DNA from: Accumulibacter sp.
GTDB taxonomy: Bacteria; Pseudomonadota; Gammaproteobacteria; Burkholderiales; Rhodocyclaceae
NCBI RefSeq assembly: GCF_029255285.1
Contig: NZ_JAPUVI010000091.1
Span: forward strand, 1 to 60,155
Direction: 5' to 3'
DNA: 60,155 bases
Under the pieces are notes generated by a model. It was not told the origin of the DNA and searched no databases. It saw only the letters and a list, made by a program, of their open reading frames with translations. The translations under genes were made by a program, and so were the position numbers. This document shows, piece by piece, positions 1 to 60,155 of this stretch. Positions within the stretch are counted from its first letter, which is position 1, and each line of letters starts with the position of its first letter.

Positions 1-110
1 CGTCGGTAGAAGGCTTCAACGCCCAGGCCGCTGCCGTCAAATTTCGCCAACAAGGATCGCCACTCCTGCCGGCTCCGCCTCGATCCCTTGCCCTTCTTTG
101 CTCCCACCAT
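1..110 (-). CDS. tnpA: IS66-family TnpA-like accessory protein, N-terminal fragment cut by window edge
   Basis: A minus-strand ATG at 110 opens a frame running off the left edge (36 codons seen). The peptide begins MVGAKKGKGSRRSRQEW and continues with a 'LLAKFDGSGLGVEAFYR' stretch. This matches the usual start of IS66 OrfA/TnpA proteins: a basic leader, then an 'EW..L..RFE.SGLSVAAFC' helix-turn-helix-like segment. A strong Shine-Dalgarno (AGGAGG) lies 7 nt upstream on the minus strand, supporting a real start. IS66 TnpA is an accessory protein encoded with TnpB ahead of the DDE transposase TnpC; those would lie outside the window. Identity rests on 36 residues, so the family call is moderate. 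Confidence 0.55.
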   Translation of the reverse strand, partial: MVGAKKGKGSRRSRQEWRSLLAKFDGSGLGVEAFYR

Positions 111-198
111 CGCCGTTCCTCCTGCGTGTCATTTGCGTGGGCAGCCGTTTTGGTCATCGCGCGCGCGAACGGAAGAACGTCGTAGGGTTACCGGTTAC
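1..198 (-). mobile_element. possible terminal part of an IS66-like insertion sequence
   Basis: The TnpA-like start at 110 is preceded on the minus strand by about 90 nt without coding signal, as expected between an IS66 end and its first gene. Read on the minus strand, position 198 begins GTAACCGGTAACC. IS66 inverted repeats typically begin with GTAA, so 198 is a candidate element end. The other end and the 8-bp target duplication are outside the window, so the boundary is a guess. Confidence 0.3.
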
Positions 199-319
199 GC
201 CACTGATCGGTGGCTGGTCCGGATTTTCGGTCGCCACCCCCTCATCCTGGCGCTCGATCGGCGTGTGTAACCGGCGCCACGAACGGCGGGCTCGACGGCG
301 GCTGGAGTAGAATGCGCCG

Positions 320-1345
320 ATGCTGATTCTCGGAATCGAATCCTCCTGCGACGAGACCGGTGTCGCGCTCTACCGCGGCGACGGTGGCGATGGCGGAGAA
401 CTGCTCGCCCACGCCTTGCACTCGCAGGTCGCGATGCATGAGGACTACGGCGGCGTGGTGCCGGAGCTCGCCTCGCGCGATCACATTCGGCGCCTGATCC
501 CCTTGTTGCGCCAGGTGCTGGCCGACGGCCGATGCGCGTTGGCCGAGATCGACGCCGTGGCCTACACGCAGGGACCGGGCCTGGCCGGCGCACTGCTCGT
601 CGGCGCGGCTTTCGCCGAGGCCCTGGCGACCGCGCTCGGCGTGCCGACCGTTCCGGTACACCACCTCGAAGGCCACCTGCTCTCGCCGCTGCTTTCCCGC
701 CGGCCGCCGCGCTTTCCCTTCGTCGCCCTGCTGGTTTCGGGCGGCCACAGCCAGTTGATGCGCGTCGCCGGCGTCGGCCAGTATGAACTGCTCGGCGAGA
801 CGCTCGACGACGCCGCCGGCGAGGCGTTCGACAAGACCGCCAAGCTGCTCGGCCTTGGCTACCCGGGCGGTCCGGCGCTCGCCGAACTGGCGGAACGCGG
901 TCGGCGCGACGAGGTGCAACTGCCGCGCCCGATGCTCAAATCCGGCGACCTCGACTTCAGTTTCAGCGGCCTGAAAACGGCGGTGCTCACCAGGGTGCGC
1001 GAGTTGCCAACGATCAGTGACCAGCAGCGGGCCGACATCGCGCGCGGTTTTCAGGATGCCGTTGTCGATGTGCTGGTCGGCAAGTCCTTGCGCGCCGTCG
1101 CGCTGAGTGGCCTGCGGCAGCTCGTCGTTGCCGGCGGCGTCGGTGCCAACCGCGAGCTGAGGCGCCAGCTCGACGCCGCCGCGAGCCGGGCGGGGATCGT
1201 CGTTTTCTACCCGGAACTGGAATTCTGTACCGACAACGGCGCCATGATCGCGCTGGCCGGAGCCTTGCGCCTGCAGGCCGGGCTGGCCGGCAAGCCGGCC
1301 GGTGCCTTTGCCGTGCGGCCGCGCTGGCCGCTGACCGGCAGCTAG
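320..1345 (+). CDS. tsaD: tRNA N6-adenosine threonylcarbamoyltransferase TsaD
   Basis: TsaD transfers the threonylcarbamoyl group from TC-AMP to A37 of ANN-decoding tRNAs, working with TsaB and TsaE in the cytoplasm. The 341-residue product has the family length. It opens with [12 protein letters not shown] (residues 7-18) of the ASKHA fold and has the metal-binding HLEGH at 115-119. The phosphate-binding VSGGHSQL and the C-terminal CTDNGAMIA are also present. Start: ATG at 320. A GGAG lies 12 nt upstream, rather far, and a TAGAAT (308-313) lies directly before the start. Downstream plsY is convergent with a gap of 7 nt. The common Gram-negative neighbour rpsU is not seen; an IS66-like fragment lies upstream instead. 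Confidence 0.97.
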
Positions 1346-1352
1346 CGCGCTC

Positions 1353-2000
1353 TCATTCGCTGGTAGCGCGCCGGCCGGCGGCGGTTTTCCTGCCTGCGCC
1401 GATCTTCGGCTCGCTGCCGGCCATCAGGCGCTGCAGGTTCGGCCAGTGCTTGCCGACCAGCGCCATGGCGATGATGCCGACCGCCAGCACCAGGCCATTG
1501 CTGCCCCACAAAAGGAAGGCGTAGAGCGGCGCTGCGCTGGCGGCGACGAGCGCAGCAAGCGACGAATAGCGCGACGTGAAGGCGATCAGCAGCCAGGTGC
1601 ACAAGGTTGCCAGGCCAAGCCAGGGGTCGATCGCGAGCAACACGCCGGCCGCGGTGGCGACGCCTTTTCCTCCCTTGAAACCGAGGAAGATCGGGTAGAG
1701 GTGACCGAAGAAGACGGCCAGCGCGACGACTCCGACCGTGTAGCCGGGCAGGCCGAAATCGGCCGCGTAGCGCTCCGCGAGAAAGACGGCCAGCCATCCC
1801 TTGGCCACATCGCCGATCAGCGTGACGACCGCGGCGCCTTTGTGGCCGCTGCGCAGGACGTTGGTCGCGCCGGGGTTTCGCGAACCATAGCTGCGCGGGT
1901 CGGCGAGGCCGAACAAGCGGCTGGCGACCAGCGCGAAGGGAATCGAGCCGAGCAGATAGGCGGCCAGGATGGCGAGCGGAGTGATCAGCAAGGGCGACAT
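1353..2000 (-). CDS. plsY: acyl-phosphate:glycerol-3-phosphate acyltransferase PlsY
   Basis: PlsY is the inner-membrane enzyme that acylates glycerol-3-phosphate with acyl-phosphate made by PlsX, the first step of phospholipid synthesis. The 215-residue product is very hydrophobic, with about five membrane segments. It carries the three family motifs: GSIPFALV near residue 18, SRNPGATNV near 41 and FKGGKGVATAAG near 103. The C-terminal tail is basic (KIGAGRKTAAGRRA), slightly longer than in short homologues. It lies convergent to tsaD and divergent from folB, matching the tsaD-plsY-folB neighbourhood of many Gram-negatives. Confidence 0.96.
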   Translation of the reverse strand: MSPLLITPLAILAAYLLGSIPFALVASRLFGLADPRSYGSRNPGATNVLRSGHKGAAVVTLIGDVAKGWLAVFLAERYAADFGLPGYTVGVVALAVFFGHLYPIFLGFKGGKGVATAAGVLLAIDPWLGLATLCTWLLIAFTSRYSSLAALVAASAAPLYAFLLWGSNGLVLAVGIIAMALVGKHWPNLQRLMAGSEPKIGAGRKTAAGRRATSE

Positions 2001-2032
2001 CGGGGCGATCGGGTATCGGTGGGGCTGTGGGT

Positions 2033-2038
2033 TAGAAT
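2033..2038 (+). promoter_or_regulatory. possible -10 box of folB promoter
   Basis: TAGAAT lies 67 nt upstream of the folB start in the plsY-folB divergent spacer. The same hexamer occurs before pyrC and lpxC in this window. No convincing -35 is visible. Confidence 0.35.
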
Positions 2039-2105
2039 GCGCGCACTGTCGTCGCCGCGGACCGCGCCCGACGAGTCATTTTACACCGACACGACACCCG
2101 CCCGT

Positions 2106-2462
2106 ATGGACATCATTTTCATCGACGATCTTCGCGCCGCCACCCGGATCGGCATCTATCCGCGCGAAAAAGCGATGCCCCAGACGATAGAAATCTCGTT
2201 GCGCATCGGCACCTCGACCGCCAGCGCCGGCGCCAGCGACGACATCGGCGACACCATCGACTACGCGCAGGTCGTCGACTGCCTGCGTGCCGAACTTGCC
2301 GTGCGGCACTTCAATCTCCTCGAGAGGCTGGCCGAATATGTCGCCACACTGCTGCTCGAAGACTTCGGCGCCACCTGGGTTCGCGTTTCGATCGCCAAGG
2401 TCGGCATGATGCGCGGCGTGCAGCGCGCCGGCGTCGTCATCGAGCGCGGCGCGGCGGCGTAG
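2106..2462 (+). CDS. folB: dihydroneopterin aldolase FolB
   Basis: FolB converts 7,8-dihydroneopterin to 6-hydroxymethyl-7,8-dihydropterin and glycolaldehyde in folate synthesis. The 118-residue product has the normal length. It begins MDIIFIDDLRAATRIGIYP, the family N-terminus, with the conserved Glu of IGIYPREK(..)Q, a TIDYAQV segment and the C-terminal 'VSIAKVGMMRGVQRAGVVIER' stretch containing the catalytic-lysine region. The reading frame stays open for 660 nt upstream, but homology fixes the start at ATG 2106; no strong Shine-Dalgarno precedes it. Divergent from plsY; the dolP-diaA unit converges on it. Confidence 0.93.
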   Translation: MDIIFIDDLRAATRIGIYPREKAMPQTIEISLRIGTSTASAGASDDIGDTIDYAQVVDCLRAELAVRHFNLLERLAEYVATLLLEDFGATWVRVSIAKVGMMRGVQRAGVVIERGAAA

Positions 2463-2486
2463 TAAGGCTGAGGCAGGACGTCGCGC

Positions 2487-4152
<1,666 letters not shown>

Positions 4153-4166
<14 letters not shown>

Positions 4167-4563
4167 CGCGCAGCCACTCGATGGCGCTTTCGGATAGATC
4201 GTCGAGCAGCACGCAGTCGAAGCGGCAGTCCGCATCGCCGGCCGCGTGTGTGGCCAGATAGTGTTGCGCGGCGAGGATGATCCGCTCGCGCTTGCCAGCC
4301 GTGATGCTGGCCGCGGCACCGCCGTAGCCGGCGCTGCGCCGCAGGCGCACTTCGACGAAAACGAGGCCGCGCCGGTCGCGGCAGACGAGGTCCACCTCGC
4401 CGCCGCGGCAGCGGTAGTTGCATTCCAGGATCGTCAGACCCTGCTGTTCAAGAAAGTGCCCCGCCAGGCGCTCGGCTATGCGGCCGTCGGTGGCGCGCTT
4501 GGCCGCCTGTATGGTCTGCCCGGTCGTGCTATCTTTGCCGCTCACTTGCCCACCGATCGCCAT
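4153..4563 (-). CDS. yraN: YraN family (UPF0102) endonuclease-like protein
   Basis: YraN proteins share a restriction-endonuclease-like fold and are of uncertain function. The 136-residue product has the core pattern E..A...L...G..I...N.RCRGGEVDLVCRDRRGLVFVEVRLRRSAGYGGAAASIT, including the GE-D-(V/F)VEV nuclease-like residues, and ends near CRFDCVLL. It matches E. coli YraN (131 aa) along its length. The ATG at 4563 shares a CATG with the divergent rsmI start; a GTG seven codons in (4542) is an alternative. Neither start has a strong Shine-Dalgarno. First gene of the minus-strand yraN-HIRAN-diaA-dolP unit. Confidence 0.88.
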
Positions 4564-5443
4564 GACAGAAGAATCCACCGCATTATATGTCGTCCCCACT
4601 CCGCTCGGCCATCTCGGCGACATGACGCAGCGCGCGATCGACGTCCTGCGTCGGGTGCGCTGGGTCGCTGCCGAGGATACGCGACACAGCGCACCGTTGC
4701 TCAGGCACTACGGATCGACGGCGCGCCTGCTGGCGGCGCACGAGCACAACGAGGAGGGCGCCGCGCGACAGGTGATCGCGCGCCTGGCGGCCGGCGAGTC
4801 GGTGGCGCTGGTGGTCGATGCCGGGACGCCTGCCGTCTCTGACCCCGGCGCGCGGCTGGTGGGGCGCGTGCGCGCCGCCGGTTATCGCGTCGTTCCCTTG
4901 CCTGGCGCCTGCGCGGCGGTCGTCGCGCTGTCCGCCGCCGGATGGAGCGAGGCGCGCTTCCTGTTCTACGGTTTCTTGCCGAGCAAGGCCGGGCAGCGTG
5001 CCGAAGCCTTGCGCACACTGGTCGATCTGCCATGGGCGCTGGTCTTCTACGAGGCGCCGCATCGCATTCTCGACACCATCGACGCGCTGTCCGCCGTCTT
5101 CGAACCGACGCGCCAGGTGGTGCTGGCGCGCGAGCTGACGAAGATGTTCGAGAGTATTCATTGTTGTCCGCTCGGTGAAGCACGGGACTGGTTGCTGGCC
5201 GATGCCAATCGCCAGCGCGGCGAGTTCGTCGTGCTCGTCGCCGGTGCGCCGGCGAAGATAGGTGATGGTGAAGGTGAGCGCGTGCTGACCGTGCTGCTCG
5301 ACGAGGGCCTGCCGGTAAGCCAGGCCACACGCCTGGCGCACGCGATCACCGGTGCGGGGAAGAAATCGCTCTATCAAAGGGCATTGCGCTGGCACGACGA
5401 GCGGCGACCAAGCGACGCGGTCGCCGGGCCGGAAATCCTCTAG
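4562..5443 (+). CDS. rsmI: 16S rRNA (cytidine(1402)-2'-O)-methyltransferase RsmI
   Basis: RsmI uses SAM to 2'-O-methylate C1402 in the decoding centre of 16S rRNA. The 293-residue product has the tetrapyrrole-methylase fold. It begins [24 protein letters not shown], followed by [33 protein letters not shown] (SAM site), [22 protein letters not shown] and ELTKMFE, all typical. The frame is open further upstream, but the ATG at 4562 gives the family N-terminus. It is divergent from yraN, and pyrC follows after 50 nt. Confidence 0.96.
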
Positions 5444-5493
5444 AATTCAGGTATCCTGCGCTTCCCGACACGGCTCCTTTTTCTGGTCAGAAC

Positions 5494-6528
5494 ATGCAGA
5501 TCACGATCACCCGCCCCGACGACTGGCATCTCCATCTGCGCGACGGCGAGGCGCTGGCCAGCGTTCTGCCACATACGGCGCGTCAGTTCGCGCGCGCCAT
5601 CGTGATGCCCAATCTGCGACCACCGGTGACGACCGTCGCCGCCGCCGCTGCGTATCGGGCGCGCATCCTGGCCGCCTTGCCGCCCGGAACGGCGTTCACG
5701 CCGCTGATGACCTTGTACCTGACCGACAACACGCCGGTGGATGAGATTCGGCGTGCGGCGGACAGTGCTTTCGTACACGCGGTGAAATTTTATCCGGCCG
5801 GCGCGACGACCAACTCGGACCTGGGGGTCACTGATCTCGGCCATTGCACGATGGTGCTCGCCGAGATGGAGAAACTCGGCCTGCCGCTCCTGGTGCACGG
5901 CGAGGTGACCGATCCGGCGATCGACGTTTTCGACCGCGAGGCGGTGTTCCTCGAGCGTGTTCTGCAGCCTCTGATGGCGCGCTTCCCGGCGCTGAAGGTG
6001 GTCGTCGAGCACATCACGACCGCCGATGCGGCGGACTTCGTTGCCGCTTGCGGGCCGAACGTCGCGGCAACGATCACCGCGCACCACTTGCTGTACAACC
6101 GCAACGCAATTTTTTCCGGCGGCGTCCGGCCGCACTACTACTGCCTGCCGGTTCTCAAACGCGAGCAACACCGTTTGGCGTTGCTGCGGGTCGCGACCTC
6201 GGGCAATCGCCGTTTCTTTCTCGGCACGGATTCGGCGCCGCACGCCCGGACGACCAAGGAGGCAGCCTGCGGCTGCGCCGGATGCTACACGGCGCATGCG
6301 GCACTGGAGTTGTACGCCGAAGCCTTCGAGTCGATCGGTGCGCTCGACCGGCTCGAAGGCTTTGCCAGTTTCAACGGGCCGGACTTCTATGGCCTGCCGC
6401 GCAATTCCAGCCAGGTCACGCTGCTGCGCGGCGAGTGGTCGACGCCGGAGGCATTCCCTTACCTGGCCGGCGACACGCTGGTTCCCCTGCGTGCCGGTGA
6501 GCCGCTACGCTGGAAGATGCTCGGTTGA
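5494..6528 (+). CDS. pyrC: dihydroorotase PyrC (class II)
   Basis: PyrC interconverts N-carbamoyl-aspartate and dihydroorotate in pyrimidine synthesis. The 344-residue length is that of the short E. coli-type enzyme. Metal-binding [12 protein letters not shown] is at residues 7-18. The lysine to be carboxylated is in [15 protein letters not shown] near residue 95. The histidines of LVHGEVTD and VVEHITT and the aspartate of FLGTDSAPH complete the binuclear zinc site. TAGAAT at 5441-5446 is a candidate -10. The stop overlaps the next frame; the real start of that gene is probably 36 nt downstream. Confidence 0.97.
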
Positions 6529-6563
6529 GACCGCGCATCGCGATTTGTTGCAGGAGGTTGTGC

Positions 6564-7016
6564 GTGCTGCCGAACAAGCTGTTGGTGCTGACGCTGTTGC
6601 TGCCCTGGCTGGTCGCCTGTTCGGACCAGCGGGCGGCGCTTGAACTCGAATCGCCGCAGCATACGCTGACGCTGGTTCGTGTGCAGAACTTCTTCTGGGA
6701 AAAGACCGCACGCTACACCGTCGTGGCCGCTCGCATGCCGGACTGCATGCGCCGCCACGACCTCGGTCCAGGCGGCGCCGACAGCAAAATGGAGGTCTAT
6801 TCGCCGGGCAACAACGCCTGGATTCTCAAGCAGGGCAAACGAATGTTCGCGGTCGAGACGCGTAGCTGCGAAGGCTTCGCCAAGCTGGAGGAAGAGCCGG
6901 AGGGCGGCCTCGGCCCCTTGCTCGGAACTTTCCAGATGCGCAACGGCGTACTGACCGTGGTCGCCGCTGGCAAAGGCGAATCGGCTGGCGGGTCGGTCGC
7001 CCCGGCCGGTCAGTGA
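6564..7016 (+). CDS. hypothetical lipoprotein
   Basis: Not recognised. The best start is GTG 6564, 6 nt after a GGAGG (6553-6557). The 150-residue product opens MLPNKLLVLTLLLPWLVAC, a lipoprotein signal with LVAC as lipobox; the residue after the Cys is Ser, compatible with outer-membrane sorting. The mature part has three cysteines including 'ETRSCEGF' and two in the MPDC...HDL region. A TTG at 6525 overlapping the pyrC stop is the alternative start but lacks a Shine-Dalgarno. The gene is coupled to the DUF3025 gene by a GTGA overlap at 7013-7016. Confidence 0.75.
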   Translation: MLPNKLLVLTLLLPWLVACSDQRAALELESPQHTLTLVRVQNFFWEKTARYTVVAARMPDCMRRHDLGPGGADSKMEVYSPGNNAWILKQGKRMFAVETRSCEGFAKLEEEPEGGLGPLLGTFQMRNGVLTVVAAGKGESAGGSVAPAGQ

Positions 7017-7801
7017 GAGGCGAGGTTTTTCCTTCGCCGGGTGGCCTCTTCGCGCCCTTGATGCCGCTTCTCGAACAGATGCCGTCGGCACCCGGTCTGG
7101 CGCTGCTCGATGAACTGAGCGCGACACGCGATCTGCGTACGCAGAGCGGCCAGCGGGTGGTGTTTCGGCCCGCACCGGCCGACGGCCTCGATTACGAAAC
7201 CCGTATCTGGACGCGCGGCGAAGTGGCGACTCGCCCGGACAACTGGCACGATTTTTTCAACGCACTCGTCTGGCTGACCTTTCCGCTGACCAAGGCAGCG
7301 CTCAATGCCTGCCATGTCGAAGCGCTGGCCGCACCGATCGGCGGCCACGGTCGCGGCCAGGCGCGCGACGCGCTGACGCATTTCGACGAATGCGGGGTCG
7401 TCGTCGTCTCGTCCGACCCTTCGCTGCTCGGGCTGCTGCGCAGCTTTCGCTGGCGGGAGCTGTTCTGGGAGCGCCGGCTCGACCTCCGCCGTGCGCTGTG
7501 CTGCTTCGTTTTCGGACACGCGACCTACGAGCAGTTGTTGCGGCCCTTTCGTGGCCTTACCGGCAAGGCCGTTCTTTACGCAGTCGACAGCGCCTGGCTG
7601 CAGCGGCCGCCAAGCGAGCAACTGGCCGACCTTGACCGGCGTCTGGCCGGCGAACTGGAGGCCGGTCTCTATCGTCAGCCGCGCGCCTTGCAGCCGCTAC
7701 CGCTGCTCGGCCTGCCCGGCGTTACGCCGGACAGCGATAACCCCGCCTATTACGACGACCCGTATCAGTTCCGGCCGGGCCGCGCCGGGCGCGGCGTATA
7801 A
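7013..7801 (+). CDS. DUF3025 family protein
   Basis: A 262-residue soluble protein of the DUF3025 family (function unknown), common in Beta- and Gammaproteobacteria. Recognised by 'YETRIWTRGEVATRPDNWHDFFNALVW' near residues 63-88, followed by LTFPLTKAALN, then LTHFDECGVVVVSSDPSLL and a C-terminal LPLLGLPGV..D...YYDD..QFRPGR. The start GTG 7013 overlaps the preceding TGA. The stop codon TAA (7799-7801) lies inside the TATAAT -10 element of rnpB. Confidence 0.88.
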   Translation: MRGEVFPSPGGLFAPLMPLLEQMPSAPGLALLDELSATRDLRTQSGQRVVFRPAPADGLDYETRIWTRGEVATRPDNWHDFFNALVWLTFPLTKAALNACHVEALAAPIGGHGRGQARDALTHFDECGVVVVSSDPSLLGLLRSFRWRELFWERRLDLRRALCCFVFGHATYEQLLRPFRGLTGKAVLYAVDSAWLQRPPSEQLADLDRRLAGELEAGLYRQPRALQPLPLLGLPGVTPDSDNPAYYDDPYQFRPGRAGRGV

Positions 7802-7802
7802 T
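7797..7802 (+). promoter_or_regulatory. -10 box of the rnpB promoter
   Basis: A perfect TATAAT ends 6 nt before the predicted 5' end of RNase P RNA (7809). It overlaps the stop codon of the DUF3025 gene. No good -35 hexamer is visible at 16-18 bp. Confidence 0.6.
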
Positions 7803-7808
7803 CTGCCC

Positions 7809-8183
7809 GGGAAGTCGGTCAGGCAGCCGCTGGGCAAGAGGTGCAAACCTGGCGCCGAGAGGAAAGTCCGGGCTCCGCAGAGCAGGATGCCGGTTAACGA
7901 CCGGGCACCGTGAGGTGACGGAAAGTGCCACAGAAAACAGACCGCCGATGTCGTCGTTCGGGAAACCGACGGGACAGGTAAGGGTGAAACGGCGAGGTAA
8001 GAGCTCACCGCGGCCGTGGTAACACGGACGGCACGGCAAACCCCATCCGGAGCAAGGCCAAATAGGGAAGCATGGGCGTGGCTCGCGCTGCTTCCGGGTA
8101 GGCTGCTTGAGCGTGCTGGTAACAGTACGCCTAGAGGAATGGCTGCCCACGACAGAACCCGGCTTATCGGCCGGCTTCCCACC
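7809..8183 (+). ncRNA. rnpB: RNase P RNA, bacterial class A
   Basis: The ribozyme subunit of RNase P, which removes 5' leaders from tRNA precursors. The ends pair: GGGAAGTCGG (7809-7818) with CCGGCTTCCC (8171-8180), forming helix P1. The universal core GAGGAAAGTCCGGGCTCC begins at 7858, and the 3' core ACAGAACCCGGCTTAT is near 8152-8167. AGGGTGAAACGG and 'GGTAAGAGCTCACCGCG' represent the P8-P11 region; GGTAACAGTACGCCTAGAGGAATGG lies near the 3' side. About 375 nt, normal for class A. It sits between pyrC/DUF3025 and the dcw cluster. Confidence 0.96.
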
Positions 8184-8542
8184 TCCTCCCATTTCTTTTG
8201 ATTCCTTCCGCTGACGGACAGCGAGCGCGGCCGGCTCGTCGCGTCGCTTTGTCTGGCGGCGCCATTGCGCCGCTGGCTGGTAGCGTCTGATTTCCGCCAC
8301 GCTCACCCACTTGGCGCTCTTTTTGAATAAGTTACTTTAAGTTAGTTCTTTTGTGCTTTGTTTTTATGTAGAAAAATTATTTTTAACATCCTTTCAAAAC
8401 AGCCATAAGTGCTTGTCGTCATTGACAAAACCATGCTTCGACCCCTTGCTTTGGGCGATTCTTTGCCTTAGAGTGGGAATAAGTGGTAGAAAGTGGGGGG
8501 AATTGCCCCCCCAAGCAAGAACGCAAGGGACGATCGGTGGTG
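8184..8542 (+). other. 359-nt spacer between rnpB and mraZ with AT-rich leader
   Basis: No gene is seen. 8322-8396 is strikingly AT-rich for this genome, with T-runs (TTTTTGAATAAG, GTTTTTATGTAG, AAAAATTATTTTTAAC). A TTGACA is at 8422-8427 without a convincing -10 at 17 bp. The MraZ operator (8473-8497) and a G6/C6 hairpin follow. The dcw operon promoter probably lies here. Confidence 0.6.
8473..8497 (+). promoter_or_regulatory. MraZ operator: three GTGG(G/T) boxes at 10-bp spacing
   Basis: GTGGG, GTGGT and GTGGG begin at 8473, 8483 and 8493, exactly one helical turn apart, 46-70 nt before the mraZ start. MraZ is known to bind runs of GTGG(G/A)-type repeats spaced 10 bp in its own promoter and repress the dcw operon. 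The middle box deviates at its fifth base. The third box runs into GGGGGGAATTGCCCCCC, a potential hairpin. Confidence 0.85.
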
Positions 8543-8989
8543 ATGTTTCAGGGTGCGGCAGCGTTGAGTCTGGATGTCAAGGGCAGAATCGCCATTCCGG
8601 CGCGTCATCGCGAGGGACTGGCGGCGGCTGCCGAAGGCCGGCTGGTGCTCACCGCCCATCCGCATCGCTGTCTGCTGCTTTACCCGGAGAGCGCGTGGGA
8701 ACCGATTCGCGACAAGGTGCTGGCGGCGTCCAGCTTGGACCCGCGATCCGCCCTGATCAAGCGTCTGCTGGTCGGTCACGCGCGGGAGGAGGAAATGGAT
8801 GCGGCGGGTCGCGTGCTGATCGCTCCGGAGTTGCGCCAGTTTGCGCAATTCGACAAGCAGGTCTGGCTGGTCGGTCAGGGCAGCCATTTCGAGATCTGGT
8901 CGGATGCCGGCTGGCAGCAGCAGCAGGAAGCGGCTTTCGCTCTGGCTGACCAGTTGTTGCCGGCCGGACTCGAGGATCTGGCGCTGTGA
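8543..8989 (+). CDS. mraZ: transcriptional regulator MraZ
   Basis: MraZ is an AbrB-like, ring-forming DNA-binding protein that represses the dcw cluster. The 148-residue product begins [23 protein letters not shown], one swapped-hairpin half (D..GR...P...R). The second copy is '[19 protein letters not shown]' near residue 77. The ATG at 8543 fits the family; an upstream in-frame GTG at 8483 lies inside the operator and is rejected. Its last codons overlap rsmH (GTGA at 8986-8989). First gene of the long dcw transcription unit. Confidence 0.96.
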
Positions 8990-9936
8990 GTTCGGAGCCG
9001 CCGCATCGGACGGTGCTGTTGCAGGAAGCCGTTGCCGCGCTGGCCATCAAGCCTGGCGGGACGTACGTCGATGGCACTTTCGGTGGCGGCGGCCACAGTC
9101 GGGCGATCCTCGACCAGCTCGGCCCCGAGGGCCGCTTGCTGGCACTGGATCGTGATCCGCAAGCGGTGGCGCAGGGCAAGGAAGTAAACGATCGGCGGCT
9201 GCTGGTCAGGCATCAGCGCTTCGGCGAGCTGGACGATGCGCTGCGCCAGGCGGGCTTCGCCAGCGAGCAGGGCGTCGACGGCGTACTGCTCGATATCGGC
9301 GTTTCGTCGCCGCAGCTCGACGAATCGCAGCGCGGCTTCAGTTTCCGCCACGACGCGCCGCTCGACATGCGGATGGATACGACGCAGGGCGAGACGGCGG
9401 CGCAGTGGCTTGAGCGAGCCAGCGTGCAGGAGATCACGGAGGTCATTAGGAACTATGGTGAAGAACGGTTTGCTTTCCAGATTGCAAAGAAGATTGTGGT
9501 TGCTCGGGGAGAGCGGCCGCTTGCAACCACGGGGCAGCTGGCCGCGCTTGTACGCCAGACCGTGTGGACCCGCGAGCCCGGCCAGGACGCGGCGACGCGT
9601 ACCTTTCAAGCTCTACGGATTCATATCAATCAAGAGCTCGAGCAGCTCGCGCTAGTGTTGCCGCAGGCCATGACAGTTCTCAAACAGGGCGGACGGCTGG
9701 TGGTCATCTGTTTCCATTCGCTCGAAGACCGTATCGTCAAACGCTTCCTGCGTGCCGAGTCTGATCCTGACCGCTCGCCGAAAAACCTGCCTCTGCGCGC
9801 CGCCGATCTGCCGCCGCCCAGACTCCGTCTGGTCGGCAAGCCGGTGCGTGCGAGCGCCGACGAGATTGCCGCCAATCCACGGGCGCGCAGCGCGATCATG
9901 CGCGTCGCCGAGAAACTCGTCGCCCGGGCGGCCTGA
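8986..9936 (+). CDS. rsmH: 16S rRNA (cytosine(1402)-N4)-methyltransferase RsmH
   Basis: RsmH N4-methylates C1402 of 16S rRNA, the same nucleotide whose ribose is methylated by RsmI, encoded earlier in this window. The 316-residue product shows [10 protein letters not shown], then [14 protein letters not shown] (SAM motif I, near residues 27-40) and [32 protein letters not shown] and the C-terminal [15 protein letters not shown] follow. The GTG start at 8986 overlaps the mraZ stop. The C-terminus SKPVRAS..EI..NPRARSA-type segment is intact. Confidence 0.97.
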
Positions 9937-9937
9937 G

Positions 9938-10216
9938 ATGCTTCGTCTGAACATATTTCTCTTGGTCACCGCCGTGCTTTGCGGTCTCGGCGTGGTGACT
10001 TCGCAGCACAAGGCACGCAAGCTCTTTCAGGCGCTCGACATCGAGCAGGAGCGTGCGCGGCAGCTCGACGTCGAATTCGGGCAGTTGCAGCTCGAGTTAT
10101 CGACCTGGGGAACGGCGCCGCGAATCGAGAAGATCGCCCGCGAAAAACTCAAGATGACCACGCCGGATAGCGACCGCATCATCACCGCCACACCCGGAGG
10201 AGCGCTGTCGCGATGA
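9938..10216 (+). CDS. ftsL: cell division protein FtsL
   Basis: FtsL is a small bitopic divisome protein that forms a complex with FtsB and FtsQ and activates FtsWI. The 92-residue product has one N-terminal membrane helix (NIFLLVTAVLCGLGVVTS, residues 5-22). A periplasmic coiled coil rich in Q/E/L (ARKLFQALDIEQERARQLDVE) and the short C-terminal 'APRIEKIAREKLKM' motif common to FtsL follow. The ATG 9938 lies 2 nt after the rsmH stop. It overlaps ftsI by ATGA. Confidence 0.92.
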   Translation: MLRLNIFLLVTAVLCGLGVVTSQHKARKLFQALDIEQERARQLDVEFGQLQLELSTWGTAPRIEKIAREKLKMTTPDSDRIITATPGGALSR

Positions 10217-11964
10217 TGCACCTGAAGGGAAAAGTGGCGCACAAGTTCGCCGAAAGCCCGCTGCTGCAACTCAGCCTGCCGCCCTGGCGCTCGCGCCTGA
10301 TGGCCCTGCTGATCCTTGCTTCCTTTGCCGTGCTGATCGGCCGGGCGTTCTATCTGCAGATTCTCAACAACGACTTCCTGCAGGAAAAAGGCGAGTCGCG
10401 TTACCGGCGCGATATCGAAATCAGTGCCTCGCGCGGCCGGATTGCCGACCGGCACGGTGACGTGCTGGCCATTTCGACGCCGATGAAATCGATCTGGGCG
10501 ATTCCCCCGGCGACCACCCTGACCCCAGAGCAGAACAAGCAACTGGCGGCTCTGCTCGAGACCGACGCCAAGCAGTTGTCGCGCAAGCTGGACACCGACA
10601 AGACCTTCGTCTTCCTGCGGCGCCAGATACCGCCACCGGTCGCCGACCAGGTGGCCGCGCTCAAGCTGCCCGGCATCGGCCAGAACAAGGAGTATCGGCG
10701 CTTTTATCCGACCGGTGAAATGACGGCCCACATGGTCGGCTTCACCGGTGTCGACGACAAGGGACTGGAAGGCGTCGAACTTGCTTTCCATAGCCAGTTG
10801 CTGGGCCAGCCCGGCAGCCGAAGCGTCATCAAGGACCGGCGTGGCCAGATCGTCGAGGACGTCGGGTCGATCAAGCCGCCGCAGGACGGCAAGGACATTC
10901 GCCTGGCACTCGACTCCAAGATCCAGTACCTCGCCTACAGCCAGTTGAAACAGGCGATCGCTGAAAACAACGCGAAAGCCGGTGGGGTGGTCGTGCTCGA
11001 CGTGCGCACCGGCGAGATTCTGGCGCTCGCCAATCTGCCGACCTACAACCCGAACAACCGCGAAAATCTGTCCGGTAGCCAATTGCGTAACCGCGCCGTC
11101 ACCGACACTTTCGAACCCGGATCGACACTCAAGCCCTTCACCATCGCCCTCGGCCTCGAGAACGGCAAGGTTCGTTCCGACAGCATCATCAACTGCGCGC
11201 CCGGTCGGCTGACGATCGGCAGCGCGACGATTTCCGACGCCCATCCGCATGGCGCGCTGAGCGTGGCGCAAGTCATCCAGAAGTCTTCCAACGTCGGCGC
11301 GGCCAAGATCGCCGCCATGCTGCCGTATCAGAAGATGTGGGAAATGTTCGACGACGTCGGTTTCGGTCAGTTGCCGGGACTCGGCTTTCCGGGCGAGGTA
11401 AGCGGCCGAGTGCGGCCATGGAAGAGCTGGCGGCCGATCGAACAGGCGACCATGGCCTACGGGCACGGCATTTCGGTATCGCTGATCCAGCTCGCACGGG
11501 CGTACTCGGTTTTCGCGCGCGACGGCGATCTGGTGCCGCTCTCTCTGACCCGGGCAGAGGCCGCGCTTCCGCATGGCACGCGAGTCTTCAGCCCGCAGAC
11601 GGCGCGCGAGGTGCGCGCCATGCTCGAGCTGGCGGTGCTGCCAGGCGGAACGGCTCCCAAGGCACAAATTCCCGGCTATCGGGTGGCCGGCAAGACCGGC
11701 ACGGCGCACAAGCTCCAGGGCGGGCGCTACGCCAACAAGTACGTGTCGTCCTTCGTCGGTTTTGCGCCGGCGTCGGATCCCCGGCTGATCGTCGCGGTCA
11801 TGATCGACGAGCCGAGCGCCGGCAAGCACTACGGCGGTGACGTTGCGGCACCGGTGTTCGCCTCCGTGATGAGCAACTCGCTGCGCACCCTCGGCATCGT
11901 CCCCGACGCCCCGCTGGTCGTCGCGCAAAGCCCGAAGCCGCCAGCGGCAAAGGCTAAGCTTTGA
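10213..11964 (+). CDS. ftsI: peptidoglycan D,D-transpeptidase FtsI (PBP3)
   Basis: The septal class B penicillin-binding protein that cross-links peptidoglycan, partner of FtsW. The 583-residue product has one N-terminal membrane helix (about residues 30-52), then the pedestal starting ASRGRIADRHG. The transpeptidase motifs are intact: STLK with nucleophile Ser304 and Lys307, SSN at 358-360, and KTGT at 494-497. The C-terminus ends in a short Ala/Lys-rich tail. Start ATG 10213 overlaps the ftsL stop; the stop overlaps the murE TTG start. Confidence 0.97.
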   Translation: MMHLKGKVAHKFAESPLLQLSLPPWRSRLMALLILASFAVLIGRAFYLQILNNDFLQEKGESRYRRDIEISASRGRIADRHGDVLAISTPMKSIWAIPPATTLTPEQNKQLAALLETDAKQLSRKLDTDKTFVFLRRQIPPPVADQVAALKLPGIGQNKEYRRFYPTGEMTAHMVGFTGVDDKGLEGVELAFHSQLLGQPGSRSVIKDRRGQIVEDVGSIKPPQDGKDIRLALDSKIQYLAYSQLKQAIAENNAKAGGVVVLDVRTGEILALANLPTYNPNNRENLSGSQLRNRAVTDTFEPGSTLKPFTIALGLENGKVRSDSIINCAPGRLTIGSATISDAHPHGALSVAQVIQKSSNVGAAKIAAMLPYQKMWEMFDDVGFGQLPGLGFPGEVSGRVRPWKSWRPIEQATMAYGHGISVSLIQLARAYSVFARDGDLVPLSLTRAEAALPHGTRVFSPQTAREVRAMLELAVLPGGTAPKAQIPGYRVAGKTGTAHKLQGGRYANKYVSSFVGFAPASDPRLIVAVMIDEPSAGKHYGGDVAAPVFASVMSNSLRTLGIVPDAPLVVAQSPKPPAAKAKL

Positions 11965-13460
11965 ATCGCCCGGTCAGCGTGTCGCCGAGCGCCGCCGCCA
12001 TTCTCGAAGAGCTGGCGGCGTTTGGCGTCGTGCCGAGCGGAATAGCCGACGACAGCCGCCGAGTCCGCCGGGGCGACCTCTTTCTGGCTTATCCGGGCGG
12101 CTCGGCCGACGGTCGCCAGCACATCGCCGAGGCCATCGCCAAGGGCGCCGCGGCCGTCGTCTGGGAAGCTGCCGATGGTGCATCGGGGTTCGCCTGGCGC
12201 GACGCGTGGCGGATCGCCAATATTCCGGTGTGCGGGCTGCGCCAGCTGTGCGGGCCTCTCGCCCACGCCGTCCATCAGCGGCCGAGCGAGCGCCTGTCGC
12301 TGATCGCGGTCACCGGGACCAATGGCAAGACCAGCGTCAGCCAGTGGATAGCCGCCACGCATCCGCGCCGCTGCGCAGTGATCGGTACGCTGGGCGCCGG
12401 TTTCCCTGGCCAGTTTGCCGATACCGGCTTCACGACTCCGGAAGCGACGACATTGATGCGCTACCTGGCCGCTTTTGCCGATGACGAAGTGCAAGCCTGT
12501 GCGCTCGAAGCGAGTTCGATCGGCCTGGCCGAGGGGCGTCTCGACGGCGTTCGCGTCGACGTGGCGGTGTTCACCAATCTGACGCGCGATCATTTGGACT
12601 ATCACGCGACAATGGACGACTACGCGCAGGCCAAGGCCAGACTGTTCACTTGGCCCAGGCTTCGTCTGGCGGTGAGCAACCTCGATGATCCTTTCGGGCG
12701 ACAACTGGCCGGGCTAAGCACAGCGACCAAAGTGGTCGGCTATACGCAACAGGACGGAGTGGACGACAGGCAAGGGACGATCCGCGCCGAGAAGGTCGAG
12801 GAAACGATCTCCGGGCTGCGTTTCCGTCTCTGCGCGCCGAACGGCCGGGCGCTCGTGGAAACCGGCCTGCTTGGGCGCTACAACGTCGCCAATCTGCTGG
12901 CCGTGGCGGCGGTTTTGATCGATGCCGGAATGACTCCGCAAGGCATTGCCGAGCGCTTCGCGCAGCTGGGCTCGCCGCCGGGCCGTCTGGAGAAAGTGGG
13001 TGGCGACAACGAACCGCTGGTCGTCGTCGATTACGCGCATACTCCCGATGCGCTGGCCAATGCCCTCACCGCCCTACGTCCGACGGCCGACGCCCGAGGT
13101 GCCGGTCTGGTCGTCGTCTTCGGCTGCGGCGGCGATCGTGACCGCGGCAAGCGACCCCTGATGGGATCGGTCGCCGCGCGCCTGGCCGATCGCGTGGTGT
13201 TGACCAGCGACAACCCGCGCGGCGAGGATGAGCAGGCCATTCTCAACGACATTCTGGCCGGCGCACCGGCTGCCGAAGTGATCGCCGATCGCGGCGAAGC
13301 GATTCGTCGTACTCTGGTGGCGGCCCATCCGGCCGACGTCGTACTGATTGCCGGCAAGGGGCACGAGACCTACCAGGACATCGGGGGGCAGCGGCGGCCC
13401 TTTGCCGACACGACGCAGGCCCGCGCCGCCCTCGACGCGCGTCGGGAGGCCAGCCGATGA
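11961..13460 (+). CDS. murE: UDP-N-acetylmuramoyl-L-alanyl-D-glutamate--2,6-diaminopimelate ligase MurE
   Basis: MurE adds the third stem-peptide residue to UDP-MurNAc-L-Ala-D-Glu with ATP. The 499-residue product has the N-terminal UDP-binding domain ('GIADDSRRVRRGDLFLAYPG'), P-loop AVTGTNGKTSVSQW, the carbamylated-lysine region and 'NVANLLAVAAVL'. TSDNPRGED contains the DNPR motif diagnostic of meso-DAP specificity. The start is TTG 11961, overlapping the ftsI TGA (TTGA), and murF starts inside its stop (ATGA). Confidence 0.97.
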   Translation: MNRPVSVSPSAAAILEELAAFGVVPSGIADDSRRVRRGDLFLAYPGGSADGRQHIAEAIAKGAAAVVWEAADGASGFAWRDAWRIANIPVCGLRQLCGPLAHAVHQRPSERLSLIAVTGTNGKTSVSQWIAATHPRRCAVIGTLGAGFPGQFADTGFTTPEATTLMRYLAAFADDEVQACALEASSIGLAEGRLDGVRVDVAVFTNLTRDHLDYHATMDDYAQAKARLFTWPRLRLAVSNLDDPFGRQLAGLSTATKVVGYTQQDGVDDRQGTIRAEKVEETISGLRFRLCAPNGRALVETGLLGRYNVANLLAVAAVLIDAGMTPQGIAERFAQLGSPPGRLEKVGGDNEPLVVVDYAHTPDALANALTALRPTADARGAGLVVVFGCGGDRDRGKRPLMGSVAARLADRVVLTSDNPRGEDEQAILNDILAGAPAAEVIADRGEAIRRTLVAAHPADVVLIAGKGHETYQDIGGQRRPFADTTQARAALDARREASR

Positions 13461-14839
13461 GCGCCATGATGGACCTGCAGGCCGTCGCACGCGCCACCGC
13501 CGGCAAGCTGGTCGGCGACAACGTGAGCTTTAGCGGTGTTTCGACCGACAGCCGGAGCATCGCCGCCGGTGAGCTCTTCGTCGCCTTGCGTGGCGACAGG
13601 TTCGACGGTCACCACTACCTCGCGGCGGCCAAGGAGCGCGGCGCCGTCGGCGCGATCGTCGCGGCCGACAGTGTGGTCAGCCTGCCGGGGCTGTCGCTAC
13701 CGCTCGTGCTAGTCGCCGAGACGCGGCTCTCGCTCGGCGCCCTGGCCGCCGAATGGCGCAGCCGCTTCACCTTGCCGGTACTCGCCGTCACCGGCAGCAA
13801 CGGCAAGACGACGACCAAGGAGATGATCGCCAGCATTCTGCAAGCCGCTTATGGCGACGCGGTCCTGGCGACGCGGGGGAACTACAACAACGACATCGGC
13901 CTGCCGCTGACTCTGCTGCGCCTCAACGCGACGCATCGCGCGGCGATCATCGAGTTGGGGATGAACCATCCGGGCGAAATCGCCTACCTGGCCGGCATCG
14001 CCCGCCCGACCGTCGCCCTGGTGACCAACGCTCAGCGCGCGCATCTGGCCGGGATGGGTTCGCTCGAAGCGATTGCCGCGGAGAAGGGAAGCATCTACAC
14101 GGGCCTGGACGAAACGGGGATCGCGGTTTTCAATGCCGACGAACCGTGGGCCGAGCTCTGGCGCGCTCAGAGTCGTGGGCTGGGAGTCCTGACTTTCGGC
14201 GTCGACCACGCGGCAGACGTCACGGGAAGATTTCATCTGCACGGTCTGGAGAGTCGTCTCAGCATCTTCGCCCCGGCGGGCCAGGCGGATGTCGTGCTTT
14301 CCCTGCCCGGCCGGCACAATGCGCGCAATGCCTTGGCCGCCGCCGCCGCCGCACTGGCCGCCGGCGTCCCGCTGGCCGCGGTGCGCGACGGCTTGAACTC
14401 CTTTCGCGGGCTCAAGGGCCGCTTGCAACGGCGGATGGCCTTGCAAGGCGCCGTTCTGCTCGACGACAGCTACAACGCCAACCCAGATTCGGTACGCGCC
14501 GGTATCGACGTTCTGGCGGCGACGATCGGCAAAAAGATACTGGTGCTCGGCGATATGGGAGAGATCGGCGAGATGAGCGCTCAGTTCCACGACGAGGTTG
14601 GCGGCTATGCCAAGAGCCAGGGAATCGACCGCCTGCTGGCGCTCGGTGACGCCAGTGCGCTCGCGGCCTACAATTTCGGTAGCGGTGGCGAGCACTTCGC
14701 CAGCATCGAACGCTTGATCGTCAGTCTGCGCGCCGCGCTGACCGCCGAGACGACGGTGCTCGTCAAGGGATCACGTTTCATGCGCATGGAGCGGGTGGCC
14801 GACGCCATCGCGCTGCCTGCACCTGCCGGGGAAACGTGA
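13457..14839 (+). CDS. murF: UDP-N-acetylmuramoyl-tripeptide--D-alanyl-D-alanine ligase MurF
   Basis: MurF adds D-Ala-D-Ala (product of Ddl, also in this cluster) to the tripeptide precursor. The 460-residue product has [26 protein letters not shown], the P-loop [14 protein letters not shown] near residue 112, [29 protein letters not shown] and [15 protein letters not shown], all typical of MurF. It is coupled to murE by ATGA and to mraY through TGATG at its stop. Confidence 0.97.
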
Positions 14840-15927
14840 TGCTGCTGCTCCTGACCCAATGGCTGGCACAGGAAGTGCGCGCCTTCAACGTCTTCGGTTA
14901 CATCACGCTGCGCACGGTGCTGGCGGCGATGACCGCGCTGATCATCTCCTTCATCGCCGGGCCGGGCGTCATCCGCTGGCTGGCGGCGAAGAAAATCGGC
15001 CAGGCGGTACGCAACGACGGCCCGCAAACCCACCTTGTCAAGTCCGGCACGCCGACCATGGGCGGTGCGCTGATCCTCATTGCCGTCGCCATCACGACGC
15101 TGCTGTGGGGCGACCTCAGCAATCGCTACGTGTGGATCGTGCTGATCGTGACGCTCGGCTTCGGGAGCATCGGTTGGTACGACGACTGGCAGAAAGTCGT
15201 GCATCGCAATCCGCGCGGCCTGCCGGCCCGCTGGAAGTATTTCTGGCAATCGGCCATCGGTCTGGCGGTGGCGCTCTATCTCGGTCTGACGGCAACCGGC
15301 CCGGCACAACTCGAGCTGATCGTGCCCTTCTTCAAGACCGTTTCGTACCCGCTCGGCATCTTCGGTTTCATTGTTCTGAGCTATCTGGTAGTCGTGGGAA
15401 CGAGCAATGCCGTCAACCTGACCGATGGTCTGGATGGCCTGGCGATCATGCCGACGGTGATGATCGCCGCCGCGCTGGCAATCTTTGCCTACGTCGCCGG
15501 AAACTCGGTGTACGCCAGGTATCTTTTCCTGCCCTATATCCCGGGTGCTGGCGAGTTGGCCATTTTCCTTGGCGCAATGGCCGGGGCCGGGCTCGGTTTC
15601 CTGTGGTTCAACGCCTACCCGGCCGAGGTCTTCATGGGCGACGTCGGCGCGCTGGCGCTCGGCGCTGCCCTTGGCACGGTGGCGATCATCGTCCGTCAGG
15701 AGATCGTGCTGGCGATCATGGGCGGCATTTTCGTCGCCGAAACGTTGTCGGTTGCTGCGCAGGTGCTCTACTACCGGTTTACCGGCGGCCGGCGGATCTT
15801 TCGCATGGCGCCGCTGCACCATCATTTCGAACTGGGCGGCTGGAAAGAAACGCAGGTCGTCGTGCGCTTCTGGATCATCACCATCATGCTGGTGCTGATC
15901 GGCTTGTCTACCTTGAAGCTGCGTTGA
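14839..15927 (+). CDS. mraY: phospho-N-acetylmuramoyl-pentapeptide transferase MraY
   Basis: MraY transfers phospho-MurNAc-pentapeptide to undecaprenyl phosphate, making lipid I in the inner membrane. The 362-residue polytopic product starts [21 protein letters not shown] and has about ten membrane segments. Hallmarks are [20 protein letters not shown], '[10 protein letters not shown]' (magnesium-binding Asp pair), [16 protein letters not shown] and [17 protein letters not shown] three bases upstream (14836) is also in frame; ATG 14839 aligns with the E. coli start. It overlaps the murF stop by 1 nt. Confidence 0.97.
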
Positions 15928-15928
15928 C

Positions 15929-17296
15929 ATGGAGCTTGCCGGTAAGCTGATTCTCGTTGTCGGTCTCGGTGAGACCGGTCTGGCGGTTGCCAGATGGCTA
16001 GCGCGCCAGGGCGCGCGCGTGCGCGTCGCCGACAGCCGCGAGGTGGCGCCACAGGCCGCCGCTTTGCGCGCCGCAGTGCCGATCGCGGAGCTATTCGTGG
16101 GCCCCTTCACGCGCGAGGCCTTTGCCGGCGTCGACCTGATCGTCATCTCCCCCGGCGTTCCGGTCCAGGAGCCGCTCGTCCAGGCGGCGGCGATGCGAGG
16201 CGTCGCACTGGTTTCCGAGATCGAGTTGTTTGCCTGGGCAATCCGCCGGCTGACTCCGTCGGCGCGGCTCATTGCGATTACCGGCAGCAATGGCAAGACC
16301 ACGACGACCGCGCTGACCGGCGCTCTGTGTCAGGCGGCCGGACGGCGGACGGCCGTTGCCGGCAACATCGGCCCGGCGGCGCTCGACGCGCTGATGAGCG
16401 CCATCGACGACGATTGCCTGCCCGAGCTTTGGGTACTCGAACTGTCCAGCTTTCAGCTCGAAACGACGCACAGCCTGGCCGCGGACGCGGCGACGCTGCT
16501 CAACGTCAGCGAGGACCATCTCGACCGCTATTCCGGCATCGACGATTACGCGGCCAGCAAGGCGCGAGTCTTTCACGGCAACGGCGTGATGGTGCTTAAT
16601 CGCGACGATGCGCGCAGTCTCGCGGCGCGGCGCGCTGGGCGCAACGTAGTGACTTTCGGCCTCGATTCGCCGGCCGGCAGCGGCGACTACGGGATCACGG
16701 ACAACTGGATCGTGCGCGGCAGCGAACGCTTGATCGCCTTGCGCGACATGCGACTCGTCGGCCGCCACAACGCCGCCAATGCGATGGCGGCGCTGGCGCT
16801 TTGTGCAGCGGTCGGCATCGAGCCACGCGGCGTCCTGTCTGCCCTGGCGGCCTTCGCGGGCCTCGCGCACCGTGTCGAGCGGGTGGCCGAAATCGCCGGT
16901 GTCGAGTACTACGACGACTCCAAGGGAACCAACGTCGGCGCCACACTGGCCGCCTTGCAGGGTCTCGACCGGCGGGTCGTGATCATTCTCGGCGGCGAAG
17001 GCAAAGGACAGGATTTCTCGCCGTTGAAGCCGGCGATCGACGCCCATGCGCGGGCTGTCGCACTGATCGGCCGCGATGCGGAAGCCATCGCGGCGGCCCT
17101 TTCGACTTGCCGGGTGGCGCAGCGTCGTTGCGCTGACATGGCCGAGGCGGTCGGCTGGTGCGCCGCCCAGGCTCAGCCCGGTGACGCCGTATTGCTCTCG
17201 CCGGCCTGCGCCAGCTTCGACATGTATCGAGACTACGCGCATCGCGCCGAAGCCTTTGTCGATGCCGTTCGTCGTTTGGAAAGGGGGGCTGCCTGA
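15929..17296 (+). CDS. murD: UDP-N-acetylmuramoylalanine--D-glutamate ligase MurD
   Basis: MurD adds D-Glu to UDP-MurNAc-L-Ala. The 455-residue product has an N-terminal Rossmann-like [29 protein letters not shown], the P-loop [16 protein letters not shown] near residue 115 and [24 protein letters not shown], the ligand-binding [13 protein letters not shown] and [14 protein letters not shown] at the C-terminus complete the pattern. The ATG at 15929 follows the mraY stop by 1 nt; the stop TGA overlaps the ftsW ATG by 1 nt. Confidence 0.97.
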
Positions 17297-18450
17297 TGTT
17301 GCGAGCCGCACCGCGTCGCCTGCCATCGGAAATCGATCTGGCGCTTCTCTGGAGCAGCGTCATGCTGCTCGTGATCGGGATGGTGATGGTCTATTCGGCG
17401 TCGATGGCGACCGCCGAGGCCGGGCGCTTGACCGGCAATCAGCCGGCCTACTTCCTGCTCCGCCACGCCGTTTTTCTGTCCATCGGCCTGGTCGGCGCGG
17501 CGATCGCCTTCCAGGTGCCGATGCGGACCTGGCAGCAGTGGTCGCCGTGGCTGTTCGTCGGCGGTTTCGTATTGCTGGCGCTGGTCCTGATTCCCGGTAT
17601 CGGCCGCGAAGTCAACGGCGCGCGGCGCTGGTTGCCGCTCGGGATCGTCAATCTGCAGCCGTCGGAGTTGATGAAGCTGTTTGCCGTTCTCTACGCCGCC
17701 GACTACACGACGCGCAAAATGCCGCACATGCACGATCTGAAGCGTGCCTTTCTGCCGCTGGCCAGTGCGATGGTGGCGGTCGGTGTCCTGCTGCTCAAGG
17801 AGCCGGACTTTGGTGCCTTCGTCGTCATCATCGCCATCGCGATGGGGATTCTCTTTCTCGGCGGCATGCGCGCGCGCCTGTTCGTCGTGCTGATTCTCGT
17901 TCTGCTCGCCGCCTTCGCCGCGCTGATCATTTTCTCTCCTTACCGGCGGGATCGCATCTTCGGCTTCATGGACCCCTGGGCCGACGCTTTCGGTCGCGGC
18001 TATCAGCTCTCGCACGCCCTGATCGCCTTCGGTCGCGGCGAGTTGCTGGGCGTCGGGCTGGGGGCCAGCGTCGAAAAACTGTTCTACCTGCCGGAAGCGC
18101 ACACCGACTTCCTGCTCGCCGTGATCGCCGAAGAACTCGGCTTCGTCGGTGTCCTCGTGGTGATCGTCCTGTTCGGCCTGCTGATCCAGCGTGCCTTCGC
18201 CATCGGCCGCCAGGCGGTCGCCCTCGACCGCCTGTACTCGGCGCTGGTGGCGCAAGGCCTAGGTGTCTGGCTGGGCGTGCAAAGCTTCATCAACATGGGG
18301 GTGAACACCGGCCTTTTGCCGACCAAGGGTTTGACGCTGCCGCTGATGAGCTTTGGCGGTTCGGGCATCCTGGCCAATTGCGTGGCGCTTGCCGTGCTGC
18401 TCAGAATCGACTGGGAGAACCGCCAACTGATGCGTGGAGCGAAGGTGTGA
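17296..18450 (+). CDS. ftsW: septal peptidoglycan glycosyltransferase FtsW (SEDS family)
   Basis: FtsW polymerises lipid II at the septum together with FtsI. The 384-residue product has about ten membrane helices, starting [40 protein letters not shown] hallmarks include [48 protein letters not shown], the essential-Asp-region loop [19 protein letters not shown] and '[15 protein letters not shown]'. It is coupled at both ends (1-nt overlap with murD, GTGA with murG). Confidence 0.96.
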
Positions 18451-19505
18451 GCAGGACGCTTCTGGTCATGGCGGGCGGCACCGGGGGCCACGTCTTTCCC
18501 GGGTTGGCGGTCGCCGACTTCCTGCGCAGCCGCGACTGGAAGGTGGTCTGGATGGGCGCCCCGGACGGCATGGAGGCGAAGCTCGTTCCCTCGCGCGGCT
18601 ACGAAATGGCCTGGGTGCGCTTCGCCGCGCTGCGTGGCAAGGGCCTGCTGCGCAAACTGCTGCTGCCCTTTCACCTGTTCTCGGCGTGTCGCCAGGCACG
18701 GCGCGAGATTCGCCGCGTCAGCCCGGATGTCGTTCTCGGCATGGGTGGCTACGTCAGCTTTCCGGGTGGCATCATGGCGGCACTGCTGGGTCGCCCGCTG
18801 CTCATCCACGAGCAGAACTCGGTGGCCGGGCTGGCCAATCGGGTGCTCGCCAGGCTGGCCGATCGCGTCGCCTGCGGCTTTCCCGACGTTCTGCCGAAAG
18901 GCCTCTGGGTCGGCAATCCGGTGCGTCCGGAAATGGCTCGCGTAGCGGCGCCGGCGGCTCGCCTGGCCGGTCGTCGGGCGCCCCTGCGTCTGCTCGTCCT
19001 GGGTGGCAGCCAGGGGGCCAATGCGCTCAACGAGATGATTCCCCGCGGTCTGGCACTGCTCGCCGCCGAGCAGCGACCCATGGTGGTGCACCAAGCCGGG
19101 GAAAGGCATTTGGCGCAAGCCGCACGGAACTACGCGACGGCCGGCGTACAGGCACAGTGCGCCGCCTTCATCGAGGACATGGCGGGCGCCTACGAGTGGG
19201 CCGACCTGGTGATCTGCCGGGCCGGCGCGCTGACCGTCGCCGAAGTCGCGGCGACCGGAGTAGCCAGCATCCTGGTGCCTTTTCCGCATGCCGTCGACGA
19301 TCATCAGACGGCCAACGCCCGCTTCCTGTCGGCGGCCGGCGCGGCCATCCTGCTGCCGCAGGCGGAGTTGACGCCGGAGTCGGTCGGCCGGCTTTGCGCA
19401 ACGCCTTTCGCTCAGTTGCTGGAAATGGCCGAAAAGGCTCGCCAACTGGCCCGGCCGGAGGCCACCCGCGAGCTTGCGCGTCTGTGCGAGGAGTTGAGCA
19501 AGTGA
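18447..19505 (+). CDS. murG: UDP-GlcNAc:lipid I N-acetylglucosaminyltransferase MurG
   Basis: MurG makes lipid II from lipid I at the cytoplasmic membrane face. The 352-residue product has GT-B glycosyltransferase motifs: [19 protein letters not shown] at the N-terminus, [42 protein letters not shown] and the donor-binding [32 protein letters not shown]. The surrounding frame is open for about 1.4 kb upstream, but homology and a GTGA overlap with ftsW fix GTG 18447 as the start. It ends with a GTGA overlap into murC. Confidence 0.96.
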
Positions 19506-20890
19506 AACACAAGGTCAGGAATATCCACTTCGTCGGTATAGGTGGCGCCGGAATGAGCGGCATCGCCGAAGTGCTGGCCAATCTGGGATTCTCGGTCAGC
19601 GGTTCGGATTTGGCCGACAACTCGGTGACTCGGCGCCTCGCCACCCTCGGCGTACGCACCGTCGTCGGGCACGCCGCGGCGAACATCGACGCGGCCGACG
19701 CGGTGGTCGTCTCTTCAGCCGTCAAGGCGGACAATCCCGAAGTCGTCGCGGCGCGCCGCCGCCAGGTTCCGGTGGTGCCGCGCGCGCAGATGCTGGCCGA
19801 GTTGATGCGGCTCAAACAGGGGATCGCCGTTGCCGGTACGCACGGCAAGACAACGACGACCAGCCTGGTGGCGTCGATCCTCGCCGAAGGCGGCATGGAT
19901 CCGACCTTCGTCATCGGTGGGCGTCTCAACGCCGCCGGTGCCAACGCCCGTCTCGGTTCGGGGGATTTCCTGGTGGCCGAAGCGGACGAGTCTGATGCGT
20001 CCTTTCTGTACCTCTCCCCGGTGCTCTCGGTGGTCACCAACATCGATGCCGACCACATGGAGACCTATGGCCACGACTTCAATCGACTCAAGCAGTCTTT
20101 CGTCGATTTCCTGCACCGCCTGCCGTTTTACGGCGTCGCCGTGCTCTGCACGGACGACGCCAACGTGCGCGAAATCCTGCCGCGGGTGAGCAAACAGATC
20201 GTCACTTACGGTCTCGATCCTTCGGCTAGCTTCTACGCCGAGAACGTCAGCGCGCAGGGCGGCCAGATGCGCTTCGATTGCGTCAGGGTGAACGGCAGCG
20301 TCAGCCGACTGCCGGTCACCCTCAACCTGCCGGGGAGGCATAATGTGCTCAATGCCTTGGCGGCGATCGCGGTGGCCAGCGAGCTCGGGGTGGCCGACGA
20401 GGCGATCCTCAAGGCGCTGAGCGACTTTCGCGGCGTCGGTCGCCGCTTCCAGCGCTACGGTGACATTCAACTCCCGCGTGGCGGTCGCTGCACGCTGATC
20501 GACGACTACGGCCATCACCCGGTCGAGATGAGCGCGACGCTCGCGGCGGCGCGGGGTGCATTTCCGGGCCGCCGTCTGGTGCTGGCCTTCCAGCCGCATC
20601 GCTACACGCGCACGCGCGACCATTTCGAAGACTTCGTGAAAGTGCTGAGCGGCGTCGACGCCCTGGTGCTGACCGAAGTGTATGCGGCCAGCGAGCAGGC
20701 GATCGTCGCCGCTGACGGGCGGGCGCTGGCGCGCGCGCTGCGCGTCGCGGGCAAGGTCGAACCGTTCTTCGTCGACAGCGTGGCCGATTTGCCGCAAGCC
20801 ATACTCGACGTCGCCCGCGACGGCGACGTGGTGATCACGATGGGCGCCGGGTCGATTGGGGGCGTTCCCGGCAAACTCGTTAGCGGGTAG
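19502..20890 (+). CDS. murC: UDP-N-acetylmuramate--L-alanine ligase MurC
   Basis: MurC attaches the first stem residue, L-Ala, to UDP-MurNAc. The 462-residue product begins [25 protein letters not shown]. It has the P-loop [19 protein letters not shown] near residue 113, [44 protein letters not shown] and 'FQPHRYTRT', all MurC hallmarks. Start GTG 19502 overlaps the murG stop. The next gene is ddl, 9 nt downstream; murB, which often sits between murC and ddl, is not here. Confidence 0.96.
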
Positions 20891-20899
20891 GATCAAGGG

Positions 20900-21826
20900 A
20901 TGAACAGCGGGGACTTCGGAAAGGTTGCGGTACTCTTCGGCGGGCGCTCGGCCGAGCGCGAAGTGTCGCTGAACAGTGGTTCGCGCGTCCTGGCTGCCTT
21001 GCAGCGACAGGGGGTAGACGCCCAGGCTTTCGACCCGGCCGAGCGCCGACTCGACGAGCTGAGAGTCTTCGATCGTGCCTTCATCGCTTTGCACGGACGT
21101 TATGGCGAAGACGGGACGATCCAGGGTGTGCTCGAGCTGATGGGCATTCCCTACACCGGCAGTGGTGTGATGGCTTCTGCGCTGGGAATGGACAAATGGC
21201 GAAGCAAGCTGCTGTGGCGTGCGGCGGGTTTGCCGGTGCCGGAGTATGTGCTGCTCGACGAGCAGACTGATCTGGCGAGCGTGGCTTCGGCACTTGGGCT
21301 GCCTTTGTTCGTCAAGCCGGCCAACGAAGGCTCGTCGATCGGCATCACGAAAGTCAAGACGGTCGATGATCTGGCCGTAGCGCGCGTCGCGGCCGCGCGC
21401 TACGACTCGCTGGTGATCGCCGAGCGCGCGATACTGGGCGGCGAGTACACCGTCGCCATTCTCGGCGACCAGGCGCTGCCGATCATCAAGATCGAGCCGG
21501 GTAACGAGTTTTACGATTACGAGGCCAAGTACCTGCGCGACGATACCGCCTATCGCTGTCCCTGCGGTTTCCCCGAGGCCCGTGAAGCCCAGCTTCGCGC
21601 GCAAGCGCTCGAGGCTTTTCGCGTTCTGGGCGGGCGTGGCTGGGGGCGGGTCGATTTTCTGCTCGACCAGCCCGACGCCTCTGGCGAGCAGCAGGCCTAT
21701 TTCCTCGAGGTCAATACCTCGCCCGGAATGACCGACCACTCGCTGGTGCCGATGGCGGCGCGCGCCGCAGGCATCAGCTACGAGGAACTGGTCGTCCGCG
21801 TCCTGGCACTTGCCACTCTGGGATGA
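20900..21826 (+). CDS. ddl: D-alanine--D-alanine ligase
   Basis: Ddl forms the D-Ala-D-Ala dipeptide used by MurF. The 308-residue ATP-grasp protein has [19 protein letters not shown] near the N-terminus and [28 protein letters not shown]. '[14 protein letters not shown]' is the flexible loop with Ser and Lys, and [15 protein letters not shown] carries the metal-binding Asn. DdlB length is about 306. ATG 20900 follows an AAGGG. The stop overlaps none, and ftsQ starts 3 nt later. Confidence 0.97.
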
Positions 21827-21829
21827 GCG

Positions 21830-22582
21830 ATGTGGCACAAACCGCGCTTGCTGACCGCCATTGCCGATCTGCTCCTCGTGGCGGCCGGAACGGCCTTGCT
21901 GTTTGCGGCGGTGATCTGGGGAGCACCGCGTCTGCGACTCTTTCCGTTGCACGAGGTGGCGATCAAACACGAACTTCGGGAGCTTCGGCAGGAAGACATC
22001 GAGCAGGCGCTGTCGCCGGTCCTGCAGGGCAATTTTTTCACCGTCAATCCAGAAGCCGTTCGTCTGGCGCTCGAGCAACTGCCGTGGGTACGCCGTGCCG
22101 AAGTGTGGCGCAAGTGGCCCGCCCGGCTCGAGGTGCGTATCGAGGAACAGCAGGCGGCGGCCCATTGGGGCGACGGTCAGGGAGAGTTGGTCAATACCTT
22201 TGGCGAAGTGTTCACCGCGCCGCTGGCGCGACCACAAGCACTGCCTCGGCTCAGCGGTCCGGCCGGGTCATCGGTCGAGGTTCTGCGTCGTTACGCGGAG
22301 TTCGCGGAGCAGTTGAAGCCCACCGGGACAAGGCCGGCACAACTGGCTCTGTCGACGCGGTTGGCGTGGTTGCTGAAAATGGAAAACGGCATGCTGGTTG
22401 AACTCGGTCGCGAACAAGCAAAGGCGCCTATCCTCCTTCGCCTGCAGCGCTTCGTCGACTACTATCCGACCTTGTCGGAGACGCGCCTTGGTCGGCCGCT
22501 GGTGGTAGACATGCGCTACCCGAACGGTTTCGCGCTGCGCTTTCCGGCCAGTGCAGTTCAAGAAGTCAAAGGAAAGAAATGA
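21830..22582 (+). CDS. ftsQ: cell division protein FtsQ
   Basis: FtsQ is a bitopic divisome scaffold that binds FtsB and FtsL through its periplasmic part. The 250-residue product has a membrane helix at about residues 12-32 and a POTRA domain starting LFPLHEVAIKHELRELRQEDIEQAL. WVRRAEVWRKWPARLEVRIEEQQAAAHW, a segment highly typical of FtsQ, follows, and then the beta domain with FGEVF. It is coupled to ftsA by ATGA at 22579-22582. The start ATG 21830 lies 3 nt after the ddl stop. Confidence 0.94.
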   Translation: MWHKPRLLTAIADLLLVAAGTALLFAAVIWGAPRLRLFPLHEVAIKHELRELRQEDIEQALSPVLQGNFFTVNPEAVRLALEQLPWVRRAEVWRKWPARLEVRIEEQQAAAHWGDGQGELVNTFGEVFTAPLARPQALPRLSGPAGSSVEVLRRYAEFAEQLKPTGTRPAQLALSTRLAWLLKMENGMLVELGREQAKAPILLRLQRFVDYYPTLSETRLGRPLVVDMRYPNGFALRFPASAVQEVKGKK

Positions 22583-23808
22583 GCAGGGATAGCAAGGATC
22601 TGATCGTCGGACTCGACATCGGTACATCGAAGATCGTCGCGCTGGTCGCTGAACTCACTCCCGAAGGGCGGGTGAACGTGATCGGCATGGGTTCGCAGGA
22701 ATCGAAGGGGCTGAAGAAGGGCGTCGTGGTCAACATCGAGGAGACCGTTGCCACGATCTCGCGTGTCTTGCAGGAAGTCGAACTGATGGCCGACTGCAAG
22801 GTGCGCGACGTTTATACCGGCATCGCCGGCAGCCACATCAGGAGCTTCAATTCGAACGGCATGGTCGCCATCAAGGACAAGGAAGTCACTCCGATGGACG
22901 TCGACCGGGTGATCGAAACGGCGCGTGCGATGCCCATCCCGGCCGATCAGGAGATTCTGCACATCCTTACCCAGGAATTCATCATCGACGATCAGGACGG
23001 CATCCGCGAGCCGATTGGCATGAGCGGCTTTCGCCTCGAGGTGAAGGTGCACATCGTTACCGGTGCCGTCTCGGCGGCACAGAATATCGTCAAGTGCGTC
23101 CGGCGCTGCGGTCTGGAAGTAAACGACCTGGTTCTGCAGCCGCTCGCTTCGAGCCGCGCCGTGCTCTCGGAGGACGAGAAGGACCTCGGCATCTGCCTGA
23201 TCGACATCGGCGGTGGAACGACCGATCTGGCGGTATGGACGCAGGGCGCGATCCGCTACACTTCGGTGATACCGATTGCCGGTGATCAGATCACCAACGA
23301 CATCGCGATGGCCTTGCGGACCCCGACGCGCGAGGCCGAAGACATCAAGCGTACCTACGGCTGCGCCGTTGCCCACCTGGCCGACCCCGACGATGTGCTC
23401 GACGTGGCTGGAGTCGACGACCGTCCATCGCGCAAGCTGTCGCGCCGCGCGTTGGCCGACGTCATCCAGCCGCGCGTCGAGGAACTCTTCGAACTGATCC
23501 AGGCCGAGCTCCGCCGCTCCGGTTTCGAGGATGTGCTGTCGTCGGGAATCGTGCTTACCGGCGGTGCCTCCGTGATGCCGGGAATGATCGAACTCGGCGA
23601 GGAGATTTTCCACATGCCGGTTCGCCTGGGGGTGCCCAAGTATCAGGGAGCCTTGGCCGATGTGGTGCAGAGCCCGCGCTTTGCGACGGCCTGCGGTCTG
23701 TTGCTCGAAGCGCAGACGCAACGCAAGCGCGGCCTCAAGGTGCGGGAGACACGCGACGTGAAACAGGTATTTGGCCGCATGAAATCGTGGTTCGAGAAGA
23801 ACTTCTGA
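22579..23808 (+). CDS. ftsA: cell division protein FtsA
   Basis: FtsA is an actin-like ATPase that tethers FtsZ to the membrane. The 409-residue product has DLIVGLDIGTSKIVALVAE (phosphate 1), the ICLIDIGGGTTDLAVW phosphate-2 loop near residues 207-222, and GIVLTGGASVMPGM (adenosine). A C-terminal amphipathic membrane-targeting helix, 'QVFGRMKSWFEKNF', closes it. A good Shine-Dalgarno (AAAGGAAAG) precedes ATG 22579, which overlaps the ftsQ stop. Confidence 0.97.
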   Translation: MSRDSKDLIVGLDIGTSKIVALVAELTPEGRVNVIGMGSQESKGLKKGVVVNIEETVATISRVLQEVELMADCKVRDVYTGIAGSHIRSFNSNGMVAIKDKEVTPMDVDRVIETARAMPIPADQEILHILTQEFIIDDQDGIREPIGMSGFRLEVKVHIVTGAVSAAQNIVKCVRRCGLEVNDLVLQPLASSRAVLSEDEKDLGICLIDIGGGTTDLAVWTQGAIRYTSVIPIAGDQITNDIAMALRTPTREAEDIKRTYGCAVAHLADPDDVLDVAGVDDRPSRKLSRRALADVIQPRVEELFELIQAELRRSGFEDVLSSGIVLTGGASVMPGMIELGEEIFHMPVRLGVPKYQGALADVVQSPRFATACGLLLEAQTQRKRGLKVRETRDVKQVFGRMKSWFEKNF

Positions 23809-23877
23809 GAACGGTCGAGGCCGCGGGCGACATTTTATTTTCCAGTTATCAACCAGCTTTTTGCAGAGGAGGCGACA

Positions 23878-25053
23878 ATGTTTGAAATCATCGACAAAGA
23901 ACAGGGATCAAGCGACATGGACACCGTGATCAAGGTGATCGGTATCGGCGGTGCCGGCGGCAACGCCGTCGATCACATGATCCGCGAGGGCGTCAATGGC
24001 GTTGACTTCATCGCCGCCAATACCGACTCCCAGGCCCTGGGCCGCAGTATCGCCGTGCAGAAGCTGCAGCTCGGCAAGACCGGACTGGGTGCCGGCGCCA
24101 AGCCCGAGGCCGGGCGCAGCGCCGCGATGGAGGAACGCGAAGCGATCGCCGAGTCGCTCAAGGGCGCACACATGGTCTTCATTACCGCCGGCATGGGCGG
24201 GGGCACCGGCACCGGCGCCGCGCCCATCGTCGCCGAAGTGGCGCGCGAACTGGGCGTCCTGACCGTCGCCGTGGTTACCAAGCCGTTCGGCTTCGAGGGC
24301 AAGCGCCTGAAAGTCGCGGAAGTCGGCATCGGCGAACTGCAGAAGCATGTCGATTCGCTTATCGTGATCCTCAATGATCGTCTGATGGACGTGCTGGGCG
24401 ACGATGTGTCGATGGACGACGCGTTCAAAGCCGCCGACAATGTGCTGCGCAACGCCGTCGGAGGTATTGCCGAGATCATCAACTTCCCGGGGCTGGTGAA
24501 CGTCGACTTCGAGGACGTGCGCACGGTGATGGGCGAAATGGGAATGGCCATGATGGGCTCGGCCAACGCCGCCGGCGTGGATCGGGCGCGAATCGCCGCC
24601 GAGCGTGCGGTCGCCTCGCCGCTTCTCGAAGGGGTCAACCTGTCCGGCGCCAAGGGCGTGCTGGTCAATATCACCGCCACGCGCTCGTTGAAGATGAAGG
24701 AAGTCAATGAAGTAATGAACACCGTCCGCGCCTTCGCCGCTGACGACGCGCACATCATTTTCGGCGCCGTCTACGACGAAAACATGGGCGAGGACATTCG
24801 CGTGACCGTGGTGGCGACCGGCCTCGGCCAAGCACAGGCCAAGCGGCAGAACTTCGAGGTGATCAACAGCGCGTTCAGCCAGGCGACGGGCACCGACAGC
24901 CGTTTCGGGCACAGCCCGAACATCGACTACTCGAGCCTCGACCAGGTGCCGGCGATTGTCCGCAAAGGACGCAGCGCGACAGTCGAAGCGCTGGCCAACA
25001 GCGGCGTCGATCGCTACGACATCCCGGCTTTCTTGCGCAAGCAGGCTGACTGA
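23878..25053 (+). CDS. ftsZ: cell division protein FtsZ
   Basis: FtsZ is the tubulin-like GTPase that forms the Z ring. The 391-residue product shows [18 protein letters not shown] near the N-terminus, the tubulin signature GGGTGTG at 107-113 followed by AAPIVAEVA, and NFADVR-type T7 loop residues ('[11 protein letters not shown]'). The C-terminal conserved peptide [11 protein letters not shown] recruits FtsA. A strong GAGGAGG precedes ATG 23878. The 69-nt gap after ftsA is one of the few non-overlaps in the cluster and is AT-rich (CATTTTATTTTCC), so a separate ftsZ promoter is possible. Confidence 0.98.
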
Positions 25054-25091
25054 GCGGGAAATCGGGTAACTCCTCTGCCGGGATTGGCGCC

Positions 25092-25120
25092 TTCCGGGAC
25101 CGCGCGGGCTGTGCTAGAAT
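25092..25120 (+). promoter_or_regulatory. possible promoter of lpxC
   Basis: TAGAAT (25115-25120) lies 17 bp after a poor -35 (TTCCGG, 25092-25097), 28 nt before the lpxC start in the ftsZ-lpxC spacer. Confidence 0.35.
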
Positions 25121-25148
25121 TCGTCAATTCCACAATTCTTTCAGACAC

Positions 25149-26078
25149 ATGTTGAAACAGCGAACACTCAAGTCGGTAGTCCGCGCGGCGGGCGTCGGCC
25201 TGCATTCCGGCGTCAAGGTAACCATCAGCCTGCGTCCGGCAGCGCCCGACACGGGCATCGTTTTTCGTCGTGTCGATCTGGAACCGGTCGTTGACGTGCC
25301 GGCTTTTGCCCAACTCGTCAGCGATACGCGCATGTGCTCCTGCCTGGAGAGCGGCGGCGCCAAGGTGGGGACGGTCGAACATCTGATGTCGGCTTTCGCC
25401 GGCCTCGGTATCGACAACGCCTTCGTCGATCTCGACGCGGCCGAGTTGCCGATTCTCGACGGTTCCGCTTCGCCGTTCGTGTTTCTCATACAATCCGCCG
25501 GCATCGAAGAACAGCCGGTCGCCAAAAAATTCATCCGCGTCAAACGGTCGATAGTGGTCAGTGAACAAGATGCTGCGGGCGAAAAGTCGGCGCGTCTGGA
25601 TCCCTACAACGGCTTTCGCCTGTCGTTCTCGATCGGCTTCAACCATCCGGCGATCGACCGTACCGGTCAGTCGGTGAGCGTCGACTTCGCCGAGCATTCC
25701 TACGTCCGGGAAGTGGCGCGTGCACGGACCTTCGGTTTCATGCAGGAAGTCGAGTGGTTGCGCGAAAACGGTCTGGCGCAGGGCGGTGGTCTGGACAACG
25801 CCGTCGTGCTCGACGAATACCGGGTGCTGAACGCCGACGGCTTGCGCTACAACGACGAGTTCGTCAAGCACAAGGTGCTCGATGCCATCGGCGACCTCTA
25901 TCTGCTCGGGCACCCGCTGTTGGCGTCCTTCGTCGCCCACAAGTCGGGGCACGCGCTGAACAACGCGCTGGCGCGCGAGCTGCTGGCGCAACCCGACGCC
26001 TGGGACTACGTCACTTTCGAGAACCACGAGCTGGCACCGCAGTCGGTTGTCCGCTGGCTGGCTTCGCCGGCTAACTGA
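25149..26078 (+). CDS. lpxC: UDP-3-O-acyl-N-acetylglucosamine deacetylase LpxC
   Basis: LpxC catalyses the committed zinc-dependent step of lipid A synthesis. The 309-residue product begins [21 protein letters not shown]. It carries the zinc-ligand region [19 protein letters not shown] near residue 74, and [31 protein letters not shown] with the second histidine set and catalytic Asp/His. The typical position immediately after ftsZ is kept. Translation is likely independent of ftsZ, given the 95-nt spacer with a -10-like TAGAAT. Confidence 0.97.
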
Positions 26079-26082
26079 CGGC

Positions 26083-26271
26083 ATGTGGTTGCTGCGCCTG
26101 CTGGCGGTCCTGACGGTCATCGCCGTCGCCGGTGGTGTGGCGATCTTTCTGTTTACCCGCGATGTACGCTACCTGCAGTTTGCCTGGAGGCTGTTTCGCT
26201 ATTCGCTGCTCGTCGCACTGCTGATTTTCGCGTTGATGATCGTCGAGCGGGTGGCCGTCATTCCTCTCTAG
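26083..26271 (+). CDS. small two-helix membrane protein, unknown
   Basis: Not recognised. From ATG 26083, a 62-residue product has two hydrophobic helices (residues 2-24, LLRLLAVLTVIAVAGGVAIFLF, and 38-58, SLLVALLIFALMIVERVAV) joined by a TRDVRYLQFAWRLFRY loop. It starts 4 nt after the lpxC stop, so co-expression is likely. Its 3' end overlaps the convergent dciA-like gene by 14 nt (26258-26271). An upstream in-frame ATG (26047) lies inside lpxC and is less likely. Confidence 0.6.
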   Translation: MWLLRLLAVLTVIAVAGGVAIFLFTRDVRYLQFAWRLFRYSLLVALLIFALMIVERVAVIPL

Positions 26272-26692
26272 CCGCGCGGGCCAGGAGCGTTTCGAGTGCC
26301 TGTCGCAAGGGCGAGGCCGGCAGCGTTTCACATAGCGTCGATAGATCCTCACCAGCTCTCGCGCTGAGCGGTTTGAGGAGCGGCGGTCGGGGCACCGCGA
26401 ACGCTGTGCGCGCCTGTACCTTGACCCGAAGCGCGTGGCATTCGATGCCGCGTTTCCGCAGTTCCTCGACCAGCGTTGGTGCCATCTGGCGGAGTTTGGT
26501 CGCCACCGCACCGTTGTCGGCGTGGATGACGACGACTCCCGACTTGAGGTTGGCGACCTGACTTGCCCCGCTCAGATGCCTCGGTGCGATCTCGGCGTAG
26601 AGGCCGGCAATCCGGATCAGGCGGCCGGCGTGCTCGAGTACCTTGCCGGCACCGTCGCTGGCCTGCAGATAGTGCTGAAGTCGATCCGGCAT
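26258..26692 (-). CDS. dciA: DUF721/DciA-like protein
   Basis: A 144-residue protein of the DciA (DUF721) family, an ancestral loader of the replicative helicase DnaB. The family pattern is seen: an N-terminal basic LQHYLQ region, then 'LYAEIAPRHLSGASQVANLKSGVVVIHADNGAVATKLRQMAPTLVEELR', the core KH-like domain. Betaproteobacteria usually keep a DUF721 gene opposite lpxC, as here. Its tail overlaps the small membrane gene on the other strand by 14 nt. Promoter side faces folA. Confidence 0.8.
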   Translation of the reverse strand: MPDRLQHYLQASDGAGKVLEHAGRLIRIAGLYAEIAPRHLSGASQVANLKSGVVVIHADNGAVATKLRQMAPTLVEELRKRGIECHALRVKVQARTAFAVPRPPLLKPLSARAGEDLSTLCETLPASPLRQALETLLARAAREE

Positions 26693-26773
26693 CGGCGAAC
26701 TCGAAGATAGTTTGATCAGCTATTAATCCTAAGCGCGGGGAGGTAGCCTGGCAAGCCGCCATCTTCGCCCCGG

Positions 26774-27283
26774 TCAGGTGCGCTCGTAGACCACGAAGTC
26801 GAAGGAAGGTCCCGCTTCCCGTCTGTCGTCGCGGTTCGACGGCGCGTTTCCAGTGCGTCGGGAGACTTCTCGCCACTCGTCGGGAGCGACTTCGGGAAAG
26901 AAGGCGTCGCCTGGAAAATCGTCGGCGATTTCGGTCAGGTAGAGACGGCAGGCCAGCGGCAGCGTCTGGCGATAGAGATCCTCGCCGCCGATGACGAAGA
27001 CCTCGTCGGCGTCTCCGGCCAGACGCAGCGCTTCGTCGATCGAATGCGCCAGCGTCGCGCCCCCTGCTTGATACGCCAGGTTGCGGCTGACGACGATGTT
27101 GTGCCGATTTGGCAGGGGACGATAGGCCGGTGGCAGCGACTCCCAGGTTTTCCGGCCCATGACCACCGTCTTGCCAAGCGTCGTCTCGCGAAAGTGCCGC
27201 ATGTCTTCCGGCAGGTGCCAGAGCAATCGCTGCTCTTGACCAATGCTGCGGTTGCGCGCCAGGGCGGCGATCAGCGAAATCAT
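26774..27283 (-). CDS. folA: dihydrofolate reductase
   Basis: DHFR reduces dihydrofolate with NADPH, regenerating tetrahydrofolate consumed by the adjacent thymidylate synthase. From ATG 27283 it is 169 residues, beginning MISLIAALARNRSIG. The WHLPEDMRHFRETTLGKTVVMGRKTWESLP segment holds the substrate-binding acidic residue, and VFVIGGEDLYRQTLP is the NADPH-binding GG motif. An ATG six codons upstream (27301) is also open; the shorter start aligns with E. coli FolA. It lies 48 nt downstream of thyA on the same strand, so a thyA-folA operon is likely. Confidence 0.95.
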   Translation of the reverse strand: MISLIAALARNRSIGQEQRLLWHLPEDMRHFRETTLGKTVVMGRKTWESLPPAYRPLPNRHNIVVSRNLAYQAGGATLAHSIDEALRLAGDADEVFVIGGEDLYRQTLPLACRLYLTEIADDFPGDAFFPEVAPDEWREVSRRTGNAPSNRDDRREAGPSFDFVVYERT

Positions 27284-27331
27284 CGCCTGGCAAACGGCCA
27301 TCGGGCGTTCGGCGTACCCATCGTTCGCCGT

Positions 27332-28153
27332 TCAGACGGCGACCGGAGCTGCAATGTGAGGATGGGGATCATAGCCTTCGAGGGAGAAGTCCTCAAAACA
27401 AAAGGCAAACAGATCATTGGTGGCTGGGTTGAGTCGGAGCGTTGGCAGTGCCCGTGTTGCGCGGGCAAGTTGACAGCGCGCCTGTTCGAAATGGTTGCTG
27501 TACAGATGCGCGTCGCCAAAAGTGTGCACGAAGTCGCCTGGTCGGTAACCGCACACCTGCGCCACCATCAAGGTCAACAGCGCGTAGGAAGCGATATTGA
27601 ACGGCACGCCGAGAAAGACGTCGGCACTGCGCTGGTACAGCTGACAGGAGAGTTTCGCGCGGCCATCATGATCTTCCGTTGTCGCCGGGGTGACGTAGAA
27701 CTGGAACAAAGCGTGGCAGGGCGGCAGCGCCATTCGTTCTACATCGGCGGGGTTCCAGGCCGTGACCAGATGACGGCGAGAGTTCGGATCTTTCTTCAGG
27801 CGGACGACGAGTTGTGCGATCTGGTCGATTTCGCCGCCGTCGGCAGTTGGCCAGCGGCGCCACTGCCGGCCATAGACCGGGCCGAGATCGCCGCTCGCGT
27901 CGGCCCATTCGTCCCAAATGCGGACACCGTTCTGCTGCAGGTAGCGGATATTGGTGTCGCCGCGCAGAAACCAGAGCAATTCATGGACGATCGAACGAAA
28001 ATGAAGTTTCTTGGTGGTCAGCAACGGAAAGCCGGCGGCGAGATCGAAGCGCATCTGCCAGCCGAATATGGAGCGCGTGCCGGTGCCGGTGCGGTCTGAC
28101 TTGGGTACGCCGTGTTCGAGAACATGGCGCATGAGATCGAGATACTGCTGCAT
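27332..28153 (-). CDS. thyA: thymidylate synthase ThyA
   Basis: ThyA methylates dUMP to dTMP using methylene-tetrahydrofolate and releases dihydrofolate, recycled by FolA. The 273-residue product has [15 protein letters not shown], '[19 protein letters not shown]', the [11 protein letters not shown] segment, the nucleophile [11 protein letters not shown] (Cys near residue 155) and [25 protein letters not shown]. The conserved C-terminus HIAAPVAV closes the active site. Divergent from the PilZ-like gene. Confidence 0.97.
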
Positions 28154-28155
28154 GC

Positions 28156-28186
28156 TTGCGGCCTGTCAAACGGAATGCATTACAAT
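28156..28186 (+). promoter_or_regulatory. possible promoter for the PilZ-like gene
   Basis: TACAAT (28181-28186) with TTGCGG (28156-28161) at 19-bp spacing, 41 nt ahead of the ATG at 28228, in the thyA-facing divergent spacer. Weak on spacing. Confidence 0.35.
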
Positions 28187-28227
28187 TTAGCGTTGGGCCA
28201 CGACCGCCCGCGATACGGCTGACTCCG

Positions 28228-29760
28228 ATGATCCTCAACTTGTTTCCCCGACGTCCCGATCACCTTCTCGCCGACGCCAAGGAGCTGAAGCGCGTTCTGG
28301 CGGACTTGCATGTCGCCAAGGCGGGGAATGCGGTCGACGAAGTGATGAACTGGTTCGAATCGTTGAAGGATACCAAGGATTTTCGCTTAGACCACTATTT
28401 TGACATTCTTCGCCAGCTCGACGAGGCGGCGCAGCCTCACCTGCGCCGCCTGGCGCGCGACTATCTGCAGACGGTCGGCCTGCCGAGAGCCGAAGAACAG
28501 CGCCTATGGACCAAGACTTGCGCCTACTGGCGCGAGATCGCCAGTCTCTACTCGGCGAGTGTCGAACGTTCCCAGCGCGACCCGAAGGGCAAGGGCGTGG
28601 ATCTGTTCAAGACCTCGCTAGCGCTGGCCGACACGCGTGCCCAGGCGGCACGCAACGTTCATCTGAAATGGCTGGCTTACCGCTACGGTCCGATCGACGA
28701 CAGCCTCTGGATGGCGCTCGGCCAAACCTATCTGGCGGCGGAGAACGCAGGGCACGCGCAGAAGCTGCTGCAGCTCTATCCGACGCTGCGTGGAATGACC
28801 AGCGTCGCGCAGCAGTATCTGCGGGCCATCGTGTTCTTTGCGTCGTCCATGGACAGTCTGCTTCCGTTGCAGATCGAACTCGCCGACCGCCTGATCGCGC
28901 ACTTCCTGCCGTGCTTCGTCTTCTCCGCCGATTGCCGCCGGGACAGCGTCTATTGGGTCGACGCGGCAAGCGGTTCGGTGCCGGTCCGATTGGCGCGCCA
29001 CCCGGGCTCGACGCGCCCGGGGCTGCGCTTTTACTCGCCGGGAACGGTGCTCGCCGCCCTGGAGGAACTGATTCATGTCGTCGAACACGGCGAAATTCCG
29101 CCCGATCTCAACCTTGGCGGCGACTATCCGCCGAACGTTCTGTTGCCGGTGTTGCGGCACTTGCGCGTTCATTGGTCGGTACATCCGCCGCAGCGACTTT
29201 TTCAGCGCCATGCGGTCAAAACGCGAGTCACCGTACGGCACGGGTTCTCGGCCGGCCATGCGGTGTTTGGGCGAACCGCTTCGGCCTTGGAGAGCAACCT
29301 GGCGAACGAGGTTTGGCTGGTCGAGAACGTCAGCCGGGGGGGGTTTCGCGCTTGCGTGGCGGACAATCCGGCCGACCGGATCACGCTCGGTACTCTGCTT
29401 TCCTTGCAGCCCGAGGGTGGCGACAACTGGTTGCTCGGTGTCGTGCGGCGTTTCAACCGCCTGGCTGGCGGGCGTGTCAACCTGGGTATCCAGTTGCTGT
29501 CCAGGCAGGCGCAGAGCATCGACCTGCGGCCACGGCGAAGCGGTTTCTCGGCGGCCATCGGCGTGCCCGGAATCTGGTTACGCGACGGCGGTACGCCGGG
29601 ACAGGTGCGTATCGTGCTGCCGCGGGGTGACTTCAATGTCCGCGAGACTCTGGAGTTCGCGGATGCTGGGCAGCGCCATGTGCTGACGCCGGCGGAACTC
29701 GAGGAGAGCGGAGCCGATTACGATATCGGCCGTTTCCACGACCCGTCTTCGGCCGCCTGA
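28228..29760 (+). CDS. unknown protein with PilZ-like C-terminal region
   Basis: A 510-residue soluble protein. The first about 280 residues are helical (KELKRVLADLHVAKAGNAVDEVMNW, YFDILRQLDEAAQPHLRRLARDYL, QKLLQLYPTLRGM). The C-terminal third has a 'LVENVSRGGFRACV...LGTLLSLQPEGGDNWLLGVVRRFNRLAGGRVNLGIQLL' pattern like PilZ beta barrels (D/NxSxxG), though the upstream RxxxR motif for cyclic-di-GMP is not evident. Start ATG 28228 is preferred over 28156 because the latter lies in the divergent promoter region. Its 3' end overlaps the mogA tail by 43 nt on the opposite strand. A signalling role is only inferred. Confidence 0.55.
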   Translation: MILNLFPRRPDHLLADAKELKRVLADLHVAKAGNAVDEVMNWFESLKDTKDFRLDHYFDILRQLDEAAQPHLRRLARDYLQTVGLPRAEEQRLWTKTCAYWREIASLYSASVERSQRDPKGKGVDLFKTSLALADTRAQAARNVHLKWLAYRYGPIDDSLWMALGQTYLAAENAGHAQKLLQLYPTLRGMTSVAQQYLRAIVFFASSMDSLLPLQIELADRLIAHFLPCFVFSADCRRDSVYWVDAASGSVPVRLARHPGSTRPGLRFYSPGTVLAALEELIHVVEHGEIPPDLNLGGDYPPNVLLPVLRHLRVHWSVHPPQRLFQRHAVKTRVTVRHGFSAGHAVFGRTASALESNLANEVWLVENVSRGGFRACVADNPADRITLGTLLSLQPEGGDNWLLGVVRRFNRLAGGRVNLGIQLLSRQAQSIDLRPRRSGFSAAIGVPGIWLRDGGTPGQVRIVLPRGDFNVRETLEFADAGQRHVLTPAELEESGADYDIGRFHDPSSAA

Positions 29761-30356
29761 GGGGCTTCGGCAGCAGGCCGCAGGGCCGATTTCGGCCGAA
29801 AGGCACGGACCACCCGGTCGACGGTTTCGACATAAGGGCCGCCGATGAGGTCGAGACAGTAGGGAACCGCAGCGAAGATGCCGGCGACGGTCAGCACGCC
29901 GTCAGCCGTCCTCACGCCTTCGAGGGTCTCCTTGATTGATTTCGGCTGACCTGGCAGGTTGAGGATCAGCGCTTGGCCGCGAACGACCCCGACTTGGCGC
30001 GAGAGGATCGCGGTGGGTACGAAATTCAGGCTGATGCGCCGCATTTCCTCGCCGAAGCCGGGCAGGATCTTGTCCGCCACGGCGAGCGTGGCCTCCGGAG
30101 TGACGTCTCGCGGTGCCGGACCGGTGCCGCCCGTGGTCAATACCAGATGGCAACCGCACTCATCGACCAGTTCGATCAGCGTCCCTTCGATCGTCCGCTG
30201 ATCGTCGGCAATCAGGCGCGTCACAGCCCGCCAGGGGCTCTTCAACGCGCCGCCCAACCACTCCTCTAGCGCCGGGATCCCCTGGTCGCGATAGCCACCC
30301 TGTGTCGCGCGGTCGCTGATTGACAGCAGGCCGATCACAAGTTCATTGTTCGTCAT
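29718..30356 (-). CDS. mogA: molybdopterin adenylyltransferase MogA-like
   Basis: MogA adenylylates molybdopterin before molybdenum insertion. The 212-residue product starts MTNNELVIGLLSISDRATQGGYRDQG at ATG 30356. It has the MoCF signature LVLTTGGTGPAPRDVTPEAT near residue 70 and the 'LILNLPGQPKSIKETLEGV' C-terminal motif. The tail after 'VVRAFRPKSALRP' is Ala-rich and overlaps the convergent PilZ-like gene by 43 nt. It overlaps the upstream darP stop by 14 nt, so the pair is co-transcribed. Confidence 0.93.
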   Translation of the reverse strand: MTNNELVIGLLSISDRATQGGYRDQGIPALEEWLGGALKSPWRAVTRLIADDQRTIEGTLIELVDECGCHLVLTTGGTGPAPRDVTPEATLAVADKILPGFGEEMRRISLNFVPTAILSRQVGVVRGQALILNLPGQPKSIKETLEGVRTADGVLTVAGIFAAVPYCLDLIGGPYVETVDRVVRAFRPKSALRPAAEAPQAAEDGSWKRPIS

Positions 30357-30939
30357 GTCTATCGTCGTCGGCGACGCGGGCAGCGCTCCCTTCGACGTCC
30401 TTGAGTAACTGAAATATGGCGCGGTAGCTGCGTGGCGGCTTGCTTCTTTCCTGTTCGAGAAGAGCCGCGCGGCGCAGCGAACGCAGATGCTGTAAATCGA
30501 GCGACGGATACGCATTGGCGATTTCGTACAGGACCTTCTCGTCGGCCAGCAAATCGGCGCGCCGACGTTCGATGCGGTGCAGCCTCGCCGTCTCCTCTAG
30601 CGATTCGCCACGCATCGCTGCCAAAGCCGCGCGTATCGGCGCCGGGTCCACGTCGCGCATCAGCCGGCCGACATACTGCATCTGTCGCCGCCGCGCATCG
30701 TCGTGCCGCGTCATGCGCTGCACTTGGTCGACCGCTGCCCGCAGTTCCTCGGGCAGATCGATCTTCTTCAGTCGCTCGGCGGCCAGTGTGACCAGATCTT
30801 CACCGAGCGCCTGGAGCTCTTCCATGGCCCTTTTGCGCTGCGTTTTGGACGGAGGCGCCGTTGCTTCGTCGAGAGTCTTCATTGGTGGCTTACGATCCGC
30901 CTCTCGCGGTATAAGGGGGAACGGATGGTCTGGCATCAA
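30343..30939 (-). CDS. darP: ribosome-associated protein DarP (YjgA, DUF615)
   Basis: DarP is a dual-action ribosomal assembly factor acting on the 50S subunit. The 198-residue basic, helical product has the family core 'SKTQRKRAMEELQALGEDLVTL', 'RRQMQYVGRLMRDVDPAPIRAAL' and 'FPSLD..HLRSL'-type segment YPSLDLQHLRSLRR. Starts at 30939 or at the internal ATG (residue 20, MKTLDEAT, 30882) are both possible. It is divergent from pmbA, the same arrangement as yjgA/pmbA in E. coli. Confidence 0.93.
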   Translation of the reverse strand: MMPDHPFPLIPREADRKPPMKTLDEATAPPSKTQRKRAMEELQALGEDLVTLAAERLKKIDLPEELRAAVDQVQRMTRHDDARRRQMQYVGRLMRDVDPAPIRAALAAMRGESLEETARLHRIERRRADLLADEKVLYEIANAYPSLDLQHLRSLRRAALLEQERSKPPRSYRAIFQLLKDVEGSAARVADDDRHDEQ

Positions 30940-30993
30940 TGGTGCCCAGGGGAACTGCTATGATAGCCGTTTTCGCTTCCGGCCACCGTCCTC

Positions 30994-32370
30994 ATGCCTC
31001 GTCGAACCCCCACTCCAATCTTGTCAGAATCGCGTTTCAGCCATCGCTTCTCCACACTTCAGGAACTGGCGCGCGACGTCCTGGCGTACGCCGAGAAACA
31101 GGGTGCCAGCGCCTGCGAGGTCGACGTTTCGGACGGCTTTGGGCAATCGGTGACGGTTCGTCGCGGCGAGATCGAAACGATCGAGTACAACCGCGACAAG
31201 TCGTTGGCCGTGACGATTTACCTGGACCAGCGCAAGGGACAGGCAAGTACTTCGGATTTTTCGCCGGCCGCCTTGCGCGAGACAGCCGACGCGGCCTTGA
31301 ACATTGCCCGCTTCACAGCCGCCGATCCCTGCGCGGGATTGCCGGATGCCGCGCTGCTGGCGGTCGACAGCGATAAACTGCCGGACCTCGACCTCTACCA
31401 TCCGTGGGTGCTGTCGGTCGAGGCGGCGGTCGAACTCGCCCGGCGTTGCGAGCAGGCCGCCTTTGCCGTCAGCCCTCAGATCAGCAACTCCGAGGGAGCG
31501 ATGCTGTCGATCCAGGAGGGACAGTTCGTCTCGGCCAACAGTCTCGGTTTCATGGGCGGCTATCCGACCTCGCGACACTATCTGTCGTGCTCGGTGATCG
31601 CCGGTCAGAACGAGCACATGCAGCGCGACGAGTGGTATTCGATCACCCGCCATCCGCTGGCGATCGATTCGCCTGAGTCGATCGGCCAGCGTGCGGCGCA
31701 GCGCGCGCTGTCGCGGCTTGGTGCGCGGAAGATCAAGACCTGCCGCGTGCCGGTACTCTTCGAAGCGCCCCTTGCCCCGTCGTTGATCGGCAATTTCGTG
31801 CACGCGGTGAGCGGCGGCAGCCTCTACCGAAAGACGTCTTTCCTGGTCGATAGTCTAGGCAAGCGGGTTTTTTCGAAGAAAGTCCGTATCAGCGAACGCC
31901 CGCACCTGCCCGGTGCGCTGGCCAGTACTTGGTTCGACAGCGACGGCGTTGCGACACAAGAGCGTGAGGTAGTCAGTGACGGGCGGCTGCAGGGCTATTT
32001 CCTGAGCACCTACTCCGCGCGCAAGCTGGGCATGCAGACGACCGGCAATGCCGGCGGCTGCCACAACCTCATCGTCCACCCAGGCAAGCGCGACTTCCGC
32101 GGCCTGCTCAAGAAAATGCGGCGTGGATTGCTGGTCACCGAACTGCTGGGCCATGGCGTCAACTACGTCACCGGCGACTATTCGCGCGGCGCGGCAGGCT
32201 ACTGGATCGAAGACGGCGAGATCGCCCATCCGGTCGAGGGCGTCACCATCGCGGGCAATCTGCGCGACATGCTGGGCAATGTCGCGGCGGTTGGTAACGA
32301 CGTTCTCGTCCGCGGCTCCAAGCAGGTCGGGTCGCTGCTCATCGAGCAAATGAAGGTGGCGGGTCGCTAG
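30994..32370 (+). CDS. pmbA: metalloprotease-related protein PmbA (TldE)
   Basis: PmbA/TldE pairs with TldD as a metalloprotease that matures peptides such as microcin B17 and degrades CcdA. It is the non-catalytic partner and lacks the HExxxH zinc motif, as here. The 458-residue product has 'VTVRRGEIETIEYNRDKSLAVTIYL', 'FVSANSLGFMGGYPTSRHYLSCSVIAG' and GALASTWFDSDGVATQEREVVSDG. 'TGNAGGCHNLIVHPG' and the C-terminal GNVAAVGNDVLVRGSKQVGSLLIEQMKVAG are also typical. ATG 30994 was used. Divergent to darP. Confidence 0.94.
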   Translation: MPRRTPTPILSESRFSHRFSTLQELARDVLAYAEKQGASACEVDVSDGFGQSVTVRRGEIETIEYNRDKSLAVTIYLDQRKGQASTSDFSPAALRETADAALNIARFTAADPCAGLPDAALLAVDSDKLPDLDLYHPWVLSVEAAVELARRCEQAAFAVSPQISNSEGAMLSIQEGQFVSANSLGFMGGYPTSRHYLSCSVIAGQNEHMQRDEWYSITRHPLAIDSPESIGQRAAQRALSRLGARKIKTCRVPVLFEAPLAPSLIGNFVHAVSGGSLYRKTSFLVDSLGKRVFSKKVRISERPHLPGALASTWFDSDGVATQEREVVSDGRLQGYFLSTYSARKLGMQTTGNAGGCHNLIVHPGKRDFRGLLKKMRRGLLVTELLGHGVNYVTGDYSRGAAGYWIEDGEIAHPVEGVTIAGNLRDMLGNVAAVGNDVLVRGSKQVGSLLIEQMKVAGR

Positions 32371-32395
32371 CTTCCGGCGCGGCAGACGCAAATCG

Positions 32396-32426
32396 TTGAT
32401 TGCCGCCTAGTGCTATTGGCTATAAT
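32396..32426 (+). promoter_or_regulatory. promoter for the TRAP binding-protein gene
   Basis: TATAAT (32421-32426) preceded by TTGATT (32396-32401) at 19-bp spacing, just after pmbA. It would give a leader of about 155 nt before the GTG at 32590. Confidence 0.5.
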
Positions 32427-32589
32427 CACACGGCAACCTGTCAAGGGGGAGGTCGTGCCGTGGCTCACGAAAGGCACCTCGCCCGCCGCGGGGAAAGATG
32501 CCGGGGGCGAGGATAAGGGTCTTGATTTTCGTCACCGAGAGGAGTCTGGAGTTGCCTTGACCGTTAACAAAAACCTACAGGAGACAAAT

Positions 32590-33669
32590 GTGGAAAGACG
32601 TTCTTTCTTGAAGAATGCGGGCGTCGGCCTTGCCGCCGGAAGCATGGCCATGCCGGCGATCGCGCAGAACGCGCCGACCATCAAGTGGCGGCTGGCGTCA
32701 AGTTTTCCGAAGAGCCTGGACACCATTTACGGCGGTGCCGAGGTGATGGCCAAGCGAGTCGCCGAGGCCACCGGCGGGAAGTTCCAGATTCAGGTTTTCG
32801 CGGGTGGCGAAATCGTTCCCGGGCCGGCGGTATTCGACGCTGTCAAGGACGGTACGGTTGAAATGGGGCATACGGTCTCCTATTACTATTTCGGCAAGGA
32901 TCCCGCCTATGCGCTCGAGACCGCGGTTCCTTTCGGCATGACCAACCGTCAGATGGACGCCTGGATGCGTCACGGCAATGGCGGCAAGCTGATGGCGGAG
33001 TTGTTCGGCAAGTCCAACATCGTGACCATTCCCTGCGGCAACACCACGACCCAGATGGGTGGCTGGTATCGCAAGGAAATCAAGACGGTTGCCGATCTGA
33101 AAGGGCTGAAAATCCGCATCGGCGGTTTTGCCGGCGCCGTGATCAGCAAACTGGGTGCCGTACCGCAACAGATTCCGGGAAGCGACATCTATCCGGCGCT
33201 CGAGAAAGGTACGATCGACGCTGCCGAATGGATCGGTCCCTACGACGACCAGAAGCTCGGTTTCAACAAGGTGGCAAAGTTTTACTACTATCCTGGTTGG
33301 TGGGAGGGTGGCCCTCAGGTGTCGGCCTATGTCGGTGCCAAGAAGTGGGCCGAACTGCCGAAGGAGTACCAGACCATTCTGCAGATCGCCTGTGCCGACG
33401 CGCACGTCGACATGGTTGCCAAGTACGATGCCAAGAACCCGACGGCGCTCAAGCAACTGGTCGGGTCCGGGACACAATTGAAGCAGTTCCCGAAAGAAGT
33501 GATGGACGCCTGCTACAAGGCGGCCATGGAGGTCTATGCCGAAACCTCGGCGAGCAATCCGGGCTTCAAGAAGATTTACGACGATTACAAAAAGTTCATG
33601 GACGATCAGAACCTCTGGATGCGGGTTGCCGAGGGCGCCTACACGAACTATATGTACAGCAAGAGATAG
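32590..33669 (+). CDS. TRAP transporter periplasmic binding protein, TakP-like (2-oxoacid type)
   Basis: The extracytoplasmic receptor of a tripartite ATP-independent transporter. The best start is GTG 32590, 6 nt after an AGGAG. It gives 359 residues with a twin-arginine-like signal ERRSFLKNAGVGLAAGSMAMPAIAQ. The mature protein closely follows Rhodobacter TakP, which binds pyruvate and other 2-oxoacids with Na+: WRLASSFPKSLDTIYGGAEV, GNTTTQMGGWYRKEI, LKIRIGGFAGAV, PQQIPGSDIYPALEKGTIDAAEW and YYYPGWWEGGPQ. The frame is open upstream to 32410. It is convergent with its permease genes, with a strong terminator between. Substrate is inferred. Confidence 0.9.
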   Translation: MERRSFLKNAGVGLAAGSMAMPAIAQNAPTIKWRLASSFPKSLDTIYGGAEVMAKRVAEATGGKFQIQVFAGGEIVPGPAVFDAVKDGTVEMGHTVSYYYFGKDPAYALETAVPFGMTNRQMDAWMRHGNGGKLMAELFGKSNIVTIPCGNTTTQMGGWYRKEIKTVADLKGLKIRIGGFAGAVISKLGAVPQQIPGSDIYPALEKGTIDAAEWIGPYDDQKLGFNKVAKFYYYPGWWEGGPQVSAYVGAKKWAELPKEYQTILQIACADAHVDMVAKYDAKNPTALKQLVGSGTQLKQFPKEVMDACYKAAMEVYAETSASNPGFKKIYDDYKKFMDDQNLWMRVAEGAYTNYMYSKR

Positions 33670-33723
33670 TCGACTGCCGGGCGACGCGACCAGGGCAATA
33701 CCGTCGCTGTCGCTGCGAATGGA

Positions 33724-33752
33724 AAGCGGAGGCCGTAGCCTCCGCTTTTTTT
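33724..33752 (+). terminator. rho-independent terminator after the TRAP binding-protein gene
   Basis: A 10-bp perfect stem (33724-33733 with 33738-33747, loop CGTA) is followed by a T-run to 33752. The T-tract is on the plus strand only, so it mainly stops transcription from the binding-protein gene before the convergent permease genes. Confidence 0.9.
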
Positions 33753-33788
33753 GTTGGCCGGGGGTGTTTCGTTCCGTGCCTCTCTCGG

Positions 33789-35282
33789 CTACTTGCCCTG
33801 ATCCTGCTTCATCGCATCGCGGATTGCCTTGCTGGCCGCATCTTCCGCGTCGGCCGGCGAAGCCCCCGACGGACCCTGCAAGCCCGCTGGGGCACCGTAG
33901 TCGGACGTCGGCATTTCGATCTGCACTTTGTCGAGATCGACCGCAACATCCTGCGCCAGGCCGAAGGTCACCAACTGCGGTACGAAGATGAGGATCGTCA
34001 CCATGATGATCTGGATGCAGACGAAGGGAATCGCTCCCCAGTAGATGTCGGTCGTCTTGACCGCCGCCGGAGCCACCGAGCGCAAGTAGAACAGCGCAAA
34101 GCCAAAAGGCGGGTGCATGAACGAAGTCTGCATGTTGACCGCCAGCAAGACCCCGAACCAGATCAGGTCGATTCCCAGCGCCTGTGCCACGGGTCCGAGC
34201 AGCGGTACGACGATGAACGAGAGTTCGAAGAAATCGAGGAAAAACGCCAGCAGGAAGACCAGCACGTTGACCACGATCAGGAAGCCGACTTCGCCACCTG
34301 GTAAGCCGGTCAGCAGGTGCTCGACCCAGCGGTGGCCGTCGACGCCGTAGAAGGTGAGCGAAAAGACGCGCGCGCCGACCAGGATGAAGACCACGAAAGT
34401 GGTCAGCTTGGCCGTCGTGTCCATTGCTTGGCGGAGCAGTTTCCACGACAGGCGGCGGCGCGTCAGGGCCATGATCAGGGCGCCGGTAGCTCCCATCGCG
34501 CCGCCCTCGGTTGGCGTAGCGATGCCAAGAAAGATCGTGCCGAGGACAAGAAAGATCAGCATCAGCGGCGGCACCAATGTCGTCAATACGCGCCACACAA
34601 GTCTGCCGCCGCGCAGTGTGCGTGCGTCGAGCGGTAGCGCCGGTACCCAGCGCGGCCGGAAGATCGCCACCAGCACGACATATCCGACGTAAAACGCGGT
34701 CAGCGTCAAGCCGGGAATGAAAGCGCCGGCGTACATGTCGCCGACCGACTTGCCCAACTGGTCGGCCATGATGATCAGCACCAGCGAAGGTGGAATGATT
34801 TGGGCGAGCGTACCGGACGCCGCGATGACGCCGGTGGCGAGCTTGGTGTCGTAACCGTAGCGCAGCATGATCGGCAGCGAAATGAGCCCCATCGAGATGA
34901 CCGAGGCGGCAACGACGCCGGTCGTCGCGGCGAGCAGCGCGCCGACGAAAATGACGGCGAAGGCCAGGCCACCGCGCAACGGTCCAAAAAGCTGGCCGAT
35001 GGTGTCGAGCAGGTCTTCGGCCATGCCCGATCGCTCGAGAATCAGCCCCATGAAGGTGAAAAACGGGATGGCGAGCAGCGTGTCGTTACTCATGATGCCA
35101 AAGATGCGGTCCGGCAAGGCCTGGAAAAGCTGCGGACCGAGCAAGCCGAGCTCGATGCCGATCAGAGCGAAGAAGATGCCGTTGGCGGCCAGTGCGAAGG
35201 CGACCGGGAAACCGACGAGAAGGAATATGACCATCGACACGAAGATGATCGGTGCCATGTTGGCGATTACGAACTCGGTCAT
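33789..35282 (-). CDS. TRAP transporter large permease subunit (DctM family)
   Basis: The 12-helix subunit that carries the Na+-coupled substrate flux. From ATG 35282, 497 residues begin MTEFVIANMAPIIFVSMVIFLLVGFPVAFALAANG. Family motifs include IPFFTFMGLILERSGMAEDLLDT, 'GVVAASVISMGLISLPIMLRYGYD', 'ASGTLAQIIPPSLVLIIMADQLG' and 'TPTEGGAMGATGALI'. A hydrophilic tail of about 45 residues (TSDYGAPAGLQGPSG..., rich in Ala, Asp and Lys) extends past the last helix. The start overlaps the small-permease stop (TGATG). An open upstream frame reaching 36059 is not part of the gene. Confidence 0.94.
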   Translation of the reverse strand: MTEFVIANMAPIIFVSMVIFLLVGFPVAFALAANGIFFALIGIELGLLGPQLFQALPDRIFGIMSNDTLLAIPFFTFMGLILERSGMAEDLLDTIGQLFGPLRGGLAFAVIFVGALLAATTGVVAASVISMGLISLPIMLRYGYDTKLATGVIAASGTLAQIIPPSLVLIIMADQLGKSVGDMYAGAFIPGLTLTAFYVGYVVLVAIFRPRWVPALPLDARTLRGGRLVWRVLTTLVPPLMLIFLVLGTIFLGIATPTEGGAMGATGALIMALTRRRLSWKLLRQAMDTTAKLTTFVVFILVGARVFSLTFYGVDGHRWVEHLLTGLPGGEVGFLIVVNVLVFLLAFFLDFFELSFIVVPLLGPVAQALGIDLIWFGVLLAVNMQTSFMHPPFGFALFYLRSVAPAAVKTTDIYWGAIPFVCIQIIMVTILIFVPQLVTFGLAQDVAVDLDKVQIEMPTSDYGAPAGLQGPSGASPADAEDAASKAIRDAMKQDQGK

Positions 35283-35869
35283 CACAGCTCTCCCTTTTGC
35301 GCCTTGATCGCCAGCGCCAGTTCCTCTTCGGGTGTCGGCTTGTGTTCCTTCGCCGTCGGGTCGGGACAGAGTCCTTGCAGAAAGCCGATGCGTTTGATGA
35401 GCTCCGAGATGCCCTGAATAACCAGCAGGAAGAAACCGACCGGGACCAACAGGCGCACCGGCCAGACCACCAGGCCGCCAGCGTTGCTCGACTGTTCGTT
35501 GTTGTGCAGGGCGAGCAGGAAGATGGGCCACGACAGGTACATCACGGCGACCGCCATCGGCAAGAGGAAGAAAACGATGCCGAATATGTCGATCATCGCC
35601 TGGCCACGTTTCGAGAAGCGACCGGCGATCAGATCGATGCGCACATGCTCGTTGCGCATCAAGGTGTAGCCCGCGCCAAACAGGAATATCGCCGAGAACA
35701 GGTACCACTGGATCTCGAGAAACGCGTTCGAGCTGTAGTTGAGGGTGTAGCGCATCACGGCGTTGCTGGCGGCGATCAGCGTGACGACCAGAACCAGCCA
35801 GATGAGGGCCTTGCCGACGCGCTCGGTGAGCCCATCGATCAGCCGCGAGAGTTTGAGTAAACCGTTCAC
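35282..35869 (-). CDS. TRAP transporter small permease subunit (DctQ family)
   Basis: The four-helix partner of DctM. The start GTG 35869 has AGGAGG 8 nt upstream, giving 195 residues: MNGLLKLSRLIDGLTERVGKALIWLVLVVTLIAASNAVMRY. 'NAFLEIQWYLFSAIFLFGAGYTLMRNEHVRIDLI' follows, the conserved E-W and R-DL motifs of DctQ. The C-terminus is a polar KEHKPTPEEELALAIKAQ tail. It is coupled to the large permease by TGATG. An upstream ATG (35965) is open but lacks a ribosome-binding site. Confidence 0.92.
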   Translation of the reverse strand: MNGLLKLSRLIDGLTERVGKALIWLVLVVTLIAASNAVMRYTLNYSSNAFLEIQWYLFSAIFLFGAGYTLMRNEHVRIDLIAGRFSKRGQAMIDIFGIVFFLLPMAVAVMYLSWPIFLLALHNNEQSSNAGGLVVWPVRLLVPVGFFLLVIQGISELIKRIGFLQGLCPDPTAKEHKPTPEEELALAIKAQKGEL

Positions 35870-36025
35870 TGGGTATCCCTCCTTGGACAACTGAAAATTC
35901 GCTCCTCCCGGACGAAGTCGTCGCCTGTTCCCTGCCTCTTCCGTGGGCAGTACATCGCGCCGCACTGAGGAACAAGACGTTAGGCGGGCACGGAGCCGAC
36001 AAGCCGCTCCGATTATGGCACATCT

Positions 36026-36044
36026 TCGTTCTATGCGAGAACGA
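36026..36044. promoter_or_regulatory. 7-bp inverted repeat upstream of the TRAP permease genes
   Basis: TCGTTCT-ATGCG-AGAACGA is a perfect 7-bp inverted repeat with a 5-bp spacer. It lies just upstream of a CATAAT that could be the -10 of the minus-strand permease operon, so it is a candidate operator. Confidence 0.4.
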
Positions 36045-36269
36045 TTTCACCATTCGCAACGACTCCCGCCACTACCCGCAAATCCTTTCTGTATCAGATA
36101 ATTGAAGGCTGTTCAAATGAGCTTTCAAGGGCCCCGAAGCGAATCCGGGCGAACCGTCGGCAGACGCTTCTCCGCTCTTGCCTGCCACCAACTGGCCAGT
36201 ATTGGCGGCGGGCGGGCCAAAGTCGCCGTCGGTGAGCGCTGGCCAGGAGCCGTACTGTCTGCTAGGGTG

Positions 36270-36289
36270 GCGAACTTGGCCAAGTTCGC
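36270..36289. repeat. perfect 20-bp palindrome
   Basis: GCGAACTTGGCCAAGTTCGC is perfectly self-complementary and lies 101 nt before the small acidic gene. It could be an operator or an RNA hairpin; no T-run follows, so it is not a classical terminator. Confidence 0.6.
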
Positions 36290-36390
36290 ACGGGGGCGCC
36301 GATCCTGCCCGATCGCCTTCCCGCCGGCACCACCGAGGTGCGCGGCTTGCGCCGGCGTGACGACGGCAAACGAATTCGAAGGACTGCCCG

Positions 36391-36624
36391 ATGGATGCTG
36401 ACTGGGTTCTCGCGACCCTCAACGACGTCATGGATGCGCTCGAAGACGGCCTCAGCGAGCTCGAGGCCAATCCCGAGGCGATCGACGAACTGCTGCCGCA
36501 AGTGTTGCCGGCGATCTACGCCAAGCTCAACTACGCGTGGAACAGCCGCGAACTGGGCCCGCAAGCGATAGAGCAGCTCGACCACGACGCGCTGATCGCC
36601 TTTCCGAAGGACTTGCCATTCTGA
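36391..36624 (+). CDS. small acidic hypothetical protein
   Basis: Not recognised. A 77-residue, strongly acidic product (MDADWVLATLNDVMDALEDGL, ELEANPEAIDELLPQVLPAIYAKLNYAWNSRELGP, ending DALIAFPKDLPF). An AAGGA sits 7-8 nt before ATG 36391. It has a predicted mostly helical character and no membrane segment. It is convergent with the sensor kinase, 42 nt away. The composition and conserved-looking W/Y/P residues suggest a real gene, but no family is known to me. Confidence 0.6.
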   Translation: MDADWVLATLNDVMDALEDGLSELEANPEAIDELLPQVLPAIYAKLNYAWNSRELGPQAIEQLDHDALIAFPKDLPF

Positions 36625-36666
36625 TCGGTTTCGCGGCTCGGCCCGCGGTAGCGCGGCCGACGATGC

Positions 36667-38199
36667 TCAGGCGAAGCCCGTCTGGACCGAATTGGGCAGC
36701 AATGGCTGTAGCGGCTGCGGACGATGGATCGGAAAGACGATGCGCGCAACACAGCCGGACTGTTCGTCGCCATCCGTGCTTCTGCTTTTCGGACGCAGAC
36801 TGGCTGCGGCCAAGTGCAGTTCGGCGATCTCGCGGACGATCGCCAGACCCAGACCACTTCCCTCGCCGTCGGCGCCCTCGCCACGGTAGAAGCGGTCGAA
36901 AACCTTTTGCGATTCCTCGTCGGAAATGCCGCTGCCGCTGTCTTCGACCTCGAGCAAGGCGAAATCGCCCTGCGCCACGACGCGGGCAGTGACCCGCCCG
37001 CCCGCGGGGGTGTAACGCAAGGCGTTGTCTATCAGGTTGTTGATCATCTCGCGAAGGAGAAAGGCGTTGCCCTGGATGAGCACGGCACCAGTCGATTCGA
37101 AACCGAGATCGATATGCCGGTCGAGGGCTCTGACCACCCAGGTTTCGACGATTTCGCGCAGCAACTGATCAAGGTCGAGTTCCAGCAAGGCTTGCTGGGC
37201 GTGTCCACTGGCTTCGGCGTGCGCCAGGGCGAGAAGCTGATCCACGAGGTGCGAGGCCCGATCGACGCCTATCAGGATTTGTCGCAGGGCGTGGCGCAGT
37301 TCGGCCGGATCGCTCTCGCGCATGGCGAGCTGTGCCTGGGTCTTAAGGCCGGTCAGCGGTGTCCGCATTTGATGCGCGGCGTCGGCGATGAAGCGCCGTT
37401 GGGCATCGACGTTGTGCTGCATTCGGGCCAGCATCGAGTTGAAGGCTTCGGTCAGTGGCCGCAGTTCCTCGGGGACGCGCCCGAGAGCTATCGGCGACAG
37501 GTCGGCCTCGCGACGCGCGTGAATGCGGTCGCGCAGACGGGTCAGCGGGCGCAAGCCTTGCGACAGCCCGAACCAGACCAGTACGACGGCGAGCGGAATG
37601 ATCACGAACTGCGGCAGGATGACGCTGGCGATGATCTTGTTCGCCAGTTGCGAGCGCTTTTCTGTCGTTTCGCCCACCTCGATCAACGCCCAGCGTTGAT
37701 GCGCCGCATCGGGCGCGGGCAGTCGGAGGTAGGCGACGCGCAGCGTTTGTCCTCGATACTCGTCGTCACGAAAATGAACCTCGCCATTCTCGTTCTTCGG
37801 CAGCGCGTCCACGCGTTTTGGCACCGGCAGTTCCTTGTCGCCAGCGATCAGCCTGCCGTCACCGTCGAGCAAGTGGAAATAGACGTTGTCGATCTCGTCC
37901 GAACGCAAAAAGGCCTGCGCCATCCCGAGCAGTTCGAGTTGCGGCCGACCGTCGACGGAACTGACCTGGCGCGCGAGGGCGGCGACATGTTCGCGCAGAG
38001 ACTGGTCATAGGGAAAGCTGGCCACGCTGTTGGCGAAATAGTGGGTGAAGGCAATGCTGATCGGCCACACGAAGAGCAGTGGCGCGAGCATCCAGTCGAG
38101 AATCTCGCCGAATAGCGAGCGCTGGATGTCAGGGTTTTCTCTCTTCCGCAGGTTTCTCAAGGTAATAACCGAGGCCGCGCACGGTGATGATGTTGACAC
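36667..38199 (-). CDS. two-component sensor histidine kinase, TctE-like
   Basis: A membrane sensor kinase of 510 residues if started at GTG 38199, overlapping the response regulator end by 71 nt; a TTG at 38160 is an alternative. It has membrane helices at about 37-55 and 188-212 flanking a periplasmic 2CSK_N-type sensor region ('VDGRPQLELLGMAQAFL...IDNVYFHLLDGDGRLIAGDKELP'). HAMP follows, then the H-box with His276 (ADAAHQMRTPLTGLKTQAQLA), N-box NNLIDNALRYTPAGG near 387-401, and G-boxes VEDSGSGIS and GSGLGLAIVREIAELH. TctE kinases often sense carboxylates. The TRAP genes nearby make a carboxylate signal plausible, but this is inference. Confidence 0.9.
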   Translation of the reverse strand: MSTSSPCAASVITLRNLRKRENPDIQRSLFGEILDWMLAPLLFVWPISIAFTHYFANSVASFPYDQSLREHVAALARQVSSVDGRPQLELLGMAQAFLRSDEIDNVYFHLLDGDGRLIAGDKELPVPKRVDALPKNENGEVHFRDDEYRGQTLRVAYLRLPAPDAAHQRWALIEVGETTEKRSQLANKIIASVILPQFVIIPLAVVLVWFGLSQGLRPLTRLRDRIHARREADLSPIALGRVPEELRPLTEAFNSMLARMQHNVDAQRRFIADAAHQMRTPLTGLKTQAQLAMRESDPAELRHALRQILIGVDRASHLVDQLLALAHAEASGHAQQALLELDLDQLLREIVETWVVRALDRHIDLGFESTGAVLIQGNAFLLREMINNLIDNALRYTPAGGRVTARVVAQGDFALLEVEDSGSGISDEESQKVFDRFYRGEGADGEGSGLGLAIVREIAELHLAAASLRPKSRSTDGDEQSGCVARIVFPIHRPQPLQPLLPNSVQTGFA

Positions 38200-38809
38200 C
38201 GGTCGATTCGAGCTTCTTGCGCAGGCGGTGCACGTAGACCTCGATCGCGTTGTGGCTCACTTCCTCGCCCCAGCCACAGAGGTGATCGACCAATTGATCC
38301 TTGCTGACCAGCCGTTTGCTCCGTAACAGGAGGATTTCGAGCAAGCCCAGCTCGCGCGCCGAAAGATCGAGCATTTCACCGTTCACCAGAGCGCAGCGGT
38401 CGGTCTGATCGAAAGTCAGCGAACCGCACTGGATCATCCGTGAGGTGCCCGACGAGCGACGGCTCAGAGCCCGGACGCGCGCCTCGAGTTCAGCCAGTTC
38501 GAAGGGTTTGGCCATGTAGTCGTCGGCGCCCAGGTCGAGCCCCTTGACGCGGTCATCGGTACCGTCGAGTGCCGTCAGAATCAACACCGGCGTGCCCGAA
38601 TTGCGCGTTCGCAAACGGCGCAACACGTCGAGACCGGGCATTCTGGGCAGGCCCAGGTCGAGGATCACCATGTCGTAGACGTTGGTCATCAGCGCCGTGT
38701 CGGCATCAAGGCCGTTGTAGGCGCAATCGATCGCGTAGCCCGTTTGGCGCAATGAGCGGCAAAGGCCATCGGCAATGATCCTGTCGTCTTCGGCGAGAAG
38801 AATGCGCAT
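38129..38809 (-). CDS. OmpR-family response regulator, TctD/QseB-like
   Basis: The 226-residue regulator pairs with the downstream kinase. The receiver domain has acidic EDD at 7-9, phospho-acceptor Asp51 (MVILDLGLPRMPGLDVL), Thr79 and Lys101 (ADDYMAKPFELAEL). The winged-helix domain starts near 128 and includes 'LSARELGLLEILLLRSKRLVSKDQLVDHL' and HNAIEVYVHRLRKKLESTGVNIITVRGLGYYLE. Two GTAAGC repeats 11 bp apart lie 27-43 nt upstream, suggesting autoregulation. Confidence 0.94.
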   Translation of the reverse strand: MRILLAEDDRIIADGLCRSLRQTGYAIDCAYNGLDADTALMTNVYDMVILDLGLPRMPGLDVLRRLRTRNSGTPVLILTALDGTDDRVKGLDLGADDYMAKPFELAELEARVRALSRRSSGTSRMIQCGSLTFDQTDRCALVNGEMLDLSARELGLLEILLLRSKRLVSKDQLVDHLCGWGEEVSHNAIEVYVHRLRKKLESTGVNIITVRGLGYYLEKPAEERKP

Positions 38810-38835
38810 GATTTCCAGAGTCCGGTTCGTCGCCC

Positions 38836-38852
38836 GTAAGCTATCTGTAAGC
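38836..38852 (-). promoter_or_regulatory. direct repeat GTAAGC-N5-GTAAGC, candidate response-regulator site
   Basis: GTAAGC occurs at 38836 and 38847, exactly 11 bp apart (read on the regulator's strand, GCTTACAGATAGCTTAC). OmpR-family proteins bind half-sites repeated at 10-11 bp. A third partial copy, GTAAAC, is at 38861. The site lies directly upstream of the regulator gene. Confidence 0.5.
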
Positions 38853-38921
38853 CCTCGCTCGTAAACTGAGCGCGCTGTTCTCCTTTTATGGTCTTAGGAG
38901 TTCCGGTTTCGGCCCGAACTC

Positions 38922-38966
38922 GGGGGGCACCTGAATACTGCACCGGGTGCTCCCCGCCATCTTTTT
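38922..38966 (+). terminator. hairpin with trailing T-run, function unclear
   Basis: Arms 38922-38931 and 38946-38955 pair over 10 bp with one G-T pair and a 14-nt loop, followed 6 nt later by TTTTT (38962-38966). No plus-strand gene is seen upstream, so it may end an unannotated short transcript. Confidence 0.3.
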
Positions 38967-39144
38967 CTCTTGGGAGTAAGGCAGCGCACCGTGTCGGGCT
39001 CGTTACCTCGTTACGGGTGGCGCGTGCAAACTTTGCGAGTGTAGCAAAAAGCCGCGGCTTCGCGACGTTTGGGGCGGCGCCTACGACGGCTTGCGTGTCC
39101 GGACTCCCGCAGGCCACCCGCAGGCAGCGCCGGATGCTTTGCAG

Positions 39145-40335
39145 TCATGCTCCGTCGCGGTCGGCGTTTACTCCGAGAGCCGTTTCGACCAGTCGCACCC
39201 AGTAGCTGACGCCGATTGGCAGGATCGCATCATTGAAGTCGTAATGCGGATTGTGCAGAGTACAGCCACCCGTGCCCGGGCCATTGCCCAGCCAAACGTA
39301 GCAACCGGGCCGCGCGCGCAGCATGTAGGCGAAATCCTCGGCTCCCATCGACGGCAGGTCGTTCTCGCGGACCTTGTCGCGACCCAACAAGTCGGTAGCC
39401 ACGCGTTGGCAGATCTCCGTTTCCGCCCTGCTGTTGATGGTTGGTGGATAGCAATGATCGAAACGCACCGAAATTTGCGCCGCGAAGACGCTGGCGATCC
39501 CGCGACATAGGCGCTCGATGGCGCGTTCGACAAGATCCTGGATTTCCCCCGTAAACGTGCGGATCGTGCCGCGCAATACCGCGTCGTCGGGGATGACGTT
39601 CCACGCCTCGCCGGAGTGAATCTGCGTCACGCTGACCACCGCAGACTCGCACGGATGTACGTTGCGGGCAACGACGGTCTGCAGCGCGAGAACCAGATGG
39701 CTGCTCACGACCAGTGTGTCGACGCCCTCTTGCGGCATCGCCGCGTGGCAGCCATGACCGCGTACCGAGATCTCGAAGGTGCAGGTTCCGGCCATTACCG
39801 CACCCGGCATCACGGCCATTTCGCCGACCGGAATCCCCGGCCAATTGTGCAGGCCGAAAATCGCATCCATGGGAAACTGTTCGAACAGCCCGTCGGCGAT
39901 CATTACCGCCGCACCGCCTTCGGACTCCTCGGCCGGCTGAAAGACGAAATAGACGGTGCCGTCGAAATCCAGTTCGTCCCGGTGCTCGGCCAAGTAGCGT
40001 GCGGCGCCGAGCAACATGGCGGTGTGGCCGTCGTGACCGCAGGCATGCATTCGCCCTTCGTTGCGCGACCGGTGCGGGCACTCCCCTTTTTCCTGTAGCG
40101 GCAAGGCGTCCATGTCGGCCCGCAAGCCGATCGCACGCCGACTATCCCCCTTGCGCAGAACGCCGACGACGCCTGTTCCGGCCAGGCCGCGGTGGACCGC
40201 CAGCCCGTAGCTGTTCAGCTCGCGGGCGACCACTTCGGAGGTTCGTGTTTCCTTGAAAGCCAGCTCGGGGTGCGCGTGCAGGTCGTGCCGAATTGCCGTG
40301 AGGTCGGCGATGAAGGGAATATTCAGAGTAGTCAT
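39145..40335 (-). CDS. M20 family amidohydrolase (hippurate hydrolase-like)
   Basis: A zinc-dependent amidohydrolase of 396 residues that would cleave N-acyl amino acids such as hippurate or N-acetyl amino acids. ATG 40335 gives MTTLNIPFIADLTAIRHDLHAHPELAF, the family N-terminus. Metal ligands are in RMHACGHDGHTAMLLGAARYLA, the catalytic Glu pair in FVFQPAEESEGGAAVMI, then 'FGLHNWPGIPVG' and 'MGAEDFAYML'. A longer open frame (40425) extends upstream without a ribosome-binding site. Divergent from rapZ; the exact substrate cannot be read from sequence. Confidence 0.92.
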   Translation of the reverse strand: MTTLNIPFIADLTAIRHDLHAHPELAFKETRTSEVVARELNSYGLAVHRGLAGTGVVGVLRKGDSRRAIGLRADMDALPLQEKGECPHRSRNEGRMHACGHDGHTAMLLGAARYLAEHRDELDFDGTVYFVFQPAEESEGGAAVMIADGLFEQFPMDAIFGLHNWPGIPVGEMAVMPGAVMAGTCTFEISVRGHGCHAAMPQEGVDTLVVSSHLVLALQTVVARNVHPCESAVVSVTQIHSGEAWNVIPDDAVLRGTIRTFTGEIQDLVERAIERLCRGIASVFAAQISVRFDHCYPPTINSRAETEICQRVATDLLGRDKVRENDLPSMGAEDFAYMLRARPGCYVWLGNGPGTGGCTLHNPHYDFNDAILPIGVSYWVRLVETALGVNADRDGA

Positions 40336-40419
40336 GAGCCTGGCCCGAGAAATCAAATCGGTATTAGTGTACGCCACAGCAACTTGTCGTGGAGCCAGCC
40401 ATCCGTTATGCTTTGTGAC

Positions 40420-41301
40420 ATGCATCTCGTTCTCATCAGCGGCCTCTCAGGCTCCGGCAAGTCGATTGCCCTCAAGGTGCTTGAGGACGCGAATTACTAC
40501 TGTGTCGACAACCTTCCATCGCAGCTGTTGCAGCCGCTTGTCGAGCAACTCGGGCAACAAGGGTACGACAAGGTCGCCGTGGTCATCGACATTCGCGGCG
40601 GTGACAGCGTGGCCAGGCTGCCACGGCAGCTCGACGCGCTGCGCGCCAACGATCTCGAGCTCCAGTTCCTGTTTCTCGATGCCCAGGACGAGACACTGAT
40701 CAAGCGCTACTCCGAGACGCGCCGCCGACATCCGCTGGCCAGCGACCAACTGACGCTGACCGAAGCCATTGCCGAAGAACGGGTTCGCCTTGCCGGCTTG
40801 GCGGCACTCGGACACCACATGGACACCAGCGGCCTGAAGGCCAGCGTGCTGCGCGAGTGGGTCCGCCAGTTCATTGCCGCCGGAGTGGGGGCGGACCCCT
40901 GCCAGGGACTGACCCTGCTGTTCGAATCTTTCGGCTTCAAGAACGGTGTCCCGCTCGACGCCGATTTGGTATTCGACGTTCGCTGTCTGCCCAATCCCCA
41001 CTACGACGCCAATCTGCGACCGCTGACCGGGCGCGACGCGGCGGTGATCGATTTTCTCGAGGCGGAATCCGAAGTGTTGCGCATGCGCAGCGATGTCGCC
41101 GGCTTCATTCGTGCCTGGCTGCCGGCCTACGTCCAGGATAGCCGTAATTACCTGACGGTCGGGATCGGCTGCACGGGGGGGCAGCATCGCTCGGTGTACC
41201 TGGCCGAGTGGTTGGGACGCGAGTTTCGCGGTTGCGCGCGCGTGCTGATCCGGCACCGCGAGCTGGGCCCGTTGACTGCGGGCTGCCGTGAAGCTCCGTG
41301 A
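40420..41301 (+). CDS. rapZ: RNase adapter protein RapZ
   Basis: RapZ is a nucleotide- and amino-sugar-phosphate-binding protein; in E. coli it directs RNase E to the GlmZ sRNA and so controls glmS. The 293-residue product begins MHLVLISGLSGSGKSIALKVLED with an intact Walker A. The rest is typical: FLDAQDETLIKRYSETRRRHPL, FESFGFKNGVPLDADLVFDVRCLPNPHYD and 'LTVGIGCTGGQHRSVYLAE' with CTGGQHRS. The frame is open upstream to 40192; ATG 40420 fits the family. Usual neighbours hprK and ptsN are absent. It overlaps the next gene by GTGA. Confidence 0.96.
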   Translation: MHLVLISGLSGSGKSIALKVLEDANYYCVDNLPSQLLQPLVEQLGQQGYDKVAVVIDIRGGDSVARLPRQLDALRANDLELQFLFLDAQDETLIKRYSETRRRHPLASDQLTLTEAIAEERVRLAGLAALGHHMDTSGLKASVLREWVRQFIAAGVGADPCQGLTLLFESFGFKNGVPLDADLVFDVRCLPNPHYDANLRPLTGRDAAVIDFLEAESEVLRMRSDVAGFIRAWLPAYVQDSRNYLTVGIGCTGGQHRSVYLAEWLGREFRGCARVLIRHRELGPLTAGCREAP

Positions 41302-41669
41302 GGCCGACCTCGGTAAAGCCCGGCGATTGCCTGGTCGCCGCCCTGGGTCTCGGGGTTTGTGCGGCATCGTTTCCTCTTGCCTGGCAGGCGGGTATCGCCG
41401 ACAAGGCGGTCATCAGGCGTGGCGGCGAGTTGTTCACGGAAATCGATCTGTCACGCAACGGCCGGATTGACGTGCCGGGGCCGCTGGGTATTACGACAGT
41501 CGTCGTCGACCAGCGCCGGGCGCGCGTCGCGGCGGATCCGGGGCCCCGTCAGTACTGCGTGCGTCAGGGCTGGCTGGCGCGCGCCGGCGAGATCGCCGTT
41601 TGCGCCCCGAATCAGGTTAGCGTCGAGATTCGTGGCAGCCGAAGAGCCTACGACTCGATGTCCTACTGA
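41298..41669 (+). CDS. NusG domain II-containing membrane-anchored protein
   Basis: A 123-residue protein with an N-terminal hydrophobic segment (CLVAALGLGVCAASFPLAW, residues 10-28). A NusG domain II-like beta domain follows: KAVIRRGGELFTEIDLSRNGRIDVPGPLGITTVVVD, then QYCVRQGWLARAGEIAVCAPNQVSVEI. That domain pattern (R.G......L......V.G..G......G..C..GWI.R.GE...C.PN...I.I) is well conserved. Function is unknown. GTG 41298 overlaps the rapZ stop, so expression is coupled to rapZ. Confidence 0.8.
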   Translation: MRPTSVKPGDCLVAALGLGVCAASFPLAWQAGIADKAVIRRGGELFTEIDLSRNGRIDVPGPLGITTVVVDQRRARVAADPGPRQYCVRQGWLARAGEIAVCAPNQVSVEIRGSRRAYDSMSY

Positions 41670-41729
41670 AGGGCGTAGGCTCGACGGGCGCGGGCGCCCG
41701 GCGTGGCCCGACGATATTTCCCCACGTCG

Positions 41730-41757
41730 CTGGCAAAGGTCGCCGATCGGTTATAAT
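41730..41757 (+). promoter_or_regulatory. promoter of the ahcY operon
   Basis: CTGGCA (41730-41735) and TATAAT (41752-41757) are 16 bp apart. The start of transcription would fall about 41764, a few bases before the SAH riboswitch. Confidence 0.65.
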
Positions 41758-41768
41758 CCACAACTTAA

Positions 41769-41832
41769 TCCGAGGAGCGCTGCAGGGCCGTCGAGCGACG
41801 GTTTCAGGCTCGGATTCCTCAAACGGCGCTCA
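41769..41832 (+). promoter_or_regulatory. SAH riboswitch upstream of ahcY
   Basis: The S-adenosylhomocysteine riboswitch consensus is present: TCCGAGGAGCGCTGC at 41769-41783, a variable GACGG-type stem, then AGGCTCGGA, closing P1, and the pseudoknot strand ACGGCGCTCA ending near 41832. GAGCGC in the first strand pairs with GCGCTC in the last. SAH riboswitches turn expression on when SAH accumulates and almost always precede ahcY, as here. 115 nt separate it from the ahcY start. Confidence 0.93.
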
Positions 41833-41947
41833 TCCGACCAACCCGTACCGGGTATGGGAAGATGGGTGGACGCCGGTCGAAAGTCTTCAGCCGGCACTCA
41901 CCGCAGCTTTCCTGCCCCGGTCACAGTCATGATGGAGCCTTACTGTG

Positions 41948-43357
<1,410 letters not shown>

Positions 43358-43382
43358 TGTCGGCTTTCTACAGGAGGGCGCC

Positions 43383-43733
43383 GTGCGTCTGATCCTCGCC
43401 TGGCTGGTCAACGCCTGCGCCTTGCTGGCCGTTGCCTACCTCATGCCATCGATTCAAGTGGCCTCATTCGGATCGGCGCTGCTCGCCGCAGCGGTCCTCG
43501 GGTTGGTGAACAGCCTCCTGCGCCCGCTGCTGGTCCTGCTCACGCTGCCGGTGACGCTGCTCACGCTGGGGCTCTTCCTCTTCGTGCTGAACGGCCTGAT
43601 GTTCTGGCTGGCCGCCTCCTTGCTCGAGGGCTTCGTGGTCGGCGGCTTCTGGTCGGCGGTTTTCGGCGCCGTTCTGTACAGTATCTTCTCGGCGATCATT
43701 TCTTCGCTATTGGCGACCGGGAAAAACAGGTAA
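43383..43733 (+). CDS. small membrane protein, phage-holin family 4 / YvlD-like
   Basis: A 116-residue integral membrane protein with about four helices: MRLILAWLVNACALLAVAYLMPSIQVASFGSALLAAAVLGLVNSLLRPLLVLLTLPVTLLTLGLFLFVLNGLMFWLAASLLEGFVVGGFW. The NSLLRPLL...LTLPVTLLTLGLF..V.N segment is the hallmark of the YvlD/'mycobacterial 4 TM phage holin' family, of unknown function despite the name. The GTG start 43383 follows AGGAGG at 5 nt. It lies 25 nt after ahcY and 6 nt before metF; the same gene is often found between ahcY and metF in Betaproteobacteria. Confidence 0.88.
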   Translation: MRLILAWLVNACALLAVAYLMPSIQVASFGSALLAAAVLGLVNSLLRPLLVLLTLPVTLLTLGLFLFVLNGLMFWLAASLLEGFVVGGFWSAVFGAVLYSIFSAIISSLLATGKNR

Positions 43734-43739
43734 CCCGTG

Positions 43740-44630
43740 ATGACCCAGGACACTCGTACCTTCAGCCTCGAACTGTTCCCGCCACAGACGGCCGAGGGCG
43801 CCGATAAATTGCGCGCGGCGCGCGCCCAAATGGCTCTGCTCGAGCCCCGCTTCTTTTCCGTCACCTTTGGCGCTGGCGGTTCGACGCGTGACCGGACGCT
43901 GGCCACCGTTCTCGAAATCCAGCGCGAAGGACATGCCGCCGCACCGCATCTGTCGTGCGTCGGCTCGACACCGGACAGTATCCGCAGCATCCTCGAACAG
44001 TATCGCTCGCACGGCATCCGGCACCTCGTCGCGTTGCGTGGCGACCTGCCCTCGGGTATGGCTAGGCCGGGGAGCTTTCGCTATGCCAATGAACTCGTCG
44101 AGTTCATTCGCGCCGAAACCGGCGACTGGTTCACGATCGAGGTCGCGGCTTACCCGGAGTACCATCCGCAGGCGAAGAGTCCGCGCGACGACTTGCTGGC
44201 CTTCAAACGTAAACTCGACGCCGGGGCCAACTCGGCGATCACGCAGTATTTCTACAACTTCGACGCTTACGCCCACTTCATAGACGACTGCCGGGGCATC
44301 GGCATCGACGTGCCGATCGTCCCTGGCGTCATGCCGATCTCGAGCTACAGCAGCCTGGCGCGTTTTTCGGACAATTGTGGCGCCGAGATCCCGCGCTGGA
44401 TCAGGCGAAGGCTCGAAAGCTACGGTGACGATGCGACGTCGATCCGCGCCTTTGGCCTGGATGTGGTGACGCAACTTTGCGAAAAGCTGCTCGCCAGCGG
44501 GGCCCCCGGCCTGCACTTCTACACGCTTAACCAAGTGTCGTTGACCCGTGAGCTGTGGCACCGCCTCAGGCTTCCGGGCGGTGCCGCCCGGCCTGCCGTG
44601 TCAAGCTCGATCGAGGGTGGCGAGGCATGA
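43740..44630 (+). CDS. metF: methylenetetrahydrofolate reductase MetF
   Basis: MetF reduces 5,10-methylene-THF to 5-methyl-THF with FAD and NADH; the product remethylates homocysteine made by AhcY. The 296-residue product has FSLELFPPQT, FFSVTFGAGGSTRD, HLSCVGSTPDSIRSIL, IRHLVALRGDLPSG, 'EVAAYPEYHP' and ITQYFYNFDAY, and ends GLHFYTLNQVSLTRELW. A GTG three bases upstream (43737) is alternative. It is coupled to the J-domain gene by an ATGA overlap at 44627-44630. Confidence 0.97.
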   Translation: MTQDTRTFSLELFPPQTAEGADKLRAARAQMALLEPRFFSVTFGAGGSTRDRTLATVLEIQREGHAAAPHLSCVGSTPDSIRSILEQYRSHGIRHLVALRGDLPSGMARPGSFRYANELVEFIRAETGDWFTIEVAAYPEYHPQAKSPRDDLLAFKRKLDAGANSAITQYFYNFDAYAHFIDDCRGIGIDVPIVPGVMPISSYSSLARFSDNCGAEIPRWIRRRLESYGDDATSIRAFGLDVVTQLCEKLLASGAPGLHFYTLNQVSLTRELWHRLRLPGGAARPAVSSSIEGGEA

Positions 44631-44901
44631 AGGACCATTACGCTGCGCTGGGCCTGGCCAGCGATGCGACAGGCGAAGACGTCAGGCGGGCGTATCGCCG
44701 GAAAGCGTTGCAGTATCATCCTGACCGGAACGCCGCCGCCGACGCTACCGACCGCTTCCGCGACGTGCAGGAAGCCTACGACACGCTGTCCGACCAACAG
44801 CGCCGGCAGGCCTACGACGACAATCGCCGGCGCAATCTTCTCGACAACCCGCTGGTGACGGCGCGCGAGATCTGGAAGAGCTATCTGGGAGGAGTGCTGC
44901 C

Positions 44902-44905
<4 letters not shown>
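44627..44905 (+). CDS. short J-domain (DnaJ-like) protein
   Basis: A 92-residue protein that is almost only a J domain: DHYAALGLASDATGEDVRRAYRRKALQYHPDRN with the HPD motif at residues 31-33, then FRDVQEAYDTLSDQQRRQAYDD. It lacks Gly/Phe and zinc-finger regions, so it is a class C type. J domains stimulate Hsp70 ATPase and specify substrates. A 20-residue tail (LLDNPLVTAREIWKSYLGGVLP) follows. Start ATG 44627 overlaps the metF stop; its stop overlaps the next gene (TTGA). A role with the three downstream unknown proteins is inferred from coupling only. Confidence 0.93.
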
Positions 44906-45486
<581 letters not shown>

Positions 45487-45490
45487 GCCA

Positions 45491-46216
45491 ATGAGCCACC
45501 CGATACGCCTGAAGGCAGAAAAGCTAATCCACGCCGGTGACATCGTCGGCGCCGAGAAGGCCCTGGTTTCGCTGGTCGACAGTGAGGGCGATACGGCATT
45601 GGTCGTCGTGCTGGACGATCTGCCGGCCAAGGATCTGCTGGCTATCCTGCGGGATTTCGATTCGTCGCGCGAATCGGTCGTCAACCTGCTGGTTACGCCG
45701 GAACAGTTCGCCCGCGCCATCGTCCTCGAACGGCGCTATGCCGACGCGAGTCACGAGCGCCTGCGCGGAATGCTCAACTCGGTGATCTTTCGGGCCGGCA
45801 GCGACCCTGGAGAGTTTCTGGCCGCGATCGGCGACATCGACGGCGGCTGCGACGTGCTGGCCGATTACCTGGCCGATCGTGTCGAAAGTGTCGAGCATTT
45901 TTTCCGTACCGGCAGTTTTGGTTTTTTCGACGACGGCGACGACTCGCTGGCCGATCTGAACGACGAGGAACGTCTCGACGCGCTTTCCGATCCCGATTCC
46001 AACCGCCCGTTTCTGAGCCATAGCGAGGTTACCGACCACGATTGGATGGAATTGGCCTGGCTACTGCGTTATCAGCAGCCGGAGCTCTTCCGCGACGTCC
46101 TGCTGACCCTGCGGGCACGTGCCAGGGCGGACGAGCTTCGGCGGGCGGCGTCGGACGGTGCTCCGGAGGAAACACCGGCGCCTGAGGCCGGGCCAGAGGA
46201 AGAGTCGGCGCTCTAA
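45491..46216 (+). CDS. unrecognised acidic helical protein
   Basis: No family recognised with confidence. ATG 45491 is 4 nt after the previous stop. The 241-residue product begins MSHPIRLKAEKLIHAGDIVGAEKALVSLVDSEGDTAL, then 'LVVVLDDLPAKDLLAILRDFDSSRESVVNLLVTPEQFARAIVLERRY', which resembles MgtE-N/HEAT-like helical pairs. An acidic 'GSFGFFDDGDDSLADLNDEERLDALSD' follows, and 'HDWMELAWLLRYQQPELFRDVLLTLRARA', then an acidic Pro/Glu tail. No signal peptide. Same operon as the J-domain gene. Confidence 0.72.
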   Translation: MSHPIRLKAEKLIHAGDIVGAEKALVSLVDSEGDTALVVVLDDLPAKDLLAILRDFDSSRESVVNLLVTPEQFARAIVLERRYADASHERLRGMLNSVIFRAGSDPGEFLAAIGDIDGGCDVLADYLADRVESVEHFFRTGSFGFFDDGDDSLADLNDEERLDALSDPDSNRPFLSHSEVTDHDWMELAWLLRYQQPELFRDVLLTLRARARADELRRAASDGAPEETPAPEAGPEEESAL

Positions 46217-46258
46217 GCGCGGGCAGATCGCATCGAGCGCTACGGACTCGCCACGATG

Positions 46259-47470
46259 ATGTCAACGTCCACAGCGAACGACAACCGCCAGGTCGCCGTT
46301 TTCGACGATCGGCCATTTTTCGAGAAAGCCCTCATTTACGGCGTGCGCAACCGGATCATCGATCAGGCGACGATCGATCGTATCCAACATGACGCGCCGA
46401 AAGGAATGGTGCAGATCGCCGAGCATTTCGGCACCCAGTACTTGCGTCCCAATATCGAAGAAGCGCGCGTCCGTATCGTCAGGCTCGTCAGCCTTTACCT
46501 CGAAGAGTTCAGCGGTGGCGATCTCGCGCAAGCCGCCCGATCCCTGCGGGACAATTCCTTCCTTTCGCATTCGCGGGGCGGATCCGATTTGCTCAAGAGG
46601 CTTTGGGCAATGCCCGAGGACAGTTCCATCGGACTCCTGGTCAATCGTTCGCAGAAGTCGTTTCTGGCCGACTGGTCGCTACGTACTCCCGACGAGTATA
46701 GACAGGTGCTCGAACAACGCCGCGGGAATCAACTGACTATTTCCGCCGCGTTGTGGTTTGCCGATCGGCTAGGCTTGCCGCGTGCGGCGATGGTGACCGT
46801 GGCTGCCGAGTCGGTCATCCGCAGCGGACTGCTGGTCCATCTCGATGGTCGTTCGGCATTCGCTTTTCCCAATGCGGCGGAGTTCGCGGCCATGCTTTCC
46901 CGGCTCAGGAACAAGGGTGTCACGGGCAAGGGCAGGAAGCGGCTGCAGGAGATTCTGAAGGATTTGCCTCCAGCCTTTGAGCCCGTCGTGGCACACGAAC
47001 TGGGGCGGCTGGAAACCGAGGATCTGCGAAAGATCGGTGATCCCGCGCGGCCGCTCGGCGAGTTGATGCGCGAACTCGAGCCACTGTACTTCCTGCGTGA
47101 CTTCGGCCCGGAGGATGCCGGTCACTTCGACGCCGTGGCAGCTACCGATTGGCACAGGATTACCGATGGCAAGACCGACGACAGTTCCTTGCTGACCATT
47201 TTCGTCTGCTTGGCGGCCGGCAACCCGGCTCGGCCGACGCTGACCAGAAGCGCCGCCCGCACCCTGATCAGCCGAGCCCGTAGCGGCGGCTTCCGAAAGT
47301 CGCCGGCAGTCGACTTCATCAGGACGCTTGCCCCCTACACGATGCAGGAAGACCTGGAAGCCCTGTGGAACGAGTTTTTCCCCGAGGCCGAGACTTACTT
47401 GCTCGACGCTTCCGATACGACTCTCGCGGATGCGCTGTCCTTCCTGAGGGAACACTGTAACGTCGTCTGA
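46259..47470 (+). CDS. unrecognised helical protein, last gene of the J-domain unit
   Basis: No family recognised. A 403-residue product (an ATG at 46256 adds one Met). It starts MSTSTANDNRQVAVFDDRPFFEKALIYGVRNRIIDQATIDRIQHDAPKGMVQIAEHFGTQYLRPNIEEAR, then helical segments through 'LQEILKDLPPAFEPVVAHELGRLETEDLRKIGDP'. It ends FFPEAETYLLDASDTTLADALSFLREHCNVV. No membrane helix or signal is seen. The gap from the previous gene is 42 nt. The 'LVNRSQKSFLADWSLRTPDEYRQVLEQR' and 'FVCLAAGNPARPTL' parts may be useful seeds for a search. Confidence 0.75.
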   Translation: MSTSTANDNRQVAVFDDRPFFEKALIYGVRNRIIDQATIDRIQHDAPKGMVQIAEHFGTQYLRPNIEEARVRIVRLVSLYLEEFSGGDLAQAARSLRDNSFLSHSRGGSDLLKRLWAMPEDSSIGLLVNRSQKSFLADWSLRTPDEYRQVLEQRRGNQLTISAALWFADRLGLPRAAMVTVAAESVIRSGLLVHLDGRSAFAFPNAAEFAAMLSRLRNKGVTGKGRKRLQEILKDLPPAFEPVVAHELGRLETEDLRKIGDPARPLGELMRELEPLYFLRDFGPEDAGHFDAVAATDWHRITDGKTDDSSLLTIFVCLAAGNPARPTLTRSAARTLISRARSGGFRKSPAVDFIRTLAPYTMQEDLEALWNEFFPEAETYLLDASDTTLADALSFLREHCNVV

Positions 47471-47643
47471 CCACTCGCTTCGGGCGAGGAAAGCGCGAGC
47501 CGGTAGGCCGGCCACGTATTCCATGTGAGGCACTCGTCGAGGTCTGCCGCGCACCGTGGCGCCGCCCGCTGGCCAGCCAGGGCTTGCTGCAAATGCCGGC
47601 GCAGGCTAAAGTGCCGAATTGAAAAAATCTCCCGGGAGTCAGC

Positions 47644-48252
47644 GTGTTTTCCATCGTTCAGGCCGCCGGCTGGCCGATTTGGCCCTTGCTCATAGCGTCG
47701 ATCATCGCCGTTGCTCTGATCATCGAGCGCCTGGTGGCGCTGCGGCGTGCCAAGGTCGTTCCCCCTGGCCTGCTGCAGCGGGTGGTCGGCGAGTACCGGC
47801 AGAATGGCGCCACGGCAGCGATGGTCGTTGATCTTGAAGCGCATTCTCCGCTGGGACGCGTGTTGGCCGCCGGTCTGCGCAATGTCGGCGCACCACGCGA
47901 GATCATGAAAGAAGCCATCGAGGAAGTCGGCAGCGTTGTCTCGCATGACCTCGAGCGCTATCTCACGACGCTGGGTACCATTGCGGCAATCAGTCCGCTG
48001 ATGGGACTGTTCGGTACGGTGGTCGGCATGATCGAGATCTTCGGCTCGCAGGCGCCGAGCGGCAGCAATCCGATACAGCTCGCGCATGGCATTTCGGTGG
48101 CCTTGTACAACACGGGCTTTGGCCTGCTGATTGCCATCCCGAGCATGATCTTCTGGCGCCATTTCCGTGCCCTGGTCGACAGTTTGGTGATCGAGATGCA
48201 GCATCAGGCCGTGCGCTTGGTGGAAGTTCTGCACGGCGAGCGCAAGTCTTGA
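47644..48252 (+). CDS. exbB: MotA/TolQ/ExbB proton channel protein
   Basis: ExbB/TolQ proteins form the pentameric inner-membrane proton channel that energises TonB or TolA. The 202-residue product has helices at about residues 8-30 and, after a cytoplasmic loop, at about 112-135 and 160-180. The conserved 'LGTIAAISPLMGLFGTVVGMIEIF' and 'ISVALYNTGFGLLIAIPSMIFW' are typical. A GTG start at 47644 follows GGGAG. It pairs with the next gene and precedes lpxK, a conserved betaproteobacterial order. Confidence 0.94.
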   Translation: MFSIVQAAGWPIWPLLIASIIAVALIIERLVALRRAKVVPPGLLQRVVGEYRQNGATAAMVVDLEAHSPLGRVLAAGLRNVGAPREIMKEAIEEVGSVVSHDLERYLTTLGTIAAISPLMGLFGTVVGMIEIFGSQAPSGSNPIQLAHGISVALYNTGFGLLIAIPSMIFWRHFRALVDSLVIEMQHQAVRLVEVLHGERKS

Positions 48253-48266
48253 ACTGAGGCCGGGCG

Positions 48267-48686
48267 ATGAACTTCCGACGTGCCGGGCGGGCTGCGGACG
48301 CACCCGAGATCAACCTGATTCCCTTGATCGATGTCCTCTTGGTGATCATCATCTTCCTGATGCTTACCACGACCTATGCCAAGTTTTCCGGACTGGAGAT
48401 CAACCTGCCGACGGCCGATGCCAACAAGCAGCCGGAGCCGCCGAATGAAGTCAGTGTGGCGGTCACGGCGGCCGGTCAAATCCTGGTCAATAAAGCGCCG
48501 CTGGCCACGGTGAGCGTCGCCGCGATCAGCGAAGCCTTGCGTCGTGCCGCTGGCGACGCCAAGGATCCGGTGATCGTCATCAACGCCGACGCCAAGGCGA
48601 CGCACCAAAGCGTCATCGACGTTATGCAGGGGGCGCAGACCGCCGGCTATCCGCGCATTTCCTTCGCCACACAAGCGCCGCACTGA
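48267..48686 (+). CDS. exbD: ExbD/TolR biopolymer transport protein
   Basis: The periplasm-facing partner of ExbB. The 139-residue product has one membrane helix, 'INLIPLIDVLLVIIIFLMLTTTYA', with the essential Asp (LIDVLLV, near residue 24) of this family. A periplasmic C-terminal domain follows (INLPTADANKQPEPPNEVSVAVTAAGQILVNKAPL..). Its stop overlaps lpxK by TGATG. TolR and ExbD cannot be separated by sequence alone here; no tonB or tolA lies nearby. Confidence 0.93.
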   Translation: MNFRRAGRAADAPEINLIPLIDVLLVIIIFLMLTTTYAKFSGLEINLPTADANKQPEPPNEVSVAVTAAGQILVNKAPLATVSVAAISEALRRAAGDAKDPVIVINADAKATHQSVIDVMQGAQTAGYPRISFATQAPH

Positions 48687-49732
48687 TGGCGGTTTCCGGG
48701 ATCGCACAGCGCCTTCCCGGCTGGTGGTACCAGCGCCATCTTAGACCGGCGCTCTGGCCGCTGTTGCCGGTAGCCTGCATCTTCGGCCTGCTGGTCGATC
48801 TGCGGCGGGCCTTGTACCGTTGCGGCGCGTTGCGCTCGCATCGTCTGTCAGTACCGGTGATCGTCGTCGGCAACCTTACGGTCGGTGGCAGCGGCAAGAC
48901 GCCGCTCGTGTTGTGGCTGGTTCACCACCTGCGCGCGAGCGGCTGGCGACCGGGGATCATCAGTCGTGGCTACGGCGGCAGTGCCCGGCAGGTTCAGGCG
49001 GTGACTCCGGACTCGGCGTGTTCGCTGGTCGGCGACGAGCCCGTGCTGCTTGCCCGGCGCAGCGCTGTCCCGGTTTTCGTCGGCCGCGACCGCGTCGCTA
49101 CAGGCCAAGCCCTGCTCGCCGCTCACCCGGAATGCGACCTGATCGTCTCCGACGACGGACTGCAGCACTATCGCCTGCAACGCACGGTCGAACTGGTCGT
49201 TTTCGACGGGCGAGCCACCGGCAACGGCTGGCTGCTGCCGGCCGGCCCGCTGCGCGAACCGCTGCGGCGCTTGTCGGACGCTTCGGCGGTCGTCTGGAAT
49301 GGTCCTCGCGACCCGGGGCTGGCCGGCGCCGCTGGCCGGCTGCCGCAGTTCGACATGCAACTCGCCGGCCAGCGTTTTGTCGCTGCCGGCGGCGGCTCGG
49401 CGAGTTGTGGCGCGGCCGCCTTGCGCCAGCGCAAGCTGCACGCCCTGGCGGGGATCGGCGACCCAAGCCGTTTCTTCCGGCAACTCAGGGCGCTGGGGCT
49501 CGAGTTCGAGGAGCATTCCTTTCCCGACCATCACTCCTACCGCGCCGAGGACTTGGCTTTTGCCGGCGAGGGCGTGCTGCTGATGACCGAAAAGGATGCG
49601 GTAAAATGTGCCGCGCTGCTGACCGGTGAGGCCTGGGTGCTGCCGGTCGACGCGGTCGTCAGCCCCCCTCCTGGCCAGGCCGGCCTGTTGGAGACCCTTC
49701 TGGAGAAGCTTCATGGACGCACGCCTGCTTGA
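48686..49732 (+). CDS. lpxK: tetraacyldisaccharide 4'-kinase LpxK
   Basis: LpxK phosphorylates the 4' position of lipid A precursor. The 348-residue product has an N-terminal membrane helix ([18 protein letters not shown]) and Walker A '[19 protein letters not shown]' near residue 58. '[11 protein letters not shown]', the [13 protein letters not shown] catalytic/Walker B-like segment and [14 protein letters not shown] complete the pattern. Start ATG 48686 overlaps exbD. The 3' end overlaps the start of the zinc-ribbon gene by 20 nt. Confidence 0.96.
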
Positions 49733-49889
49733 CATTCTCGTCTGCCCGATTTGCAAGGCTAACCTCGAGTACCGCAAGGCGGCCGCGGAACTCGTTTGCC
49801 GGCCCTGCCGGCTGGCGTTTCCGGTCCGTGACGGTATACCGATCATGCTGCAGAACGAAGCCCGCCTCCTGTCCTCCGAGGAAGCCTGA
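49713..49889 (+). CDS. Trm112-family small zinc-ribbon protein (YcaR-like)
   Basis: A 58-residue protein with two CxxC knuckles: [46 protein letters not shown]. The 'FPV.DGIPIML' motif is diagnostic of the UPF0434/Trm112-like family. Eukaryotic Trm112 activates methyltransferases; the bacterial role is unclear. It starts inside lpxK (20-nt overlap) and lies ahead of kdsB, matching the lpxK-ycaR-kdsB order of many Gram-negatives. Confidence 0.95.
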
Positions 49890-49906
49890 AAGGTCGCCGT
49901 CGCGCC

Positions 49907-50671
49907 GTGCGCTTCAAGATCGTCATTCCGGCCCGCTACGCTTCCACGCGCCTGCCGGCCAAGCCCCTGCTCGACCTCGGTGGCAAACCGATGGTCGTTC
50001 GTGTGGCCGAACGCGCGCTCCTCACGGGTGCCGACGAGGTTCTGGTCGCCACCGACCATCGAGCGGTCCTGGCCGCCACCGAGCGTCACGGCCTGCGTGC
50101 GCTGCTGACTCGCAGCGACCACACGAGCGGGACCGACCGTCTGGCCGAGGTGGTCGAATCAATGGGCTGGAGTGACGATACGATCGTCGTCAACGTCCAG
50201 GGCGACGAGCCTCTTATCGATCCGGTGCTGATCGTTCGAACGGCTGCCCGCCTGGCGGAGAGCGCTGCCGATATCGCCACGCTGGCGCATCCGCTGACCG
50301 ACGCCGCCGACTTCTTCAACCCGCACATCGTCAAGGTCGTGTGCACCGCAAAAGGCGACGCGCTGTACTTTTCGCGCGCCCCGGTGCCTTACGCGCGCGA
50401 CCACTTTGCCCGTGAAACCGGCGGCGAGACGTTGCCGCCGGGCATGCCGGCGTACCGGCACGTCGGCCTGTACGCCTACCGGGTACGCTTCCTGCGCACT
50501 TACTCGGGACTGGCCGCCTCACCACTGGAAACCTTCGAAGCCCTGGAGCAGTTGCGTGCCCTGTGGCACGGATTCCGCATCAGCGTGGCGCTTGTCGATC
50601 ACCTGCCGAGCGCAGGCGTAGACACCGCAGACGACGCCCGCCGAATGCAGGAATGGTTCAAAAAGGTTTGA
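49907..50671 (+). CDS. kdsB: 3-deoxy-manno-octulosonate cytidylyltransferase KdsB
   Basis: KdsB activates Kdo to CMP-Kdo for lipopolysaccharide core synthesis. The 254-residue product has [27 protein letters not shown] at the start, VATDHRAV, '[15 protein letters not shown]', [12 protein letters not shown], '[12 protein letters not shown]' and [14 protein letters not shown], all typical. The GTG start at 49907 lies 17 nt after the Trm112-like stop. The adenylate kinase gene follows after 131 nt. Confidence 0.97.
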
Positions 50672-50769
50672 CCGTTCGCGCATTTGAGGGTAAGTTTCCG
50701 CCTGACGATCACGACAACGTGCTGCAACCATGCCGGTGGTGAAATGCAAGTATCTGAAGTACTGGATAA

Positions 50770-51456
<687 letters not shown>

Positions 51457-51725
51457 TCGCGCCGATGCGGCCGGCTCGCGATCCGCCAATGGCGTTCTGG
51501 GTGGCGCCGTACCCGCCGTCGAACTGGTAGGCAGTGACAGGTCGGCACCACGCCGTGTCGGCTTTTTCTACCGGTTCGGTCGGGGGCACCGCGCACGACA
51601 GTTCGAGGCTGACGGAGGGGTTTCCTGGTCGCCGTTTTCTGCAGCAGCTTCGGTTGTGAAGCAAAAACCCGGCCCACGGGGACTGCTCGGAGGGTGAGGG
51701 TAACTTTAGAGAGGGAGGTTGTTTT

Positions 51726-54140
51726 ATGTCATCATTTTTGATCTTCGCACTGGTATGTGCGGTCATTGCGGTGCTGTACGGGGCCGCCATGACGAAGTGG
51801 ATTCTCTCGTTGCCGGCCGGCAACCCGCGCATGCAGGAAATCGCCAAGGCCATTCAGGAGGGCGCTTCCGCGTATCTCGCCAAGCAGTACACCACCATCG
51901 GCCTGGTCGGCGCCGTGTTGTTCGTGCTGATCTGGCTGGCGCTCGGCAAGTTGATGGCTTTCGGTTTCCTGATTGGTGCCGTGCTGTCGGGAGCCACTGG
52001 CTTCATTGGCATGAACGTTTCCGTACGCGCCAACGTGCGGACCGCCGAAGCGGCACGCAATGGCATTGCGTCGGCGCTCAACGTCGCCTTCAAGGGTGGC
52101 GCCATCACCGGCATGCTGGTAGTCGGCCTTGGCCTGCTCGGAGTCGCCGGCTACTACGCGTTGCTCAAGGGCTCGGGCGCCGACCTTCAGCACAGTGTCG
52201 AGCCGCTGGTCGGCTTGGCCTTTGGTGGGTCGCTGATCTCGATCTTTGCTCGGCTGGGCGGCGGCATCTTTACCAAAGGTGCCGACGTCGGGGCAGATCT
52301 GGTCGGCAAGGTCGAAGCTGGAATTCCGGAGGACGATCCGCGCAACCCGGCGGTCATCGCCGATAACGTCGGCGATAACGTCGGCGACTGCGCGGGCATG
52401 GCCGCCGACCTTTTCGAGACCTACGCCGTGACCGTCGTCGCGACGATGGTGCTCAGTGCGATGATGCTCAAGGGCGTCGTCGGTGCCAACGACAACCTGG
52501 TCGTTTATCCGCTGGTACTCGGCGGCGTGTCGATCGTCGCCTCAATCATCGGCTGTTTCTTCGTCAAGTCGAACGACGGCGGCAAGATCATGAACGCCCT
52601 CTATCGCGGCCTCGCCGTTGCCGGTGTCCTCGCCCTGGTCGCCTTCTATCCGGTGACCACCATGTTGCTCGGCAGTGGTGTGACCCTGGCGGACGGTAGC
52701 ATGATCAGTTCGATGAACATCTTCTGGTCGGCGGCGGTTGGCCTTATTCTCACCGGCTTGCTGGTCTGGATCACCGAGTACTATACCGGTACCGACTTCT
52801 CGCCGGTCAAGCGCGTCGCCGAAGCATCGACCACCGGCCACGGGACCAACATCATCGCTGGTCTTGCCGTTTCCATGAAAGCCTGTGCGCTGCCGGTGCT
52901 GTCCGTCTGCGCGGCGATCTACATCACCTTTGCACTGGCCGGTCTGTACGGCATCGCCATCGCCGCCACCTCAATGCTGTCAATGACCGGCATCATCGTC
53001 GCCCTCGACGCCTACGGGCCGATTACCGACAACGCCGGCGGTATCGCCGAAATGTCCGGCCTGCCGAAGTCGGTTCGCGACGTGACCGACCCGCTCGACG
53101 CCGTCGGCAACACCACCAAGGCGGTGACCAAGGGGTATGCCATCGGTTCGGCCGGTCTGGCGGCGCTCGTCCTGTTCGCCGACTACACGCATGCGCTCGA
53201 GGTCAATTTCGGTGGCGGCCTGCGTTTCGATCTGTCGGACCACATGGTGATCATTGGCCTTTTTCTTGGCGGACTGATTCCCTATCTTTTCGCCGCGATG
53301 GCCATGGAAGCGGTCGGTCGCGCGGCCGGCTCCGTGGTCATCGAAGTACGGAGGCAGTTCAGGGAAATCAAGGGCATCATGGAAGGCAAAGCCAAGCCCG
53401 ACTACTCGCGCGCCGTCGGCATGCTGACCATAGCCGCTATCCGCGAAATGATCATCCCCTCGCTGTTGCCGGTACTCGTACCTGTCCTCGTTGGCCTGCT
53501 GCTCGGTCCGAAAGCCCTGGGCGGGCTGTTGATGGGAACGATCATCACCGGCCTCTTCGTCGCCATCTCGATGACCACCGGTGGTGGCGCCTGGGACAAC
53601 GCGAAGAAGCACATCGAGGACGGGCATTTCGGTGGCAAGGGTTCTGATGCCCACAAGGCTTCGGTGACTGGCGACACGGTCGGCGACCCGTACAAGGACA
53701 CGGCTGGTCCGGCGGTCAATCCGCTGATCAAGATCATCAATATCGTCGCCCTGATGATCGTGCCGCTGATGGTTCCCGCGTCGACCGCCAAGCCGGTTGC
53801 CGAGGCGCCGGCGAAGGTGGTCGCGATCATCCCGGTTGCCAAGGTTTACTTCGCGATGGGCTCGGCTGAATTGCCCGCCGACGCGTCGAAAACGCTCGAA
53901 GCGATCGTCCAGCACGCCAAGGCCAATACGGCTGTCAAGCTGGCTATCTCGGGTTTCCATGATCCGAGCGGCAGCCAAGCGGTCAACGAGGAAATTGCCA
54001 AGAATCGTGCCAAGGCGGTACGTGATTCGCTGAAGAACGTGGGGATTGCCGAGGAGCGCATCGAGCTGAGGAAGCCGGAAGTCACCAGCGGTACCGGAGA
54101 CCCGGCCGAGGCGCGTCGCGTCGAGGTCAGCGTGCAATAA
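51726..54140 (+). CDS. hppA: K+-independent proton-pumping pyrophosphatase fused to a C-terminal OmpA-like domain
   Basis: Membrane H+-PPases couple pyrophosphate hydrolysis to H+ export. The 804-residue product has an H+-PPase core to about residue 682: '[40 protein letters not shown]', the catalytic DNVGDNVGD motif, and '[31 protein letters not shown]' near the end. [10 protein letters not shown] with Lys465 and Thr468 marks the K+-independent class. Normal HppA stops after the last helix. Here an Ala/Lys linker and about 100 residues of OmpA-like fold follow ([19 protein letters not shown]..., [15 protein letters not shown]), with Asp746 and Arg761 kept. M-PPase C-termini face the periplasm, so the extra domain could bind peptidoglycan. 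Start ATG 51726 follows GGAGG; the next adk stop is 269 nt upstream. Confidence 0.96.
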
Positions 54141-54183
54141 AGCGTCCGATACGCAACGGCGATCGGCGCCGTTGCCTCACGAT

Positions 54184-54222
54184 AAACAAACGGGCCGCAC
54201 TACTTGCGGCCCGTTTGTTTTT
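54184..54222 (+). terminator. strong terminator hairpin after hppA, possibly bidirectional
   Basis: A perfect 16-bp stem (54184-54199 with 54205-54220) around a 5-nt loop, flanked by A-rich left and T-rich right sides. It lies between hppA and the convergent ubiB gene, so it may stop both. Confidence 0.92.
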
Positions 54223-54374
54223 ACGACGCCACCGTGGCCGGCCCCGGCATAGCCGCCCTCGGCCGCGACGACTTCTGCTCGCACGATCGGCCGATGGGGA
54301 ACTGCTGCTGCGGCCGACTCGCGCGCATAGATCAGGCGGCGATGGCGGCCGGTTGCCGGAACGCCGGAACGTGC

Positions 54375-55919
54375 TTACAGGTATTGACTGGCCAGCAGCG
54401 CGGCCAGCAGCGCGGCCAGGAGGGCGCTGATGAGCGCCAGCAGGCGCCCCTGCCGGCGCTGCATGCGCGTCAGCTCGGCGAGCAGTGGCGTCAGATCGGC
54501 CGCTTTCGGTTGCGCCAGCGCCTGGTGCACCAGACGCGGCAACTGCGGCAAGGTGCGCGCCCAATACGGGGCTTCCTGCTGTATGCCGAGGCGGAAGGCG
54601 TGGCGGCCAATCTGTTCGCTCATCCAACGTTCCAGGAAAGGCTTTGCCGTTTTCCACAGGTCGAGATTCGGGTCGAGCTGGCGACCGAGGCCCTCGATGT
54701 TGAGCAAGGTTTTTTGCAGCATGACCAGTTGCGGCTGAATCTCGACGTTGAAACGGCGCGAGGTCTGGAACAAGCGCAGCAATACCCGGCCGAACGAGAT
54801 TTCGTGCAGCGGACGGTCGAAGATCGGTTCGCAGACAGCGCGGATCGCAGCTTCGAACTCGTCAGCCCGGGTGTTGGCCGGCGCCCAGCCAGCTTCGATA
54901 TGCGCCGTGGCGACCCGTTTGTAGTCGCGCTGAAAGAAAGCGAGAAAGTTCTGCGCCAGGTAGTTTTTGTCGGCGTCGGTCAGCGTTCCGACGATGCCGA
55001 AGTCAAGCGCGATGTAGCTGCCGTGGTGAACCGGGTCGACGGCGATGAAAATGTTTCCCGGATGCATGTCGGCGTGGAAGAATCCATCGCGAAAGACCTG
55101 GGTGAAGAAGATCTCCACCCCGGCGCGCGACAGCGCCGGCAGATCGATTCCCGCGGCAATCAGCGCTTCCGTCTGGCTGATCGGGATGCCGCGCATGCGT
55201 TCCATGACCATCACCGTGGTCGTGCATTGATCCCAATAAACTTCGGGAACCTGCAGCAGGCGCGAGCCGCTGAAGTTGCGCCGCAGTTGCGAGCAGTTGG
55301 CGGCTTCGCGCATCAGATCGAGTTCGTCGTAGAGGTACTTGGCGAACTCGCCGACGACTTCACGGGGTTTCAGCCGTTTGCCGTCCGACCACACTTTTTC
55401 CAGTACGCCGGCGAGCGTTTCGAGCAATGCCAAGTCGTTGGCGATGACCCCGTGCATTGCCGGGCGCAGCACCTTGACCGCCACCTCGTGGCCGCCGTCC
55501 TCCGGGCGCAAGCGAGCGAAGTGTACCTGGGCAATGGAAGCGCTGGCGACCGGGGTGGCATCGAATTCGGCGAATACTTCGCTCGCTGGACGGCCGTAGG
55601 CGTTGGCGATCTGCGCCAGCGCAAGCTCCGAGGAGAAGGGCGGCACGCGGTCCTGCAGCTTGGCCAGCTCGTCGGCGATGTCGGTACGCAGCAGATCACG
55701 ACGGGTAGACAGGACCTGGCCGAACTTGACGAAGATCGGTCCGAGCGACTCCAGAGCCTGGCGCAGGCGCACGGCGGGTGGAGTATCGAAGCGTCGCCAG
55801 AAGTGCAGGGCGCGCGACAAGGCGGCCAGGCGGCCGCTTGGCTCATGCTCGAGGATCATCTCGTCGAGGCCGTAGCGGCTCGCAATGCTCAATATTTTGG
55901 CGAGACGGAAAAGTCGCAC
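54375..55919 (-). CDS. ubiB: ubiquinone biosynthesis protein kinase-like UbiB
   Basis: UbiB is an atypical kinase-like ATPase of the ABC1/ADCK family needed for ubiquinone synthesis. From GTG 55919 it has 514 residues: [23 protein letters not shown] aligns with the E. coli N-terminus; a longer frame to 56009 would enter the argS promoter. It has the KxGQ motif '[15 protein letters not shown]', Ala-rich loop '[14 protein letters not shown]', 'VAVKVLRP', the '[12 protein letters not shown]' catalytic loop and LDFGIVG. A hydrophobic C-terminal helix pair, [22 protein letters not shown], anchors it. Divergent from argS. Confidence 0.94.
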
Positions 55920-56013
55920 GGCGGGCGGCAGCGTTCTGGTCGGCAATGGCGCGAGTTTACACAGAAACCGGTATCCCCGCTCTGCCGTTCGCCCGAGTGT
56001 GCGTCGCACATCG

Positions 56014-56019
56014 TATAAT
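56014..56019 (+). promoter_or_regulatory. -10 box of the argS promoter
   Basis: A perfect TATAAT 38 nt before the argS ATG in the ubiB-argS divergent spacer. No convincing -35 is seen at 17 bp. Confidence 0.5.
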
Positions 56020-56056
56020 CAGCCGCTTGACCGATTTCCCGAAGCCAACACCCCTG

Positions 56057-57826
56057 ATGAGTTACGACCTGAAGTCCCATCTCGCCGAGCTGGTGCGTGC
56101 TGCTCTGGGCAGCGTTGCGCCGACCGAGGCGGCAACGCCTATCCATATCGAGCGGCCGAAGCAGGCGGCGCATGGCGATTTTTCCTGCAATCTGGCGCTG
56201 CAACTGGCGCGCGCATTGAAACGCAATCCCCGGCAGCTCGCCGAGTTGCTGCTCGCCGAACTGCCATATTCGTCGCTGCTCAGCAAGGCGGAAGTCGCTG
56301 GTGGAGGCTTCATCAACTTCCACGTTTCGCCGGCCGCCAAGGTCGGTGTCGTGCGCGATATCCTCGAGCAGCGTGAGACTTTCGGCTGTTCGACCCGTGG
56401 CGGCAGGCGGAAGGTGCTGGTCGAGTTCGTGTCGGCCAACCCGACGGGACCGCTACATGTCGGCCATGGCCGTGGTGCGGCCTATGGTGGCAGTCTTTGC
56501 AAACTGCTGGCCTTTGCCGGCTGGGATGTGACCAGCGAATACTATGTGAACGATGCGGGTCGGCAGATGGACATTCTGGCCGTGTCTACCTGGCTGCGCT
56601 ATCTGGAGTTTTGCGACGGCCAGCAAGTGCCGTTTCCTCCCAATGGCTATCAGGGCGACTACGTACGCGACATGGCCAGTCAGCTGCGCGCGGCGCACGG
56701 CGACCGATACCGGCGCCCGGTTGGCGATGTCGTCGATGGCACCCCGGGGTTGCCCGACGGCGAGCGCACCGATGCCGAAGCCAAGCAACAGCGCGAAGCC
56801 CAACTCGATGCGCTGATTGCCAACGCCAAGCGCCTGCTCGGCGAGGAATGGCGCTACGTGCACGACTTCGTTCTCACCGAGCAGCTGGCCGATTGCCGCA
56901 GCGATCTCGAAGAGTCGGGGGTGCACTTCGACGTCTGGTTTTCCGAGCAGTCGCTTTTCTCGACGGGGCTGGTGGCGCGCTGCGTCGAGCGACTCGAGCG
57001 AGGCGGCCATCTCTACGTTCAGGACGGCGCCCGCTGGTTCCGCTCGACGGCTTTTGGTGACGCCAAGGACCGTGTCGTCCAGCGCGACAACGGGCTCTAT
57101 ACCTACTTTGCGTCCGACATCGCCTATCACCTGAACAAGTACGAACGTGGCTTTCAACGCATCATCAATGTCTGGGGCGCCGATCACCACGGATACATTC
57201 CGCGCGTCAAGGGTGCCCTCAGCGCTCTCGGACTCGATGCCGAGCTTCTCGAAGTGGCGCTGGTGCAGTTTGCCGTCCTCTATCGCTCAGGCTGGAAGGC
57301 GTCGATGTCCACGCGCGCGGGCGACTTCGTAACGCTGCGCACCCTGCGTCAGGAGGTCGGCAACGACGCCTGTCGCTTCTTCTATGTGCTGCGCAAATCC
57401 GACCAGCACCTGGATTTCGACCTCGATCTGGCAAAGAGCCAGTCGAATGACAACCCGGTCTTCTACGTCCAATACGCTCATGCCCGGGTCCGTTCGCTGC
57501 TCGCGCAGTGGGGAGGCGAGCCGGAAACGCTCGTTGGCGCCGACCTGGTGGGAGGGCTGGCGACCCCTCGCGAGGTGACGCTGGCGGCCCGCCTGGGTGA
57601 GTTTCCTGAGGTCGTCGAAGCAGCGGCCGACGAACTGTCGCCGCACCTGATCGCATTCTATCTGCGGGATCTGGCCGCCGAATTTCATAGCTACTACAAT
57701 GCCGAACGCATTCTTGTCGACCGGCTTGACAAGCGCGACGCGCGACTGGCGCTGGCGCTTGCCGTCGCTCAGGTGATTCGCAACGGCATGGCGATTCTCG
57801 GCGTCAGTTGCCCGGAATCGATGTAA
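56057..57826 (+). CDS. argS: arginyl-tRNA synthetase
   Basis: ArgRS charges tRNA-Arg. The 589-residue class I enzyme has 'VEFVSANPTGPLHVGHGRGAAYGGSL' (HVGH variant of HIGH), 'YYVNDAGRQM', 'YFASDIAYHLNKY' and 'WGADHHGYIPRV'. The KMSKS-equivalent segment SMSTRAGDFVTL, 'GNDACRFFYVLRKSDQHLDFD' and 'AVRVRS'-type anticodon-binding domain follow. ATG 56057 follows a short A/C spacer; a longer frame to 55778 is not supported. First gene of argS-SPOR-dsbA. Confidence 0.97.
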   Translation: MSYDLKSHLAELVRAALGSVAPTEAATPIHIERPKQAAHGDFSCNLALQLARALKRNPRQLAELLLAELPYSSLLSKAEVAGGGFINFHVSPAAKVGVVRDILEQRETFGCSTRGGRRKVLVEFVSANPTGPLHVGHGRGAAYGGSLCKLLAFAGWDVTSEYYVNDAGRQMDILAVSTWLRYLEFCDGQQVPFPPNGYQGDYVRDMASQLRAAHGDRYRRPVGDVVDGTPGLPDGERTDAEAKQQREAQLDALIANAKRLLGEEWRYVHDFVLTEQLADCRSDLEESGVHFDVWFSEQSLFSTGLVARCVERLERGGHLYVQDGARWFRSTAFGDAKDRVVQRDNGLYTYFASDIAYHLNKYERGFQRIINVWGADHHGYIPRVKGALSALGLDAELLEVALVQFAVLYRSGWKASMSTRAGDFVTLRTLRQEVGNDACRFFYVLRKSDQHLDFDLDLAKSQSNDNPVFYVQYAHARVRSLLAQWGGEPETLVGADLVGGLATPREVTLAARLGEFPEVVEAAADELSPHLIAFYLRDLAAEFHSYYNAERILVDRLDKRDARLALALAVAQVIRNGMAILGVSCPESM

Positions 57827-57846
57827 TCGGAGAACAGAGAACAGCC

Positions 57847-58614
57847 ATGAGTCTTGACATGAAAACCCGCCGCACGTCACCCGTCAAGAAATCCGGCGGT
57901 GGCACACTGCTCGGCCTGTTCATCGGCCTGGTGATCGGCGTCATCGCGGTAGCCGCCGTGGTCTGGTATATCAACAAGGTACCCTTGCCTTTCACCACCA
58001 CCGGCCAGCAACCCAAGCTTCCCCCGCCGGTGGCCAGCAAGCCGTCGCCGACTCCCGAGGTGCCGCCGGTGGCTTCGGCTCCCGTCGCCTTGCCGGGCAA
58101 ACCCGGTGACCCGGTGACCACGGAAAAGCCTCGCTTCGACTTCTACAAGATCCTGCCCGGCAAGGCCGAGGCGATTCCTGATCCGAAACCGGAAGAGCAT
58201 CGGTCGGACGAAAGCCGTCCGGTCGATACGAAACCTTCAGCCGTCAAACCCAGCGAAGCTAAGAGCGGCGAGCCGAAAGCGGCAGAGGGCAGGTCACCCG
58301 AGAGCAAACCGGTCGCGAGCAGCAAGTCGGCCGATACGAAACCGGCCGACGGTGCCAAGGGCGCCAAGGAGGCTACGCTCAAGGAACCGATCTATTTGCA
58401 AGCAGGATCCTTCCAGAGCGCGAGCGAGGCCGACAACCAAAAAGCCAAGCTGGCGTTGATGGGGGCTGAGGCCAAGATCCAGCAGGTGATGTTGCAGGAC
58501 AAAGTGTGGTATCGCGTCCGTCTTGGCCCGTACCACAAGATCGATGACGTGAATCATTTGCGCGCCGATCTGGCGAAACAGGGCATTGATGCCAATCTGG
58601 TCAGGAAAGACTAA
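57847..58614 (+). CDS. FtsN-like SPOR-domain membrane protein
   Basis: A 255-residue bitopic protein. One membrane helix (LLGLFIGLVIGVIAVAAVVWYI, about residues 21-42) follows a basic cytoplasmic leader. A long Pro/Lys/Ser/Glu-rich linker with 'KPSAVKPSEAKSGEPKAAEGRSPESKPVA' repeats comes next. A SPOR domain at about 178-255 closes it: PIYLQAGSFQSASEADNQKAKLALMG..., WYRVRLGPYHKIDDVNHLRADLAKQGIDANLV. SPOR domains bind denuded septal glycans. The argS-SPOR-dsbA order is conserved in Betaproteobacteria. ATG 57847 is the start; an upstream ATG (57808) overlaps argS. Confidence 0.9.
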   Translation: MSLDMKTRRTSPVKKSGGGTLLGLFIGLVIGVIAVAAVVWYINKVPLPFTTTGQQPKLPPPVASKPSPTPEVPPVASAPVALPGKPGDPVTTEKPRFDFYKILPGKAEAIPDPKPEEHRSDESRPVDTKPSAVKPSEAKSGEPKAAEGRSPESKPVASSKSADTKPADGAKGAKEATLKEPIYLQAGSFQSASEADNQKAKLALMGAEAKIQQVMLQDKVWYRVRLGPYHKIDDVNHLRADLAKQGIDANLVRKD

Positions 58615-58633
58615 ACCCTTGAGGAGAATACCC

Positions 58634-59281
58634 ATGTATGGACGTATCGGCGGTTGGTGCGTAGCGATGGTCCTGGCGACCCTGGCTGTGGTCTTGCCGG
58701 CACGAGCCGAATTGACGGTCGGGCGTGACTACGAGCCGATCGTTCCGGCTCAGGCCACCGACAATCCAGCCAAGATCGAGGTGCTGGAATTCTTTTCCTA
58801 TGGTTGTCCGCATTGCAGTGACTTCCACCCGCTGGTCAGCAAGTGGTCCGCCGCCTTGCCGAGTGATGTAGTTTTCAAGCGCGTACCGGTTACCTTCGGT
58901 CGCCCGCAGTGGACGAGCCTGGCCAGGTTGTACTACGCGCTGGAGGCAAGCGGCGACCTGGCGCGGCTCGACGGCGCCGTTTTCAACGCACTGCACCAAG
59001 CGGGGAGCAAGCTTTACGACGACAAGACGATCATCGAGTGGGTCAGCGCGCAGGGAGTCGACGCCAAGAAGTTCACCGACGCCTACAACTCCTTCGGTGT
59101 CGTCAGCAAGGTCAAGCGTGCCGAGCAGATGGTTCAGTCGTACAAGATCCGGGGCGTTCCGGCGCTCACCGTCGACGGCAAGTATCTGGTGATCGGCAAG
59201 GAGACGAAGGGCTTGGGCGACCTGACGGCCCTCACCGATCAGGTGATCAACAAGGCGCGCAGCGAGCGCGGCAAGAAGTGA
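58634..59281 (+). CDS. dsbA: thiol:disulfide interchange protein DsbA
   Basis: Periplasmic dithiol oxidase that introduces disulfides. The 215-residue product has a signal MYGRIGGWCVAMVLATLAVVLPARAE, a thioredoxin fold, active site 'FFSYGCPHCSDFHP' (CPHC) near residue 57 and cis-Pro loop 'RGVPALTV' near 175. A GAGGAG precedes ATG 58634, 20 nt after the SPOR stop. The CPHC dipeptide is that of oxidising DsbA enzymes. Confidence 0.96.
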   Translation: MYGRIGGWCVAMVLATLAVVLPARAELTVGRDYEPIVPAQATDNPAKIEVLEFFSYGCPHCSDFHPLVSKWSAALPSDVVFKRVPVTFGRPQWTSLARLYYALEASGDLARLDGAVFNALHQAGSKLYDDKTIIEWVSAQGVDAKKFTDAYNSFGVVSKVKRAEQMVQSYKIRGVPALTVDGKYLVIGKETKGLGDLTALTDQVINKARSERGKK

Positions 59282-59370
59282 GGCCGCCGAACGAGCGGCA
59301 GGCGACGCACCGTTCGGCGACCGCTTACCGGCGGCTGCGGGGCGTTTGAGTCGTTGTTCCCGGAGCCAAG

Positions 59371-60141
59371 TTGTCGTCGGATCTGAAGGTGTTCCTCACC
59401 GGTGCCTCATCGGGAATCGGCTGGGCGCTGGCTGAGCATTACGCGGCACAGGGGGCGCTGCTTGGCGTTTGCGCCCGTCGGCGCGACGCGCTGCAGAGCT
59501 TGGCGGCGAATTGGCCGGAGCAGATCAGCAGCTACCCGCTCGACGTGACCGACGTCGCCAGCCTGCGTGCGGCGGCTGGCGACTTCATCGGGCGTGTCGG
59601 TGTTCCGGACGTGGTGATAGCCAACGCGGGCGTGTCTGTCGGCACGTTGACCGAATGCGCCGAAGACGTCGAGGTCATCCGGCGGGTAATGGACGTGAAC
59701 TTTTTCGGCATGGTGGCTACCTTCGCTCCTTTCGTCGGCGAACTGCGCCGTGCCGGTCGCGGCCGGCTGGTCGGCATCGCGTCGCTGGCCGGCGTTCGCG
59801 GCCTGCCCGGCGCGGAGGCGTACAGCGCGTCGAAGGCGGCGGCGATCAGCTATCTCGAAAGCCTGCGTCTCGAGCTGCGCGGTTCGGGAGTCCGGGTGGT
59901 CACCATTGCTCCCGGCTACATTCGCACGCCGATGACCGCGGCCAATCGTTTTCCGATGCCTTTCCTGATGTCGGCCGAAGCTGCCGCGCCACGTTTCGCC
60001 CGGGCGATCGCGCGCGGCAGGAGCTACGTCGTCGTTCCCTGGCAAATGGCGCCGCTCGGCAAACTGTTGCGCCTGCTACCGAACGCGCTCTACGACCGCG
60101 TTTTTGCTCGCGCGCCGCGCAAGCCGCGGGCGAGTGGCTAG
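59371..60141 (+). CDS. short-chain dehydrogenase/reductase (SDR)
   Basis: A 256-residue classical SDR of unknown substrate. It has the nucleotide motif LTGASSGIGWALAE near residue 8, NAGVSV, Ser in GIASLAG, and the catalytic YSASKAA. The start is TTG 59371 with GGAG about 7 nt upstream. It lies 89 nt after dsbA with a weak 8-bp inverted repeat (59286-59318) between, but no T-run. A C-terminal tail 'DRVFARAPRKPRASG' is basic. Nothing downstream is seen apart from 14 nt. Confidence 0.9.
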   Translation: MSSDLKVFLTGASSGIGWALAEHYAAQGALLGVCARRRDALQSLAANWPEQISSYPLDVTDVASLRAAAGDFIGRVGVPDVVIANAGVSVGTLTECAEDVEVIRRVMDVNFFGMVATFAPFVGELRRAGRGRLVGIASLAGVRGLPGAEAYSASKAAAISYLESLRLELRGSGVRVVTIAPGYIRTPMTAANRFPMPFLMSAEAAAPRFARAIARGRSYVVVPWQMAPLGKLLRLLPNALYDRVFARAPRKPRASG

Positions 60142-60155
60142 CGGCGCCTGGTCGG

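Follow-up and report, generated by a model that had tools for sequence, protein, structure and literature searches.

The hppA gene of the window, the 60,155-nucleotide stretch of an Accumulibacter sp. contig (NZ_JAPUVI010000091.1) analyzed here, encodes a membrane-bound, presumably H+-translocating pyrophosphatase (HppA) that continues past its last predicted membrane helix into an OmpA-like domain, called the module below. Accumulibacter is a polyphosphate-accumulating bacterium of wastewater. It is proposed, with a probability of about 0.65, that this module lies in the periplasm on a flexible linker and tethers the pump to the sacculus. According to this proposal, the periplasmic C-terminus of the proton-pumping enzyme would carry the module on an Ala/Pro-rich linker, Asp746 and Arg761 would grip the diaminopimelate of peptidoglycan stem peptides, and the inner-membrane pump would thereby be held to the cell wall.

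A pyrophosphatase fused to an OmpA-like module

Pfam finds both H_PPase and OmpA in the window protein (Table 1), the architecture that the preliminary description had read from the letters. In the pump portion, the PF03030 profile is covered whole (1-645 of 645) at 895.8 bits, against a cutoff of 29.7, and the NCBIfam models NF001951 (named sodium-translocating; 1189.9 bits, cutoff 859) and TIGR01104 (named H(+)-translocating) both score above their cutoffs. The alignment with the K+-insensitive pump 8b37 spans residues 2-686. The catalytic motifs, whose roles in membrane-bound pyrophosphatases (M-PPases) are known, are present at residues 187-197, 203-221 and from 649 (41 residues in all) and are invariant in 23 fused proteins, and the 11-residue stretch at 461-471 is presumably of the K+-independent type. 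An adk-like frame, assigned by reading, also lies upstream of hppA at locus L155.

Table 1. Features of the fused pump gene and its neighbors in the window. The count over modules for Asp746 is partly selected for by the scan patterns described in the text.
Feature	Position	Strand	Basis
hppA, membrane-bound pyrophosphatase, presumably H+-translocating, ending in an OmpA-like domain	51726..54140	+	Single unbroken open frame, 804 aa; Pfam H_PPase and OmpA
H_PPase domain, residues 13-678	51762..53759	+	Pfam, 895.8 bits
Last helix, residues 641-682, with 11-residue catalytic motif (649-659)	53646..53771	+	AlphaFold2 model; motif positions
Ala/Pro/Val-rich linker, residues 684-702, predicted disordered	53775..53831	+	pLDDT under 50
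OmpA-like module, residues 704-803	53835..54134	+	Pfam; AlphaFold2 pLDDT 94.2; fold matches
Asp746, counterpart of A. baumannii OmpA Asp271	53961..53963	+	136/138 modules; 27/27 in genus
Arg761, counterpart of A. baumannii OmpA Arg286	54006..54008	+	138/138 modules; 27/27 in genus
adk, adenylate kinase, directly upstream of hppA	50803..51456	+	Pfam ADK; context
ABC1/UbiB-like protein, convergent neighbor downstream of hppA	54375..56009	-	Pfam ABC1; context only

The C-terminal extension is real, and the earlier placing of its start at 53767, one base out of frame, is a trivial slip. The domain search gives OmpA similarity above the curated cutoff (PF00691 at residues 708-781, 45.3 bits against 27.2, E 1.1e-11), and the motifs first quoted for it stand where they were placed: 11 residues from 707, GFHDP from 743 and 10 residues from 760. 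Because the NCBIfam Pal model (TIGR02802) reaches only 36.1 bits, below its cutoff of 125.35, the module is an OmpA-family domain and not Pal itself; the matches of this and the other NCBIfam OmpA models to the window protein are all below their cutoffs. AlphaFold2 and structure comparison predict an OmpA/Pal fold with high confidence. Fold matches include the TolB-Pal (2hqs, 2w8b, 4r40) and YfiB-YfiR (5eb1, 6ikk) complexes, MotB and TagL. Aligned with solved relatives, the module is five to six residues short in its C-terminal part; together with the NCBIfam scores below cutoff, this may count against a role as an anchor.

Asp746 and Arg761 are spaced by 15 residues, as had been pointed out, and they are the conserved pair named for A. 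baumannii OmpA, in which Asp271 and Arg286 are reported to bind diaminopimelate (PMC5974059). Both residues are also conserved in PA0833, the OmpA-like domain of which binds insoluble peptidoglycan in a dose-dependent manner (PMC5974059). When the module is aligned with solved OmpA-type domains, both Asp and Arg are matched and the stretch joining them is gapless in all five relatives examined (of 57 matches). Across 138 modules from all hosts, the Arg761 position is invariant (138/138) and the Asp746 position is kept in 136, which places the pair among the most conserved residues of the module. This set came from scans with the pattern [IV]SG[FY]HD[AP][TS]G and with one around KP; of at least 518 relatives the best 80 were taken, and an ORF was retained only if RR[VI] occurred close to its end. 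The counts for Asp746, Lys-Pro and Arg-Arg therefore partly reflect this selection, whereas those for Arg761 and Asn754 are free of it. The set includes many Accumulibacter sequences, and a few members of its one-helix class are ordinary OmpA-family proteins from the window genome. Asn754 is likewise present in 138/138 modules across hosts, but in only 23/27 within the genus.

Within Accumulibacter, the gene is matched in 28/28 genomes and is readable to its end in 27 (in G025 it is cut by a contig edge). The domain is present in all 27, two of which are single-contig assemblies (G005 and G014), and each copy has Asp746 and Arg761. A sequencing or assembly error at the junction, which the preliminary description had allowed for, is rejected by this presence of the extension in close relatives. 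Among 13 genes of the genus, dN/dS is lowest in the core (0.042), intermediate in the domain (0.123) and highest in the linker (0.319); thus, the domain is under purifying selection. Four of the 27 copies have both Gly749 and Asn754 changed, with Asp746 and Arg761 unchanged. The closest module matches to the window protein, among the best 80 of at least 518, are from Accumulibacter, at up to 90% identity, in a list that may omit records of the window's own genome. One of these matches, L083, shares its pump C-terminus with L007, which is from a genome of the genus. A search of the window genome's own proteins found no second protein with this module type, which may count against the anchor reading; the next best OmpA matches are at 2.6e-11 or weaker, against 5e-45. 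Separately, a divergent second pump (33-34% identity) was seen in 6/28 genomes of the genus (G002, G004, G008, G012, G013 and G026), its match ending at residue 684-702, and none was seen in the window's own genome.

M-PPases are known to have 16 helices and a C-terminus outside the cytoplasm. The core of the window protein gives 16 hydropathy peaks, plus one over the linker and strand 1 of the module, and in the AlphaFold2 model it ends in a single helix carrying the catalytic motif, followed by the linker and then the domain. Since the last helix holds a catalytic motif and the topology of the family is known, the chain should leave the membrane on the outer side, and from this model and analogy we infer that the module is periplasmic. 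Measured on 66 fused pumps, linkers range from 20 to 79 residues (median 35), and that of the window protein has 23. A fully stretched chain covers about 0.35 nm per residue, so that these linkers would span at most about 7-28 nm, and the short linker of Accumulibacter, at about 8 nm, could limit tethering in this genus and may count against an anchor. In another Accumulibacter genome (G026, locus L237), the linker has been lengthened by a series of many nearly identical Ala/Pro/Val repeats.

Spread of the fusion and other hosts of the module

A fusion unique to this organism is rejected: at least 24 of 399 genomes of the order, from 13 sampled families, carry it, with up to nine candidates scored per genome, and all 24 were read as loci (G500, whose match is interrupted by two stops, was left out). 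A pump match at 1e-50 was found in at least 256 of the same 399 genomes, with up to two candidates scored in each and divergent second-type pumps included, and this minority standing of the fusion may speak against a needed anchor. In a draw from the family, the pump was matched in 125/199 genomes and the match reached residue 756 or beyond in 12, six of them from the window's genus and one (G067) with a different, canonical OmpA domain. A draw of 369 genomes from the class gave five matches at 1e-24, with the HppA fusion only in the window's own genome; this draw is thin and missed the Lysobacterales fusions found by a scan of named genomes. In that scan, 37 of the best 80 loci (of at least 518) have a fused pump, among them two Lysobacter, another Lysobacterales and a Pseudoxanthomonas.

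The pumps fall into three states, without extension, with a tail but no domain, and with the full fusion, and these are interleaved on the pump tree. On a tree of 107 HppA cores, a set enriched for fused proteins (124 pump ORFs, 119 of them long enough, 107 after removal of identical ones), the fused label changes 17 times, at least 10 of these changes being forced by strong branches. For this tree, L057 was relabeled from tail to fused, since the gene runs off its contig and continues in L196. Because most pumps of the order lack the module and the fused state changes often, the module is dispensable. The module tree (100 columns; 126 rows left after near-copies were thinned from the 138) mixes hosts and is little resolved, and it does not force more than one origin of the fusion to HppA. 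Domain-less tails of 34-63 residues, often Ala/Pro-rich, were seen on HppA at L034, L039, L058, L060, L062, L063, L066, L068, L069 and L070, and they may be remnants or a state of their own. The HppA of L045 (G067, same family) bears an OmpA domain of canonical type (GHTDSTG) that differs from the common module and points to a separate fusion event. Two module loci (L104 and L107) come from metagenome bins labeled Syntrophobacter and Anaerolineae, and they may be misbinned betaproteobacterial contigs or the result of transfer.

The module, in related forms, is also found on proteins other than pumps. It follows the FixP_N and cytochrome domains of CcoP (L101, L106, L107, L146, L173, L231 and L232) and the COX2 domains of CoxB (L133, L163, L164, L165, L167 and L168, and further L169, L170, L176, L218 and L230), and it ends PufC, the cytochrome of the photosynthetic reaction center (L171, L172, L180, L235 and L236), all by Pfam. 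CoxB belongs to the aa3 oxidase and CcoP to the cbb3 oxidase. All five proteins tested against the NCBIfam equivalog cutoffs passed them (CoxB, L163 and L168; CcoP, L101 and L106; PufC, L172). Other hosts are HlyD/CusB-type efflux adaptors (L178 and L234), DUF937 proteins ending in the module (L174, L175, L222, L226 and L233), BON-domain proteins (L188, L213 and L223) and small one-helix proteins. In an Amt ammonium transporter (L239 of G481, 140-2071), the module is N-terminal, behind a signal-peptide-like start, and thus, here too, at the terminus that should be periplasmic.

To count hosts, a profile of 40 modules was run against 300 genomes of the order that passed a completeness filter of 90 (threshold 1e-22, up to 16 candidates scored per genome), and at least 65 matches were obtained in 43 of them. 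The hosts are HppA in 20 cases, a share inflated by the many HppA modules in the profile, CoxB in 10, PufC in four, CcoP in three, HlyD-type proteins in two, Amt in one, DUF937 and BON-type proteins in four each and one-helix proteins in 15, with no host assigned in two; assignment was mostly by Pfam, HppA being recognized by motif and the one-helix group and the BON-type L214 by sequence. HppA, CoxB, CcoP or PufC thus bears the module in 37/65 matches, with the same inflation, and one of the latter three in 17/45 of the non-HppA ones. Another module protein is present in 10/20 genomes with an HppA-borne module versus 23/280 others (Fisher p 6e-6), and by genus in 8/13 versus 13/127 (p 6e-5), kinship being handled at the genus level only.

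The pump at L155 has a domain-less tail, and the module is carried by a one-helix protein whose frame opens immediately behind the pump's stop codon; at L109, a fused pump is likewise followed by a one-helix module protein, and at L132 hppA lies near a stand-alone copy at a greater distance. When two parts are fused in some genomes and encoded side by side in others, a functional link is usually indicated, and this pattern would point to one here. Apart from hppA, no partner gene shared by the stand-alone copies was seen by eye in 15 loci. Because the module occurs on CoxB, CcoP and PufC and on a separate one-helix protein beside hppA, it looks like a reusable wall anchor for energy-transducing complexes.

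Proposed wall anchoring and competing explanations

OmpA-type domains can bind proteins instead of the wall, as Pal does with TolB and YfiB with YfiR, and by this analogy the module may bind a periplasmic protein or another copy of itself and so help to assemble the pump, stabilize its dimer or regulate it. Both complexes are among the fold matches of the module, the OmpA-like domain of PA0833 is dimeric in solution (PMC5974059) and M-PPases are homodimers (PMC12614893). However, the residue pair that contacts diaminopimelate is among the most conserved of the module, and the sharing of the module by unrelated hosts argues against one host-specific partner, so that this explanation seems unlikely.

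The module could alternatively sense how far away the wall is, or what state it is in, and alter pump activity, coupling pumping to envelope growth or stress. A flexible linker with a conserved module would suit such a sensor, and YfiB is an OmpA-type member of a signaling complex. Yet mechanical signaling would be poorly served by a linker that is predicted to be disordered and varies between 20 and 79 residues, and modules on CoxB, CcoP and PufC would demand a shared control, of which no sign was seen here; a sensor is thus very improbable.

Chance is a further candidate, in which a promiscuous OmpA-type module was appended to tolerant termini and has no role in the pump. The patchy spread, the label changes on the HppA tree and the occurrence of tail-only and broken forms would agree with a passenger, but its retention in every readable Accumulibacter genome, with a dN/dS of 0.123 in the 13 genes compared, would not, and a neutral tail would not keep the Asp/Arg pair invariant while neighboring residues drift, which makes this highly unlikely. 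That the hydrophobic linker of Accumulibacter forms a 17th membrane helix, leaving the module in the cytoplasm and out of the wall's reach, is given only a small chance: hydropathy over linker and strand 1 (19-residue scan) peaks at 1.58 in the window protein (residues 698-716) and is at least 1.2 in 48/66 fused pumps, at least 1.6 in 15/66 and as high as 2.08 (L092), but the window peak takes in strand 1 of the module, AlphaFold2 gives disorder and then a strand with no helix, the peak is only 0.55 in L160, and Ala-rich composition itself raises such scores.

Tethering of the pump to the sacculus is the reading preferred here. Since M-PPases are homodimeric, each pump would carry two modules. 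Possible purposes of anchoring are restricted diffusion, clustering of complexes or a set spacing between membrane and wall. If the module binds the wall, whole lineages, including a main phosphorus-removing bacterium of wastewater treatment, would hold their pyrophosphate-driven pump on the sacculus, and relatives would do the same with oxidases and photosynthetic reaction centers. A broader reading, tentative and at slightly less than even odds, is that one family of compact peptidoglycan-binding modules has been recruited again and again to the periplasmic termini of proton-motive-force machines and pins them to the sacculus; in Burkholderiales and some Lysobacterales, this would cover HppA, the aa3 and cbb3 oxidases, the photosynthetic reaction-center cytochrome and a few transporters. 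Inner-membrane proton pumps and oxidases are usually pictured as freely diffusing. Were the broader reading true, these bioenergetic complexes would be wall-anchored, with restricted diffusion and at a fixed distance from the wall.

Comparison with known systems

A 2024 review describes H+-PPases that end in an OmpA-like domain, from Paucibacter among others, and leaves their role open (PMC11210485). The earlier remark that no characterized example was known to its author is therefore partly overtaken: the architecture is in print, with no functional work in the text on it there, and the word peptidoglycan is absent from the review's main text. The m-PPase of Paucibacter sp. KCTC 42545 (UniProt A0A0U2VTE8) has the same architecture in 810 aa and is predicted to be K+-insensitive, and the other fused examples named are Burkholderiales (PMC11210485). 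In a literature search with subscription journals mostly outside it, this review was the only report found on HppA with OmpA, and none was found on OmpA modules of CoxB, CcoP or PufC. The fusion is thus known, and what was not found in print is the conserved binding pair, the genus-wide presence in Accumulibacter and the spread over other proton-motive-force machines.

The C-terminal domains of OmpA, Pal and PA0833 (3td3-3td5, 4g4v, 6jfw) resemble the module in fold, in the Asp/Arg pair and in the conserved Arg-Arg near the end. Those domains sit on outer-membrane proteins or lipoproteins, whereas here an ion pump of the inner membrane is the host and five to six late residues of the domain are absent. 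MotB and TagL are closer in plan, each joining an inner-membrane machine to a periplasmic OmpA-type domain. Stator and secretion machines need anchoring to work; we know of no such need for a pyrophosphate-driven pump. Another likeness is PsaB of photosystem I (7f4v chain aB), from an organism that we take to be Gloeobacter violaceus. A wall-binding role for the PsaB domain of Gloeobacter was reportedly suggested by Inoue in 2004; the main text of a Gloeobacter photosystem paper citing that work contains none of the words peptidoglycan, OmpA, C-terminal or extension. The module profile hits this 872-residue PsaB at residues 756-840 (41 bits, E 2.3e-9). The host differs from that of the window in being cyanobacterial, but an OmpA-like domain on an energy-transducing complex thereby has a precedent.
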